From Puniceicoccaceae bacterium (lineage in GTDB: Bacteria; Verrucomicrobiota; Verrucomicrobiia; Opitutales; Coraliomargaritaceae), in contig SKFT01000002.1 in the NCBI GenBank assembly GCA_007117865.1, positions 1 through 48,208 on the forward strand: 48,208 nucleotides of DNA. Direction: 5' to 3'. How positions within the stretch are numbered: position 1 is the stretch's first letter; each line of letters begins with the position of its first letter. The notes under the pieces were generated by a model. It did no database searches. It was not told where the DNA came from and was given only the letters and a program-made list of their open reading frames with translations. Positions 1 to 48,208 of the stretch are shown in pieces. The translations under genes and the position numbers were made by a program.

Positions 1-90
1 ATCGAAATCGACGTAGCGTGACGGAGATGGCGTAGTCGGGCGGACGCACAGGAGCGCGTCCGTCCATCGGAAGGCATGTTCTGGAGGGGC
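1..90. repeat. Dispersed REP-like repeat A, copy 1 (related copy at 29587-29677)
   Basis: 40-nt identical block cggagatggcgtagtcgggcggacgcacaggagcgcgtcc (22-61 = 29609-29648), then a near-identical tccatcggaaggcatgttc; contains inverted repeat GGACGC(42-47)/GCGTCC(56-61). Confidence 0.9.
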
Positions 91-159
91 GAAAACGGGT
101 CCCTGCGAGCTACAGTGGTCACCGCGGTTGCAAGCGGGAGAGCCCCCAAACGCTCGGCG

Positions 160-177
160 GCGGCTGAGCACAGCCGC
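160..177. repeat. Stem-loop GCGGCT-gagcac-AGCCGC in intergenic DNA
   Basis: Perfect 6-bp inverted repeat with 6-nt loop; no T-tract, so not called a terminator. Confidence 0.5.
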
Positions 178-210
178 TCTCACTATTGCTATGCCATTCC
201 TTCACCGATA

Positions 211-243
211 AACATGCACTGATTTTGATAGTAAGGTACTAAT
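211..243. repeat. Dispersed repeat C, copy 1 (second copy 11793-11825)
   Basis: aacatgcactgattttgatagtaaggtactaat versus aacatgcacggatttttatagtaaggtaataat, 30/33 identical. Confidence 0.8.
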
Positions 244-356
244 TGCAAATTATTCGCAAAGCACAACCTGCTAAAATGCACTGCAACGTTGCAAAATGGG
301 TTTTGTCAGTATGATTTGCAATTCCTTAAAAAAATCGCTTACACTATTAAATTCCG

Positions 357-1346
357 ATGAAATCGATTCCAACCATATCGCATCCGCGCTCCGGCAAATC
401 CAAGGCAATCGCTCCCAAGCGTCCGCTGCGGGTTTATGACGAGTCCTTCGTTCCGACCGACGATTACCGTGTCTCCATGCCGGACATGCAAAATGCGGCA
501 TCTTCCGCCATACAAGGTGCCAATGTACCGATTCTCAAGGTTGGCATCTCCAACTTTCGGCTGCCGCTCAAGTATATTACTGAAGCGGGCGACACCCTGC
601 TGCTGGAAACCTCGGTGACCGGCACCGTATCGCTTGAAGCAAATCACAAGGGTATTAACATGTCCCGCATTATGCGGGTGTTTTACGAGTTTGAAGACCG
701 CATCTTCACACCGGACCGCCTGCATGAAGTGCTGAAGGCCTACAAGGAGCAATTGCAGGCTCAGCGTGCCCAGCTTAAGTTAACATTTTCCTATCCGATC
801 CTGAAGTCGAGTTTGCGCAGTGGATTAGCCGGTTGGCAGTATTACACTGTTGCCTATGAGGGACGCCTGGATGCCCGCGACCGCTTTCGCAAATACATTC
901 ATTTTGATTTTATTTATTCATCGGCTTGTCCCTGTTCGCTGGAGCTTTCGGAACATGCCCGAGAAGAGCGCAATATTTACGGAATTCCTCACTCTCAACG
1001 TAGCACAGCTCGTATCAGTATTGAAATTGCTGAGGGGGAACATCTCAGCCTGGAGGCACTCCAACGCCACTGCATCGAAGCGCTCAAAACAGAAACCCAG
1101 GTGATGGTGAAGCGTGAGGATGAACAGGCTTTTGCCGAACTGAATGGAGCCTACAGCAAATTCGTTGAAGACGCTGCCCGCTTGATCTACGAGCAGTTGG
1201 AAGCGGATACTCGCATCATCGATTTCCAAGTTGCCTGTGCTCACTTGGAAAGCCTGCATTCCCACGATGCCGTCGCCGTTATCAACAAGGGTGTTCCGGG
1301 TGGGTTTACGGGACATGTGGACGACTTCAAGGCTTTGATCCGCTAG
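357..1346 (+). CDS. folE2: GTP cyclohydrolase FolE2 (GTP cyclohydrolase IB)
   Basis: [31 protein letters not shown]... and [40 protein letters not shown] match the FolE2/MptA family. Confidence 0.95.
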
Positions 1347-1412
1347 TAGCCTTTCCCGCCGCCCGTCCCTTCGGAGTGTGCGGCCCAGATTGAAGATCGC
1401 ACCCTGTTATGT

Positions 1413-2792
1413 TTAACCAGTGCCCTTGAGGCGGGAGCCAGGTGACGCGTGGGAGGATTCGACAATAATGCGGGAGGGAATTTTCCAGCGTGGGAATTGA
1501 CTGCCCAATTCGCGCCGTAGTCGCTGCTTCCAATCTGCTATCGAGAGGCTGGTAAACCCCGGTCCGGGAACGATTTTCGCCGTCAGTGAATGTCCCAACA
1601 AAGCATCGGGTTCGGCCTTGATGCGGGCACCAATGATGCCTTCAATTCGCAGTAGAGCATTCTCGATTTCAAGCGGATCGACTTTCTCGCCGCCAATGGA
1701 AATCAGAGCACAGTGACGTCCAATGATACGAATTGCGCCATCCTCACGCGCTTCCGCGAAGTCGCCGGTGGACAGCCAGCCGTCCTCATCGATGCGGGTC
1801 GTGTGTCCATCCAAATAACCCAGCAGCGTCGCTGAGGTTTTCACCCACAGTTCGCCCTTGACGACCCGCATGGCGGGTGCATCAGTATTGGGATATAGCC
1901 AGTCATCCTGCTGGCAACCGCCGCGCAGGCGCACAGTGCCAGTTTCGGTGGTGCCAAAAGTTGCGCGAAAATCAACATCTGGCAGCACTTTGCGCAGGGC
2001 TTGCAAAAGCATGGGCGGCATCCTTTCGGCACCATAGGTTATGATTTGCAAGGAGCGGCAATCATATTGCTCAAACATGCCTTGCAGCAAAGCCAAGCGC
2101 AGAAAGGTGGGCGTTGCCGGCAGGACTTCAATGGCGTATTTAGCGATCCATTGACCCACCGTTGCGGCATCCCGTTGTGGTGGCAAATACAGCGTCGAGC
2201 CCGCAGCCAACGCTTTGCACAAAATGTCGAGCCCGCCAATATGGTCGGGATACATTAATAAAAGCACTTTGCGCGGAGGGCTTATTTTTGAGGGTTTGAG
2301 TGAATGTAGTAAATGCTCAAAATCGTGTAGTATGGTCTTACTTCGTCCGGTGCTGCCACTGGTGAACAAGACCAATCCGGGACGACGCTGTGCCTGTAGG
2401 GATGTCAACAATGGGTGCACCTTCTCAAGAGCCGTCTCTGTGCCCAATGCGGTGGATAAAGGATGACTACCGCTGGATTCCCAGCGATGGCTTGCAAAGG
2501 CTTCGCGTGCGGCGGCATCGAGATCGGTCTGCCTGCTGTTTGGAGCGGTGGGAATGGCTACATGCGCCGTTTGGGCAATGGCCAACAGAGCCTGGATCAT
2601 GGCTATTTGAGAGCGACTGACCAGTAGGATACGTGCTGCTGGCAGCTGTTCCCAATCGGCTACCAGCTGCGCGATGTTAGCCGCCAATTGGGCGTAGTCC
2701 AAAGCAACATCGCTTTCCACCAGTGCCAATTGCATGCCATGGGTGGCAATGGCTTGGCTGGAAAAATAAGGTTCTGCAACAGAGGGGGCCAT
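1413..2792 (-). CDS. AMP-dependent synthetase/ligase (ANL superfamily, short MenE-like form)
   Basis: TSGSTGRSKTI P-loop, ATFGTTETGTVRL, STGDFAE and IGGEKVDPLEIE motifs; A10 GK motif altered. Confidence 0.85.
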   Translation of the reverse strand: MAPSVAEPYFSSQAIATHGMQLALVESDVALDYAQLAANIAQLVADWEQLPAARILLVSRSQIAMIQALLAIAQTAHVAIPTAPNSRQTDLDAAAREAFASHRWESSGSHPLSTALGTETALEKVHPLLTSLQAQRRPGLVLFTSGSTGRSKTILHDFEHLLHSLKPSKISPPRKVLLLMYPDHIGGLDILCKALAAGSTLYLPPQRDAATVGQWIAKYAIEVLPATPTFLRLALLQGMFEQYDCRSLQIITYGAERMPPMLLQALRKVLPDVDFRATFGTTETGTVRLRGGCQQDDWLYPNTDAPAMRVVKGELWVKTSATLLGYLDGHTTRIDEDGWLSTGDFAEAREDGAIRIIGRHCALISIGGEKVDPLEIENALLRIEGIIGARIKAEPDALLGHSLTAKIVPGPGFTSLSIADWKQRLRRELGSQFPRWKIPSRIIVESSHASPGSRLKGTG

Positions 2793-2812
2793 GCAGGTAT
2801 CAACTCAAAGGA

Positions 2813-4636
2813 TCATTGCGGCAACCAATCAAACGGCAGGCGAGCCTGCACCGACTGGCTGCGTGAAAGAGTTTCCACTAGCCGCTGGGCACTTTGCAAC
2901 CAGGGTTGTTGACTGTCACTGGCCAGCACTTGAGCCAAGCGTGCCAGTCGTTGGTCGTCTCCCTCCAGCAGTCGGATAAGGCTCACCACTGGCGGCTCCT
3001 TGGCCGGGATTTCAATGATGCGCCAATCGCCCTGGGGCAGGTTGGCGAGTGCGCCAGCTCGCTCAATGGCATCGTTTAATCCACCCAACTTGTCTCCGAG
3101 TCCGTTTGCAACGGCATAAGGGGCAAGAAAGACACGTCCTTCGGCCACGGCCTCGACGGACTCCCTTTGCAAGCCGCGACCGACTTCGACGCGCTGTAGG
3201 AAGTCGTTATAAAGCGTGTCGACAAAGGTTTGCAAGATAGCCATTTCGCCCTGACTGCGGGGACGCACGATGGAAGTGATATCCGCAAAAGGACCCGTGC
3301 GTACGGTTTCAAATCCGATGCCCAAGCGTTCCGCTGCAGCATCCATGTGCATGGTAAGACCGAATACGCCGATCGAACCCGTGAGGCCAGCTGGTGCCAT
3401 AACGATTTCGCTTGCGGGTGTTGCCAGCCAATAGCCACCGGATGCAGCAATAGAGCCAAAGCTAATCACTACCGGACGGGTTACTGCCAAACGGGCAATC
3501 TCGCGGTGCAATTTTTCCGCTGCCGTGGCACTGCCGCCGGGACTGTTAACGCGGATGACCACAGCGGCTACGTCGTCACGCCGTTGTAAATATCGTAGTT
3601 CGCGTGCAAATACATCGGCACCGACCCAGCCACTGCGTCCGCCTTCATCTACCAAATCGCCTTCAAGGTAGACCACGGCAATGGTGGATTTATCGATTGT
3701 TGCATCGTCCGTTTCCTCCAGCACGCTTTCCCATTCGCTGAGATAGCGTTCGAGCGTAACCTGGGGGCGTGCCTCATTGCCTACGAGCTGCAACGATTCG
3801 AGCAGTTGGTCCATATACAGCAAGCCATCGACCAAGCCTGCTTCGACCGCTTGGCTTGGAAAATAAATGCCGCTCGCAAGCAAACCACCCTTGGCGAGTT
3901 CGGTGCCTTCGGGGAGTTCACGTCCGCTGACAATTGTTGCCTGCACGTGCTGCCACAAATCGTTGATTAATGTCTCCAACTGGGCACGGTTCTCCGGCGA
4001 GAGTTGTCGTTCGGTGAAGGGTTCCAGTGCCGATTTGTAGGCACCTGCGCGCAGTGTTTGAATGCCGATGCCCATCCGTTCCAGCGCCTCGGTGAAAAAG
4101 GGTGTGGTAATCGACATGCCGCTGAGATTCAACTCGCTGTAGGGGTGCAGCCAAACTGCCTCCGCCGCACTGGTGAGGAACAACTCGCGCAATCCCGGTC
4201 GATCCAAGTAGGCGGTTACGGTCTTGCCAGCTGCGGCAAAGTCAAGCAGCTCATTGCGCAATTCCTCCATGGCGGCAAAGCCGCTGCCATAGCCGATTGG
4301 CTGAAAATTGCCGTGCAACACAACCGCCTCAATGCGTTCATCCTCACGCGCCATGCGCAAGGTTTCAACAAAATGACGCAAGGGCACCGATCGAATCCGC
4401 TGTCCGGAACCCATGGCCTCGCCGACCAACTCACTGATATTAGGCTGCCGCGGCGCATCCGGAACGTCCAGCCCAAGATCAATCAGTAGCACGCTACCGG
4501 CTTGTATCGGTGTGGGTGGCCGCTCAAAAGACTGTAAGGCATACCAGAGGAAAACCAACCCGACTACGAGCAGCAGCACGTAGCCGATGACCAGAACCAA
4601 AGCTTTTTGCAATAAACCAATAAAAAAACGCCGCAT
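2813..4636 (-). CDS. sppA: Signal peptide peptidase SppA, 67 kDa type
   Basis: N-terminal TM; GAYKSALEPFT (catalytic Lys) and AASGGYWLATPASEIVMAPAGLTGSIGVFG (catalytic Ser). Confidence 0.95.
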   Translation of the reverse strand: MRRFFIGLLQKALVLVIGYVLLLVVGLVFLWYALQSFERPPTPIQAGSVLLIDLGLDVPDAPRQPNISELVGEAMGSGQRIRSVPLRHFVETLRMAREDERIEAVVLHGNFQPIGYGSGFAAMEELRNELLDFAAAGKTVTAYLDRPGLRELFLTSAAEAVWLHPYSELNLSGMSITTPFFTEALERMGIGIQTLRAGAYKSALEPFTERQLSPENRAQLETLINDLWQHVQATIVSGRELPEGTELAKGGLLASGIYFPSQAVEAGLVDGLLYMDQLLESLQLVGNEARPQVTLERYLSEWESVLEETDDATIDKSTIAVVYLEGDLVDEGGRSGWVGADVFARELRYLQRRDDVAAVVIRVNSPGGSATAAEKLHREIARLAVTRPVVISFGSIAASGGYWLATPASEIVMAPAGLTGSIGVFGLTMHMDAAAERLGIGFETVRTGPFADITSIVRPRSQGEMAILQTFVDTLYNDFLQRVEVGRGLQRESVEAVAEGRVFLAPYAVANGLGDKLGGLNDAIERAGALANLPQGDWRIIEIPAKEPPVVSLIRLLEGDDQRLARLAQVLASDSQQPWLQSAQRLVETLSRSQSVQARLPFDWLPQ

Positions 4637-4689
4637 GTCTTATATGCATGCAGATAATATCGGGCTATGGCAAGTTGCGATATTCTGTA

Positions 4690-5760
4690 TTAACTCCTCG
4701 GACGCTCAACGAAACCGGCCTTGCGGTAGACTTTGGCCAAGGTTTTATAAGCGCGTTTTTGCGCGGCATCGGCACCCTTTTGCAGCACATCGTTTAAGTA
4801 GGCCTTATCACTAATCAATGCCTGATAGCGGGTTTGCACTGGCTCCAGCGCTGCAATAACCGCATCTGCCACCGCCTGCTTGAATGCGCCGTAGCCTTTG
4901 CCTTCAAAGCTTGCCTCCAATGACTCAATGCTGTCACCGGTGACGGCCGCCAGAATTTGCAGCAAATTGCTGACGCCGGGTTTGTCGTCAGCGTTGCGCA
5001 CCTCACTGCCGGAGTCGGTCACCGCAGACATAATTTTCTTTTTCAACACATCCGGCGAGTCGAGAATGAATAGCGTGCCCTGAGTGTTTTCGTCGCTCTT
5101 GGACATCTTTGCCAGTGGGTTCTGCAGCGACATGATACGAGCACCGGACTTGGGAATATAGGCTTCGGGAATAGTGAAGGTGTCCGAGTAGGTTTGGTTG
5201 AAGCGTTGTGCCAAATCGCGGCAAAGCTCAAGGTGTTGCCGTTGATCGTTGCCAACTGGAACCGCCTTTGCGTTGTAGAGCAGAATGTCCGCTGCCATGA
5301 GCACCGGATACATGAGCAAGCCGCTGTTAATAGTGGCTTGGGCGCGGGCTCCTTCATGAGCGAAACGAACGCCCTCATCGTCACCTTCCGCCACCTTGAA
5401 TCCGAGCTTGGCAGCTTTTTCCTTGAATTGGGTCATGCGCTGCAACTCACCAATCGGCGTCAGACAGCTTAAAACCCATGCCAACTCGGTGTGTCCGATG
5501 ATGTGGGATTGGACGAAAATGTGGCTTCGATGCGGATCCAGTCCACATGCCATATACAACGCTACGCACGACAGCGTATTGGCGCGCAAATCTGCGGGCA
5601 CGTAACGGGTGGTGATGGCATGCATGTCCACCACGCCGAAAAAGCACTCGTAGTCATCCATCAGCGTAGTCCAGTTGCGAATCGCACCTAGATAATTACC
5701 AAGGGTCAGTTGTCCCGAAGGTTGTGCACAGGTAAGAATGACTGGTTTTTCTGAACTCAT
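4690..5760 (-). CDS. trpS: Tryptophan--tRNA ligase
   Basis: PSGQLTLGNYLGAI (HIGH-type) and LAKMSKSDENTQGT (KMSKS). Start MSSEKPVILT preferred over ORF start at 5781. Confidence 0.96.
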   Translation of the reverse strand: MSSEKPVILTCAQPSGQLTLGNYLGAIRNWTTLMDDYECFFGVVDMHAITTRYVPADLRANTLSCVALYMACGLDPHRSHIFVQSHIIGHTELAWVLSCLTPIGELQRMTQFKEKAAKLGFKVAEGDDEGVRFAHEGARAQATINSGLLMYPVLMAADILLYNAKAVPVGNDQRQHLELCRDLAQRFNQTYSDTFTIPEAYIPKSGARIMSLQNPLAKMSKSDENTQGTLFILDSPDVLKKKIMSAVTDSGSEVRNADDKPGVSNLLQILAAVTGDSIESLEASFEGKGYGAFKQAVADAVIAALEPVQTRYQALISDKAYLNDVLQKGADAAQKRAYKTLAKVYRKAGFVERPRS

Positions 5761-6028
5761 GGAAACGTCATGCAATGGCACGAATGGAAAAAAGCCAATG
5801 CGATTCTTTCGTTATACCATAAAATCCGCCTCTTCACTGATTTCGGTTTTTGCCTGTAGCTGGGAGTCACCTTTTGCTTCTGTTCCCCTGGCAGCCTTTC
5901 TGACTTAGCCAATTCTAAAGTTTATTAACTAACGCAAGTCTGAAGTGCTGCGGTAACGTAGATGCGACAATCCTGTCGCGTTTCCCTCCACAAAACGCTG
6001 CTGCTAATCGTCGTGCATTTATTTCGTT

Positions 6029-7552
6029 TTAGTTTGCCAACGCCTTGCAGCAGGCTTTAACCAGGCTCTTGACGGAAATTTTGCTGGCTTCGAAGTCGAT
6101 GGGTAGCTGGTTTGCCTCGAGGGTATCGCGGGTTAGGGGTCCGATACTGCCGTATTTAGGGATGAGCGCTGTGGACGACCAATCTTGCTGCTGCAAGCCT
6201 TGAACAAAGGAGTCCACTGTCGAGGAACTGGTGAAGAGGATGGCATCGGCGCCTTCCTGTAAAAGCTGTTGCCCTTCGGCGGTTTCCTGCCAAGCGCAGC
6301 TATCGGTTTGGTAAAGCGGCAGGGTATCGACGATGGCACCACCTTCGTGCTCGAGTTTTTGCACCAGATCCGGACGGTTGCGGTTGCCAGTGATGACCAG
6401 CACGCGGGTGCTTTCCATGCTGTCGGTTGCAATCATTGCCGCACCGAGGGCGTCACCGGTATGGGTGCCGGGAACCAGATCGGCTTTGATGTGGTAGCGG
6501 TTGAGCGCTTTTTCCGTTGCCTTGCCGACAACGGCTATACGGGCTGGACCCAGGCAGCGAATATCGCCGTAGGCTTTCATCAACAGTTCGAAAAAGGCAT
6601 TGACGCCGTTGCTACTGGTAAAGACCAGCCACTCGAATTGCGCGATGTCGGCGAGCACTTCGCTGATGAGGGTGGGGTCCAGCACTTTCTTGACTTCAAT
6701 GAAGGGCAGTTCCATCACCTCCGCACCCAGCGCAGCAAGTTGCCCGGCCAGACTGGCGGATTGTTCGCGCGCGCGGGTAACGACCACCCGTTTGCCAAAT
6801 AGCGGACCCGCCTCAAACCAGCTTTGTTGTTCACGCAGTTTCACCACCTCGCCGACAATAATAATCGACGGAGCACCCAGTCCGGCGGATTCAACGGACT
6901 CAACCAAGGTGCCGAGGGTCGACACCAGGGAGTGTTGACGCGGCAGCGTCGCCCACTGCACGACCGCCGCCGGGGTCTCCGGTGATAGACCGCCATTCAG
7001 TAACTCCTGGGCGATTCGCGGCAGTTGTCCCATGCCCATGTAAATGCACAGGGTCGCGCCAGTGCCTGCGTGCGCGGCAAAATCGACGGTCAGGTTTTGT
7101 TTACTGGGGTCCTCGTGTCCAGTTAGAAATGTGATGGCCGAGCTGTGTCCGCGCTGGGAAAGCGGAATGCCAGTGTAGGCTGCGGCGGCCAGTGCCGCAG
7201 TCACGCCGGGGACGATTTCAAAAGGTATCCCGGCGCTGCGGAGTGACTCGATTTCCTCACCCCCGCGGCCAAAGACAAAGGGATCGCCACCTTTGAGGCG
7301 GACCACCCGCTTGCCAGCCTGTGCATGCTCTACAAGACAGGCACCGATCGTCTCCTGCGGCAAGGTATGTCGTCCCGCTTCCTTGCCGACAAAGATGCGC
7401 TCGGCATCCGCCCGGCAATATTCCAGCAAGCGACTATTGGCCAAGTGATCATAAACCACGACGTCGGCTTGTTCCAGGCAATCTTTTGCCTTAATGGTGA
7501 GCAGACCGGGATCTCCCGGGCCGGCACCGACTAGTTGAACGGTTCCTTTCAT
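6029..7552 (-). CDS. cobA-hemD: Fused uroporphyrinogen-III C-methyltransferase / uroporphyrinogen-III synthase
   Basis: N-terminal VQLVGAGPGDPGLLTIKAKDCLEQADVVVYD (SUMT) followed by a HemD domain (GKRVVVTRAREQSASLAGQL...). Start MKGTVQLVG preferred. Confidence 0.93.
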   Translation of the reverse strand: MKGTVQLVGAGPGDPGLLTIKAKDCLEQADVVVYDHLANSRLLEYCRADAERIFVGKEAGRHTLPQETIGACLVEHAQAGKRVVRLKGGDPFVFGRGGEEIESLRSAGIPFEIVPGVTAALAAAAYTGIPLSQRGHSSAITFLTGHEDPSKQNLTVDFAAHAGTGATLCIYMGMGQLPRIAQELLNGGLSPETPAAVVQWATLPRQHSLVSTLGTLVESVESAGLGAPSIIIVGEVVKLREQQSWFEAGPLFGKRVVVTRAREQSASLAGQLAALGAEVMELPFIEVKKVLDPTLISEVLADIAQFEWLVFTSSNGVNAFFELLMKAYGDIRCLGPARIAVVGKATEKALNRYHIKADLVPGTHTGDALGAAMIATDSMESTRVLVITGNRNRPDLVQKLEHEGGAIVDTLPLYQTDSCAWQETAEGQQLLQEGADAILFTSSSTVDSFVQGLQQQDWSSTALIPKYGSIGPLTRDTLEANQLPIDFEASKISVKSLVKACCKALAN

Positions 7553-7569
7553 TGTTATGGTCTCTGTAT

Positions 7570-8445
7570 TTATAGCAGTAATTGCCACTCCTGCAATTCC
7601 CGGGTTAAATGATTATCGATTGCCTCGAAGGACAGCACATCCGCCAGTGTCAGCCTTTGTCTGCCGACTTTGGGATGAAAAAGGTGCAGCACTCCATCGG
7701 TGTAATGCGCACCAACGGGCGTTTGGCATCCGCCCCCCAGTAGCTCAAGCAAGCGTTTCTCTATGGTTACCGCATAGTGGGTTTTGGAACACAAATGCGC
7801 TGCAAAGCGTTCGCGATCCTCGATGCGGCATTCCAGCGCGATTGCTCCCTGTCCGGGGGCGGGAACCATTTCCGCCAGTGGAATAGGGGAGAAGGTCAGC
7901 TGCGGATGATCCGCCGGATCAATCGCCAGTCGTGCCAAGCCCGCTGCGGCTAGGATGGTACCATCGGCTGCGCCTTCGCTGAGCTTGCGTAAGCGGGTTC
8001 CAACATTACCGCGCAAAGTGGTCCATTTAACCTCAGGAAAGCGTGACTGCAGTTGTGCGCGGCGGCGTGGACTACTGGTAGCCAGGCTTCGGCAGTCGTC
8101 CAATGCCGTAGCATGTACGAGCACGTCGCCTGCATTCGCCCGCGGTAGGTAGCCGGCAATGCAGAGCCCATCGGGTAGCTGGGTGGGCAGATCCTTGGCG
8201 CTGTGAACGGCCAATTCCGCTTCACCCTCCAGCAAAGCGCGTTCGAGTTCGCGGGTAAACAATCCCTTACCGCCCTTGGTCTCCAACGACCATTGCTGCC
8301 GCTCGTCACCGGTAGTGGTCATCGGCAGCAGTTCCGGTCGCTGCCCCGGCAGCGATTCCAAGACCCAAGCCGCCGCCAGTTCGGCCTGGCAAAGGGCCAG
8401 AGGACTGCGGCGAGTGGCGAGTCGGATTTGAGTGGACTGGGACAC
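7570..8445 (-). CDS. hemC: Hydroxymethylbilane synthase (porphobilinogen deaminase)
   Basis: RLATRRSPLALCQAE, HSAKDLPT, LGGGCQTPVGAH (dipyrromethane Cys). GTG start (VSQSTQIRLATRRS) preferred; the TTG ORF start at 8505 abuts a terminator hairpin. Confidence 0.95.
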   Translation of the reverse strand: MSQSTQIRLATRRSPLALCQAELAAAWVLESLPGQRPELLPMTTTGDERQQWSLETKGGKGLFTRELERALLEGEAELAVHSAKDLPTQLPDGLCIAGYLPRANAGDVLVHATALDDCRSLATSSPRRRAQLQSRFPEVKWTTLRGNVGTRLRKLSEGAADGTILAAAGLARLAIDPADHPQLTFSPIPLAEMVPAPGQGAIALECRIEDRERFAAHLCSKTHYAVTIEKRLLELLGGGCQTPVGAHYTDGVLHLFHPKVGRQRLTLADVLSFEAIDNHLTRELQEWQLLL

Positions 8446-8503
8446 GGGAGGCGGGTGGTGACTTGAGAAGAAGGAGAGTGCGCTGGTGGTAGTGAGCTGA
8501 AAC

Positions 8504-8538
8504 AAAACGTCCGCCGTGCGAGGATGCGCGGCGGACGT
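8504..8538 (-). terminator. Rho-independent terminator downstream of ilvC
   Basis: Perfect 10-bp stem ACGTCCGCCG (8507-8516)/CGGCGGACGT (8529-8538); on the minus strand followed by TTTTGTTT. Confidence 0.85.
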
Positions 8539-8578
8539 CGTTTTAAATTGTGTTGATAAACGGGACTACGCCAAACGC

Positions 8579-9607
8579 TTAGTTGTAAGATGCCTGAGCA
8601 CCCTTGAGGTTGCGCTTCTTAATCCAAGGCATCAAGCCACGCAAACGCTGACCGGTCTTTTCAATCGGATGCTTTTCGCCTTCCGCGAGGATGCGCTTGT
8701 AGTTGGGCAAGCCGTCTTGGTGCTCCTTAACCCATTCGCGGGTGAACTTGCCGCTCTGAATTTCCTTGAGGATCTTCTGCATCGACTTTTTGGTCTGTGC
8801 GGTAATGACGCGGGGACCACGGGTGATATCGCCGTATTTAGCTGTTTCAGAGATCGAGAAGCGCATGCCGGAGATGCCGCTTTCCACCATCAAATCGACG
8901 ATCAGTTTGAGCTCATGCAAGCACTCGAAATAGGCCATTTCCGGTTGGTAACCGGCTTCCACCAAAACTTCAAAGCCTGTGCGGACCAGCTCGCTGGCTC
9001 CACCGCAAAGCACTGCCTGCTCACCAAATAAGTCGGTTTCCGTTTCTTCTTTAAAGGTGGTTTCGAGGACTCCCGCGCGGGTTCCGCCTATGCCCTTTGC
9101 CCAAGCCAGTGCGACCTGCTTGGCTTTACCGCTGGCGTTGTTGTGGATGGCAATCAGTGCCGGTACGCCCTTGCCTTCCAGGTATTGGGCGCGAACGATG
9201 TGGCCGGGTCCCTTGGGAGCTACCATAATCACGTCGACGTCCTTTGGGGCTTCGATCAAGCCAAAGTGAATGCACAAGCCATGGGTGAAGAGAAGCGTCT
9301 TGCCTGCCGTGAGATTGGGTGCGATATCCTTTTGGTAAACGCTGGCCTGGACCATGTCTGGCACCGCTAGCATGATGACGTCAGCCTTCTGAACTGCCTC
9401 GGCAGTTGGATAAACTTCAAAACCCTGTTCTTTGGCAACCTTTACGGATTTGCTCTTCGGGTAGAGGCCAATAATTACGTTTAGCCCGCTATCTTTCAGA
9501 TTGAGGGCGTGCGCGTGGCCTTGTGAACCGTAGCCGATGACGGCAAGGGTTTTCTTTTTAATAGACGCAAGATTGGCGTCTTTGTCGGTATGGACTTTTG
9601 CTGGCAT
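8579..9607 (-). CDS. ilvC: Ketol-acid reductoisomerase
   Basis: [17 protein letters not shown] and [22 protein letters not shown] motifs. Confidence 0.97.
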
Positions 9608-9682
9608 GATGTTTTTTCAACCGATCCCAAAGGAATCATTGGTTTAGTGTTTGTGTTTATGTTTGTTATATTGGATGCAGGA

Positions 9683-10156
9683 TCAACCCCGTTTTAAGGC
9701 AACGCTGCCAGTCCGGGCCAGCTCTTCGATGCCGTAGGGTTGGATGAGATTTAGAAATGCCGTCACCTTATTGGCGTTACCAGTCATTTCCACATTCATG
9801 GAATCGTTGCCAACATCAATGATTTTGGCGCGGAAAATATCGCAAATCTGCACAATTTCAGAGCGCTTATTGGCTTCCGCCTGGACCTTGACCATGACCA
9901 GTTCGCGTTCCACTGCCTGGGCGCTGGTAAACTCGGTAACCTCGATGACGTTGATCAATTTTCCAAGTTGCTTGATGGCTTGGTCGAGCGCACCGCTGTC
10001 GCCAATGATAGTGGCGGTGATACGGGAACGCTCACCATCCATCATCGGCCCTACGTTCAAGGTTTCGATGTTGAAGCCGCGACCGCTGAACATGCCAGCG
10101 ATACGGGCTAGAACCCCGAACTTGTTTTCAACCAGGATGGAAATGATGTGACGCAT
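9683..10156 (-). CDS. ilvN: Acetolactate synthase small (regulatory) subunit
   Basis: MRHIISILVENKFGVLARIAGMFSGRGFNIETL ACT domain; start MRHIIS preferred. Confidence 0.95.
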   Translation of the reverse strand: MRHIISILVENKFGVLARIAGMFSGRGFNIETLNVGPMMDGERSRITATIIGDSGALDQAIKQLGKLINVIEVTEFTSAQAVERELVMVKVQAEANKRSEIVQICDIFRAKIIDVGNDSMNVEMTGNANKVTAFLNLIQPYGIEELARTGSVALKRG

Positions 10157-10203
10157 AAAGGTGGTCGGATAATTGAGAGAACTTGGATTTGTAACAATAA
10201 AAA

Positions 10204-10280
<77 letters not shown>

Positions 10281-10560
10281 GCTACTAAAAAAAGGATCAT
10301 TTATGCAGGGCAAAAGAGAAAGACGCAAGTTCATTTTATAGGATTTCTCTCTGGCTGTGGCGTGGCGTTATATTTTTGCGGGCAAGCAAGTGGAAGAGTT
10401 TTAAAGCAAGGTAATTAAACCCTTGATGCCTGTAGGACGGCAGCGGCATGGCTAAAGCCTGCGTATAAGCATCAGCGCAAGCTGTGTATTAATTTAAAAC
10501 CGCCTTCATTCACTGTTAATTTGCTATTGCTTAAGTCTGACGTGTTGCTATTGCATATTT

Positions 10561-11466
10561 ATGACTGCCAATAAGGAGCCCATTCGTTTCTACAACCCGT
10601 CTACTGGGCAAGTTGAAACGGAGCATGTCTATGGCGAAGGCTACCTGCGGTGGGCTTATGAAAATCCAATGGGGCGCCTGTCCACCCGTGCTTTGATACA
10701 GCGGGCATGGTTCTCGCAGTGGTATGGCTGGCGCATGAATCGCCCCGCCAGCGTGAGCCGTATTCGTCCCTTTATAGAGCATTACGGCGTTGATGAAGGT
10801 GAATTTGCAGAGCCCGCTGATTCCTATACCAGTTTCAATGAATTTTTCTACCGCCGAATCAAGCCGTCGGCACGTCCGATTGATACCGATCCGGCAAGTG
10901 TGGTTTTCCCCGCGGATGGACGTCATTTGGCGATACCTTCAGTGGACGAAACCAGCATGTTTTATTGCAAGGGACAGCGTTTTGACTTGGCCAGCTTTAT
11001 TGGCGATGCTGATTTGGCAAAGCGTTTTAGTGGCGGCAGCCTGCTTATTTCACGATTGTGTCCGGTTGATTACCACCGCTTTCATTTCCCCTACTCCGGA
11101 CGGGTAGGGAGTTCGCATCTCATTGCAGGCGGACTGCGCTCGGTCAGTCCAATCGCCCTGCGCCGCAATTTGTCTATCCTGTGGCAAAATCGGCGTCAGC
11201 GCACTTTGCTGACCTTGTCCGATGGTAGCGAAATGCTCATTGTGGAAGTGGGTGCAACGTGTGTTGGCCGCATCCACCAAACTTTCAAGCAGGGCAGTGA
11301 GATAAGCAAGGGGGCTGAAAAAGGTTACTTTGCCTTTGGTGGCGCTTGTGTGGTAACCGTTTTTCAGCCCCGTAAGATAGCGTTTACCGAAGCCTTGCTG
11401 GAGCATTCCGGCAAGGGATTGGAAACCTACGCAAAGATGGGCGAGGTCGCCGCTAGGCTTGTGTGA
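10561..11466 (+). CDS. psd: Phosphatidylserine decarboxylase homologue with variant cleavage motif (GGAC)
   Basis: [49 protein letters not shown] align to bacterial PSDs, but the pyruvoyl Ser position is Ala. Confidence 0.9.
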
Positions 11467-11475
11467 GACTGCCTT

Positions 11476-11512
11476 TAACCCAACCCGGCGTAGCCAGCAC
11501 CAAAAGGTGAAA
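11476..11512. repeat. Dispersed repeat B, copy 1 (second copy 29420-29456)
   Basis: taacccaacccggcgtagccagcaccaaaaggtgaaa versus taacccaacccagcgtagccggcaccaaaagatgaaa, 34/37 identical. Confidence 0.85.
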
Positions 11513-11674
11513 TGGTGGGAAAGTGGGAAGGTGAAAAGTTGAGTGGTTAAGTGGTTGGATGGCGAAGCCAATCGACGGAGTGCTTGGAGGTGCCCCTACC
11601 AATCCGGTGTTGCCGCCAGTGCCAAGGATTTTGCGCGGGAAGTGGCGGGTAGGTTGTCAGCGCCTAACTGGGAA

Positions 11675-11692
11675 CGGCGGTTTTAACCGCCG
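11675..11692. repeat. Strong intergenic hairpin CGGCGGTT-TT-AACCGCCG between convergent genes
   Basis: Perfect 8-bp arms; located between psd (+) and yceI (-). Confidence 0.7.
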
Positions 11693-11714
11693 ACGGTAAT
11701 CTGGCCAGTCCCCC

Positions 11715-11750
11715 GTCACCAGTCCCTAGTCACCAGTCCCTAGTCCCTTA
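11715..11750. repeat. Short tandem repeat (gtcaccagtcccta)x2 plus partial gtccctta
   Basis: 11715-11728 and 11729-11742 identical, followed by a partial unit. Confidence 0.85.
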
Positions 11751-11792
11751 GCCCCCAACCCCGCTGGCACCAAGAGCTAAATATCTGTGCCA

Positions 11793-11825
11793 AACATGCA
11801 CGGATTTTTATAGTAAGGTAATAAT
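11793..11825. repeat. Dispersed repeat C, copy 2
   Basis: 30/33 identity to 211-243. Confidence 0.8.
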
Positions 11826-11857
11826 AGCGCTCTGGCAGGCGCACTGGCTTAAATGGG

Positions 11858-12469
11858 TCAACGCGGAGCCGCTCCGGCAACCGCCATCGATAATTCAATC
11901 GTTTCGGCGACGGTATCAAGATTTTGTCCCTTGCGAATGTTGTAGTCGGAACGATTGACGGTGAACTGGCTGCGGACCACCAGCAAATCGCCCTGCATGC
12001 GTCCGCCGGTGCGATCTGCCAGTCGATCGGGAAGGTGGGTAAAGCTAACGGGGACCGTAATCTCGCGGCTGACGCCATTGAGCGTAAGGTTGCCCGTCAC
12101 ATGCGTATCAATGCGGTTGTCATTGTGAGCTTTAACTTCCACCGTGACTGCCTCAAAGACGATCTCGGGATTGGCTTCGGCGTTTAACCAATTGGAACCA
12201 TGCAAGTGCTCGCGCATGGAAGGGTTGGGAACCATCAGCGAGGCGGTTTGCAGCACAATGCGTCCAGTGGTGGCAGCAGGATTCTCAATATCAAAGGTAA
12301 TGGTACCGCTGATGCCATTGCCGGTTCCACTAATGGCTTCAAGCGGGGCATCCAGGTCAAAGCGGATGTTATTGACGCCCTTGGGGTCTTCGAAGTCGAA
12401 GGTGGTGGCAGCGGAGGCTGTCGATGCGAGCGCAGTTAATAACAAGGTAGAGATCAATTTTATTTTCAT
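11858..12469 (-). CDS. YceI family periplasmic protein
   Basis: Signal peptide MKIKLISTLLLTALASTASA, then YceI-like lipocalin-type sequence (GTITFDIENPAATTG..., HVTGNLTLNGVSREITVPVSF). Confidence 0.88.
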   Translation of the reverse strand: MKIKLISTLLLTALASTASAATTFDFEDPKGVNNIRFDLDAPLEAISGTGNGISGTITFDIENPAATTGRIVLQTASLMVPNPSMREHLHGSNWLNAEANPEIVFEAVTVEVKAHNDNRIDTHVTGNLTLNGVSREITVPVSFTHLPDRLADRTGGRMQGDLLVVRSQFTVNRSDYNIRKGQNLDTVAETIELSMAVAGAAPR

Positions 12470-12510
12470 AGTTGTTTGTGTGTTTATTAATCGTAAGGAG
12501 TTCGAAATCA

Positions 12511-12801
12511 TCAGTCACGTGGCATTCCGTCACGACAAACCTTTCGTCGTGAACGCATGGTGACGATAATACTAGATGCAAAAAGTGCTGTTGCTATTCC
12601 CGCGCCCAGCAAAAGAAAATCCATGCCAGCGACGAACCCTTGCTCGTAGGTGACGAATGCTATCTCGGTGATGGGATCCACCTGTGGGGTGGGGATTTGT
12701 GTCTGCGTCCAGCCGCGATGAAATCCGCCGGAAGACCAAACGGTTAAGGTGACGGCAAGGATCAAGGCGGCGACCAGGGCGATGGCATTAGCAGCTCTCA
12801 T
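12511..12801 (-). CDS. Small membrane protein of unknown function (2 predicted TM segments)
   Basis: 96 aa, hydrophobic segments at both ends, same strand and directly upstream of yceI. Confidence 0.65.
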   Translation of the reverse strand: MRAANAIALVAALILAVTLTVWSSGGFHRGWTQTQIPTPQVDPITEIAFVTYEQGFVAGMDFLLLGAGIATALFASSIIVTMRSRRKVCRDGMPRD

Positions 12802-12892
12802 TGTTGTTTAGATTACACTTTGAGTGGAATTTGACAACTGCTTGATGCATTTTTAGCTCGCTTGTGGGGAGCGGCTTGTTTTGGGATGGAGT

Positions 12893-15457
12893 ATGCCTGC
12901 AACACTCACGCCGATGATGCAACAATACCACTCAATTCGCTCCGGATTGGGATCGGATACTTTGTTGTTTTTTCGTCTCGGGGACTTTTATGAAATCTTT
13001 TTGGATGACGCCGAACGGGGGGCCAGGTTGCTCGGGATCACGCTCACCCATCGCAACGGTATGCCGATGGCCGGCATTCCCTACCACGCGGCGGACAACT
13101 ATATCCAAAAGCTCTTGGATCAGGGGATTAAGGTGGCTATTTGCGATCAGGTGGAGACCCCGCAACCGGGTAAATTGGTTGAGCGCAAGTTGACGCGTGT
13201 CATCACGCCCGGCACGCGCATGGAGGATTCTCAACTGGTTGCCTGCCGCAATCAGTTTTTGGTTGCGCTGGACTTCAACCGACAAGGTCTGCATGCCGCG
13301 TGGCTGGATTTGACGACTGGCGAATTTGGTTTGGCAACGGATGCGGTGCCCTCGCGTTTGACGCCCTATTTGTTTAGCCTCAATGCCAGCGAGTTTATTT
13401 TGCCGGAAAATGCATTCTCCCTGTGGACTAATACCGAGCAGGGTGATGAGAGCGTTCGCTTGTTACGTCAATTGACCGATAACCATCCCGTCACTGAAAT
13501 CGCAGGTTACCATTTCGACCATGCAGCTGGTTTTAGCCTGGTTTGCGAAACCCTGTCAGTGCTTTCGCTGGAGGGATTTGGTGTGAATCGCACACATGCG
13601 GCACTTGGTGCCGCTGGCGCGGCCTTGCATTATGCTGGTGAGACCCTTTGTGCGCGCCCAGCCCATTTACGCCGTATTCGGGAATATCGCAGTCAGGAAT
13701 CCTTGTTGCTCGATCCGGCAACGTTGCGCAATCTGGAGATTTTTGCGACCAATGCCAATACGCGCAAGGGTTCGCTGATTGCTATTTTGGATGGCACCGC
13801 CACTGCTGCGGGCGCCCGCTTGCTGGAGCGTTGGTTGGCCCGTCCACTGTTGGATTTGGAGAGAATTGGTTTTCGTCACGATTGTGTTGAAGCCCTGCGT
13901 GAGGCACCGGGTCTGTGCGGTGAAATGGCTGCACAACTGCGTGGAGTGCGCGATTTGGAGCGTATCCTCGCTCGCCTGCAAAACCGATTGCAGAATCCCC
14001 GCGAACTCAGTGGTGTGCGCGATACGCTGCTGATCTTACCGACACTTAAGCATTACCTTGCCGAGTTTGGCGATAGTCCGGTTGGGCTCATCGCCGATCG
14101 TATTGCGGAATTCCCCGAACTGTGTGAACACTTGGCCCATGCCTTGCAAAAGGATGTTCCCGGCAACATCCGCGATGGCAATACCTTTGCCGATGGATAC
14201 GATTCCGAGCTGGATCGGCTGCGCAGCCTGATGCGTGATAACCATACTTGGTTGAACGAATTGGAGCAACGCGAACAAGCCGCCACCGGCATCCGCAATT
14301 TGCGTATTCGCTATAACGGCGCGGTGGGCTATTTCATCGAAATCACCAACAGCAATCTCGGCAATGTTCCCGCGCATTACATACGCAAACAAACAATGAA
14401 AAATGCCGAGCGCTACCAGACTGAAGAGTTGCGCGAGCGTGAGCGTGATATTCTCAATGCCGAGGAGCGTGCTTTACAGCGGGAGTGTGCACTTTTTCTG
14501 GAGCTGATTGAGCGTGTTCTCGAGCACAGTGAGCAACTGCAGGAAACCGCTGCCGCGCTGGCTGAGCTCGACGTGCTCTTGGGCTGGAGTCGCATTGCCC
14601 GAGAATGCGGTTATTGCCGTCCAAAGATGGATGAGTCCGATTGCCTGGAGATTGAGCAGGGAAGGCATCCGGTGGTGGAGCAAATCATGCGCGATGAGTC
14701 ATTTGGAGCGGCTGGCAATCAGTCTTTTGTACCCAACGATACGGGACTTTCCTCCGGCGGAAGCGATGAATTGCCGCAAATTGCTTTGATTACAGGCCCC
14801 AATATGGCCGGTAAGTCCACCTATATCCGCCAAGTCGCTCTAATCGTCTTGATGGCGCAGGTGGGCAGTTGGGTTCCGGCCGATCGCTGTCGTATTGGTT
14901 TGGTCGATCGCATTTTCTCCCGCGTCGGTGCCAGTGACGAGTTGGCACGTGGCAACTCTACCTTCATGGTCGAGATGAATGAAACTGCCAACATTTTGAA
15001 TAACGCCACTTCCCGCAGTTTGGTGATATTGGACGAGATAGGACGCGGCACCAGCACTTACGATGGCTTGAGCATTGCGTGGGCGGTTGTTGAGCACTTG
15101 CATAACGAGCTTAGCCAATGCGCGGGGCCGCGAACGCTTTTTGCCACCCATTATCATGAGCTGACACAGCTCTCCAACGCCCTTCAACGACTGCGTAACT
15201 TCACCGTTGTGGTCAAGGAGTGGAATGATGAAATCATTTTCGTCCGCCAAGTGCTCCCTGGGGCAACGGATCGCTCCTACGGTATCCAGGTGGCACGTTT
15301 GGCTGGTTTACCCAAGGGGGTGATTGAGCGTGCGCGTGAAATCCTCGAACGACTCGAGGCGGATGACTCTTCGCACAATCTTTTGCGCAAGCGTTTGCGG
15401 CAAACGGCGAGTGGCGCGGGGACGGATAATATTGACCGTCAGCTTTCCTTGTTTTAG
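12893..15457 (+). CDS. mutS: DNA mismatch repair protein MutS
   Basis: LFFRLGDFYEIFLDDA and GPNMAGKSTYIRQVALI (Walker A), DEIGRGTSTYDGLSIAWAVVEHL. Start MPATLTPMMQQY preferred. Confidence 0.97.
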   Translation: MPATLTPMMQQYHSIRSGLGSDTLLFFRLGDFYEIFLDDAERGARLLGITLTHRNGMPMAGIPYHAADNYIQKLLDQGIKVAICDQVETPQPGKLVERKLTRVITPGTRMEDSQLVACRNQFLVALDFNRQGLHAAWLDLTTGEFGLATDAVPSRLTPYLFSLNASEFILPENAFSLWTNTEQGDESVRLLRQLTDNHPVTEIAGYHFDHAAGFSLVCETLSVLSLEGFGVNRTHAALGAAGAALHYAGETLCARPAHLRRIREYRSQESLLLDPATLRNLEIFATNANTRKGSLIAILDGTATAAGARLLERWLARPLLDLERIGFRHDCVEALREAPGLCGEMAAQLRGVRDLERILARLQNRLQNPRELSGVRDTLLILPTLKHYLAEFGDSPVGLIADRIAEFPELCEHLAHALQKDVPGNIRDGNTFADGYDSELDRLRSLMRDNHTWLNELEQREQAATGIRNLRIRYNGAVGYFIEITNSNLGNVPAHYIRKQTMKNAERYQTEELRERERDILNAEERALQRECALFLELIERVLEHSEQLQETAAALAELDVLLGWSRIARECGYCRPKMDESDCLEIEQGRHPVVEQIMRDESFGAAGNQSFVPNDTGLSSGGSDELPQIALITGPNMAGKSTYIRQVALIVLMAQVGSWVPADRCRIGLVDRIFSRVGASDELARGNSTFMVEMNETANILNNATSRSLVILDEIGRGTSTYDGLSIAWAVVEHLHNELSQCAGPRTLFATHYHELTQLSNALQRLRNFTVVVKEWNDEIIFVRQVLPGATDRSYGIQVARLAGLPKGVIERAREILERLEADDSSHNLLRKRLRQTASGAGTDNIDRQLSLF

Positions 15458-15471
15458 CAATCAATCCTATC

Positions 15472-16467
15472 ATGCCAACGATCGACGCACATTATCCCAT
15501 AGACCACATGGACATGCGTATGTTCTGGGATGTTTGCCAGCACTTTAGCACCCACTTCCCCGAGTTTGGCAATGTGCGTTATACTGTAGAGGGTGATGCT
15601 GATTTGTTGCTTTTGGAAGAGACTGATTTTGCCTGGATGTTACGCAAGTTTCAGGGCCGTGAACATCAGGTGCAGACGATGCTGGCACGCTTCCATTTGC
15701 TCGATGCAGACAACCCACTGCAAACAGCTATTGTCGAAATCCGATTTTGTCGCAAGGCTTCGCATGCGAATACTTGGGGACTCTCTGTCTATGCCGAAAA
15801 GGTTGAGCGAAACCGATATTACCACTTTGAGGAATTCATTTTCGACAGCTTCGAAATTGAAGAGCGGGTGGAGGATTGGATTGCCTTTGGGCAGCCTTGT
15901 GAGTTGTTGGCAATGGTGGTCGATATCCGCGGTTTCAGCACCTTTTGTGAACAGCCCAACATCGAGTCGCCCTATACCTGCGGACTCATGTCCGCATTCT
16001 ACAAAATCATTGAACAATCGCTGCGGCGCTATCCGCCAAATATGCTGAAATTCATGGGCGACGGCGTGCTGGCGGTTTGGGAGACTCATGCCAAATTCCG
16101 CGATCTCGTCATTGCAGTTGCCTTGGCTTCCGCGATGGGGTTGGAGCAGCGCTGGCAAGCCGTCTGCAAGAGTCCGCGCTTTAGCCTGGGAGCGCCAGAG
16201 CATACGGGTGTGGGGATTAGCCTCGGTTTGGCTTCGCGTCTGGAAGTGGGTAACGATTACCTCGGACGTCCGATTAACATTGCATCACGATTGTGCAAAG
16301 CTTGCCCAGAAGACCGCATCTATGTCGACCATGCGGTGCCCTCGCTGCCCCTGGATTGGAAAAAGGAAGATGTCGGCGTGATGATCAAACCTTTTGGTCG
16401 TTATCAGGTGCGGGCATTTTTCAAAAAGGACCGCCCCAAGGGTCTGAGTTCAGACGAACGTTACTAA
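15472..16467 (+). CDS. Class III adenylate/guanylate cyclase domain protein with unrecognised N-terminal domain
   Basis: VVDIRGFSTFCE, LKFMGDGVLAVW, GVGISLGLASRLEVGNDYLGRPINIASRLC match cyclase homology domain motifs. Confidence 0.88.
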   Translation: MPTIDAHYPIDHMDMRMFWDVCQHFSTHFPEFGNVRYTVEGDADLLLLEETDFAWMLRKFQGREHQVQTMLARFHLLDADNPLQTAIVEIRFCRKASHANTWGLSVYAEKVERNRYYHFEEFIFDSFEIEERVEDWIAFGQPCELLAMVVDIRGFSTFCEQPNIESPYTCGLMSAFYKIIEQSLRRYPPNMLKFMGDGVLAVWETHAKFRDLVIAVALASAMGLEQRWQAVCKSPRFSLGAPEHTGVGISLGLASRLEVGNDYLGRPINIASRLCKACPEDRIYVDHAVPSLPLDWKKEDVGVMIKPFGRYQVRAFFKKDRPKGLSSDERY

Positions 16468-16512
16468 CGCAGTGTCCTGAACTGAAAAGGCGGTTGGGGT
16501 AAGCTGTTGCCG

Positions 16513-17211
16513 TTATTTTGAGAGCGGGTGCAGACCCAGTAACTCGCTACCGTCCCATGGTCCCCTGTTGCCAATGGCTTCGCGCACTTCGAAAACGCGT
16601 TCCTCACTGATAGCTTCGGCATTGTTACCCCATGCCTGACGGATGAAGGTTGCTACAGCACCGATGTCACGATCGCCGATATTGAGTCCTCCTGGACCAG
16701 GTCCAAAGGCAGGCATCGCTCCATTGTAAGTGTTGCCCCGGACCACAATTTCACCTTCCAGCCCGTGTAACAAGATCTTGATCAAGCGTTCGTCGCTGCC
16801 AGTGACCCATTCTGTGCCAACCAGAGGCGGATAAACACCGGCAACCCCTTGGCCTTCGGCTTGATGGCATTGTGCGCAGCGATTGCGGTAAACCCGTGAA
16901 CCACGGGCGATCGGGTCAAAGGCAGGGGCTTCGGCAACGGCACTTTCGCCACGCTGATGAGGATCATAAACATCCCAGCGGAAATCACCGGAATACTTGG
17001 TGAAATAGACGCCTCCCCAAAATACGATGATGGCAAAGAGGAACAGCGTAAACAAAGGGACGGGTGAGAATCCTTCCGTAGGCTCATCCTTCTCACGCAT
17101 CAATTGTGCGTGCACGTCCTGGATTTGTTTGTCCTGATACCCCGCCTTCTCCAATGACTCGCGCGAGTCTGGATGTGGCTGGTGTTTAGCTTTTGGGTTA
17201 TCTTCGCTCAT
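16513..17211 (-). CDS. ccoP: CcoP-like cytochrome c subunit of cbb3-type oxidase (mono-heme)
   Basis: N-terminal TM, single CAQCH motif; gene overlaps ccoO. Confidence 0.85.
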
Positions 17212-17861
17212 TGTTCAACGATCGGAGCTTCAGGCAAGCTGTAGTTTAAACGCAGGCTCAGCATGTAGGCAACAAGCGCTTCAGCCCGCCGCGTGGGAAT
17301 GATTTCCAAGCCTGGGCCGGGATGGTAAGGACTGCTTTGAGGAATCGGCACAGCATTGGGATGGGGCTCATCCCCAATCGGTTGCACGCGGTATAGGAAT
17401 GCGTAGGGAGGCATAACAGATCCCGGTGAGGTGATTTGCGGATTGTAAAAATGCTGGTGGTGCCAGTCGGTAGACGGAATCCGGTCGCCAATGTTTTTAA
17501 GGTCCGGTCCAGTCCGCATGGTGCCAAGAACCACGCGATCCTGAAGGATGTAGTCGCGCGGAACGCTTTGGCGGTTGCCCCAACCGCGTTCGGTGTCGGC
17601 GCCAAACCCAGGACGACGCACTTGCTGAGAGTGGCAATACATGCAGCCCAAATCGATGTAAACCTCCTTGCCATGTTTGGCCAAACCCACGATTTGCTGT
17701 GGAAAAAGGTCTTCATCCTCCATCAAATTACCCTCGGCATCGAGTTGCTGCGTGGTTTGCACCAAACCGCCAAATTGGATTTGGCTGGTGAGAATCAAAC
17801 CCGTCCAGGAAAAGGCAAGCGTGAAAAAGATTCCAAGAAAGAGTAAAGGCAGGTTGTTCAT
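17208..17861 (-). CDS. ccoO: cbb3-type cytochrome c oxidase subunit II
   Basis: [25 protein letters not shown] and [12 protein letters not shown] motifs. Confidence 0.94.
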
Positions 17862-19333
17862 CAGGCGCTCACTTCCTTTCCATCAAGCAGCGTGGGCCCC
17901 GCAGCTGAGGCACTGCGACGCGGGAAAATCATCCAGAAAAAGTTCAGTGCAAAGGCGATATGACCAATTGTTAGCAATAGGCCGGACACTGAACGGGAAT
18001 AAAGCCAGGGCACAGTGGCGATAACAGTGTCAATGAAGGCTATGTCGGGATTGTTCATCATCATTCCCTGAATCCAGCCACCAACATGCAGCCCAACGAC
18101 CATAATGCCAATGCCCAACGCACAGCACCAAAAATGCACCCTAATCAGAGTCGCCGATGGCCATTCGCGATAGAGCAGGCGCGGCATCATGAAATAGATG
18201 CTGCCAAACATGATCATCGTGAAGAAGGCATAGACGCCGTGGTGAGCGTGACCGACCGTAAAATGAGTAAAGTGCGTGACGACGTTGACGCTGCGTAAGG
18301 CCATGGCCGAACCAATGAGGCTGACCGCCGTGTAGGAGATGGCACCGAATACGATAAAGCGCAAGGTCGGACTGCGCCAAACTGCGCCAAAGCTGCCCAC
18401 GACTGTCATGTGGTGATTGATCGCGGTTACAATAACCGGAATCACCATCATCACACTGGCAACAATGCCAGCGGAGATCAACCATACCGGAATGGGACCG
18501 CCGATTAGGTGATGCACCCCTGCCCAGTTGTAAAATAGTGCCAGCGACCAAAAGCCCAAGACCGAAAGGTAGTAGCTGTGAATGGGTTTACCCAGAACCT
18601 TTGGAATAAAGTAGTAAGCGGCAGCCAAGGCCATCGGAGTGAACCACAGGCCAAGCACATTGTGTGCAAACCACCAGTTCGTAATCGCTTGGACGGTGCC
18701 CCGGGCCGGGAACCAAACAATCATCATTTGCGCAATCGTATAGAGCCAGGGGAACCAAAACAGTGCCGCCAGAATATACCATTGCGAAACATAAACGTGC
18801 TCGCCGCGGCGGAAGCGAAATGCCAGAATGCCCCATGCGCCGATCAAGGCATAGGAGAGTGCCAGCACGGGTGTCACATTCTTTGGCATTTCAAGCCACT
18901 CAATGGAGGTGCTGTGTCCCAGCAAAATGCCGGCAATGCCAATCGTGGTGGCGATATTCCAAAGCGCACCTGCAATGTAGAGCATACCGTGGTGGCGCAC
19001 TTCGTTGCGACACAGTCGCGCCATCATCCAAAGACCCACTGCGAAAATGGCGTTGTTGGACCAACCAAAGACCATCGCATTCAAATGGGCGGAACGGACG
19101 CGACCAAAGGTCAGCGTTTCGTATGCCCCGAGGAAATCTGGCGTGTGGGCTTTTAGCGCGGCGATGATCGCCAGTGCAGAGCCGATTAATAACCATAACA
19201 CGCTGGAGATCAGAAAGAAAATAGCGGCACCACGCATCGAGCGGTCAATGCGACTGAGTTCAGTGACAACGCCGGGATTGGCTGTCGTATAAGGCGTTTC
19301 TTGAACGCTTGTTGCTGCGACTGTGTTGCTCAT
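17861..19333 (-). CDS. ccoN: cbb3-type cytochrome c oxidase subunit I
   Basis: [68 protein letters not shown]. Start MSNTVAATS preferred. Confidence 0.95.
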
Positions 19334-19391
19334 GAAAAAGGATAATCCATCCAATGTTTAATTGCCGATCAAATGCAAGGATTGGCTTTGA

Positions 19392-19595
19392 CTAAGATTT
19401 TTGTTTATTGCGCTTATTAGGAAACTGATCGCTCTCAAAACCCTCGGGTTCAACACCGTCAAAAATAGTGCTCGCATTTTTGTCAAAATCGCGCAACTGG
19501 CCATTTTTTGAAGCCCAGTAGAGTGCGATCACCGCTGTCATGAAGAAGATTGCGCCGATGACGAAAATGATGATCGCGTATCCGGTACCACTCAT
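19392..19595 (-). CDS. ccoS: cbb3-type oxidase assembly protein CcoS
   Basis: 67 aa, single TM then ALYWASKNGQLRDFD, typical of CcoS. Confidence 0.8.
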   Translation of the reverse strand: MSGTGYAIIIFVIGAIFFMTAVIALYWASKNGQLRDFDKNASTIFDGVEPEGFESDQFPNKRNKQKS

Positions 19596-19918
19596 TCTGC
19601 GTTGGGAGTTTCGGAGGGAACGGCAATAGCCGGGTCACCCAGTTCCTGAACGGTGAGCAGCATGGCGCGTTCTATCGGAACGACCACAACGCCTTCGTTG
19701 CGATTGATAATTCGGTAGTCGCGCAAAGCGGAGTTGCCAGCGGCTTCCACCTCGGCCAGTTGCTGCTTGCGCGATTCAATTAGCTGGGCATCCACTGGAG
19801 CCGGACGATTCGGCAGGTATGCCAGATAAATGACCAGGGCAAACAGCAGGATGCTGCCAACGATGGCCAGAAAGCTAACCAATTGCGTTTGTGCGGAGTT
19901 TTCAGATGAATCACTCAT
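19592..19918 (-). CDS. Small single-TM protein of unknown function between actF and ccoS
   Basis: MSDSSENSAQTQLVSFLAIVGSILLFALVIYLAYLP...; C-terminal VVVVPIERAMLLTVQEL. Overlaps both neighbours' termini. Confidence 0.75.
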   Translation of the reverse strand: MSDSSENSAQTQLVSFLAIVGSILLFALVIYLAYLPNRPAPVDAQLIESRKQQLAEVEAAGNSALRDYRIINRNEGVVVVPIERAMLLTVQELGDPAIAVPSETPNAE

Positions 19919-21230
19919 GATGGGCAAGTGAGGCGCTGATGTTAGGATCACGGATGGGCAACGGCGCAACGCGCTTCATGCTGCGAAGGTAAGACCAGAT
20001 GCACAAGCCACCGATTCCGGCAAGTGCGGCGATATCGTAAAAAGTAATGGAAAACTGGCGGACGACATAGCCAAGTTCAGCTGGATTTTCCAGCGGCAGC
20101 TTACCCGGCAGGATGTTGAAGTAGATGTCCAGTAGGTGGAAAAGCAAAATCCATGCGGCAATGAATAGCGTGCGCTTGGCCGTGACCTTGTTCTTGTAAA
20201 AAAGCAGATAGAGGAAGGGGACCAAAAAGTGCAGAAAGATTAGGCTTAAGCTGATCCACCACCAGGAGTTGAGACTGCCATCAAAGTTCTTTTCGCGAAT
20301 ATTATACCAGAAGGTCACTTCGGGTATGTTGGCGTTGTAGATAAGGAAATACTGCGAAAAACTGATGTAAGCCCAGAAAACGGTAAAGGCAAACATCAGG
20401 CAGGCGAGATCATAGCGATGCGCCTGATTGAAAAGCCCTTTGAGCACACCACGGGAAGCGAGTACGACGATTAAAATGAGCGTTACGCTCAAAGCGGCTC
20501 GCATGGAAGCGGCAAAAAACCATACCCCATACATGGTGGAAAACCAGTGATATTCCAGCGCTTTAAACCAGTCGATCGCAGCCATGGTAACAGCAGCTGC
20601 GCAAAAGAAAATACCGATAGCTGAGAAGATACGTGCGCGGTGGAAGTTGGCCATATCGCCAGTTTTATCCATTTGGAATGATAAGCGTCGCAACACATAG
20701 CCAAGGATGGCAAAAACGGCAAAAATAAAGATAACCCGGCCAATGAAGAAGGGAATGTTCAGATAGGCCGACTTGTGCAGGAACAGCGGGTCAGTTGCTA
20801 CGCTGCCGCCGCCAACAATATAGCGCTCGGCATTCATCCATTTCCAGAGAATACCGGGATCGTCATGGATGAATGGAACGATTAGGAGCGGCACAAACAG
20901 CACCGCCAGCAATGGGAAGAGTCCGATTCCATGCTCAAGTTGACGACGCAGCACCGTTGGCCATTTAGCGTGGAAGATATAAAAAATCAGGGTCATGAAC
21001 AGCATGCCGATGGCAATCGATAACCAGAAGGAAAGCCCGATCAGCCAACTGAACAGAGGGCGGGAATCACCCGCCGACATGCCAGTGAAAAAGCCAAGTA
21101 GGGCAATCGCTGTGCCAACCAGACCAACAATCAGTGCGGGCATAGTATAGTCGCGGCTAGCCCGGACAGATGCGGTTTGCGCAAATGCAATACTGGCATC
21201 GGAGGAGTTTGCTTGGGCGTGAGTGCTCAT
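19911..21230 (-). CDS. actF: Alternative Complex III subunit ActF (quinol:cytochrome c oxidoreductase membrane subunit)
   Basis: Polytopic membrane protein in the conserved position after actE; ~10 hydrophobic segments. Confidence 0.9.
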   Translation of the reverse strand: MSTHAQANSSDASIAFAQTASVRASRDYTMPALIVGLVGTAIALLGFFTGMSAGDSRPLFSWLIGLSFWLSIAIGMLFMTLIFYIFHAKWPTVLRRQLEHGIGLFPLLAVLFVPLLIVPFIHDDPGILWKWMNAERYIVGGGSVATDPLFLHKSAYLNIPFFIGRVIFIFAVFAILGYVLRRLSFQMDKTGDMANFHRARIFSAIGIFFCAAAVTMAAIDWFKALEYHWFSTMYGVWFFAASMRAALSVTLILIVVLASRGVLKGLFNQAHRYDLACLMFAFTVFWAYISFSQYFLIYNANIPEVTFWYNIREKNFDGSLNSWWWISLSLIFLHFLVPFLYLLFYKNKVTAKRTLFIAAWILLFHLLDIYFNILPGKLPLENPAELGYVVRQFSITFYDIAALAGIGGLCIWSYLRSMKRVAPLPIRDPNISASLAHHE

Positions 21231-21880
21231 AGGCCAAGTTCGGCGCGTTTGGCAGCCGGAATATCTGAGATGGATGCGTTTTGAGAGCGCTGCAGGGCAC
21301 GCACATAAAGCACAATTGCCCAGCGCTCTTCGAGATCAATTTTGTGGCCCAGGCCAAACATTGTGCCCTTGCCGTTAACGATAATGTCATAAAGTTCACC
21401 ATTGCTAATCCCGCGGATGCGGTCGCTATGGTAGCTGGTGGCGGCAATCCCATAGCTGCGGGTAATGCCATTGCCATCTCCGGCGGCACCGTGGCAGACA
21501 GCGCAATGTATGTCATAACGCTTTTGTCCCAGTTGAATCAGCTCATAGCTGACTTCCATTGGAAAGCTCTCAGTGAACTCGCCGTCGTCATTACGCCCTT
21601 GCAGTAGAGGACGGTTACCAATCGTGCTATCGACAAAATCCGCCGAAAAGACTTCCTTCTGATTCAGCAGCGTACCGCGGGCAACGGTGAAAGCGGGACG
21701 CGGTCGGTCCATGCGGCCATCACGGAACAGCGAGGTCTCACCTTGCGGATGAAAGCGCGCCTGATGGTCCATGTCCGGAAAAATCTCAATTGGTGTACGC
21801 TTACTGAGTGAACCGCGGAAACCAAGGATCGATACCGTCGATATGACGACTAAAAAATAGATGATAAAAAACGTGCGCAT
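21227..21880 (-). CDS. actE: Alternative Complex III monoheme cytochrome c ActE
   Basis: YDIHCAVCHGAAGDGNGI heme c motif; position between actD and actF. Confidence 0.92.
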   Translation of the reverse strand: MRTFFIIYFLVVISTVSILGFRGSLSKRTPIEIFPDMDHQARFHPQGETSLFRDGRMDRPRPAFTVARGTLLNQKEVFSADFVDSTIGNRPLLQGRNDDGEFTESFPMEVSYELIQLGQKRYDIHCAVCHGAAGDGNGITRSYGIAATSYHSDRIRGISNGELYDIIVNGKGTMFGLGHKIDLEERWAIVLYVRALQRSQNASISDIPAAKRAELGL

Positions 21881-21886
21881 GGCGGG

Positions 21887-22417
21887 TCACTCTTCGATTA
21901 CCTGAATGTCGGTACCACCGATTTCTTCAAGGAAAAGGCGGGTGGCTTCGGTGTTGAACTGTGGATCACTGCTTTCAATTGCAATCATGAATTGGTCGGA
22001 GGAGGTGGCAAGGAATTGCTCGGAGTTGAACAGCGGGTGATAGTGCTGCGGCAAAGTATTCATAACAAACATCCCAATAAGAGTGCCAAAGGCGGCCAGT
22101 AGAATGGTCAGCTCATAAGCAATAGGGAAGGGGAAAATCGGACTAAAGAATGGCATCCCACCAACCAACAGCGGGTAGTCGTAGAGATTCATGTACCAAA
22201 CCATAAGCAAGCCAATCCAAAAGCCGCAAAACCCACCAATCAAGGTAAATACCGGCACCCTTGAACGTCCTAATCCCTGGGCTGCCGGCAGCCCGTGTAT
22301 CGGAAGTGGGGCGAAGGTGTCCCACTTGCGGTAGCCAGCATCGCGAACTTTTTCTGCTGCGTGGAAAAGGTCGGGTGTATCCTTAAAGCGGGCGAGTAAT
22401 CCAAATTGCTTAGCCAT
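21887..22417 (-). CDS. actD: Alternative Complex III subunit ActD (DUF3341)
   Basis: [37 protein letters not shown]. Confidence 0.93.
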
Positions 22418-23955
22418 TAGTGTGCGCCTCCTTTCATTTCGGAATTTGCTCCCTGAGCGGTATCGCCAAAGCCGTGACCATGTGGGTCAGCCTGTGGCAT
22501 GACAAATTTGACCTCACCCATCGGCATGATGGGTAGCACCTTAAGGAACAGCAGGAAGAGCACGCTGAAGAGTCCAAAGGTGCCGAAAAAGGTAAAAATG
22601 TCGACGATTGTCGGACTGTAATACCCCCATGAGGTGGGCAGAAAGTCATTGGCGAGCGAGGTAACTGTAATGACGAAACGCTCGAACCACATGCCGACGT
22701 TAATCAGGATCGACATGATCCACACCATGGCGGCATTGCGGCGAACCGCTTTGAACCAGAATAACTGTGGCACAAAAACGTTGCAGGAGAACATGATCCA
22801 GTAGGCCCAGGCGTATTGTCCAAAGGCACGGTTGATAAAGGCAAATTCCTCAAACGGATTGGCGCCATACCAGGCGATGAAGAACTCCATGATGTAGGCA
22901 TAGCCCACGATACAGCCGGTGCCCAGACATATTTTACACATGTTGTCGATGTGTCGCTGGGTAATCAGATCGTGAAATCCGTATAGCGCGCGCAGTGGCA
23001 GCATCAGAGTCAACACCATACCAAAGCCCGAAAAAATGGCACCAGCCACGAAGTAGGGCGGGAAGATGGTGGTATGCCAGCCGGGAATGATGGAAACGGC
23101 GAAGTCGAACGAAACAATGGTATGCACGGAGAGCACCAGCGGGGTGGACAGACCAGCTAGTAACAGGTAAGCCATTTCATAATTGCGCCAATGGTTGCCG
23201 GCATTGCGCCAGCCCATGGCGAAAATGCCGTAGCCGTATTTGCGCAGCGTCCAAATGGCAGTTTGCACCTTGCGCTGAAGGGGAGTCAGGGTTTCATCCA
23301 TACCCCGCCTCAATACCAGTGTGGCGCGGTCGCGCAGGGTGCCGAGATCGGGAATCATGCCCATATACCAAAATAGTGCCGACACAGTGCCATAAGTGGA
23401 TACCGCGAACACGTCCCACTCCAGTGGCGAGCGAAACTGCGGCCAGATAGCGTTGCTGTTGGGGATTGGGAACAACCACCAGGCAAACCATACGCGACCG
23501 ACGTGAAACAGCGGAAAGATACCCGCGCAGACCACCGCAAATATGGTCATGGCCTCGGCAGCGCGGTTAATCGATGTGCGCCAGCCTTGCTTGAGCAAAC
23601 AAAGGATCGCGGAGATCAATGTCCCGGCGTGACCAATACCGATCCAGAACACAAAGTTGACAATGGCCCAGCCCCAGTTGACCGGATTGGCCAATCCCCA
23701 AACTCCGACGCCAGTGCTAACCAGCCAGACCAGGCCCACACCGGTGAAGCTGGCGGTGAACAAGGCCATGGCGAAGGCAACCCACCACCAAGTCGGTACG
23801 CGCGACTCGACAATCGTGCAGATTTTTTCAGTTACCCAGGGAAAATCGCGCTTGTTGCCGACCAAGGGTGTTTCCTTGTGCTCGGCCGGACGAATCTGGT
23901 CGAGCAACTCGGCTTGTGCCGGACACGTGGGCAGGTTGGAAGTCGTTGTAGCCAT
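22417..23955 (-). CDS. actC: Alternative Complex III subunit ActC (NrfD/PsrC family)
   Basis: Polytopic NrfD-like protein, [37 protein letters not shown]. Confidence 0.94.
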
Positions 23956-23981
23956 GAATCAAAGAGGTGCGATACCTTGCA

Positions 23982-26900
23982 TTAACGGTTGAGCGGTTTG
24001 GGCTGACGCGCCTTGTAGGAAGCGCGGGTGAACGGCATTTTGTAGGTCCGCGGAATCCGTTTGTTGGGATTGCGGATGCGTGCCAGATAGGTGGTGCGCG
24101 GTCGCACGTTCAGGTAGCCGAGAAGACTGTAGTCGCGGTCGCTTTCGCGCAACTTGGAAACCTTGGTGTTGGCATCCGACAAGTCGCCGAAGACGATGGC
24201 TTCGGTCGGGCAAACCTGCTGGCAGGCAGTGAGGATACGTCCATCCGGCACGCCGACGTTGCCGGAGGCTCCGGCAATGCGCTTTTGGTCGTGCTTGGCG
24301 GTTTCGATGCGTTGCACGCAGTAGGTGCACTTTTCCATCACACCGCGCATGCGCACGGTGACGTTTGGATTTTTCTGCATCTTGCCGAGTTCCGGCTCAT
24401 CAACACGCCCCAGGGGCCCCTTGTAAACTTCATTGATGTTACGCTTGTTCCAATCGAAAAAGTTGAACCGGCGCACCTTATAAGGACAGTTGTTGGCGCA
24501 GTAGCGGGTGCCGACGCAGCGGTTGTAAGCCATTACGTTGAGGCCCTGTTCATCGTGCACGGTGGCGTTGACCGGGCAGACCGTTTCGCAAGGCGCATTT
24601 TCACAGTGCTGACAGGCTACGCCCATGAACGAGACTTGGACATCCTCAGGGATGTCGTTATCGTCATTGACGTCGCCGGTAAAGTAGCGATCCAGTCGAA
24701 TCCAGTGCATCTCGCGTCCTCGCATCACCTGGTCGCGGCCAACAATCGGGATGTTGTTTTCGCTTTGGCAGGCAACCACACAGGCGTTGCAGCCGGTGCA
24801 TGCATTCATGTCGATGACCATCCCCCATTGTTGGGGTGCGCGGAATTGTTCCTTGGCACCGGGGCGGTTCCAAATAGGCACGTTGGGCAATGGATCGGTG
24901 AAGCGCGGGTGCTCATGGGCGGAGCCGCCACGCGGCTGGTTGGTCACTTTGTATTGTACTGATTCGTTCTGCGCCTTGCCGTAAACGGGCGGTGAGTGCG
25001 ATTCCATGCCCATGTTGTTGGCGAAGTCAGGTTCCTGCTTCCACTCTTCCACGTTGCCCTCGCGGACGATGGCCCGGCCTTCCATCGACCAATGCTCCTG
25101 GGCATTGGCCAGTTGCACGCGCTCGGAAGTTAGCTTAAGTGTGGCACCGGTAGCGATGTAGGGCGTGCTCGTGGTGCGCAGGGGATAGGCATCGAAGCCA
25201 ACACCGTTGCCGACCCGGCCGGCAGCCTTGCGACCAAAGCCCAGAGGCGCCACAATCGAATAATTGGCTAGGCCGGGAACGATGTGTACCGGTGCCTTGA
25301 TGGTGCGGCCGTTAACGGTCAACTCCGCAATTGGAGCATGCTGGCGACCGCGTTGGAAAGTGGCAGTTTGCTGTGTCAGTCGTCCCGCTTCGACCATCAT
25401 CGATCGGTCGGGTGTAATCTGGACGCCACTGGCGGATTCCAGTTCGCGAGCCAGCCGTGGACTGATGAGAATGGCGTTATCCCAGGTGAATTTGGTAATC
25501 GGCTCCGGGCATTCCTGCAGCCAGCCGTTGTTGGCGTAACGGCCATCGTAGGTATTTTGGCTGGCGGCAAAAATCAGCTCCAGTGAATCAGCGGAAAACT
25601 CCGGCGAGGAAACGTTGGCACCGGATAACTGAATCAGCAGTTCGGCAATCGTCAGCGGTGCATTTTCAGTTGCAAAAGCAGAATCAGCGAGGAGTCCATT
25701 GCTGAGGAAACGATGAAAGGCGGCATCGGTGCCGTCCGTCATCGCATCGAATGTCGCGCGGGTGATGGCGTAAGGATCGGTCTCTGATTCGCCAGCCAGA
25801 CGTGCCAGCACCTCCAATTCATTAAACGTGCGGAAAATGGGATCAATCATCGGCTGCACGGGCACCACTGTGCCATCATAGGTGCGACCATCACCCCATG
25901 ATTCCAGGTAATGCGAGCGGGCAATGTGCCAATCACACTGCAAACTGGTTTCGTTGCGGTAATAGCTCAGGTGCAACGTTTGGCCTGCCTGCTTGACCGC
26001 ATTGGACCAGTCCAGGTCAGCAGGCGCGTCATAAGCGGGATTGCCGCCGAGAATAAACAATGTTTCAACCCTGCCGGACTGCAAGCGGGTTACCACATCC
26101 CGAATGCTGGCGCTGGGCTTTTCAACTTGCGCATAGCGGATGGTTGAGCCGTTGGCACCAATTGCGGCATTGATAAGGTAGCAAAGGCAATGGACCTCCG
26201 CGGGCAAGTGGTCACCAGCAACCACCAAACTCGCACCACGGTGCTCCAGAAGGTCGGCAGCGCAGGCAGAGAGCCAATCAGGATCGATTTCGAGATTGGT
26301 CTGCAGTGCTTGTACAGCGGCTAGCGCTTCGGCATTCAAGCCGCTTTGACGCAATACCTCAGCAGCCAACAGTGATGCAAATGCGCTCATTTGCGCGCTG
26401 CCAAGACGCAGGCGATGGTCTGCCATCGAACCAGTCAGCGTGAGGTTGGATTCCACGCTGTAAAGACGGCTCATGCGATCGGCGTCTTCTGCATGATACA
26501 CTTTGCGACCTTTGGCAAATGCGTTTGCAAAGCCAAGTTTACCGGGTCCGGTTTGCAGGAAGTCGGAATCTATTGCCACGATGCGCTTAGCGGCATCGAA
26601 TTGAGGCAAGGGGCGCAGGGCGGTGTCAGTAATGGCCGCAAATGCGGTCTCTGCACCATAATGGGAGAGCGGTTCGTATTCAGCACAAAGTGCTTCCGGT
26701 AATTGGGCTTTAAGTTTGCGCAGTATCCGGGAACGGCTTGGAGATGTGGAACCTTCAACAAGCAAAACCAAGCCTCTTCCACGGTCGTCGCGGTGTTTGC
26801 GGCGAATGGTGTTGAGCTGATCGCGAACGGCAGCCATATCGACGCGACCACTGCGGTTACGGCTATGCGTGCTACGGTCGGGATCATACATGTCGAGCAC

Positions 26901-27335
26901 ACTGGCCTGGGCAAACAGGTCGGTGGCACCACGGTAAGGAGTGTAGCTGGGATTGCCCTCAATTTTGGTGGGTCGCGCCTGATGGGTCTCCACCACCAGC
27001 GGGATGTTGTCTTTTGCCGAGGGCTGCGAGGAGGTATAAAACACCGGATTGCCGGGAATCATCATCTCCGCCTGGTTGCCAAAGGCGAGGATGGTCTTCT
27101 CCGGACGACGGCAGCCGCTCAAGCCCAGCCCGGCCAAGCCAAAGGATGCGGCCATGATTTTGAGAAAATGGCGACGGTTGACACCTTCGATTTCCGAGGC
27201 GCCAGCAGGAAACTCGCGCTGCATCCATTCCTGGAATGCCGGGGTTTCAGCCAGGTCTTCGAGGCTTTTCCAGTAGCGAGACCCGTCACGAGATGAGGCG
27301 GGCTGTAATAGTGGTGTTTCAGTAGTATCGTTCAT
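23982..27335 (-). CDS. actB: Alternative Complex III subunit ActB (molybdopterin-oxidoreductase-like plus 4Fe-4S domains)
   Basis: NRRHFLKIMAASFGLAGLGLSGC Tat-like N-terminus; CTGCNACVVAC, CQHCENAPCETVCP, CVGTRYCANNCP, CTYC...CQQVCP clusters. ATGA overlap with actA. Confidence 0.94.
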   Translation of the reverse strand: MNDTTETPLLQPASSRDGSRYWKSLEDLAETPAFQEWMQREFPAGASEIEGVNRRHFLKIMAASFGLAGLGLSGCRRPEKTILAFGNQAEMMIPGNPVFYTSSQPSAKDNIPLVVETHQARPTKIEGNPSYTPYRGATDLFAQASVLDMYDPDRSTHSRNRSGRVDMAAVRDQLNTIRRKHRDDRGRGLVLLVEGSTSPSRSRILRKLKAQLPEALCAEYEPLSHYGAETAFAAITDTALRPLPQFDAAKRIVAIDSDFLQTGPGKLGFANAFAKGRKVYHAEDADRMSRLYSVESNLTLTGSMADHRLRLGSAQMSAFASLLAAEVLRQSGLNAEALAAVQALQTNLEIDPDWLSACAADLLEHRGASLVVAGDHLPAEVHCLCYLINAAIGANGSTIRYAQVEKPSASIRDVVTRLQSGRVETLFILGGNPAYDAPADLDWSNAVKQAGQTLHLSYYRNETSLQCDWHIARSHYLESWGDGRTYDGTVVPVQPMIDPIFRTFNELEVLARLAGESETDPYAITRATFDAMTDGTDAAFHRFLSNGLLADSAFATENAPLTIAELLIQLSGANVSSPEFSADSLELIFAASQNTYDGRYANNGWLQECPEPITKFTWDNAILISPRLARELESASGVQITPDRSMMVEAGRLTQQTATFQRGRQHAPIAELTVNGRTIKAPVHIVPGLANYSIVAPLGFGRKAAGRVGNGVGFDAYPLRTTSTPYIATGATLKLTSERVQLANAQEHWSMEGRAIVREGNVEEWKQEPDFANNMGMESHSPPVYGKAQNESVQYKVTNQPRGGSAHEHPRFTDPLPNVPIWNRPGAKEQFRAPQQWGMVIDMNACTGCNACVVACQSENNIPIVGRDQVMRGREMHWIRLDRYFTGDVNDDNDIPEDVQVSFMGVACQHCENAPCETVCPVNATVHDEQGLNVMAYNRCVGTRYCANNCPYKVRRFNFFDWNKRNINEVYKGPLGRVDEPELGKMQKNPNVTVRMRGVMEKCTYCVQRIETAKHDQKRIAGASGNVGVPDGRILTACQQVCPTEAIVFGDLSDANTKVSKLRESDRDYSLLGYLNVRPRTTYLARIRNPNKRIPRTYKMPFTRASYKARQPKPLNR

Positions 27336-27985
27336 CGGTGGCATCCGGAGCAGCTTTGCGGCGGGTTGACCTTCCAGTCGTGGACAAAAGTTTCCAGTTC
27401 GGCAACGGCTTCCGGTTCCGTTGGCCGCTCCCAATTGAGATCGTAAACGGCTTCGAGTGGCCGGATGTACTGCTCCGGATTGCGGTGGCACTCCAGGCAA
27501 AATGCCATACTCAGCGACTTGGCATGGTAAACCACTTCCATTTGGTTGACTTGGCCGTGGCACTCGACGCAACTGATGCCGCGGTTGACGTGGGCGGCGT
27601 GATTGAAATAGACGTAGTCCGGGGCGGCGTGAACTCGGACCCATGGGATCGGATTACCGGATTCATAGCTAGCCCGCACGGGTGCCAGTGCGGGACTGTC
27701 CACCTTGACCAGACTGTGGCAGCTCATGCAGGTGTTGGATGGTGGGATGTTGGCGTGTGCAGCGCGGTCGACATGGGTGTGGCAGTAGCGGCAGTCCATC
27801 CCCAACTGATCCACGTGAAGGGCATGGCTAAAGGCAACAGGCTGCGTCGGAGCATAGCCGATGCGGGTATATTCGGGTGTGAAATAATAGGTCACTCCAG
27901 CTGTAATCGCGGCGACTATGAACACAATGGCTACGATAATCTTGATCGGTAGCGTGTTAATGGATTTAGGAAAGAGATTAGCCAT
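27332..27985 (-). CDS. actA: Alternative Complex III pentaheme cytochrome c ActA
   Basis: Five CXXCH motifs: CRYCH, CMSCH, CVECH, CLECH, CSGCH; N-terminal TM. Confidence 0.94.
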   Translation of the reverse strand: MANLFPKSINTLPIKIIVAIVFIVAAITAGVTYYFTPEYTRIGYAPTQPVAFSHALHVDQLGMDCRYCHTHVDRAAHANIPPSNTCMSCHSLVKVDSPALAPVRASYESGNPIPWVRVHAAPDYVYFNHAAHVNRGISCVECHGQVNQMEVVYHAKSLSMAFCLECHRNPEQYIRPLEAVYDLNWERPTEPEAVAELETFVHDWKVNPPQSCSGCHR

Positions 27986-28025
27986 TGGTATGTAAGTCGG
28001 CAGTCGTTAATAACGGATCATTGTT

Positions 28026-28211
28026 TTAATGCAAACGGGCCACCGTGTGAGAGGCCTTTCGCACCTTCACCGGCAATGATGCTTCCGCGGAGGATGGCCG
28101 GGCCGGGTTGGCGCGAATGCCTGCAGCTGCGGCTGGCAGCAACATTAAGCCACAGCCCCCTGCCATTACTTTACCTAAGAAACCTTTGCGCGACGTTTTC
28201 GATACAGTCAT
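28026..28211 (-). CDS. Small Tat-signal-like protein, first ORF of the respiratory operon
   Basis: 61 aa, TSRKGFLGKVMAGGCGLMLLPAAAAG resembles an S/T-R-K-x-F-L Tat signal; 40 nt upstream of actA, same strand. Confidence 0.6.
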   Translation of the reverse strand: MTVSKTSRKGFLGKVMAGGCGLMLLPAAAAGIRANPARPSSAEASLPVKVRKASHTVARLH

Positions 28212-28353
28212 GATAAGAGGTTGAATAGGGACGTATTAGCCGAATCTGGCAACCGTTTTTTTTACATTAATAAAAAAAATCGTTTTCCGTTAAGTTGGCA
28301 AAAATCCCCAATCCTATCTTCCTACTTGATAGCCAAAAACTTGCGCTTATCCC

Positions 28354-29304
28354 TTAAAATCCCTTAATGCGGAAAAGACCGGTAACGCTGGCATTGTTGT
28401 GAATGCGATGGATCGCCTCGCCCAAGAGTCTTGAAACGCTCAAAACGGTAATGGGTAATGTGGTGTCAGTTTTTACGACCGTGGTATCGGTTGTGATCAG
28501 GCGATCCAGAATTCCACCGGACAGGCGCTCATAGCCGAGATCGTTCAATACTCCGTGACTGACGGCTGCCATTACCCGGCGGGCTCCGTTTTTCTTCAGT
28601 AATTTGGCCGCTGCAACCAGCGTTCCGGCCGTTTCGGTCATGTCGTCAACCAATAAAACATCCCGGCCCTCGACGTCACCGACCAGCGAAACCGCTTCGA
28701 CGGTAGTGGCATCAGTGCGGCGCTTGGCAATGAAACCGAGTGGCACCTTCAGTAAATCGGCGTAAGCGGAGGCCATTTTCATGCCACCCACATCCGGCGA
28801 GAAGAGCGTCAAGTTCTCGGTTTTGATATCCTTAAGGTATTCAAACAATACCGGAGAGGCATAAATATGGTCCACCGGAATATCGAAGAATCCCTGGATT
28901 TGCTGTGCGTGCAAATCCACGGTGAGCACCCGGTTGGCACCCGATGCCACCAGTAGGTTGGCCACCAGTTTGGAGGTGATCGGTACCCGCGGTTGATCCT
29001 TGCGGTCCTGTCGCGCATAGCCATAGAAGGGAATCACCGCCGTTATGCGGCTGGCGGAGGCACGGCGGGCGGCATCAATCATGATGAAAAGCTCCATTAG
29101 GTGCTGATTGGCCGGATTGTTGGTGGATTGGATTATGAAGACGTCCGCACCGCGAATGTTTTCATTGATCCTTACAAAAGTTTCTCCGTCGGGAAAACTT
29201 TCCACTGTCGCTTCCCCGAGTGGCACGTCGAGGTAGCTGCAGATTTTCTTGGCAAGTGGTAGATTGCTGTTACCGCAAAAAATTTTTAAGTTGCTTTCAG
29301 GCAT
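28354..29304 (-). CDS. prs: Ribose-phosphate pyrophosphokinase
   Basis: LKIFCGNSNLPLAKKICSYLDVPLGEATVESFPDGE and VLLVDDMTETAGTL. Confidence 0.96.
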   Translation of the reverse strand: MPESNLKIFCGNSNLPLAKKICSYLDVPLGEATVESFPDGETFVRINENIRGADVFIIQSTNNPANQHLMELFIMIDAARRASASRITAVIPFYGYARQDRKDQPRVPITSKLVANLLVASGANRVLTVDLHAQQIQGFFDIPVDHIYASPVLFEYLKDIKTENLTLFSPDVGGMKMASAYADLLKVPLGFIAKRRTDATTVEAVSLVGDVEGRDVLLVDDMTETAGTLVAAAKLLKKNGARRVMAAVSHGVLNDLGYERLSGGILDRLITTDTTVVKTDTTLPITVLSVSRLLGEAIHRIHNNASVTGLFRIKGF

Positions 29305-29419
29305 GATTGGCGAATGGGAGGCTGGGCGATGACACGAGTGAAAGGCATCTTTTTTGTCGAACGCAGGCTGCGGTGCAAGAATAATGCTACGCTATTGTGA
29401 CAAATGCCCTCCAGTGAAT

Positions 29420-29456
29420 TAACCCAACCCAGCGTAGCCGGCACCAAAAGATGAAA
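29420..29456. repeat. Dispersed repeat B, copy 2
   Basis: 34/37 identity to 11476-11512. Confidence 0.85.
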
Positions 29457-29586
29457 CCGCGTCGCCGGGTTGGATCCCGGTGGAATAGTCTTTGCCTTCC
29501 ACGGGATGAATGGCGAATCCCAGTGGAATAAGCTTCGCATTGCACCGGATAAATGAGTAATGGAGAAGATGGCGTAGCCAATCGCT

Positions 29587-29677
29587 ATCGAAAGCGACGT
29601 AGCGAAAGCGGAGATGGCGTAGTCGGGCGGACGCACAGGAGCGCGTCCCTCCATCGGAAGGCATGTTCCAGGGGGGC
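29587..29677. repeat. Dispersed REP-like repeat A, copy 2
   Basis: 40-nt exact match to 22-61 with flanking similarity. Confidence 0.9.
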
Positions 29678-29848
29678 AATCTCCTGCTTGATCGCGCTTT
29701 AATTGCCGCGCTACGTCCAGCGACCTGTCCGCCGTAGCTCGCAGAGCGAAGGGGGGAGCAAGTGGTAAGAAAGCTATTTGCTACTGACTCCTGATTTTAG
29801 GATTTTAAAAACCTCCTCTAATAGCTTGCCAAGACAGTCCCGCTGGAA

Positions 29849-29861
29849 CCATTATCATTGG
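29849..29861. promoter_or_regulatory. Putative Fur/Zur-like operator CCATTATCATTGG overlapping the translation start region
   Basis: Imperfect inverted repeat containing ATTATCATT, ending 1 nt before the ATG of a Fur-family gene. Confidence 0.35.
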
Positions 29862-29862
29862 A

Positions 29863-30327
29863 ATGAACGACTCCTGTCTGCATATTTGTGAACATGATGC
29901 CCCCGCCAGCACCGTGGAGAGTCTGGTGGAACATTGTCGTTCCAAGGGGCTGCGCAAAACGGCTTTATTGGTTGCCCTGTTGCGGCTTTTTTTGAATTCC
30001 ATTAAGCCCATTAGTGTCCAGGCCATTCAATCCGATTCCTCTATTGGAGATAGTTGTGACACCGCGACGGTATACCGCTTGCTTGGGCGATTGGAGGAGC
30101 GCGGAATCGTCCGGCGTATCGGTTCGCATGAGCGCTCGATGCATTACGTCCTGAATTTGGGGCACAATCATCGCGAATACTTGATCTGCACGCAGTGCGG
30201 CGGCGTGGAAGTGTTGGATTTTCCTTGCCCCGTTGATACCCTTGAGCAAAAAATTGCCCGCAAAACAGGTTATCAGCATCTCTATCATGAGCTGCAGTTT
30301 TTCGGCGTCTGCCCAAAGTGCGCTTAG
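29863..30327 (+). CDS. Fur family transcriptional regulator (Fur/Zur/Per type undetermined)
   Basis: ATVYRLLGRLEERGIVRRI winged helix; CTQCGG and CPKC zinc motifs. Confidence 0.9.
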   Translation: MNDSCLHICEHDAPASTVESLVEHCRSKGLRKTALLVALLRLFLNSIKPISVQAIQSDSSIGDSCDTATVYRLLGRLEERGIVRRIGSHERSMHYVLNLGHNHREYLICTQCGGVEVLDFPCPVDTLEQKIARKTGYQHLYHELQFFGVCPKCA

Positions 30328-31121
30328 CCGCCCAAGACCTTTCGGGCTTTTGTGAATGACTGAATCTGCGTGGCTTTTCGGTTGGCTGGATTAAAGTGAA
30401 TCAGGCTTCCGACCAAACGAACATCATTTTGCGCAACTGGCAATTTGCGTTTCATGCCGTCGCGTTGGGCTTGTATAACTGGTGCCACTTCGCGACCAAT
30501 GATGGAATCATAGGGTCCGCACATGCCGACGTCAGTTTGGTAGGCGGTTCCAGCTGGCAGGATTGTTGCATCAGCGGTGGCAACGTGCGTGTGTGTCCCG
30601 AGGACGGCTGTGACTTTACCGTCGAGATAGCGCCCCAGCGCCAGTTTTTCAGAAGTGGCCTCAGCGTGGATTTCAACTAGGATTGCATCCGCTTGATCAC
30701 CTATTTCGGCCAGCAATTTATCGGCACAGGCATAAGGACAATGCACGGGGCCCTTCATGAAGGTGCGTCCCATTAACGTAAAAACCGCGAGCTTCCCCTG
30801 TTGCCCCGATAGCAGTAGCCAGCGACGCCCCGGACACTCTGGAGGCAGGTTGGCGGGACGACAGACCTTGTCCAAGGCACCAATTTCATTGTCAAAGTTG
30901 CGTTGATCCCATACGTGATCTCCTAGAGTAAGAGCATCGACCCCTGCTTGAGTAAGCTCATTGGCAATCGCCGCGGTAAGACCAGCCCCGCCAGCGGCGT
31001 TTTCTCCGTTGGCAATTAGCCAATCCAATGCCAGCGACTCGCGCAAGGCCTTTGCTTCAGCAAGAACCGCTTGCCTGCCGGGGCGACCGACGATGTCACC
31101 GAGAAACAGAAACGCAGGCAT
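30324..31121 (-). CDS. YmdB family metallophosphoesterase (TIGR00282)
   Basis: FLFLGDIVGRPGRQAV, IANGENAAGGAGLT, VLGTHTHVATADATILPAGTAYQTDVGMCGP. Confidence 0.92.
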   Translation of the reverse strand: MPAFLFLGDIVGRPGRQAVLAEAKALRESLALDWLIANGENAAGGAGLTAAIANELTQAGVDALTLGDHVWDQRNFDNEIGALDKVCRPANLPPECPGRRWLLLSGQQGKLAVFTLMGRTFMKGPVHCPYACADKLLAEIGDQADAILVEIHAEATSEKLALGRYLDGKVTAVLGTHTHVATADATILPAGTAYQTDVGMCGPYDSIIGREVAPVIQAQRDGMKRKLPVAQNDVRLVGSLIHFNPANRKATQIQSFTKARKVLGG

Positions 31122-32446
31122 TATGCGGCATCTTTGGCGGAGGATTCTTTTTTGCCGTCTGTTTTCCTCAGTTTTATTTTAGGTTTGCTACTGCCTTCTA
31201 CAGAACCGCGGGTAATCGTTACTTCCTCAACATCCGTGCTCTGTGGCAACTCATACATTATGTCCATCATGATACGCTCCATGATGGCACGCAGTGCGCG
31301 TGCTCCGGTTTTGAGTGCAATCGCCTTATTCGCAATCGCGATAATTGCGTCGCGCGTGAAATGTAGTCGCACATCCTCCATAGAGAACAGTTTTCCATAC
31401 TGTTTAGTGAGGGCGTTGCGGGTATTTTGCAGTATATGCTCCAGGTCGCTAACGGTGAGCTCTTCCAAAACGGCAACCATTGGCAATCGTCCAATGAATT
31501 CGGGGATCATGCCAAAGTGCACCAAGTCTTCGGGCTGCACTTCGCGCAATAAGTCGGTTGATTTAGGTTCCTCGCCACGGGCGTTTTTTTGACCAAAACC
31601 CATTGCCTTGGCATTGGTTCGCGAGCCGACAATACGCTCCAACCCAACAAAGGCACCTCCGCAAACAAACAAAATGTTGGAGGTATCGACCTGGATGTAT
31701 TCCTGGTTGGGATGTTTGCGTCCACCTTGAGGCGGCACATTGCAAACAGTACCTTCAAGGATTTTCAGCAAAGCTTGTTGGACGCCTTCGCCAGACACAT
31801 CGCGGGTAATACTAACGTTGTCGGTTTTACGTCCGATCTTATCAATTTCATCGACGTAAATGATACCGCATTGTGCACGTTCGACGTTGTAATCAGCTGC
31901 TTGCAGCAGTCGCAAAACAATATTTTCCACATCCTCGCCGACATAGCCGGCTTCGGTCAGGGTGGTGGCATCAACAATGGCAAAGGGCACGTCAATGATC
32001 TTGGCAAGCGTGCGCGCCAACAGGGTCTTGCCGCTGCCAGTGGGCCCGAGGAGGAGAATATTGCTTTTTTCGATTTCCACATCCTCAAATCCATCCTTCG
32101 GCGCTTCGTATTGCAATTTCTCAGCCGCCAATCGCTTGTAGTGGTTGTATACGGCGACGGAGAGCGCTTTCTTGGCGTAATCCTGTCCAATGATATATTC
32201 GTCCAAGGCGGATTTGATCGCATTGGGCTTTAGCAATTTGAACTTGCCCGCCTCGCTCGCTTTTGCTCCACCTTTGCCTGCGGGTGCTTTTTCCTGTTCC
32301 GCAAGCTCACGGTCAATGATGGTCTTGCAAACAGAGACGCACGAGTCGCAAATGTGAACACCTGCTGGTCCGGCAATCATTTTACGCACTTCGTTGTGCG
32401 CTTTACCACAGAAGGAACAGAAGGTCATGCGGGTTGCTTTAGCCAT
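31121..32446 (-). CDS. clpX: ATP-dependent Clp protease ATP-binding subunit ClpX
   Basis: [31 protein letters not shown] zinc finger; [17 protein letters not shown]. Confidence 0.97.
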
Positions 32447-32458
32447 GGTAATGGAAAA

Positions 32459-33067
<609 letters not shown>

Positions 33068-33183
33068 GATTGTTGACTGATTGATTGAATGTTAGTGCGT
33101 AGCTCGATTTAAAGCTCTTTACAGAACGTTCTATTAAATGGGAAGCTTTGCAAATTGCAACTGCCTTTCTCCATCTGCTCCAG

Positions 33184-34515
33184 TTAGGCGTCTGATTTCA
33201 CCGCCTCTTTGTTTTCGCCCAAAGCGTTGTCAAGCAGCCAGTCCACGGTTTTGCCCAACAAAACATTGCGCTGGATTTCACGAATCCGGGCGCGGTCTTT
33301 TTTTAACTCTGCGACAAATTTCTCCGGCTTGACTCGCTGCATCATCGCTTCCTGGTAAACGGCTTGGCTGAGGTCTTCGTTGCTCACTGAGAGGGATTCA
33401 GCTTCAGCAATCTTCAGCAAAATGAAACGATCCTTAAGCGAAGCCTGTGCGGATTTGGCCGCGCCTTCGTAAAGTGTCTCCTTGTGGGCCTCAAAGTCCT
33501 CCATGGAAGCACCTTGCTGAAGATTGCGCCGCATAAAGCTTGCCAATAGGTTTTGGGTTTCGTGCTCAAGTCCGGACTCCGGTAGCGGAAATTCAACCAT
33601 GCCCCGCAGGCTTTCCACCAGCTCCTGCTTTTGCTTGGAGCGCCCTTCATAGGCTTTGCGTTGCTCAAGCTCTTGTTTTAAACGCTTTCGCAAATCTTCC
33701 TCGCTATCGGCTTGCACGCTCTTGAGGAAGGCTTCGTCAATATCGGGCAATACGCGCTCGCGTACTTCTTCAACCTTGATGCTGTAGCTGACGGTTTTGC
33801 CAGCCAGTTCATTGGGAGTGAAATCTTGCGGGAAAGTTTGCTCCACTGTTTTCTCCTCATCTTTTGACATGCCCACCAAGCCTTCTGCTATGGCACGCAC
33901 GGACGGAGAGGATTCATCCGCACCGGCTTCTTCCCAAGTGCTCTTTTGGGTGCCGTAAATGGGCGCATCCGGCACAATCTCGGTGACGGGTTTGCCAGCG
34001 AGGCTGCCTTCGTAGCTGCAGCGGACGTAGTCGCCTTTCGCGGCGGCTCGCTCAACCGGGTTGAATTCAGCACGTTGTGAGCGGATGCGATCCAGCGCGG
34101 TTTGCACTTCCTCGTCGCTGACAGTGCTATCAACGGCTTCTACCTTAAGGGATTGGTAATCGGGCAGGCTAAAGACCGGAACTACGTCGACAGTGAAAAC
34201 GACTTCAGCAGGGGCGTCTTCTTTTACGTCACCCACTTGCATATCAATCATCGAATACAATTCAAGGTCGCCTTTTTCAATCGCTTGTTCGTTGGCTTTA
34301 ATGGCAACGCGCTGTTTGAGCTCTTCAGCGATTTTTTTAGCGAAGCGCATCTTGATCATATTCGCCGGTGCCTTGCCCGGACGAAATCCCGGCAGTTGCG
34401 CATGTTTATGATATTCTTGAAAAACGGCTTTGGCCATGCTGTTGACTTCCTCGGCGGAGAAAGATGCAGTCACGGTTTTGCGCGTATCGGATTGATCTTG
34501 GATGGATGTGTTCAC
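33184..34515 (-). CDS. tig: Trigger factor
   Basis: FRPGKAPANMIKMRF N-terminal ribosome-binding motif; FKBP-like middle domain; conserved tig-clpP-clpX order. GTG start (VNTSIQDQSDTRK) preferred. Confidence 0.94.
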   Translation of the reverse strand: MNTSIQDQSDTRKTVTASFSAEEVNSMAKAVFQEYHKHAQLPGFRPGKAPANMIKMRFAKKIAEELKQRVAIKANEQAIEKGDLELYSMIDMQVGDVKEDAPAEVVFTVDVVPVFSLPDYQSLKVEAVDSTVSDEEVQTALDRIRSQRAEFNPVERAAAKGDYVRCSYEGSLAGKPVTEIVPDAPIYGTQKSTWEEAGADESSPSVRAIAEGLVGMSKDEEKTVEQTFPQDFTPNELAGKTVSYSIKVEEVRERVLPDIDEAFLKSVQADSEEDLRKRLKQELEQRKAYEGRSKQKQELVESLRGMVEFPLPESGLEHETQNLLASFMRRNLQQGASMEDFEAHKETLYEGAAKSAQASLKDRFILLKIAEAESLSVSNEDLSQAVYQEAMMQRVKPEKFVAELKKDRARIREIQRNVLLGKTVDWLLDNALGENKEAVKSDA

Positions 34516-34725
34516 GTCGTTGATAAATGGTTGATGCGAATAGGAATCAAAACAATCCAAAAAGAAGAAAAGCCGGGCCAAGGTCAATGGCTTTAACTGA
34601 AAAAATGCTGTGTTGGTTTTCGCGACGGTTTTTCGTTGCTAAAAGTGATCTTTTCGTGACATTAAGTTCCTCCTCAATCTCCTGTCTTTATTTCTCTAGA
34701 AACCCTCACGTTAACTGCTAATGCT

Positions 34726-35682
34726 ATGAATAAAAAACTTTTTTGCGGCTTGCTGTTGGCCTTTGTATCTTTAGCCGCAAACCATGTGCTGGCCGATGTC
34801 ATCTCGATCAAGGGTGCCAACGGCCGGGTAGTTGACTTTTTGGGTATACGCCAGGCCAACGATGAGGGCATGTATATGATGATCAGTCGCAATGAGGGGG
34901 AGATTTTCGTTCCCTGGAGCGTTTTTGATCTGAACGCAATGCAATCGGAGCATCCTCGGATTTTTGAAATTTACCAGCGGCTGCTCACTCCCAATGTTCA
35001 AGTCGCTGACATGAATTTGGGCGTTTACGAGAATATGCTAACCTTGCCGCAGATGATTGAAAAGGCCAAGCGCTTAAGCCTACGCTCATTAACGCTGCCA
35101 GTCCCGCCTATGTCGCACTTTTTTGAGACAAGCAGCTTTAACGGAAATTATTCTGGCCCCCTGCGTAATTATTATACGACTTGGCAGCGACGCTCAGAGG
35201 AGTTCGCAAGAAACTATGAAAGGATGTTGGATGATTTTTTTAAGCTTAATCCTGCCGATGCACGCAGGGAAACCTGGGAGTTGTGGTCTGGGTCTCGGGA
35301 AAACGTAATTAATACCGTTATCGTAGATGTTCATCCACCAAAACATGTTGTCAATTTCACAATTCAGCATTTGCTCAATGAATGCACCGACAGTAACATG
35401 CGCAGCCGTAGTCTGATAGTGCAATACTATCGTTCACATAAGGACGTCTACGACGCGATAATCGATTTTTTCAATCAATTGACCAACACATTTGATGCCG
35501 ATCTCGTGCTTGGACAGGTGCGCGATATAACGGTCCAGCGCACGTCTTTGGATCGTGCCAAAGCGCACTTTGTAAGGATGCAAAATACCGCTGCGCTGGA
35601 CGTGGCCAATTTTCATCGCGACATGGCACGTTTTATTCAGGAATGGGATTTGTTTCCCGAGCCTGAGCATTCAAGGCGTTGA
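34726..35682 (+). CDS. Secreted protein of unknown function
   Basis: Signal peptide MNKKLFCGLLLAFVSLAANHVLA; 318 aa; no family recognised. Confidence 0.8.
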   Translation: MNKKLFCGLLLAFVSLAANHVLADVISIKGANGRVVDFLGIRQANDEGMYMMISRNEGEIFVPWSVFDLNAMQSEHPRIFEIYQRLLTPNVQVADMNLGVYENMLTLPQMIEKAKRLSLRSLTLPVPPMSHFFETSSFNGNYSGPLRNYYTTWQRRSEEFARNYERMLDDFFKLNPADARRETWELWSGSRENVINTVIVDVHPPKHVVNFTIQHLLNECTDSNMRSRSLIVQYYRSHKDVYDAIIDFFNQLTNTFDADLVLGQVRDITVQRTSLDRAKAHFVRMQNTAALDVANFHRDMARFIQEWDLFPEPEHSRR

Positions 35683-35725
35683 TTTGATCTTGTCATTGCC
35701 ATTTTTTACTGTGATATAGATTGCT

Positions 35726-36109
35726 GTTGGATCCGTGGTTCGGGCGTTTGCTCCGGGGAAACTTGGAGAGGAAAGTCCGGACGCCATAGGGTAGGGTGCC
35801 CTGTGAAAGCAGGGGAGTTCAGGTGTAAGCCGGAATGACGGAAAGTGTCACAGAAAATAAACCGCCCCAAGCGAGTCGAGGGGTAAGGGTGAAACGGCGG
35901 GGTAAGAGCCCACCGCTCCCAAGGTAACAAGGGAGGCACGACAAACCCCACCCGGCGCAAGGCAAAATAGGGGATCGGGCGACCCGCCCAATGATTCCGG
36001 GTATGCCGCACCTCGCAAGAGGATCCTGCGCAAACGGGATAGATGAATAAACGCCGAACCGGCTCTGCCGGTGAACAAAATCCGGCTTATAGAACCACGG
36101 ATCCAACCC
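35726..36109 (+). ncRNA. rnpB: RNase P RNA (bacterial type A)
   Basis: gttggatccgtggttc/gaaccacggatccaac P1 pairing; GAGGAAAGUCCGG, ACAGAAAAUAAACCGCC and AGAUGAAUAAACGCC...ACAAAAUCCGGCUUAUAG signatures. Confidence 0.95.
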
Positions 36110-36161
36110 ATTTCTTTTAATTATCGGCTTGTCGGCATGGGGGTAGCTTTGTCAAGTTGTT

Positions 36162-37049
36162 ATGTCTATGGACGATAAACCCATTTTAATGCTCGGATTG
36201 CCCAAGGGTAGCCTTGAGGAATCCACAATACAATTGTTTGCCCACGCCGGTTTTCAAATCACCAAAAGCTCGCGTTCCTACAAACCCAGCTTTGATGACC
36301 CCGATTTGGATGGTCGCTTTGTGCGCGCGCAGGAAGTGAGTCGCTACGTCGAGCATGGTTACTTCGATTGTGGCCTTACGGGACAGGATTGGGTTTGTGA
36401 AAATAATTCTGATGTGCTTGAGGTATCCAGCTTGGTCTATAGCCGTGCTTCTAACCGTCGCTCGCGCTGGGTGCTTGCCGTGCCGGAGGATTCAGCAATC
36501 CGCACAGTGCAGGATTTGCAGGGCAAGCGCATCGCCACCGAGGTGGTTAATATTGTTCGTAACTATCTGGCCGACAAAGGTGTTGAGGCCGAAGTGGAGT
36601 TTTCCTGGGGAGCCACCGAGGTCAAAGTGCCCGATTTGGTCGATGCTATTGTGGACCTTACTGAAACTGGCAATTCACTGCGCGCCAATCGCTTGCGCAT
36701 TGTCGATACGCTTCTTTATACCAATACGGTGCTGGTTGCTAACAAAGAAGCTTGGGCGAATCCCGTCAAAAAGCGCAAGATAGAGAGCATCGCCATGCTG
36801 CTTCAGGCGGCTCTGGCCGCGCGCAGTAAGGTTGGCCTCAAATTCAATATTGAGCGCACCAAGGTGGATGAGGTTATCAATAGCCTGCCGTCCCTGCGCA
36901 ATCCTACCGTCAACCGCCTGGCCGACGAAAACTGGGTCGCTTTGGATATCGTGGCCGACGAATCGGCGGTGCGCGATCTGATTCCGGCACTCAAGGAACA
37001 TGGTGCTGAGGGTATCGTGGAATATCCCTTGAACAAACTGGTTTACTAA
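36162..37049 (+). CDS. hisG: ATP phosphoribosyltransferase, long form
   Basis: [44 protein letters not shown] plus C-terminal regulatory domain. Confidence 0.95.
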
Positions 37050-37061
37050 ACACCGACTCCT

Positions 37062-37940
37062 ATGCCACGTATCACACGTTTGGGATTGATTCAGGGCCGC
37101 GACCACGGTTCCCGTGATGCCAATATGCAGCAGTCGATTGACTCAATTCGCTCGGCAGCCAAGGCGGGCGCTCAGGTGGTGATTACCCAGGAGCTGTTCT
37201 TAACGCCTTATTTTTGCGTTTTTCAAAATCCCGCAGGTTTTGATTTGGCTGAATCCATACCAGGGCCCACTACCGCAACTTTGTGCCAAGTGGCTGCTGA
37301 AACCGGCGCAGTGGTGGTTGCCTCGCTGTTTGAGCGGGCAGCGCTGGGTGTTTATTTTAATACCGCAGTGGTGATTGATGCCGATGGCACCCTCCTCGGC
37401 CGCTACCGCAAAATGCATATTCCGCAAGATCCCGGCTTTGAGGAGAAATTTTATTTCACCCCCGGCGATTTGGGCTTCCGTGTGTGGCAGACGCGTTTTG
37501 GCGCGTTGGGGGTTTTGATTTGCTGGGACCAATGGTTTCCAGAGGCCGCTCGCTTGGCTACACTTGCCGGCGCGGAAATACTTATCTACCCCACTGCCAT
37601 TGGATGGTTGCCGGATGAGAAGGCCGAGCTGGGCCAGGCTCAGCACACGGCATGGGAGACGGTCCAACGTGGCCATGCCGTTGCTAACGGCTGCTATGTC
37701 GCCGCTGTCAATCGCACTGGCATTGAGGGGCATACGGAGTTCTGGGGGCAATCTTTTGTTGCCGACCCCTATGGCCAAATTATGCAGCGGGCACCGATCG
37801 ATAAGGACTGTGATTTGTTGGTGGATTGCGATCTCGATGCCCTCGAATCAGTTCGCCGAATCTGGCCATTTCTGCGAGATCGCCGGATCGATGCCTACAG
37901 CGGATTAAGTCAGCGCTTGCTGCCGCAAACAGCTCCCTGA
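37062..37940 (+). CDS. aguB: N-carbamoylputrescine amidase
   Basis: LLGRYRKMHIPQDPGFEEKFYFTPGD and VLICWDQWFPEAARL nitrilase motifs. Confidence 0.95.
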   Translation: MPRITRLGLIQGRDHGSRDANMQQSIDSIRSAAKAGAQVVITQELFLTPYFCVFQNPAGFDLAESIPGPTTATLCQVAAETGAVVVASLFERAALGVYFNTAVVIDADGTLLGRYRKMHIPQDPGFEEKFYFTPGDLGFRVWQTRFGALGVLICWDQWFPEAARLATLAGAEILIYPTAIGWLPDEKAELGQAQHTAWETVQRGHAVANGCYVAAVNRTGIEGHTEFWGQSFVADPYGQIMQRAPIDKDCDLLVDCDLDALESVRRIWPFLRDRRIDAYSGLSQRLLPQTAP

Positions 37941-37957
37941 GACGATCCTCTGCAATT

Positions 37958-39031
37958 ATGCCAAACGACCTTACCACTGAACCTTTTCGCTATGGCAAAA
38001 GACGTTTTCCTGCTGAGTGGGAATCACAGGAAGCCATTTGGTTTGCCTGGCCTACCCGTAATGACTTATGGCCGGGATTCCAGCAGGAGGTGCGACGCGA
38101 TTTGTCGGCTTTGTATGTAACCGCCTCGCGCTACCAAACCGTGCGCGTCTTATGTCCATTCGCCGCGCAAGACGAACTGAAAGAGCATTTAAAGTTCAGT
38201 GCCTGGGATGGGCAGAGGATTGAGCTTTTTGATTACCAAACGGATGATGTGTGGTGTCGCGATTTCGGTCCTATCTTTGTCCAGACTCAGACAGGTGCCT
38301 TGTTGATTACAAGCTGGGAATACAATGCATGGGGCGGCAAATTCGCCCTCTACCAACGCGATAATGCAGTGCCGGAATGGATTGCTGAGGAACTGGGGTT
38401 GGATTGCCTGGAGTTTGATATCGTTGCCGAAGGGGGTGCCATTGAAAGCAATGGTGCCGGCTCCCTTCTGACGACGGAATGTGTTTTGCTGAACGCAAAC
38501 CGCGGGCAGCATGAAAGCGATGCCCGCGCACGGATTGAAGACCGATTCAGCCGCGCCTTTGGTTTGCAACAAATTCTCTGGCTAGGCGATGGTTTAGCGG
38601 GTGACGATACCGATGGGCATATCGATAATTTGGCCCGCTTCTTTGCCGAAGACGGTATTTTATATGCGACGACAGATCCCTCCGATAGCGCCAACTTTGC
38701 GGCTTTGGAGGCCAATCGTCTGCGCCTGGAAGGTTTCCGCACGCCCGCAGGTAAACCTTTTCGCACCATTCCTTTACCCTTGCCGCCTGCGGTGTTTGCC
38801 GATGGCGAGCGTTTGGCTGCCAGCTATCTCAATTTTCTTATTCTTAATGGCGCAGTCTTGGTCCCCACTTATGGGGATCAGGCCGCAGATGACCACGCCT
38901 GCCAGATTCTCTCAGAATGCTTCCCGGGAAGAAACATGGAACGGGTCGATAGCCGGGTGATTTTGCGCGAGGGTGGCTCACTCCATTGCTTGAGCCAACC
39001 GCAACCGTTAGCAGCCGGTTTTAACGCCTAA
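37958..39031 (+). CDS. aguA: Agmatine deiminase
   Basis: FPAEWESQEAIWFAWP, DDTDGHIDNLARF, GGSLHCLSQPQP (catalytic Cys). Start MPNDLTTEPF preferred. Confidence 0.95.
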   Translation: MPNDLTTEPFRYGKRRFPAEWESQEAIWFAWPTRNDLWPGFQQEVRRDLSALYVTASRYQTVRVLCPFAAQDELKEHLKFSAWDGQRIELFDYQTDDVWCRDFGPIFVQTQTGALLITSWEYNAWGGKFALYQRDNAVPEWIAEELGLDCLEFDIVAEGGAIESNGAGSLLTTECVLLNANRGQHESDARARIEDRFSRAFGLQQILWLGDGLAGDDTDGHIDNLARFFAEDGILYATTDPSDSANFAALEANRLRLEGFRTPAGKPFRTIPLPLPPAVFADGERLAASYLNFLILNGAVLVPTYGDQAADDHACQILSECFPGRNMERVDSRVILREGGSLHCLSQPQPLAAGFNA

Positions 39032-39134
39032 AAGTTGCGCCAGCTAACGCTATCTCCGACACACCACGCCCAACAGACGCTTTCCCGGAGTCTTTGATTA
39101 TTTTGTAAAAGACTCATCTGCGGCAGTTTAAGCT

Positions 39135-39157
39135 TGTTTTTCGCTGTTAGAAAAACA
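39135..39157. promoter_or_regulatory. Inverted repeat TGTTTTTC-gctgtta-GAAAAACA upstream of DUF3307 gene
   Basis: Perfect 8-bp arms separated by 7 nt, 11 nt before the GTG start. Confidence 0.4.
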
Positions 39158-39168
39158 GATATGGCTGA

Positions 39169-39894
39169 GTGGATGCAGACATCCTTAAATTTTTTTTACT
39201 ATTACTGGCAGCCCATTGCATTGCCGATTTTCTGCTGCAAACGACTTGGATGGTGCGCGAGAAAAACCGCTTCGCTGTGCTTGCTCTGCATGCTGGCATT
39301 CATGCCCTAGTCACCTATCTTTGCTTACAGCAATGGAATTCCTTGTTGTTGCCGACAATGGTATTCGTTGTCCACGCATCGATTGACTTCACCAAAACCC
39401 GATTGCCGCGATCCGTCTTTTATTTTGCCCTGGATCAATTATTTCACGTTTTAAGTTTGCTTGCACTTGCATGGATAGCCTTGAGCATTGAGCCTTTTTT
39501 GTTAAGCGATTGCTGGCTTGTGCCACCAGTATGGATTCTCCTGTTCGGTGGATTTTCCATAACGGTTTGGGGAGTTGGTTACTTTTTGCTATGCTTTCCC
39601 GCCCCATCCGCGAATAGCTATCCCCTCCAAGTCACCGAAACTTCGCTTGGACGGTTTGTGAAAAATCCCACCTTGGTAGGCCAAATGGAACGCACACTGA
39701 TTTTTGGCCTGGTCGTATCGGGTTATGTATTGGCTGTTCCTTTAATTGCCAGCTTAAAGCTGGTATGGCTTGCCTTAACCTCTAAAGATCGATCCGCAAC
39801 TTGGGTTTTGATGGTATTGACACTGTGGAGTTTTGGCTTAGCTCTGCTTTTAAGCGCGTTAACCCACTGGGCTATCGGTTGTGATTTTATTTGA
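39169..39894 (+). CDS. DUF3307 domain-containing membrane protein
   Basis: LLAAHCIADFLLQTTWMVREKNRFAVLALHAGIHALVTY matches DUF3307. Confidence 0.85.
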   Translation: MDADILKFFLLLLAAHCIADFLLQTTWMVREKNRFAVLALHAGIHALVTYLCLQQWNSLLLPTMVFVVHASIDFTKTRLPRSVFYFALDQLFHVLSLLALAWIALSIEPFLLSDCWLVPPVWILLFGGFSITVWGVGYFLLCFPAPSANSYPLQVTETSLGRFVKNPTLVGQMERTLIFGLVVSGYVLAVPLIASLKLVWLALTSKDRSATWVLMVLTLWSFGLALLLSALTHWAIGCDFI

Positions 39895-39929
39895 TACCGA
39901 TTGCAAAGACTGTTTGAGTCAGCCGTTTA

Positions 39930-41087
39930 ATGGTGAAGCAAACGCAGGTCCAACTTTTAGAGGTTCGCTTTGAGCACTCCGGGGAGGGTGCCTATTTGCT
40001 AGCGCTTGCGGGTAATTGGACGCGTTCCGCAATGCGTGCCAATGATCAATGGCAAGCATTTTTTGAGCGCATTCCAAGTTCAATTGGGGCTGCTGGCAGG
40101 TTGGAATTTGATTGCCGCGCTCTGGATCGCTGGGATATGCGCTTGGTATCGGCCCTCGCCCAGATGCTAAGGTTATCTAATGAGATCGGATGCGAGGTTG
40201 ATCTGCGTGGCCTGCCGGAGGGGATTCGCGGTTTGTTTGATCTGGCCGCCGCCGTCCCAGAGGCTGAAGGGCGCGGGTCCGGAGACAGACGGGATGACTG
40301 GCTGGAGAATTTGGGGCATCACGTAATCGCCATCGTCCAAGGGTTCTGGAATTATAATGCTTTTCTCGGTGAATTGATACTGGAGTTGCTGGCGACAATG
40401 CGCGGAAAAACGTCAATTCGGGCAAGGGATTTTTGGCTGGCAATCCAGAATGCCGGGCCCATGGCTGTTCCCATTACCAGCTTACTCGCATTCCTCACTG
40501 GCCTGATCATTGCCTACATCGGAGTTTTGCAACTTCACAAACTAGCGGCGGATATCTTCGTTGCCGATTTGGTGGGCTTGGTAATGACCCGCGAACTGTC
40601 TGCCGTTATGACAGGCGTTATCATGGCCGGACGCACCGGCGCGGCCTATGCGGCTCAAATTGGTAGTATGCGGGTGAATGATGAAATTGATGCCCTTAAA
40701 AGCTTTGGTATCTCGCCGGTGCGTTTTTTAGTCGTGCCCAAGGTTTTGGCTTTGGTTTTGATGATGCCCCTGCTGGTCGCACTGGCCAATGTAGTGTCCA
40801 TTTTTGCAGGCATGTTGGTGGCTGTGGGTATCTCGGATGTGACGATTCCACAATACCATTTTCAGATTGTTAATGCCGTTGGTATGAATGATGTGCTTGT
40901 GGGCTTATTCAAATCACTCGTGTTCGGGTTTATCATTGCTTTGGCGGGTTGCTATCGGGGCTTGCGTTGTGGGCGCGACGCAGCCGCGGTCGGCCAAGCC
41001 ACCACCTCCGCAGTGGTGACTGCGATTACCTGGATTGTGATTGTCGATGCGATCTTCGCCGTTTTACTCAACATTCTTGGCATATGA
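39930..41087 (+). CDS. mlaE: MlaE family ABC transporter permease with N-terminal STAS-like domain
   Basis: TGLIIAYIGVLQLHKL...TRELSAVMTGVIMAGRTGAAYAAQIGSMRVNDEIDALKSFGISPVRFLVVPK. Confidence 0.93.
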   Translation: MVKQTQVQLLEVRFEHSGEGAYLLALAGNWTRSAMRANDQWQAFFERIPSSIGAAGRLEFDCRALDRWDMRLVSALAQMLRLSNEIGCEVDLRGLPEGIRGLFDLAAAVPEAEGRGSGDRRDDWLENLGHHVIAIVQGFWNYNAFLGELILELLATMRGKTSIRARDFWLAIQNAGPMAVPITSLLAFLTGLIIAYIGVLQLHKLAADIFVADLVGLVMTRELSAVMTGVIMAGRTGAAYAAQIGSMRVNDEIDALKSFGISPVRFLVVPKVLALVLMMPLLVALANVVSIFAGMLVAVGISDVTIPQYHFQIVNAVGMNDVLVGLFKSLVFGFIIALAGCYRGLRCGRDAAAVGQATTSAVVTAITWIVIVDAIFAVLLNILGI

Positions 41088-41896
41088 GGAGCACAACTGA
41101 AGAATCTGATAATCGCGTAATCATGGTGCGGGATTTGGAGATGCGCTACGGTTCGTATCTTGTCATGAGCAAACTCAACTTCGATGTCCTGCGTGGTGAG
41201 ATTAAGGTGATAATGGGCGGTAGCGGATGCGGCAAAAGTACGCTCTTGCGTCACCTTATTGGCATGGAATTCCCGACCCGCGGATCGATCGTAATGCTTA
41301 GCCAGAAGGTGTCCCCGGATGATGCGGCGTTGACGCGCTTGCGCCACCGCTTTGGCGTCCTCTACCAGGGTGGCGCGCTGTGGAGTTCCATGACTTTGGC
41401 GGAGAATGTTGCACTGCCTATGGAGACTTTTACCCGTATGGGACGAAAGGAAATTGCCGAGGTTGTTGCCTTTAAATTGGCTTTGGTTGGTCTATCTGGC
41501 TTCGGTGACCGCTATCCCGCCGAACTGAGTGGCGGCATGCGCAAACGCGCGGGTCTTGCCCGTGCGATCGCCTTGGATCCGGAAATCCTTTTTGTCGACG
41601 AGCCTTCTGCCGGATTGGATCCACTCAGCGCAAGACGGCTGGATGAATTAATCCTTGCCTTGAGGGATTCCATGAAAACGACCGTTGTCATCGTTACCCA
41701 TGAACTCGACAGTATTTTTACCATCGCCGATACCGCTCTGTTTTTGGATGCGGAATCCAAAACCGCAATTGCAGATGCCAATCCAAATGAACTCCGTAAT
41801 GGCACAGCCGATGCTCCCGAGCGGGTGCGTACTTTCCTACGCCGTGGTGCGGCTCCCCAATTCTTAGCTCAAGCAGAGGAAATTGATTATGATTAA
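41084..41896 (+). CDS. mlaF: ABC transporter ATP-binding protein (MlaF type)
   Basis: GGSGCGKSTLLRHLIG, LSGGMRKRAGLARAIALDPEILFVDEPSAGLDP; ATGA overlap with mlaE. Confidence 0.93.
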   Translation: MRSTTEESDNRVIMVRDLEMRYGSYLVMSKLNFDVLRGEIKVIMGGSGCGKSTLLRHLIGMEFPTRGSIVMLSQKVSPDDAALTRLRHRFGVLYQGGALWSSMTLAENVALPMETFTRMGRKEIAEVVAFKLALVGLSGFGDRYPAELSGGMRKRAGLARAIALDPEILFVDEPSAGLDPLSARRLDELILALRDSMKTTVVIVTHELDSIFTIADTALFLDAESKTAIADANPNELRNGTADAPERVRTFLRRGAAPQFLAQAEEIDYD

Positions 41897-42935
41897 AGTT
41901 AATCCCAAGTGGATAGGTCTATTTGTTATTGTTGGATTCAGCGCCTTGGCTGGCCTTCTGATCATTTTCGGAGGCGGCGCTTTTGGCGGCAAAGCCAATC
42001 GCTATGTGTTGTTTTTTGATCAGTCGGTTAACGGACTCAATCCGGGCGCAACGGTCAAATTTCGCGGTGTCCCAATTGGCACCGTCGAACGTATCAGTTT
42101 GAGGGTAGTTGGGCAGTCGCCCGAGTCGCGGGCTATTCCAGTGGTCATTGCGCTTAAGCCTCGTCAGCTTGAGCGAGAACTTGGTGTCGGCGTAGATCTG
42201 TTGGCAAAAGACAATATTCGTCGAGCGATTGATAATGGTTTGGCCGCACGGCTGAATCTGGAAAGCTTTGTTACCGGTCTGCTGTTCGTGGAACTTGACT
42301 TTATCGGCATCCCGGGAAGTCAACGCTACCATTTGAGTGCGGATGATGTAGCGCAAGAATGGTTGGAGATCCCCACCGTTGGCTCGCCTTTTGATAAATT
42401 GACTTCGGATATCGTGGCGCTGATTTCAAAGGTGGAAGATATTGATTTTGTGGGCTTGTTCGACAATATTAATACCTTGGTTGGTAATGCCGGAACCGCG
42501 CTCGAATCCGTCGATTTCTACGTCCTAAGCCAAAGTGCCGTTCGTATCATGGACAATGTGTCGACTTTGATGGAAACCGGTGCGGTTAATCGTGCTATGG
42601 TTGAATTTGCCGCTGCCGCTTCCGCTTTTGCTGCGACTGCCGCCACCGCTGAGAGCTTAATCGAACAAATTCAGGGCGAGGGCATTCCATTGGGGCCGCA
42701 ATTGGAGGCAACTCTGGCCGAAGCACAGGAATTGATGCAAGCGTGGAAATCTTTCGCCAGGCAAACTGACCATTTTCTGTCAGGTAACTCTGATTTGCGC
42801 AGTGATTTGGACAATACCATGCAAATCTGGTCGGATACCGCACGCAGCTTTCGCGCTTTGATTGAATTGCTGCGGGAAAATCCAAGATCCATCCTTTCGG
42901 GTAGAACGCTGCAAGGATTTGAACCCCAACAGTGA
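41889..42935 (+). CDS. mlaD: MlaD/MCE family substrate-binding protein
   Basis: N-terminal TM then YVLFFDQSVNGLNPGATVKFRGVPIGTVERISL. Confidence 0.92.
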   Translation: MIKVNPKWIGLFVIVGFSALAGLLIIFGGGAFGGKANRYVLFFDQSVNGLNPGATVKFRGVPIGTVERISLRVVGQSPESRAIPVVIALKPRQLERELGVGVDLLAKDNIRRAIDNGLAARLNLESFVTGLLFVELDFIGIPGSQRYHLSADDVAQEWLEIPTVGSPFDKLTSDIVALISKVEDIDFVGLFDNINTLVGNAGTALESVDFYVLSQSAVRIMDNVSTLMETGAVNRAMVEFAAAASAFAATAATAESLIEQIQGEGIPLGPQLEATLAEAQELMQAWKSFARQTDHFLSGNSDLRSDLDNTMQIWSDTARSFRALIELLRENPRSILSGRTLQGFEPQQ

Positions 42936-43142
42936 TACGCCCGGTTGTGTTTTACCCCAGCTTTGCACACTCCTTGTTTTATCGCCCCAAGGTATTCGCC
43001 AGTTACTTTCATTGGCGGCAAGCGATCTTGACTCCAAATTACGCCAATCCAAGCGGGCTGCCAGGCGCCGGGATGTTTTTTTGCATTTCCCCGTATTTTG
43101 TTATTGATAACCGGGTGAATATCTTTTCCAATTTTCATGTTC

Positions 43143-43234
43143 GGAGAAGTGGCTGAGTGGTCGAAAGCAGTTCTTTGCTAAAGAACCGATCGCCTAAAAG
43201 CGATCCGTGGGTTCAAATCCCACCTTCTCCGCCA
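43143..43234 (+). tRNA. tRNA-Ser(GCU), CCA encoded
   Basis: GGAGAAGTGGCTGAGTGGTCGAAAGCAGTTCTTTGCTAAAGAAC...long variable arm...CTTCTCCGCCA; anticodon GCT. Confidence 0.96.
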
Positions 43235-43379
43235 CTTTTGCATCAAATGATTACTCAATCAGCTGGTGACTTAATATATTTTGTTCTTGCTCAATTTTAG
43301 CTTGCACTAATGCTGCAGCATGCTTCTATCGCATGTTTTTCTCTTTGCAAATGCTATAGGCTTAGCCCTTATTGATGTT

Positions 43380-44027
43380 ATGAAACAATTTAAACTGAAT
43401 GTTATCAGTCGCCCGGAGAGTGGACGAGGTCCAGCTCGCCGACTTCGCAAGTCTGGCCGTATTCCCGCCAGTCTCTATGGCAAAAAAGGTGCTCGCTCAA
43501 TCTCCGTTTTGACGGATGATTTTCGCCGCCTTAATAAACAAGCGGCTGGCTCTGCTGCGATGATCGAGCTGCTGGATGATGAAGGCAAAAAGCACTTGGC
43601 GCTGATCCAGGAGACCCACATTGACCCCATCACTGACGGGTTTTTACATATTGATTTTCACGAAGTTGAGCAAAACGAAACCTTTACCGCCACCGTGCCG
43701 GTTCAAATTACAGGTGAAGAAGTTTCCATTGGGGTTCGCAACGAAAGTGGATTAATTGACCAACACGTTTATGAGTTGGAAATTCGTTGCAAACCTGCCG
43801 ATTTGCCAGAATCCATTGTGTTGGATGTTACCAATCTGCATGTGGGTGATGGTATTCACTTGCGCGATGTTTCCGCTCCGTCCGGGGTTGAGCTTTTTGG
43901 TGATCCTGATACGCTAATTGTGGCCTGCGCCGGTAGTCGTATCGCCAAGGTGGCTGGGTCCACCGCTGATGCAGCTGATGAGGCTGCCGCAGTTGAGGCC
44001 GCCGAAGGCGCGTCCGCTGAATCCTGA
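43380..44027 (+). CDS. rplY: 50S ribosomal protein L25/general stress protein Ctc
   Basis: MKQFKLNVISRPESGRGPARRLRKSGRIPASLYGKKG. Confidence 0.94.
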   Translation: MKQFKLNVISRPESGRGPARRLRKSGRIPASLYGKKGARSISVLTDDFRRLNKQAAGSAAMIELLDDEGKKHLALIQETHIDPITDGFLHIDFHEVEQNETFTATVPVQITGEEVSIGVRNESGLIDQHVYELEIRCKPADLPESIVLDVTNLHVGDGIHLRDVSAPSGVELFGDPDTLIVACAGSRIAKVAGSTADAADEAAAVEAAEGASAES

Positions 44028-44074
44028 TTTTTCGCGGTCTGCTTGCCGGGCTGCACTTTTCGTTCTTTAACAGT

Positions 44075-44671
44075 ATGTCCATTGGTTTGATTGTGGGCTT
44101 GGGCAATCCAGGGCCCCGCTACCAAAACACCCGCCACAACGTCGGGTTCCATTTGCTTGAGGCATTCTCCCACTCCAGGCAGGCATCCGCATGGCGCAAA
44201 AATGATCGTTTCAATGCCTTGGTTGCAGAGGCCTTGATTGCCGACAATCATTTCCAGCTCATGAAGCCGCTTACCTTCATGAACAGAAGCGGGTTTAGCA
44301 TCGCGTCATGGCTGCGCTACTTTGGTCGTTCAGCCAACGAAATTATCGTGGTTTATGATGATCTAACTCTCGATTTCACGCGCAGTAAGTTGTCGATCGG
44401 CGGTAGCGCTGGAGGTCATAATGGTGTTGCCGATATTCTTACGGTTATTCCCTCCAACGACTTCTTTCGTTTTCGGCTTGGAATCGGTAACAAACCCCAT
44501 AAAGCAATGCCACTCGCTGATTATGTGCTTGGCCAATTTAGCAAAAATGAGCAGCAACTGCTTGCCAATCGAATGGACGTTTTCTGTGACCAATTACACA
44601 GCATTTTGCTGGATGGGCCAGATAAGGCCATGAATTCTATCAATCAAAAGACGATTTCTACAAATGAGTAA
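44075..44671 (+). CDS. pth: Peptidyl-tRNA hydrolase
   Basis: GLGNPGPRYQNTRHNVGFHLLE, KPLTFMNRSG. Confidence 0.95.
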   Translation: MSIGLIVGLGNPGPRYQNTRHNVGFHLLEAFSHSRQASAWRKNDRFNALVAEALIADNHFQLMKPLTFMNRSGFSIASWLRYFGRSANEIIVVYDDLTLDFTRSKLSIGGSAGGHNGVADILTVIPSNDFFRFRLGIGNKPHKAMPLADYVLGQFSKNEQQLLANRMDVFCDQLHSILLDGPDKAMNSINQKTISTNE

Positions 44672-44963
44672 CACTAAAAATAAAAACTACAAAGCCACCT
44701 TCATCCTCGATCTTCGCAATACCGAAGATGATGCGACTAAGGTGATTGCCGACATTTCCGAGGTTCTCGGTCAAATTGGTGGTTCCGTCACCGAAAGCCG
44801 CGACCTTGGGGTGCGTGACTTTGCCCGTGCGGCAGACCACCGCTTTAGCCAGGGGCACTACGTCGAGGTCAATTTTGACGGTGATTCCAGCGTTCCTGCA
44901 CAGCTACAGGAAAAGCTACGCTTGGATAAGCGCGTTAACCGCATCTGCGTAGAAGCAGTTTGA
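44664..44963 (+). CDS. rpsF: 30S ribosomal protein S6
   Basis: YKATFILDLRNTEDDATKVIADISEVLGQIGGSV; conserved position before ssb. Confidence 0.9.
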   Translation: MSNTKNKNYKATFILDLRNTEDDATKVIADISEVLGQIGGSVTESRDLGVRDFARAADHRFSQGHYVEVNFDGDSSVPAQLQEKLRLDKRVNRICVEAV

Positions 44964-45003
44964 GTCTTGACCCTTAATCAATTTATCGATTTGGCATTAA
45001 TGC

Positions 45004-45462
45004 ATGGCTTCATTAAATAAAGTTATGCTCATCGGGAATCTTACGCGTGATCCCGAAGTAAGAACCACACCCACTGGTCTGACCATTTGCAAGTTGGGTC
45101 TTGCCGTTAATCGCAACTACACTACCAAAGACGGTGAAAAGCGTGAAGAAACGACTTTTGTCGATATTGACGCTTTCGGTCGCCAAGCTGAGGTGCTAGG
45201 GCAATATTTGCGCAAGGGGCGTCCATTGTTTGTTGAGGGACGTCTTAAATTCGATCAATGGGAAACCCCGGAAGGTGATAAACGAAGTAAGCTTGGCGTC
45301 GTTTTGGATAACTTCCAATTTCTTGGCGACAATCGCGATAGCGATAGCCAAGGTGCCCCAGCCGGTTACGAGCAAAATTCTCCCGCACCCCGTAAAGCGC
45401 CTACTCAAAAACCTGCTGCTGACGATACCGATTCGGGTTTTGATGACGACGTGCCGTTCTAA
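45004..45462 (+). CDS. ssb: Single-stranded DNA-binding protein
   Basis: MASLNKVMLIGNLTRDPEVRTTPTG...acidic tail DDDVPF. Confidence 0.97.
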   Translation: MASLNKVMLIGNLTRDPEVRTTPTGLTICKLGLAVNRNYTTKDGEKREETTFVDIDAFGRQAEVLGQYLRKGRPLFVEGRLKFDQWETPEGDKRSKLGVVLDNFQFLGDNRDSDSQGAPAGYEQNSPAPRKAPTQKPAADDTDSGFDDDVPF

Positions 45463-45479
45463 ACGCACCAGTCTCTTTC

Positions 45480-47087
45480 ATGCATTCACCACTGCCCGAG
45501 TATCAACGGCGCCGGACTTTTGCTATTATTTCTCATCCGGATGCGGGTAAAACGACTTTGACCGAGAAGTTTCTCCTCTATGGCGGTGCTATCAATCTTG
45601 CAGGTGCTGTTAAAGCACGCAAAAAAGATACTGAAACTGCATCTGATTGGATGGAGCTGGAGAAGAAACGCGGGATCTCCGTTTCCTCCACCGTAATGCA
45701 ATTTGATTACGATGATTTTCGTATTAATCTGCTGGATACTCCTGGACACCGTGACTTTTCCGAGGATACTTATCGAGTGCTGACTGCGGTGGATGCCGCA
45801 GTAATGGTGCTGGACGTTGCCAAGGGAATTGAGGAACAAACACTCAAGCTCTTTGAGGTCTGCCGCCAACGTGGCATCCCTATTTTTACTTTTATTAATA
45901 AATGTGATCGCCCGGGAAAAGATGCCCTCACTTTACTGGATGATATTGAACAAACCCTGGGGCTCAGGACTTTCCCCATTAATTGGCCAGTCGGAATGGG
46001 CCCCGATTTTTGCGGTGTTTACGACCGAGTTGACCATAAACTGCACCGTTATGAAAAAGTCTCTGGAGGCAGATTCAAGGCCGTGGTTCAAGTCAATGGA
46101 TTGGATGACCCGGAACTGGCCACCTCTTTGCGCCCCGAGCAGCTCGAAACTTTGCGGGAGGACTTGGAGCTCCTGGATATGGCCGGAACCTCTTTTGATC
46201 ATGATGCCGTTTTGGCTGGTACTATGACCCCTGTCTATTTCGGCAGTGCGATTAATAATTTTGCCGTACAACTTCTCTTGGATGGATTTTTACGCTACGC
46301 TCCAGCCCCAGGTCCACGCTCAATTGAGGGAGGCAAAATAGAGCCTGCCAGCGAGCCTTTTTCAGCATTCGTTTTTAAAATCCAAGCAAATATGGATCCC
46401 AAACACCGAGATCGCTTGATTTTTTTACGTGTTTGCTCAGGTCGTTTTTCGCGCGACCTGCAAGTGCAGCATGTGCAGTCTGGACGAAAAATTCGCCTTG
46501 CTTTCAGTCACCAAATTTTCGGTCGCGAGAGGGAGACCCAGGATGAGGCATGGCCGGGGGATATTATTGGTATTACCGGCCAAGCTAACATAGGTATTGG
46601 TGATACCCTGAGTGAAGAGGCGTCGATTTGCTATCCGCCAATTCCACGCTTTCCTCCTGAATGCTTCATATTATTGCACAACACAGATACCGCTCAGTTC
46701 AAGAAATTCCGCACGGGGCTGGAGCAATTGCTACAGGAAAAAGTTGTGCAACGCTTTTATCCTTTGGATTCTGTTGCCACTATTCCTCTGTTAGGTGCCG
46801 TTGGAGCTTTGCAATTTGATGTCGTGCGTCACCGCATGGAATCCGAATATGGCGCACAAACACGCATTGAGGCAACTCCTTGGAAAGTTACCCGTTGGTT
46901 GGATTCCGATGTCGATGCCGGCATGCTTCAGGGACGCTATTTGTCTGGCTGTATGCCAGTTCGCGATGCAGATGGACGCCTGGCCATGCTCTTCGATAAT
47001 GATTGGAATATGGGATATTTTGCCCGCGAGAATCCTTCTCTAAAACTCCATAACTGCCCAGACGCACGCTCTCTGGCTGCAGTGTAG
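45480..47087 (+). CDS. prfC: Peptide chain release factor 3
   Basis: FAIISHPDAGKTTLTEKFLLYGGAINLAGAVKARK...ISVSSTVMQF...DTPGHRDFSEDTYR. Confidence 0.97.
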   Translation: MHSPLPEYQRRRTFAIISHPDAGKTTLTEKFLLYGGAINLAGAVKARKKDTETASDWMELEKKRGISVSSTVMQFDYDDFRINLLDTPGHRDFSEDTYRVLTAVDAAVMVLDVAKGIEEQTLKLFEVCRQRGIPIFTFINKCDRPGKDALTLLDDIEQTLGLRTFPINWPVGMGPDFCGVYDRVDHKLHRYEKVSGGRFKAVVQVNGLDDPELATSLRPEQLETLREDLELLDMAGTSFDHDAVLAGTMTPVYFGSAINNFAVQLLLDGFLRYAPAPGPRSIEGGKIEPASEPFSAFVFKIQANMDPKHRDRLIFLRVCSGRFSRDLQVQHVQSGRKIRLAFSHQIFGRERETQDEAWPGDIIGITGQANIGIGDTLSEEASICYPPIPRFPPECFILLHNTDTAQFKKFRTGLEQLLQEKVVQRFYPLDSVATIPLLGAVGALQFDVVRHRMESEYGAQTRIEATPWKVTRWLDSDVDAGMLQGRYLSGCMPVRDADGRLAMLFDNDWNMGYFARENPSLKLHNCPDARSLAAV

Positions 47088-47116
47088 TTCACCACTTTTA
47101 TTTCAGCTTGATCCCG

Positions 47117-47623
47117 ATGTCTGATCATCACAATAACACCTCATTGCCTTTTGTGTTGGATAAGCCTAAGGGAAGTGCCAGCACTGCCCGTTGGATTTTC
47201 TTACTTTGCGTGTTAGCTATACCTTTCGCTATCGGAAATGCTTGGCTCAATCCACATCGTCCCCTTTTCGTGCCGCAGGCATTAGAGTTTCCCTACATTT
47301 CCGTTGTTGGCTTACAATCACTTCAGCGCGAGGGACGCGTCCTAATTCTGGATGCCCGAGCGCCCAGCCAGTTTGCTGAAGCTCATATTCCCGGTGCCTT
47401 GTCCCTGTATCCTGGCAATTTCGATGACGATCTAGTGACAGTTGTTGACTCCTGGCAGCCGAATCTAAGTATTGTTATTTATTGCGATGATGCACAATGT
47501 CGATCCAGTAACGTAATCGCCCGTCGCATTCGCGATGAACTGGGCTTGGACTCAATCTATCTACTGGAGGGTGGTTGGTCGCTTTGGATTAAGGAGATTT
47601 TGCGAAATGACAATGTGCTTTAA
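47117..47623 (+). CDS. Rhodanese-like domain protein, membrane-anchored
   Basis: N-terminal TM; LILDARAPSQFAEAHIPGALSL, IVIYCDDAQCRSSNVIARRI, YLLEGGWSLW. Confidence 0.9.
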   Translation: MSDHHNNTSLPFVLDKPKGSASTARWIFLLCVLAIPFAIGNAWLNPHRPLFVPQALEFPYISVVGLQSLQREGRVLILDARAPSQFAEAHIPGALSLYPGNFDDDLVTVVDSWQPNLSIVIYCDDAQCRSSNVIARRIRDELGLDSIYLLEGGWSLWIKEILRNDNVL

Positions 47624-48056
47624 TGGCCGTTATCCTATCAAAAACTTTGGTATTCTACTCTTGTGGTTGCCACGCTTGCTGCTTGCCTTTTTGTTCATTC
47701 TTGCCGGGACTTTAAAAGTGATTAGACCGGACGTTTTTTTGGATAATATCCTGAATTATCGTTTAGTCAGCCATTCGTTTGCATGGCTCGCCGCCTTTTA
47801 TCTGCCAGTTTTAGAAATCACTGCTGGCCTTGCATTGCTGGTTAATAAGACCTGTCGCTCGGCTGCATGGATTCTTATGCTTTGTATGGTCGTATTTGTC
47901 ATTGCATTATTATTGGCATGGGGGAGGGGATTGAATATTGAATGTGGTTGCTTTGGTGCACTCTTTCCACTTGCTGATTATGCGTGGATACTGGTGCGAG
48001 ATGGTGTAATCATTTCCCTGCTGCTCTGGATTCTAATGAAAACTTCCTTCAAATAA
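47607..48056 (+). CDS. DoxX/MauE family membrane protein
   Basis: LPRLLLAFLFILAGTLKVIRPDVFLDNILNYRLV and ECGCFGALF; overlaps the rhodanese gene. Confidence 0.88.
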   Translation: MTMCFNGRYPIKNFGILLLWLPRLLLAFLFILAGTLKVIRPDVFLDNILNYRLVSHSFAWLAAFYLPVLEITAGLALLVNKTCRSAAWILMLCMVVFVIALLLAWGRGLNIECGCFGALFPLADYAWILVRDGVIISLLLWILMKTSFK

Positions 48057-48085
48057 TGCATCCTGCGTTGTTTAGCTGACAGTTA

Positions 48086-48208
48086 TCATTCCTTCCCCCG
48101 CAAGCGCCTGTTGAGTGTCCACTCACCGTGGCCGAGCTGATAACAGCTGCCGGGCTTCTTGCGTCCCAGCCACTTCGCAACCCACTGCGCCTGCGCCTCG
48201 ACAAAGAC
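48086..48208 (-). CDS. C-terminal fragment of an unidentified CDS running off the window edge
   Basis: Open minus-strand frame ...VFVEAQAQWVAKWLGRKKPGSCYQLGHGEWTLNRRLRGKE* with stop at 48086-48088. Confidence 0.4.
   Translation of the reverse strand, partial: VFVEAQAQWVAKWLGRKKPGSCYQLGHGEWTLNRRLRGKE

Follow-up and report, generated by a model that had tools for sequence, protein, structure and literature searches.

The window, by which we mean the whole 48,208-nucleotide stretch of DNA under analysis, contains on its forward strand, at positions 10561–11466, an ATG-initiated open reading frame (psd) for a phosphatidylserine decarboxylase (PSD) proenzyme of 301 amino acids that, as assembled, lacks the pyruvoyl-forming serine. 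The psd product matches the PF02666 profile across the entire catalytic domain (E = 5.2e-52, 177 bits; residues 92–295 against profile positions 1–194 of 198). Its best NCBIfam match is PRK00723 phosphatidylserine decarboxylase (6e-96; 321 bits, under the 371-bit cutoff of that family), and it scores 116.4 bits against TIGR00163, over the cutoff of 111.75. An AlphaFold2 model of the protein (pLDDT 88.0, pTM 0.88) has the PSD fold, and the top PDB matches that Foldseek returned for this model were all to E. coli PSD, with E values of about 1e-16. Judged by its sequence, then, the reading frame at 10561–11466 is a full-length PSD homologue.

The closest counterparts of the psd product are PRK00723-type PSDs of the Puniceicoccaceae/Opitutales and the Verrucomicrobiaceae, with which it shares 52–62% identity as well as length, fold, the Asp and His residues and the Gly-Gly that precedes the cleavage site; it differs from them in having Ala in place of the pyruvoyl-forming Ser, a substitution found in none of 117 relatives. 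With E. coli PSD (PDB 6l06 and 7cnw) it shares the fold (TM 0.75–0.77 by target length) and the equivalents of D90, D142, H144, H147 and G253, all of which are retained, whereas the LGST motif of the E. coli enzyme, which contains Ser254, is replaced by GGAC. Far more distant than E. coli PSD are the PSD-like L-tryptophan decarboxylase PsiD (PDB 8x4q and 8zia) and an Aspergillus arginine decarboxylase (9jer), which act on other substrates and share the superfamily fold with a weak sequence match (about 16–21% identity). Promoter and terminator scans around psd gave sites no more numerous than in shuffled sequence. Downstream of psd, the intergenic interval 11705–11748 holds a short imperfect tandem repeat with a 14-base, CCAGTCCCCAGTCA-like unit, the sole tandem array found in the window.

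The self-cleavage site of the psd product

An earlier note on this DNA had pointed to GGAC in place of a serine-bearing motif, and the deposited sequence bears this out: positions 11335–11352, which are codons 259–264 of psd, read ttt ggt ggc gct tgt gtg, or F-G-G-A-C-V. Instead of the Gly-Ser cleavage site of PSDs, the protein has Gly261-Ala262, with the self-cleavage and pyruvoyl site occupied by the Ala codon GCT (11344–11346). We aligned the protein with relatives taken from 57 related genomes and from GTDB contigs. The column of codon 262 contained Ser in 105 of 105 distinct relatives in a first alignment and in all 117 in a larger MAFFT alignment to which more distant members had been added. 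Neither alignment places a different Ser at the cleavage site, and no shifted alignment rescues one, because Gly260 and Gly261 (11338–11343), which precede the normal scissile bond, are intact, aligned and invariant (Gly-Gly in 117/117 relatives). The motif that the note had expected, GGST, needs correcting: in the local family it takes the form GGSC or GGSS, and GGAC is found in none of the relatives. Position 263 corresponds to Thr255 of the E. coli enzyme and is occupied here by Cys (TGT, 11347–11349). Of the 117 Ser262-bearing relatives, 54 likewise have Cys, 55 have Ser and the remaining 8 have something else, so that Cys is an ordinary residue at this position in the lineage.

An exact laboratory analogue of the Ala262 protein is available in the engineered S254A variant of E. 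coli PSD, in which self-cleavage is abolished and the enzyme does not mature (PMC7952604, PMC8138132). Since this substitution blocks self-cleavage, the Ala262 protein as written should, by analogy, be an inactive proenzyme. The deposited protein is, on the strength of its sequence, a PSD homologue that is not a competent PSD as written.

To look for the Ala form elsewhere, we searched 390 genomes from the phylum, a sample and not a census, with a DNA pattern for K-G-[YF]-F-x-F-G-G and then a codon for Ser (TCN) or for Ala (GCN); this pattern catches only PSDs of the same motif type. The Ser form was found in 89 of these genomes and the Ala form in 2, namely the source genome and G148, where the match (L261) is a chance one in a region without a readable psd. 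No other PSD with Ala at the pyruvoyl site was thus found in the 390-genome sample, and a literature search of partial coverage, judged by titles, found no natural Ser-less PSD.

Conservation of the remaining active site and of the psd branch

The catalytic Asp of PADG and the His residues of YHRFH, which the note had described as intact, are indeed present. Asp119 (10915–10917), the equivalent of E. coli Asp90, is Asp in 117/117 relatives, and Asp170, His172 and His175 of the VDYHRFH segment (11068–11085) are each conserved in 117/117; these last three are the equivalents of Asp142, His144 and His147, whose roles in E. coli PSD have been described (PMC7952604). The Asp and His residues of autocleavage are therefore all retained, and we found no frameshift, stop or decay of other catalytic residues in psd. 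When compared with 121 relatives, the psd product departs from the consensus at only one of 34 strictly invariant columns, and that departure is S262A; the substitution cannot be put down to a weakly conserved column, because codon 262 belongs to this small invariant set. For other genes of the same genome, compared with fewer relatives, the corresponding counts were 1/154 for ilvC, 1/64 for pss, 0/95 for trpS and 0/51 for hemC. Unusual residues at near-invariant columns of the psd product comprise L100I and G223S, together with D278A in one alignment; such changes are slightly more numerous than in most relatives, yet within the range that the relatives show.

In a protein tree, psd is sister to the psd of the related genome G005 with an SH-aLRT value of 88, which is under the 95 mark, and a tree of ilvC likewise joins the source genome to G005. 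The end branch of psd measures 0.44, as compared with 0.61 for its Ser-bearing sister from G005 (L015) and 0.50 for L025. We found no relaxed selection such as a dead gene would be expected to show, the branch being no longer than those of relatives and the invariant columns being kept. Constraint along the psd branch appears to have been about the same as along the branches of relatives, and any loss of the serine would therefore have to be recent. Separately, the ilvC gene of the window (8579–9607) shares 86% identity with its G005 counterpart and 72–80% with those of other relatives, unlike psd, which is about equally far (55–62%) from all family members, G005 included.

Retention of psd and pss in related genomes

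The source genome is a draft of 184 contigs that is 83% complete. The search that the note had proposed for a second psd and for pss turned up, in this 83% complete assembly, one PF02666 gene only, and a phosphatidylserine synthase gene in addition. The latter lies on another contig (G000:C136:3479–4039) as an intact open reading frame whose product, PssA, scores over the cutoff of TIGR00473 and has an intact CDP-alcohol phosphotransferase motif (DALDGRVARLG...EFDSIAD).

Among 56 related genomes, a strong psd and a strong pss were both present in 40 and both lacking in 10; the 6 discordant genomes were all less than 90% complete. In the 37 related genomes that are at least 90% complete, presence of the two genes agreed without exception (both in 32, neither in 5; Fisher p = 2.3e-6, a value that overstates independence because the genomes are related, although the coupling is nonetheless clear). 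Because psd and pss are kept or lost together, the retained pss predicts a working psd in the source genome. The genomes in which a close psd and a strong pss are both absent are G003, G006, G011, G016, G020, G023, G026, G029, G039 and G053. Seven genomes of a single genus (g4), of 0.7–1.4 Mb, are included in this paired absence, and part of the family has apparently lost PE synthesis by the PSD route.

Origin of the alanine codon

The note had left three readings side by side: an error in the sequence, a dead or repurposed PSD, and a Cys-derived pyruvoyl shifted by one residue. The first fits the context best and the last is disfavoured. We consider it probable that the Ala codon at 11344–11346 is a consensus error or a minor-allele call in a draft genome, and that psd itself is ordinary. 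This reading is the best supported because the gene is otherwise intact, its branch is not accelerated, pss is retained and no relative shares the Ala; it is favoured also because the codon is a single-base difference that falls directly after GGC, GCT being one base away from a Ser codon of the form TCN. GGC-related Illumina substitution errors were described by Nakamura et al. (cited in PMC4787001); in PMC4787001 itself, motifs ending in GG were the strongest, with preferential incorporation of G. The GGC context is only compatible with an error, and weak evidence for one, because Gly-Gly precedes the codon in every PSD and because the motif is an Illumina one that may not apply to the platform used for the source genome. 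Counting against an error are the other unusual residues of the protein (L100I, G223S and, in one alignment, D278A), of which it has slightly more than most relatives. Consensus errors in assemblies are, moreover, rare per base.

If the base is an error or a minor allele, the organism's psd would encode the usual Gly-Gly-Ser-Cys cleavage site, and the proenzyme would follow the normal route, cleaving itself between Gly261 and Ser262, whereupon Ser262 would become the pyruvoyl group; PS made by the genome's PssA would then be decarboxylated by PSD to PE. We infer that the functional allele has a different base from the one deposited. The case is most likely one of an ordinary psd that either carries an artefact at the level of one base or lost its function very recently, and not of a new enzyme type. 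In a draft assembly, one base is enough to give the appearance of a lost active site, and checks of pss/psd co-retention and of branch rate help in judging such apparent losses.

Second in rank, and possible if somewhat doubtful, is a recent inactivation in which the Ala is real and fixed; psd would then have become a pseudogene only very recently, and its product would remain an inactive proenzyme that does not cleave itself. The PSD route to PE would close, and PS would accumulate or PE would be obtained otherwise; the result would be a natural bacterium having PssA without a working PSD. The single PF02666 gene, the complete block to cleavage in E. coli S254A and the few further unusual residues of the psd product are consistent with such a knockout, as is the apparent dispensability of the PSD route in the order, where g4, G006, G039 and G053 are without a close psd and a strong pss. 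However, the genomes that lost the pathway lost psd and pss together, whereas the source genome has an intact pss, and psd shows neither a frameshift or stop nor an accelerated branch nor decay of its other catalytic residues. Were a second psd to sit in the 17% of the genome that the assembly lacks, the loss would be silent. The part of the note's proposal that stands is that the protein is dead as written; that it has long been dead, or long repurposed, is disfavoured.

It is quite improbable that the Ala is real and fixed in the lineage and that the protein either works without Ser, by way of Cys263, or is a Ser-less pseudo-PSD beside a retained PssA, in which event the cell would contain phosphatidylserine instead of PE. 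Repurposing, taken by itself, would mean that the uncleaved PSD fold persists in a lipid-binding or regulatory role, and we regard this as very unlikely: the fold and the other active-site residues are intact and the model is close to E. coli PSD, but there is a single such sequence and no conserved Ser-less clade, no paralogue holds the enzymatic role, and the pattern of conservation is that of an enzyme.

Pyruvoyl groups derived from Cys are found in glycine reductase and D-proline reductase, to which the sole likeness here is a Cys beside the expected site. An active PSD with a pyruvoyl derived from Cys263, in which the Ala262-Cys263 bond would be cut and H2S rather than water lost, is nevertheless the least credible reading, since Ala would precede the nucleophile (in E. 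coli PSD, G253A slows cleavage and G253P blocks it; PMC7952604), the other active-site residues show no compensating change, E. coli S254A shows no cleavage, though its neighbour there is Thr, and Cys263 did not arise as a replacement for Ser262, given the 54 Ser262-bearing relatives that have it too. In view of the same distribution, we reject Cys263 as a compensating novelty. An active enzyme with a genuine Ala at this site would derive its pyruvoyl cofactor from something other than the canonical Ser.
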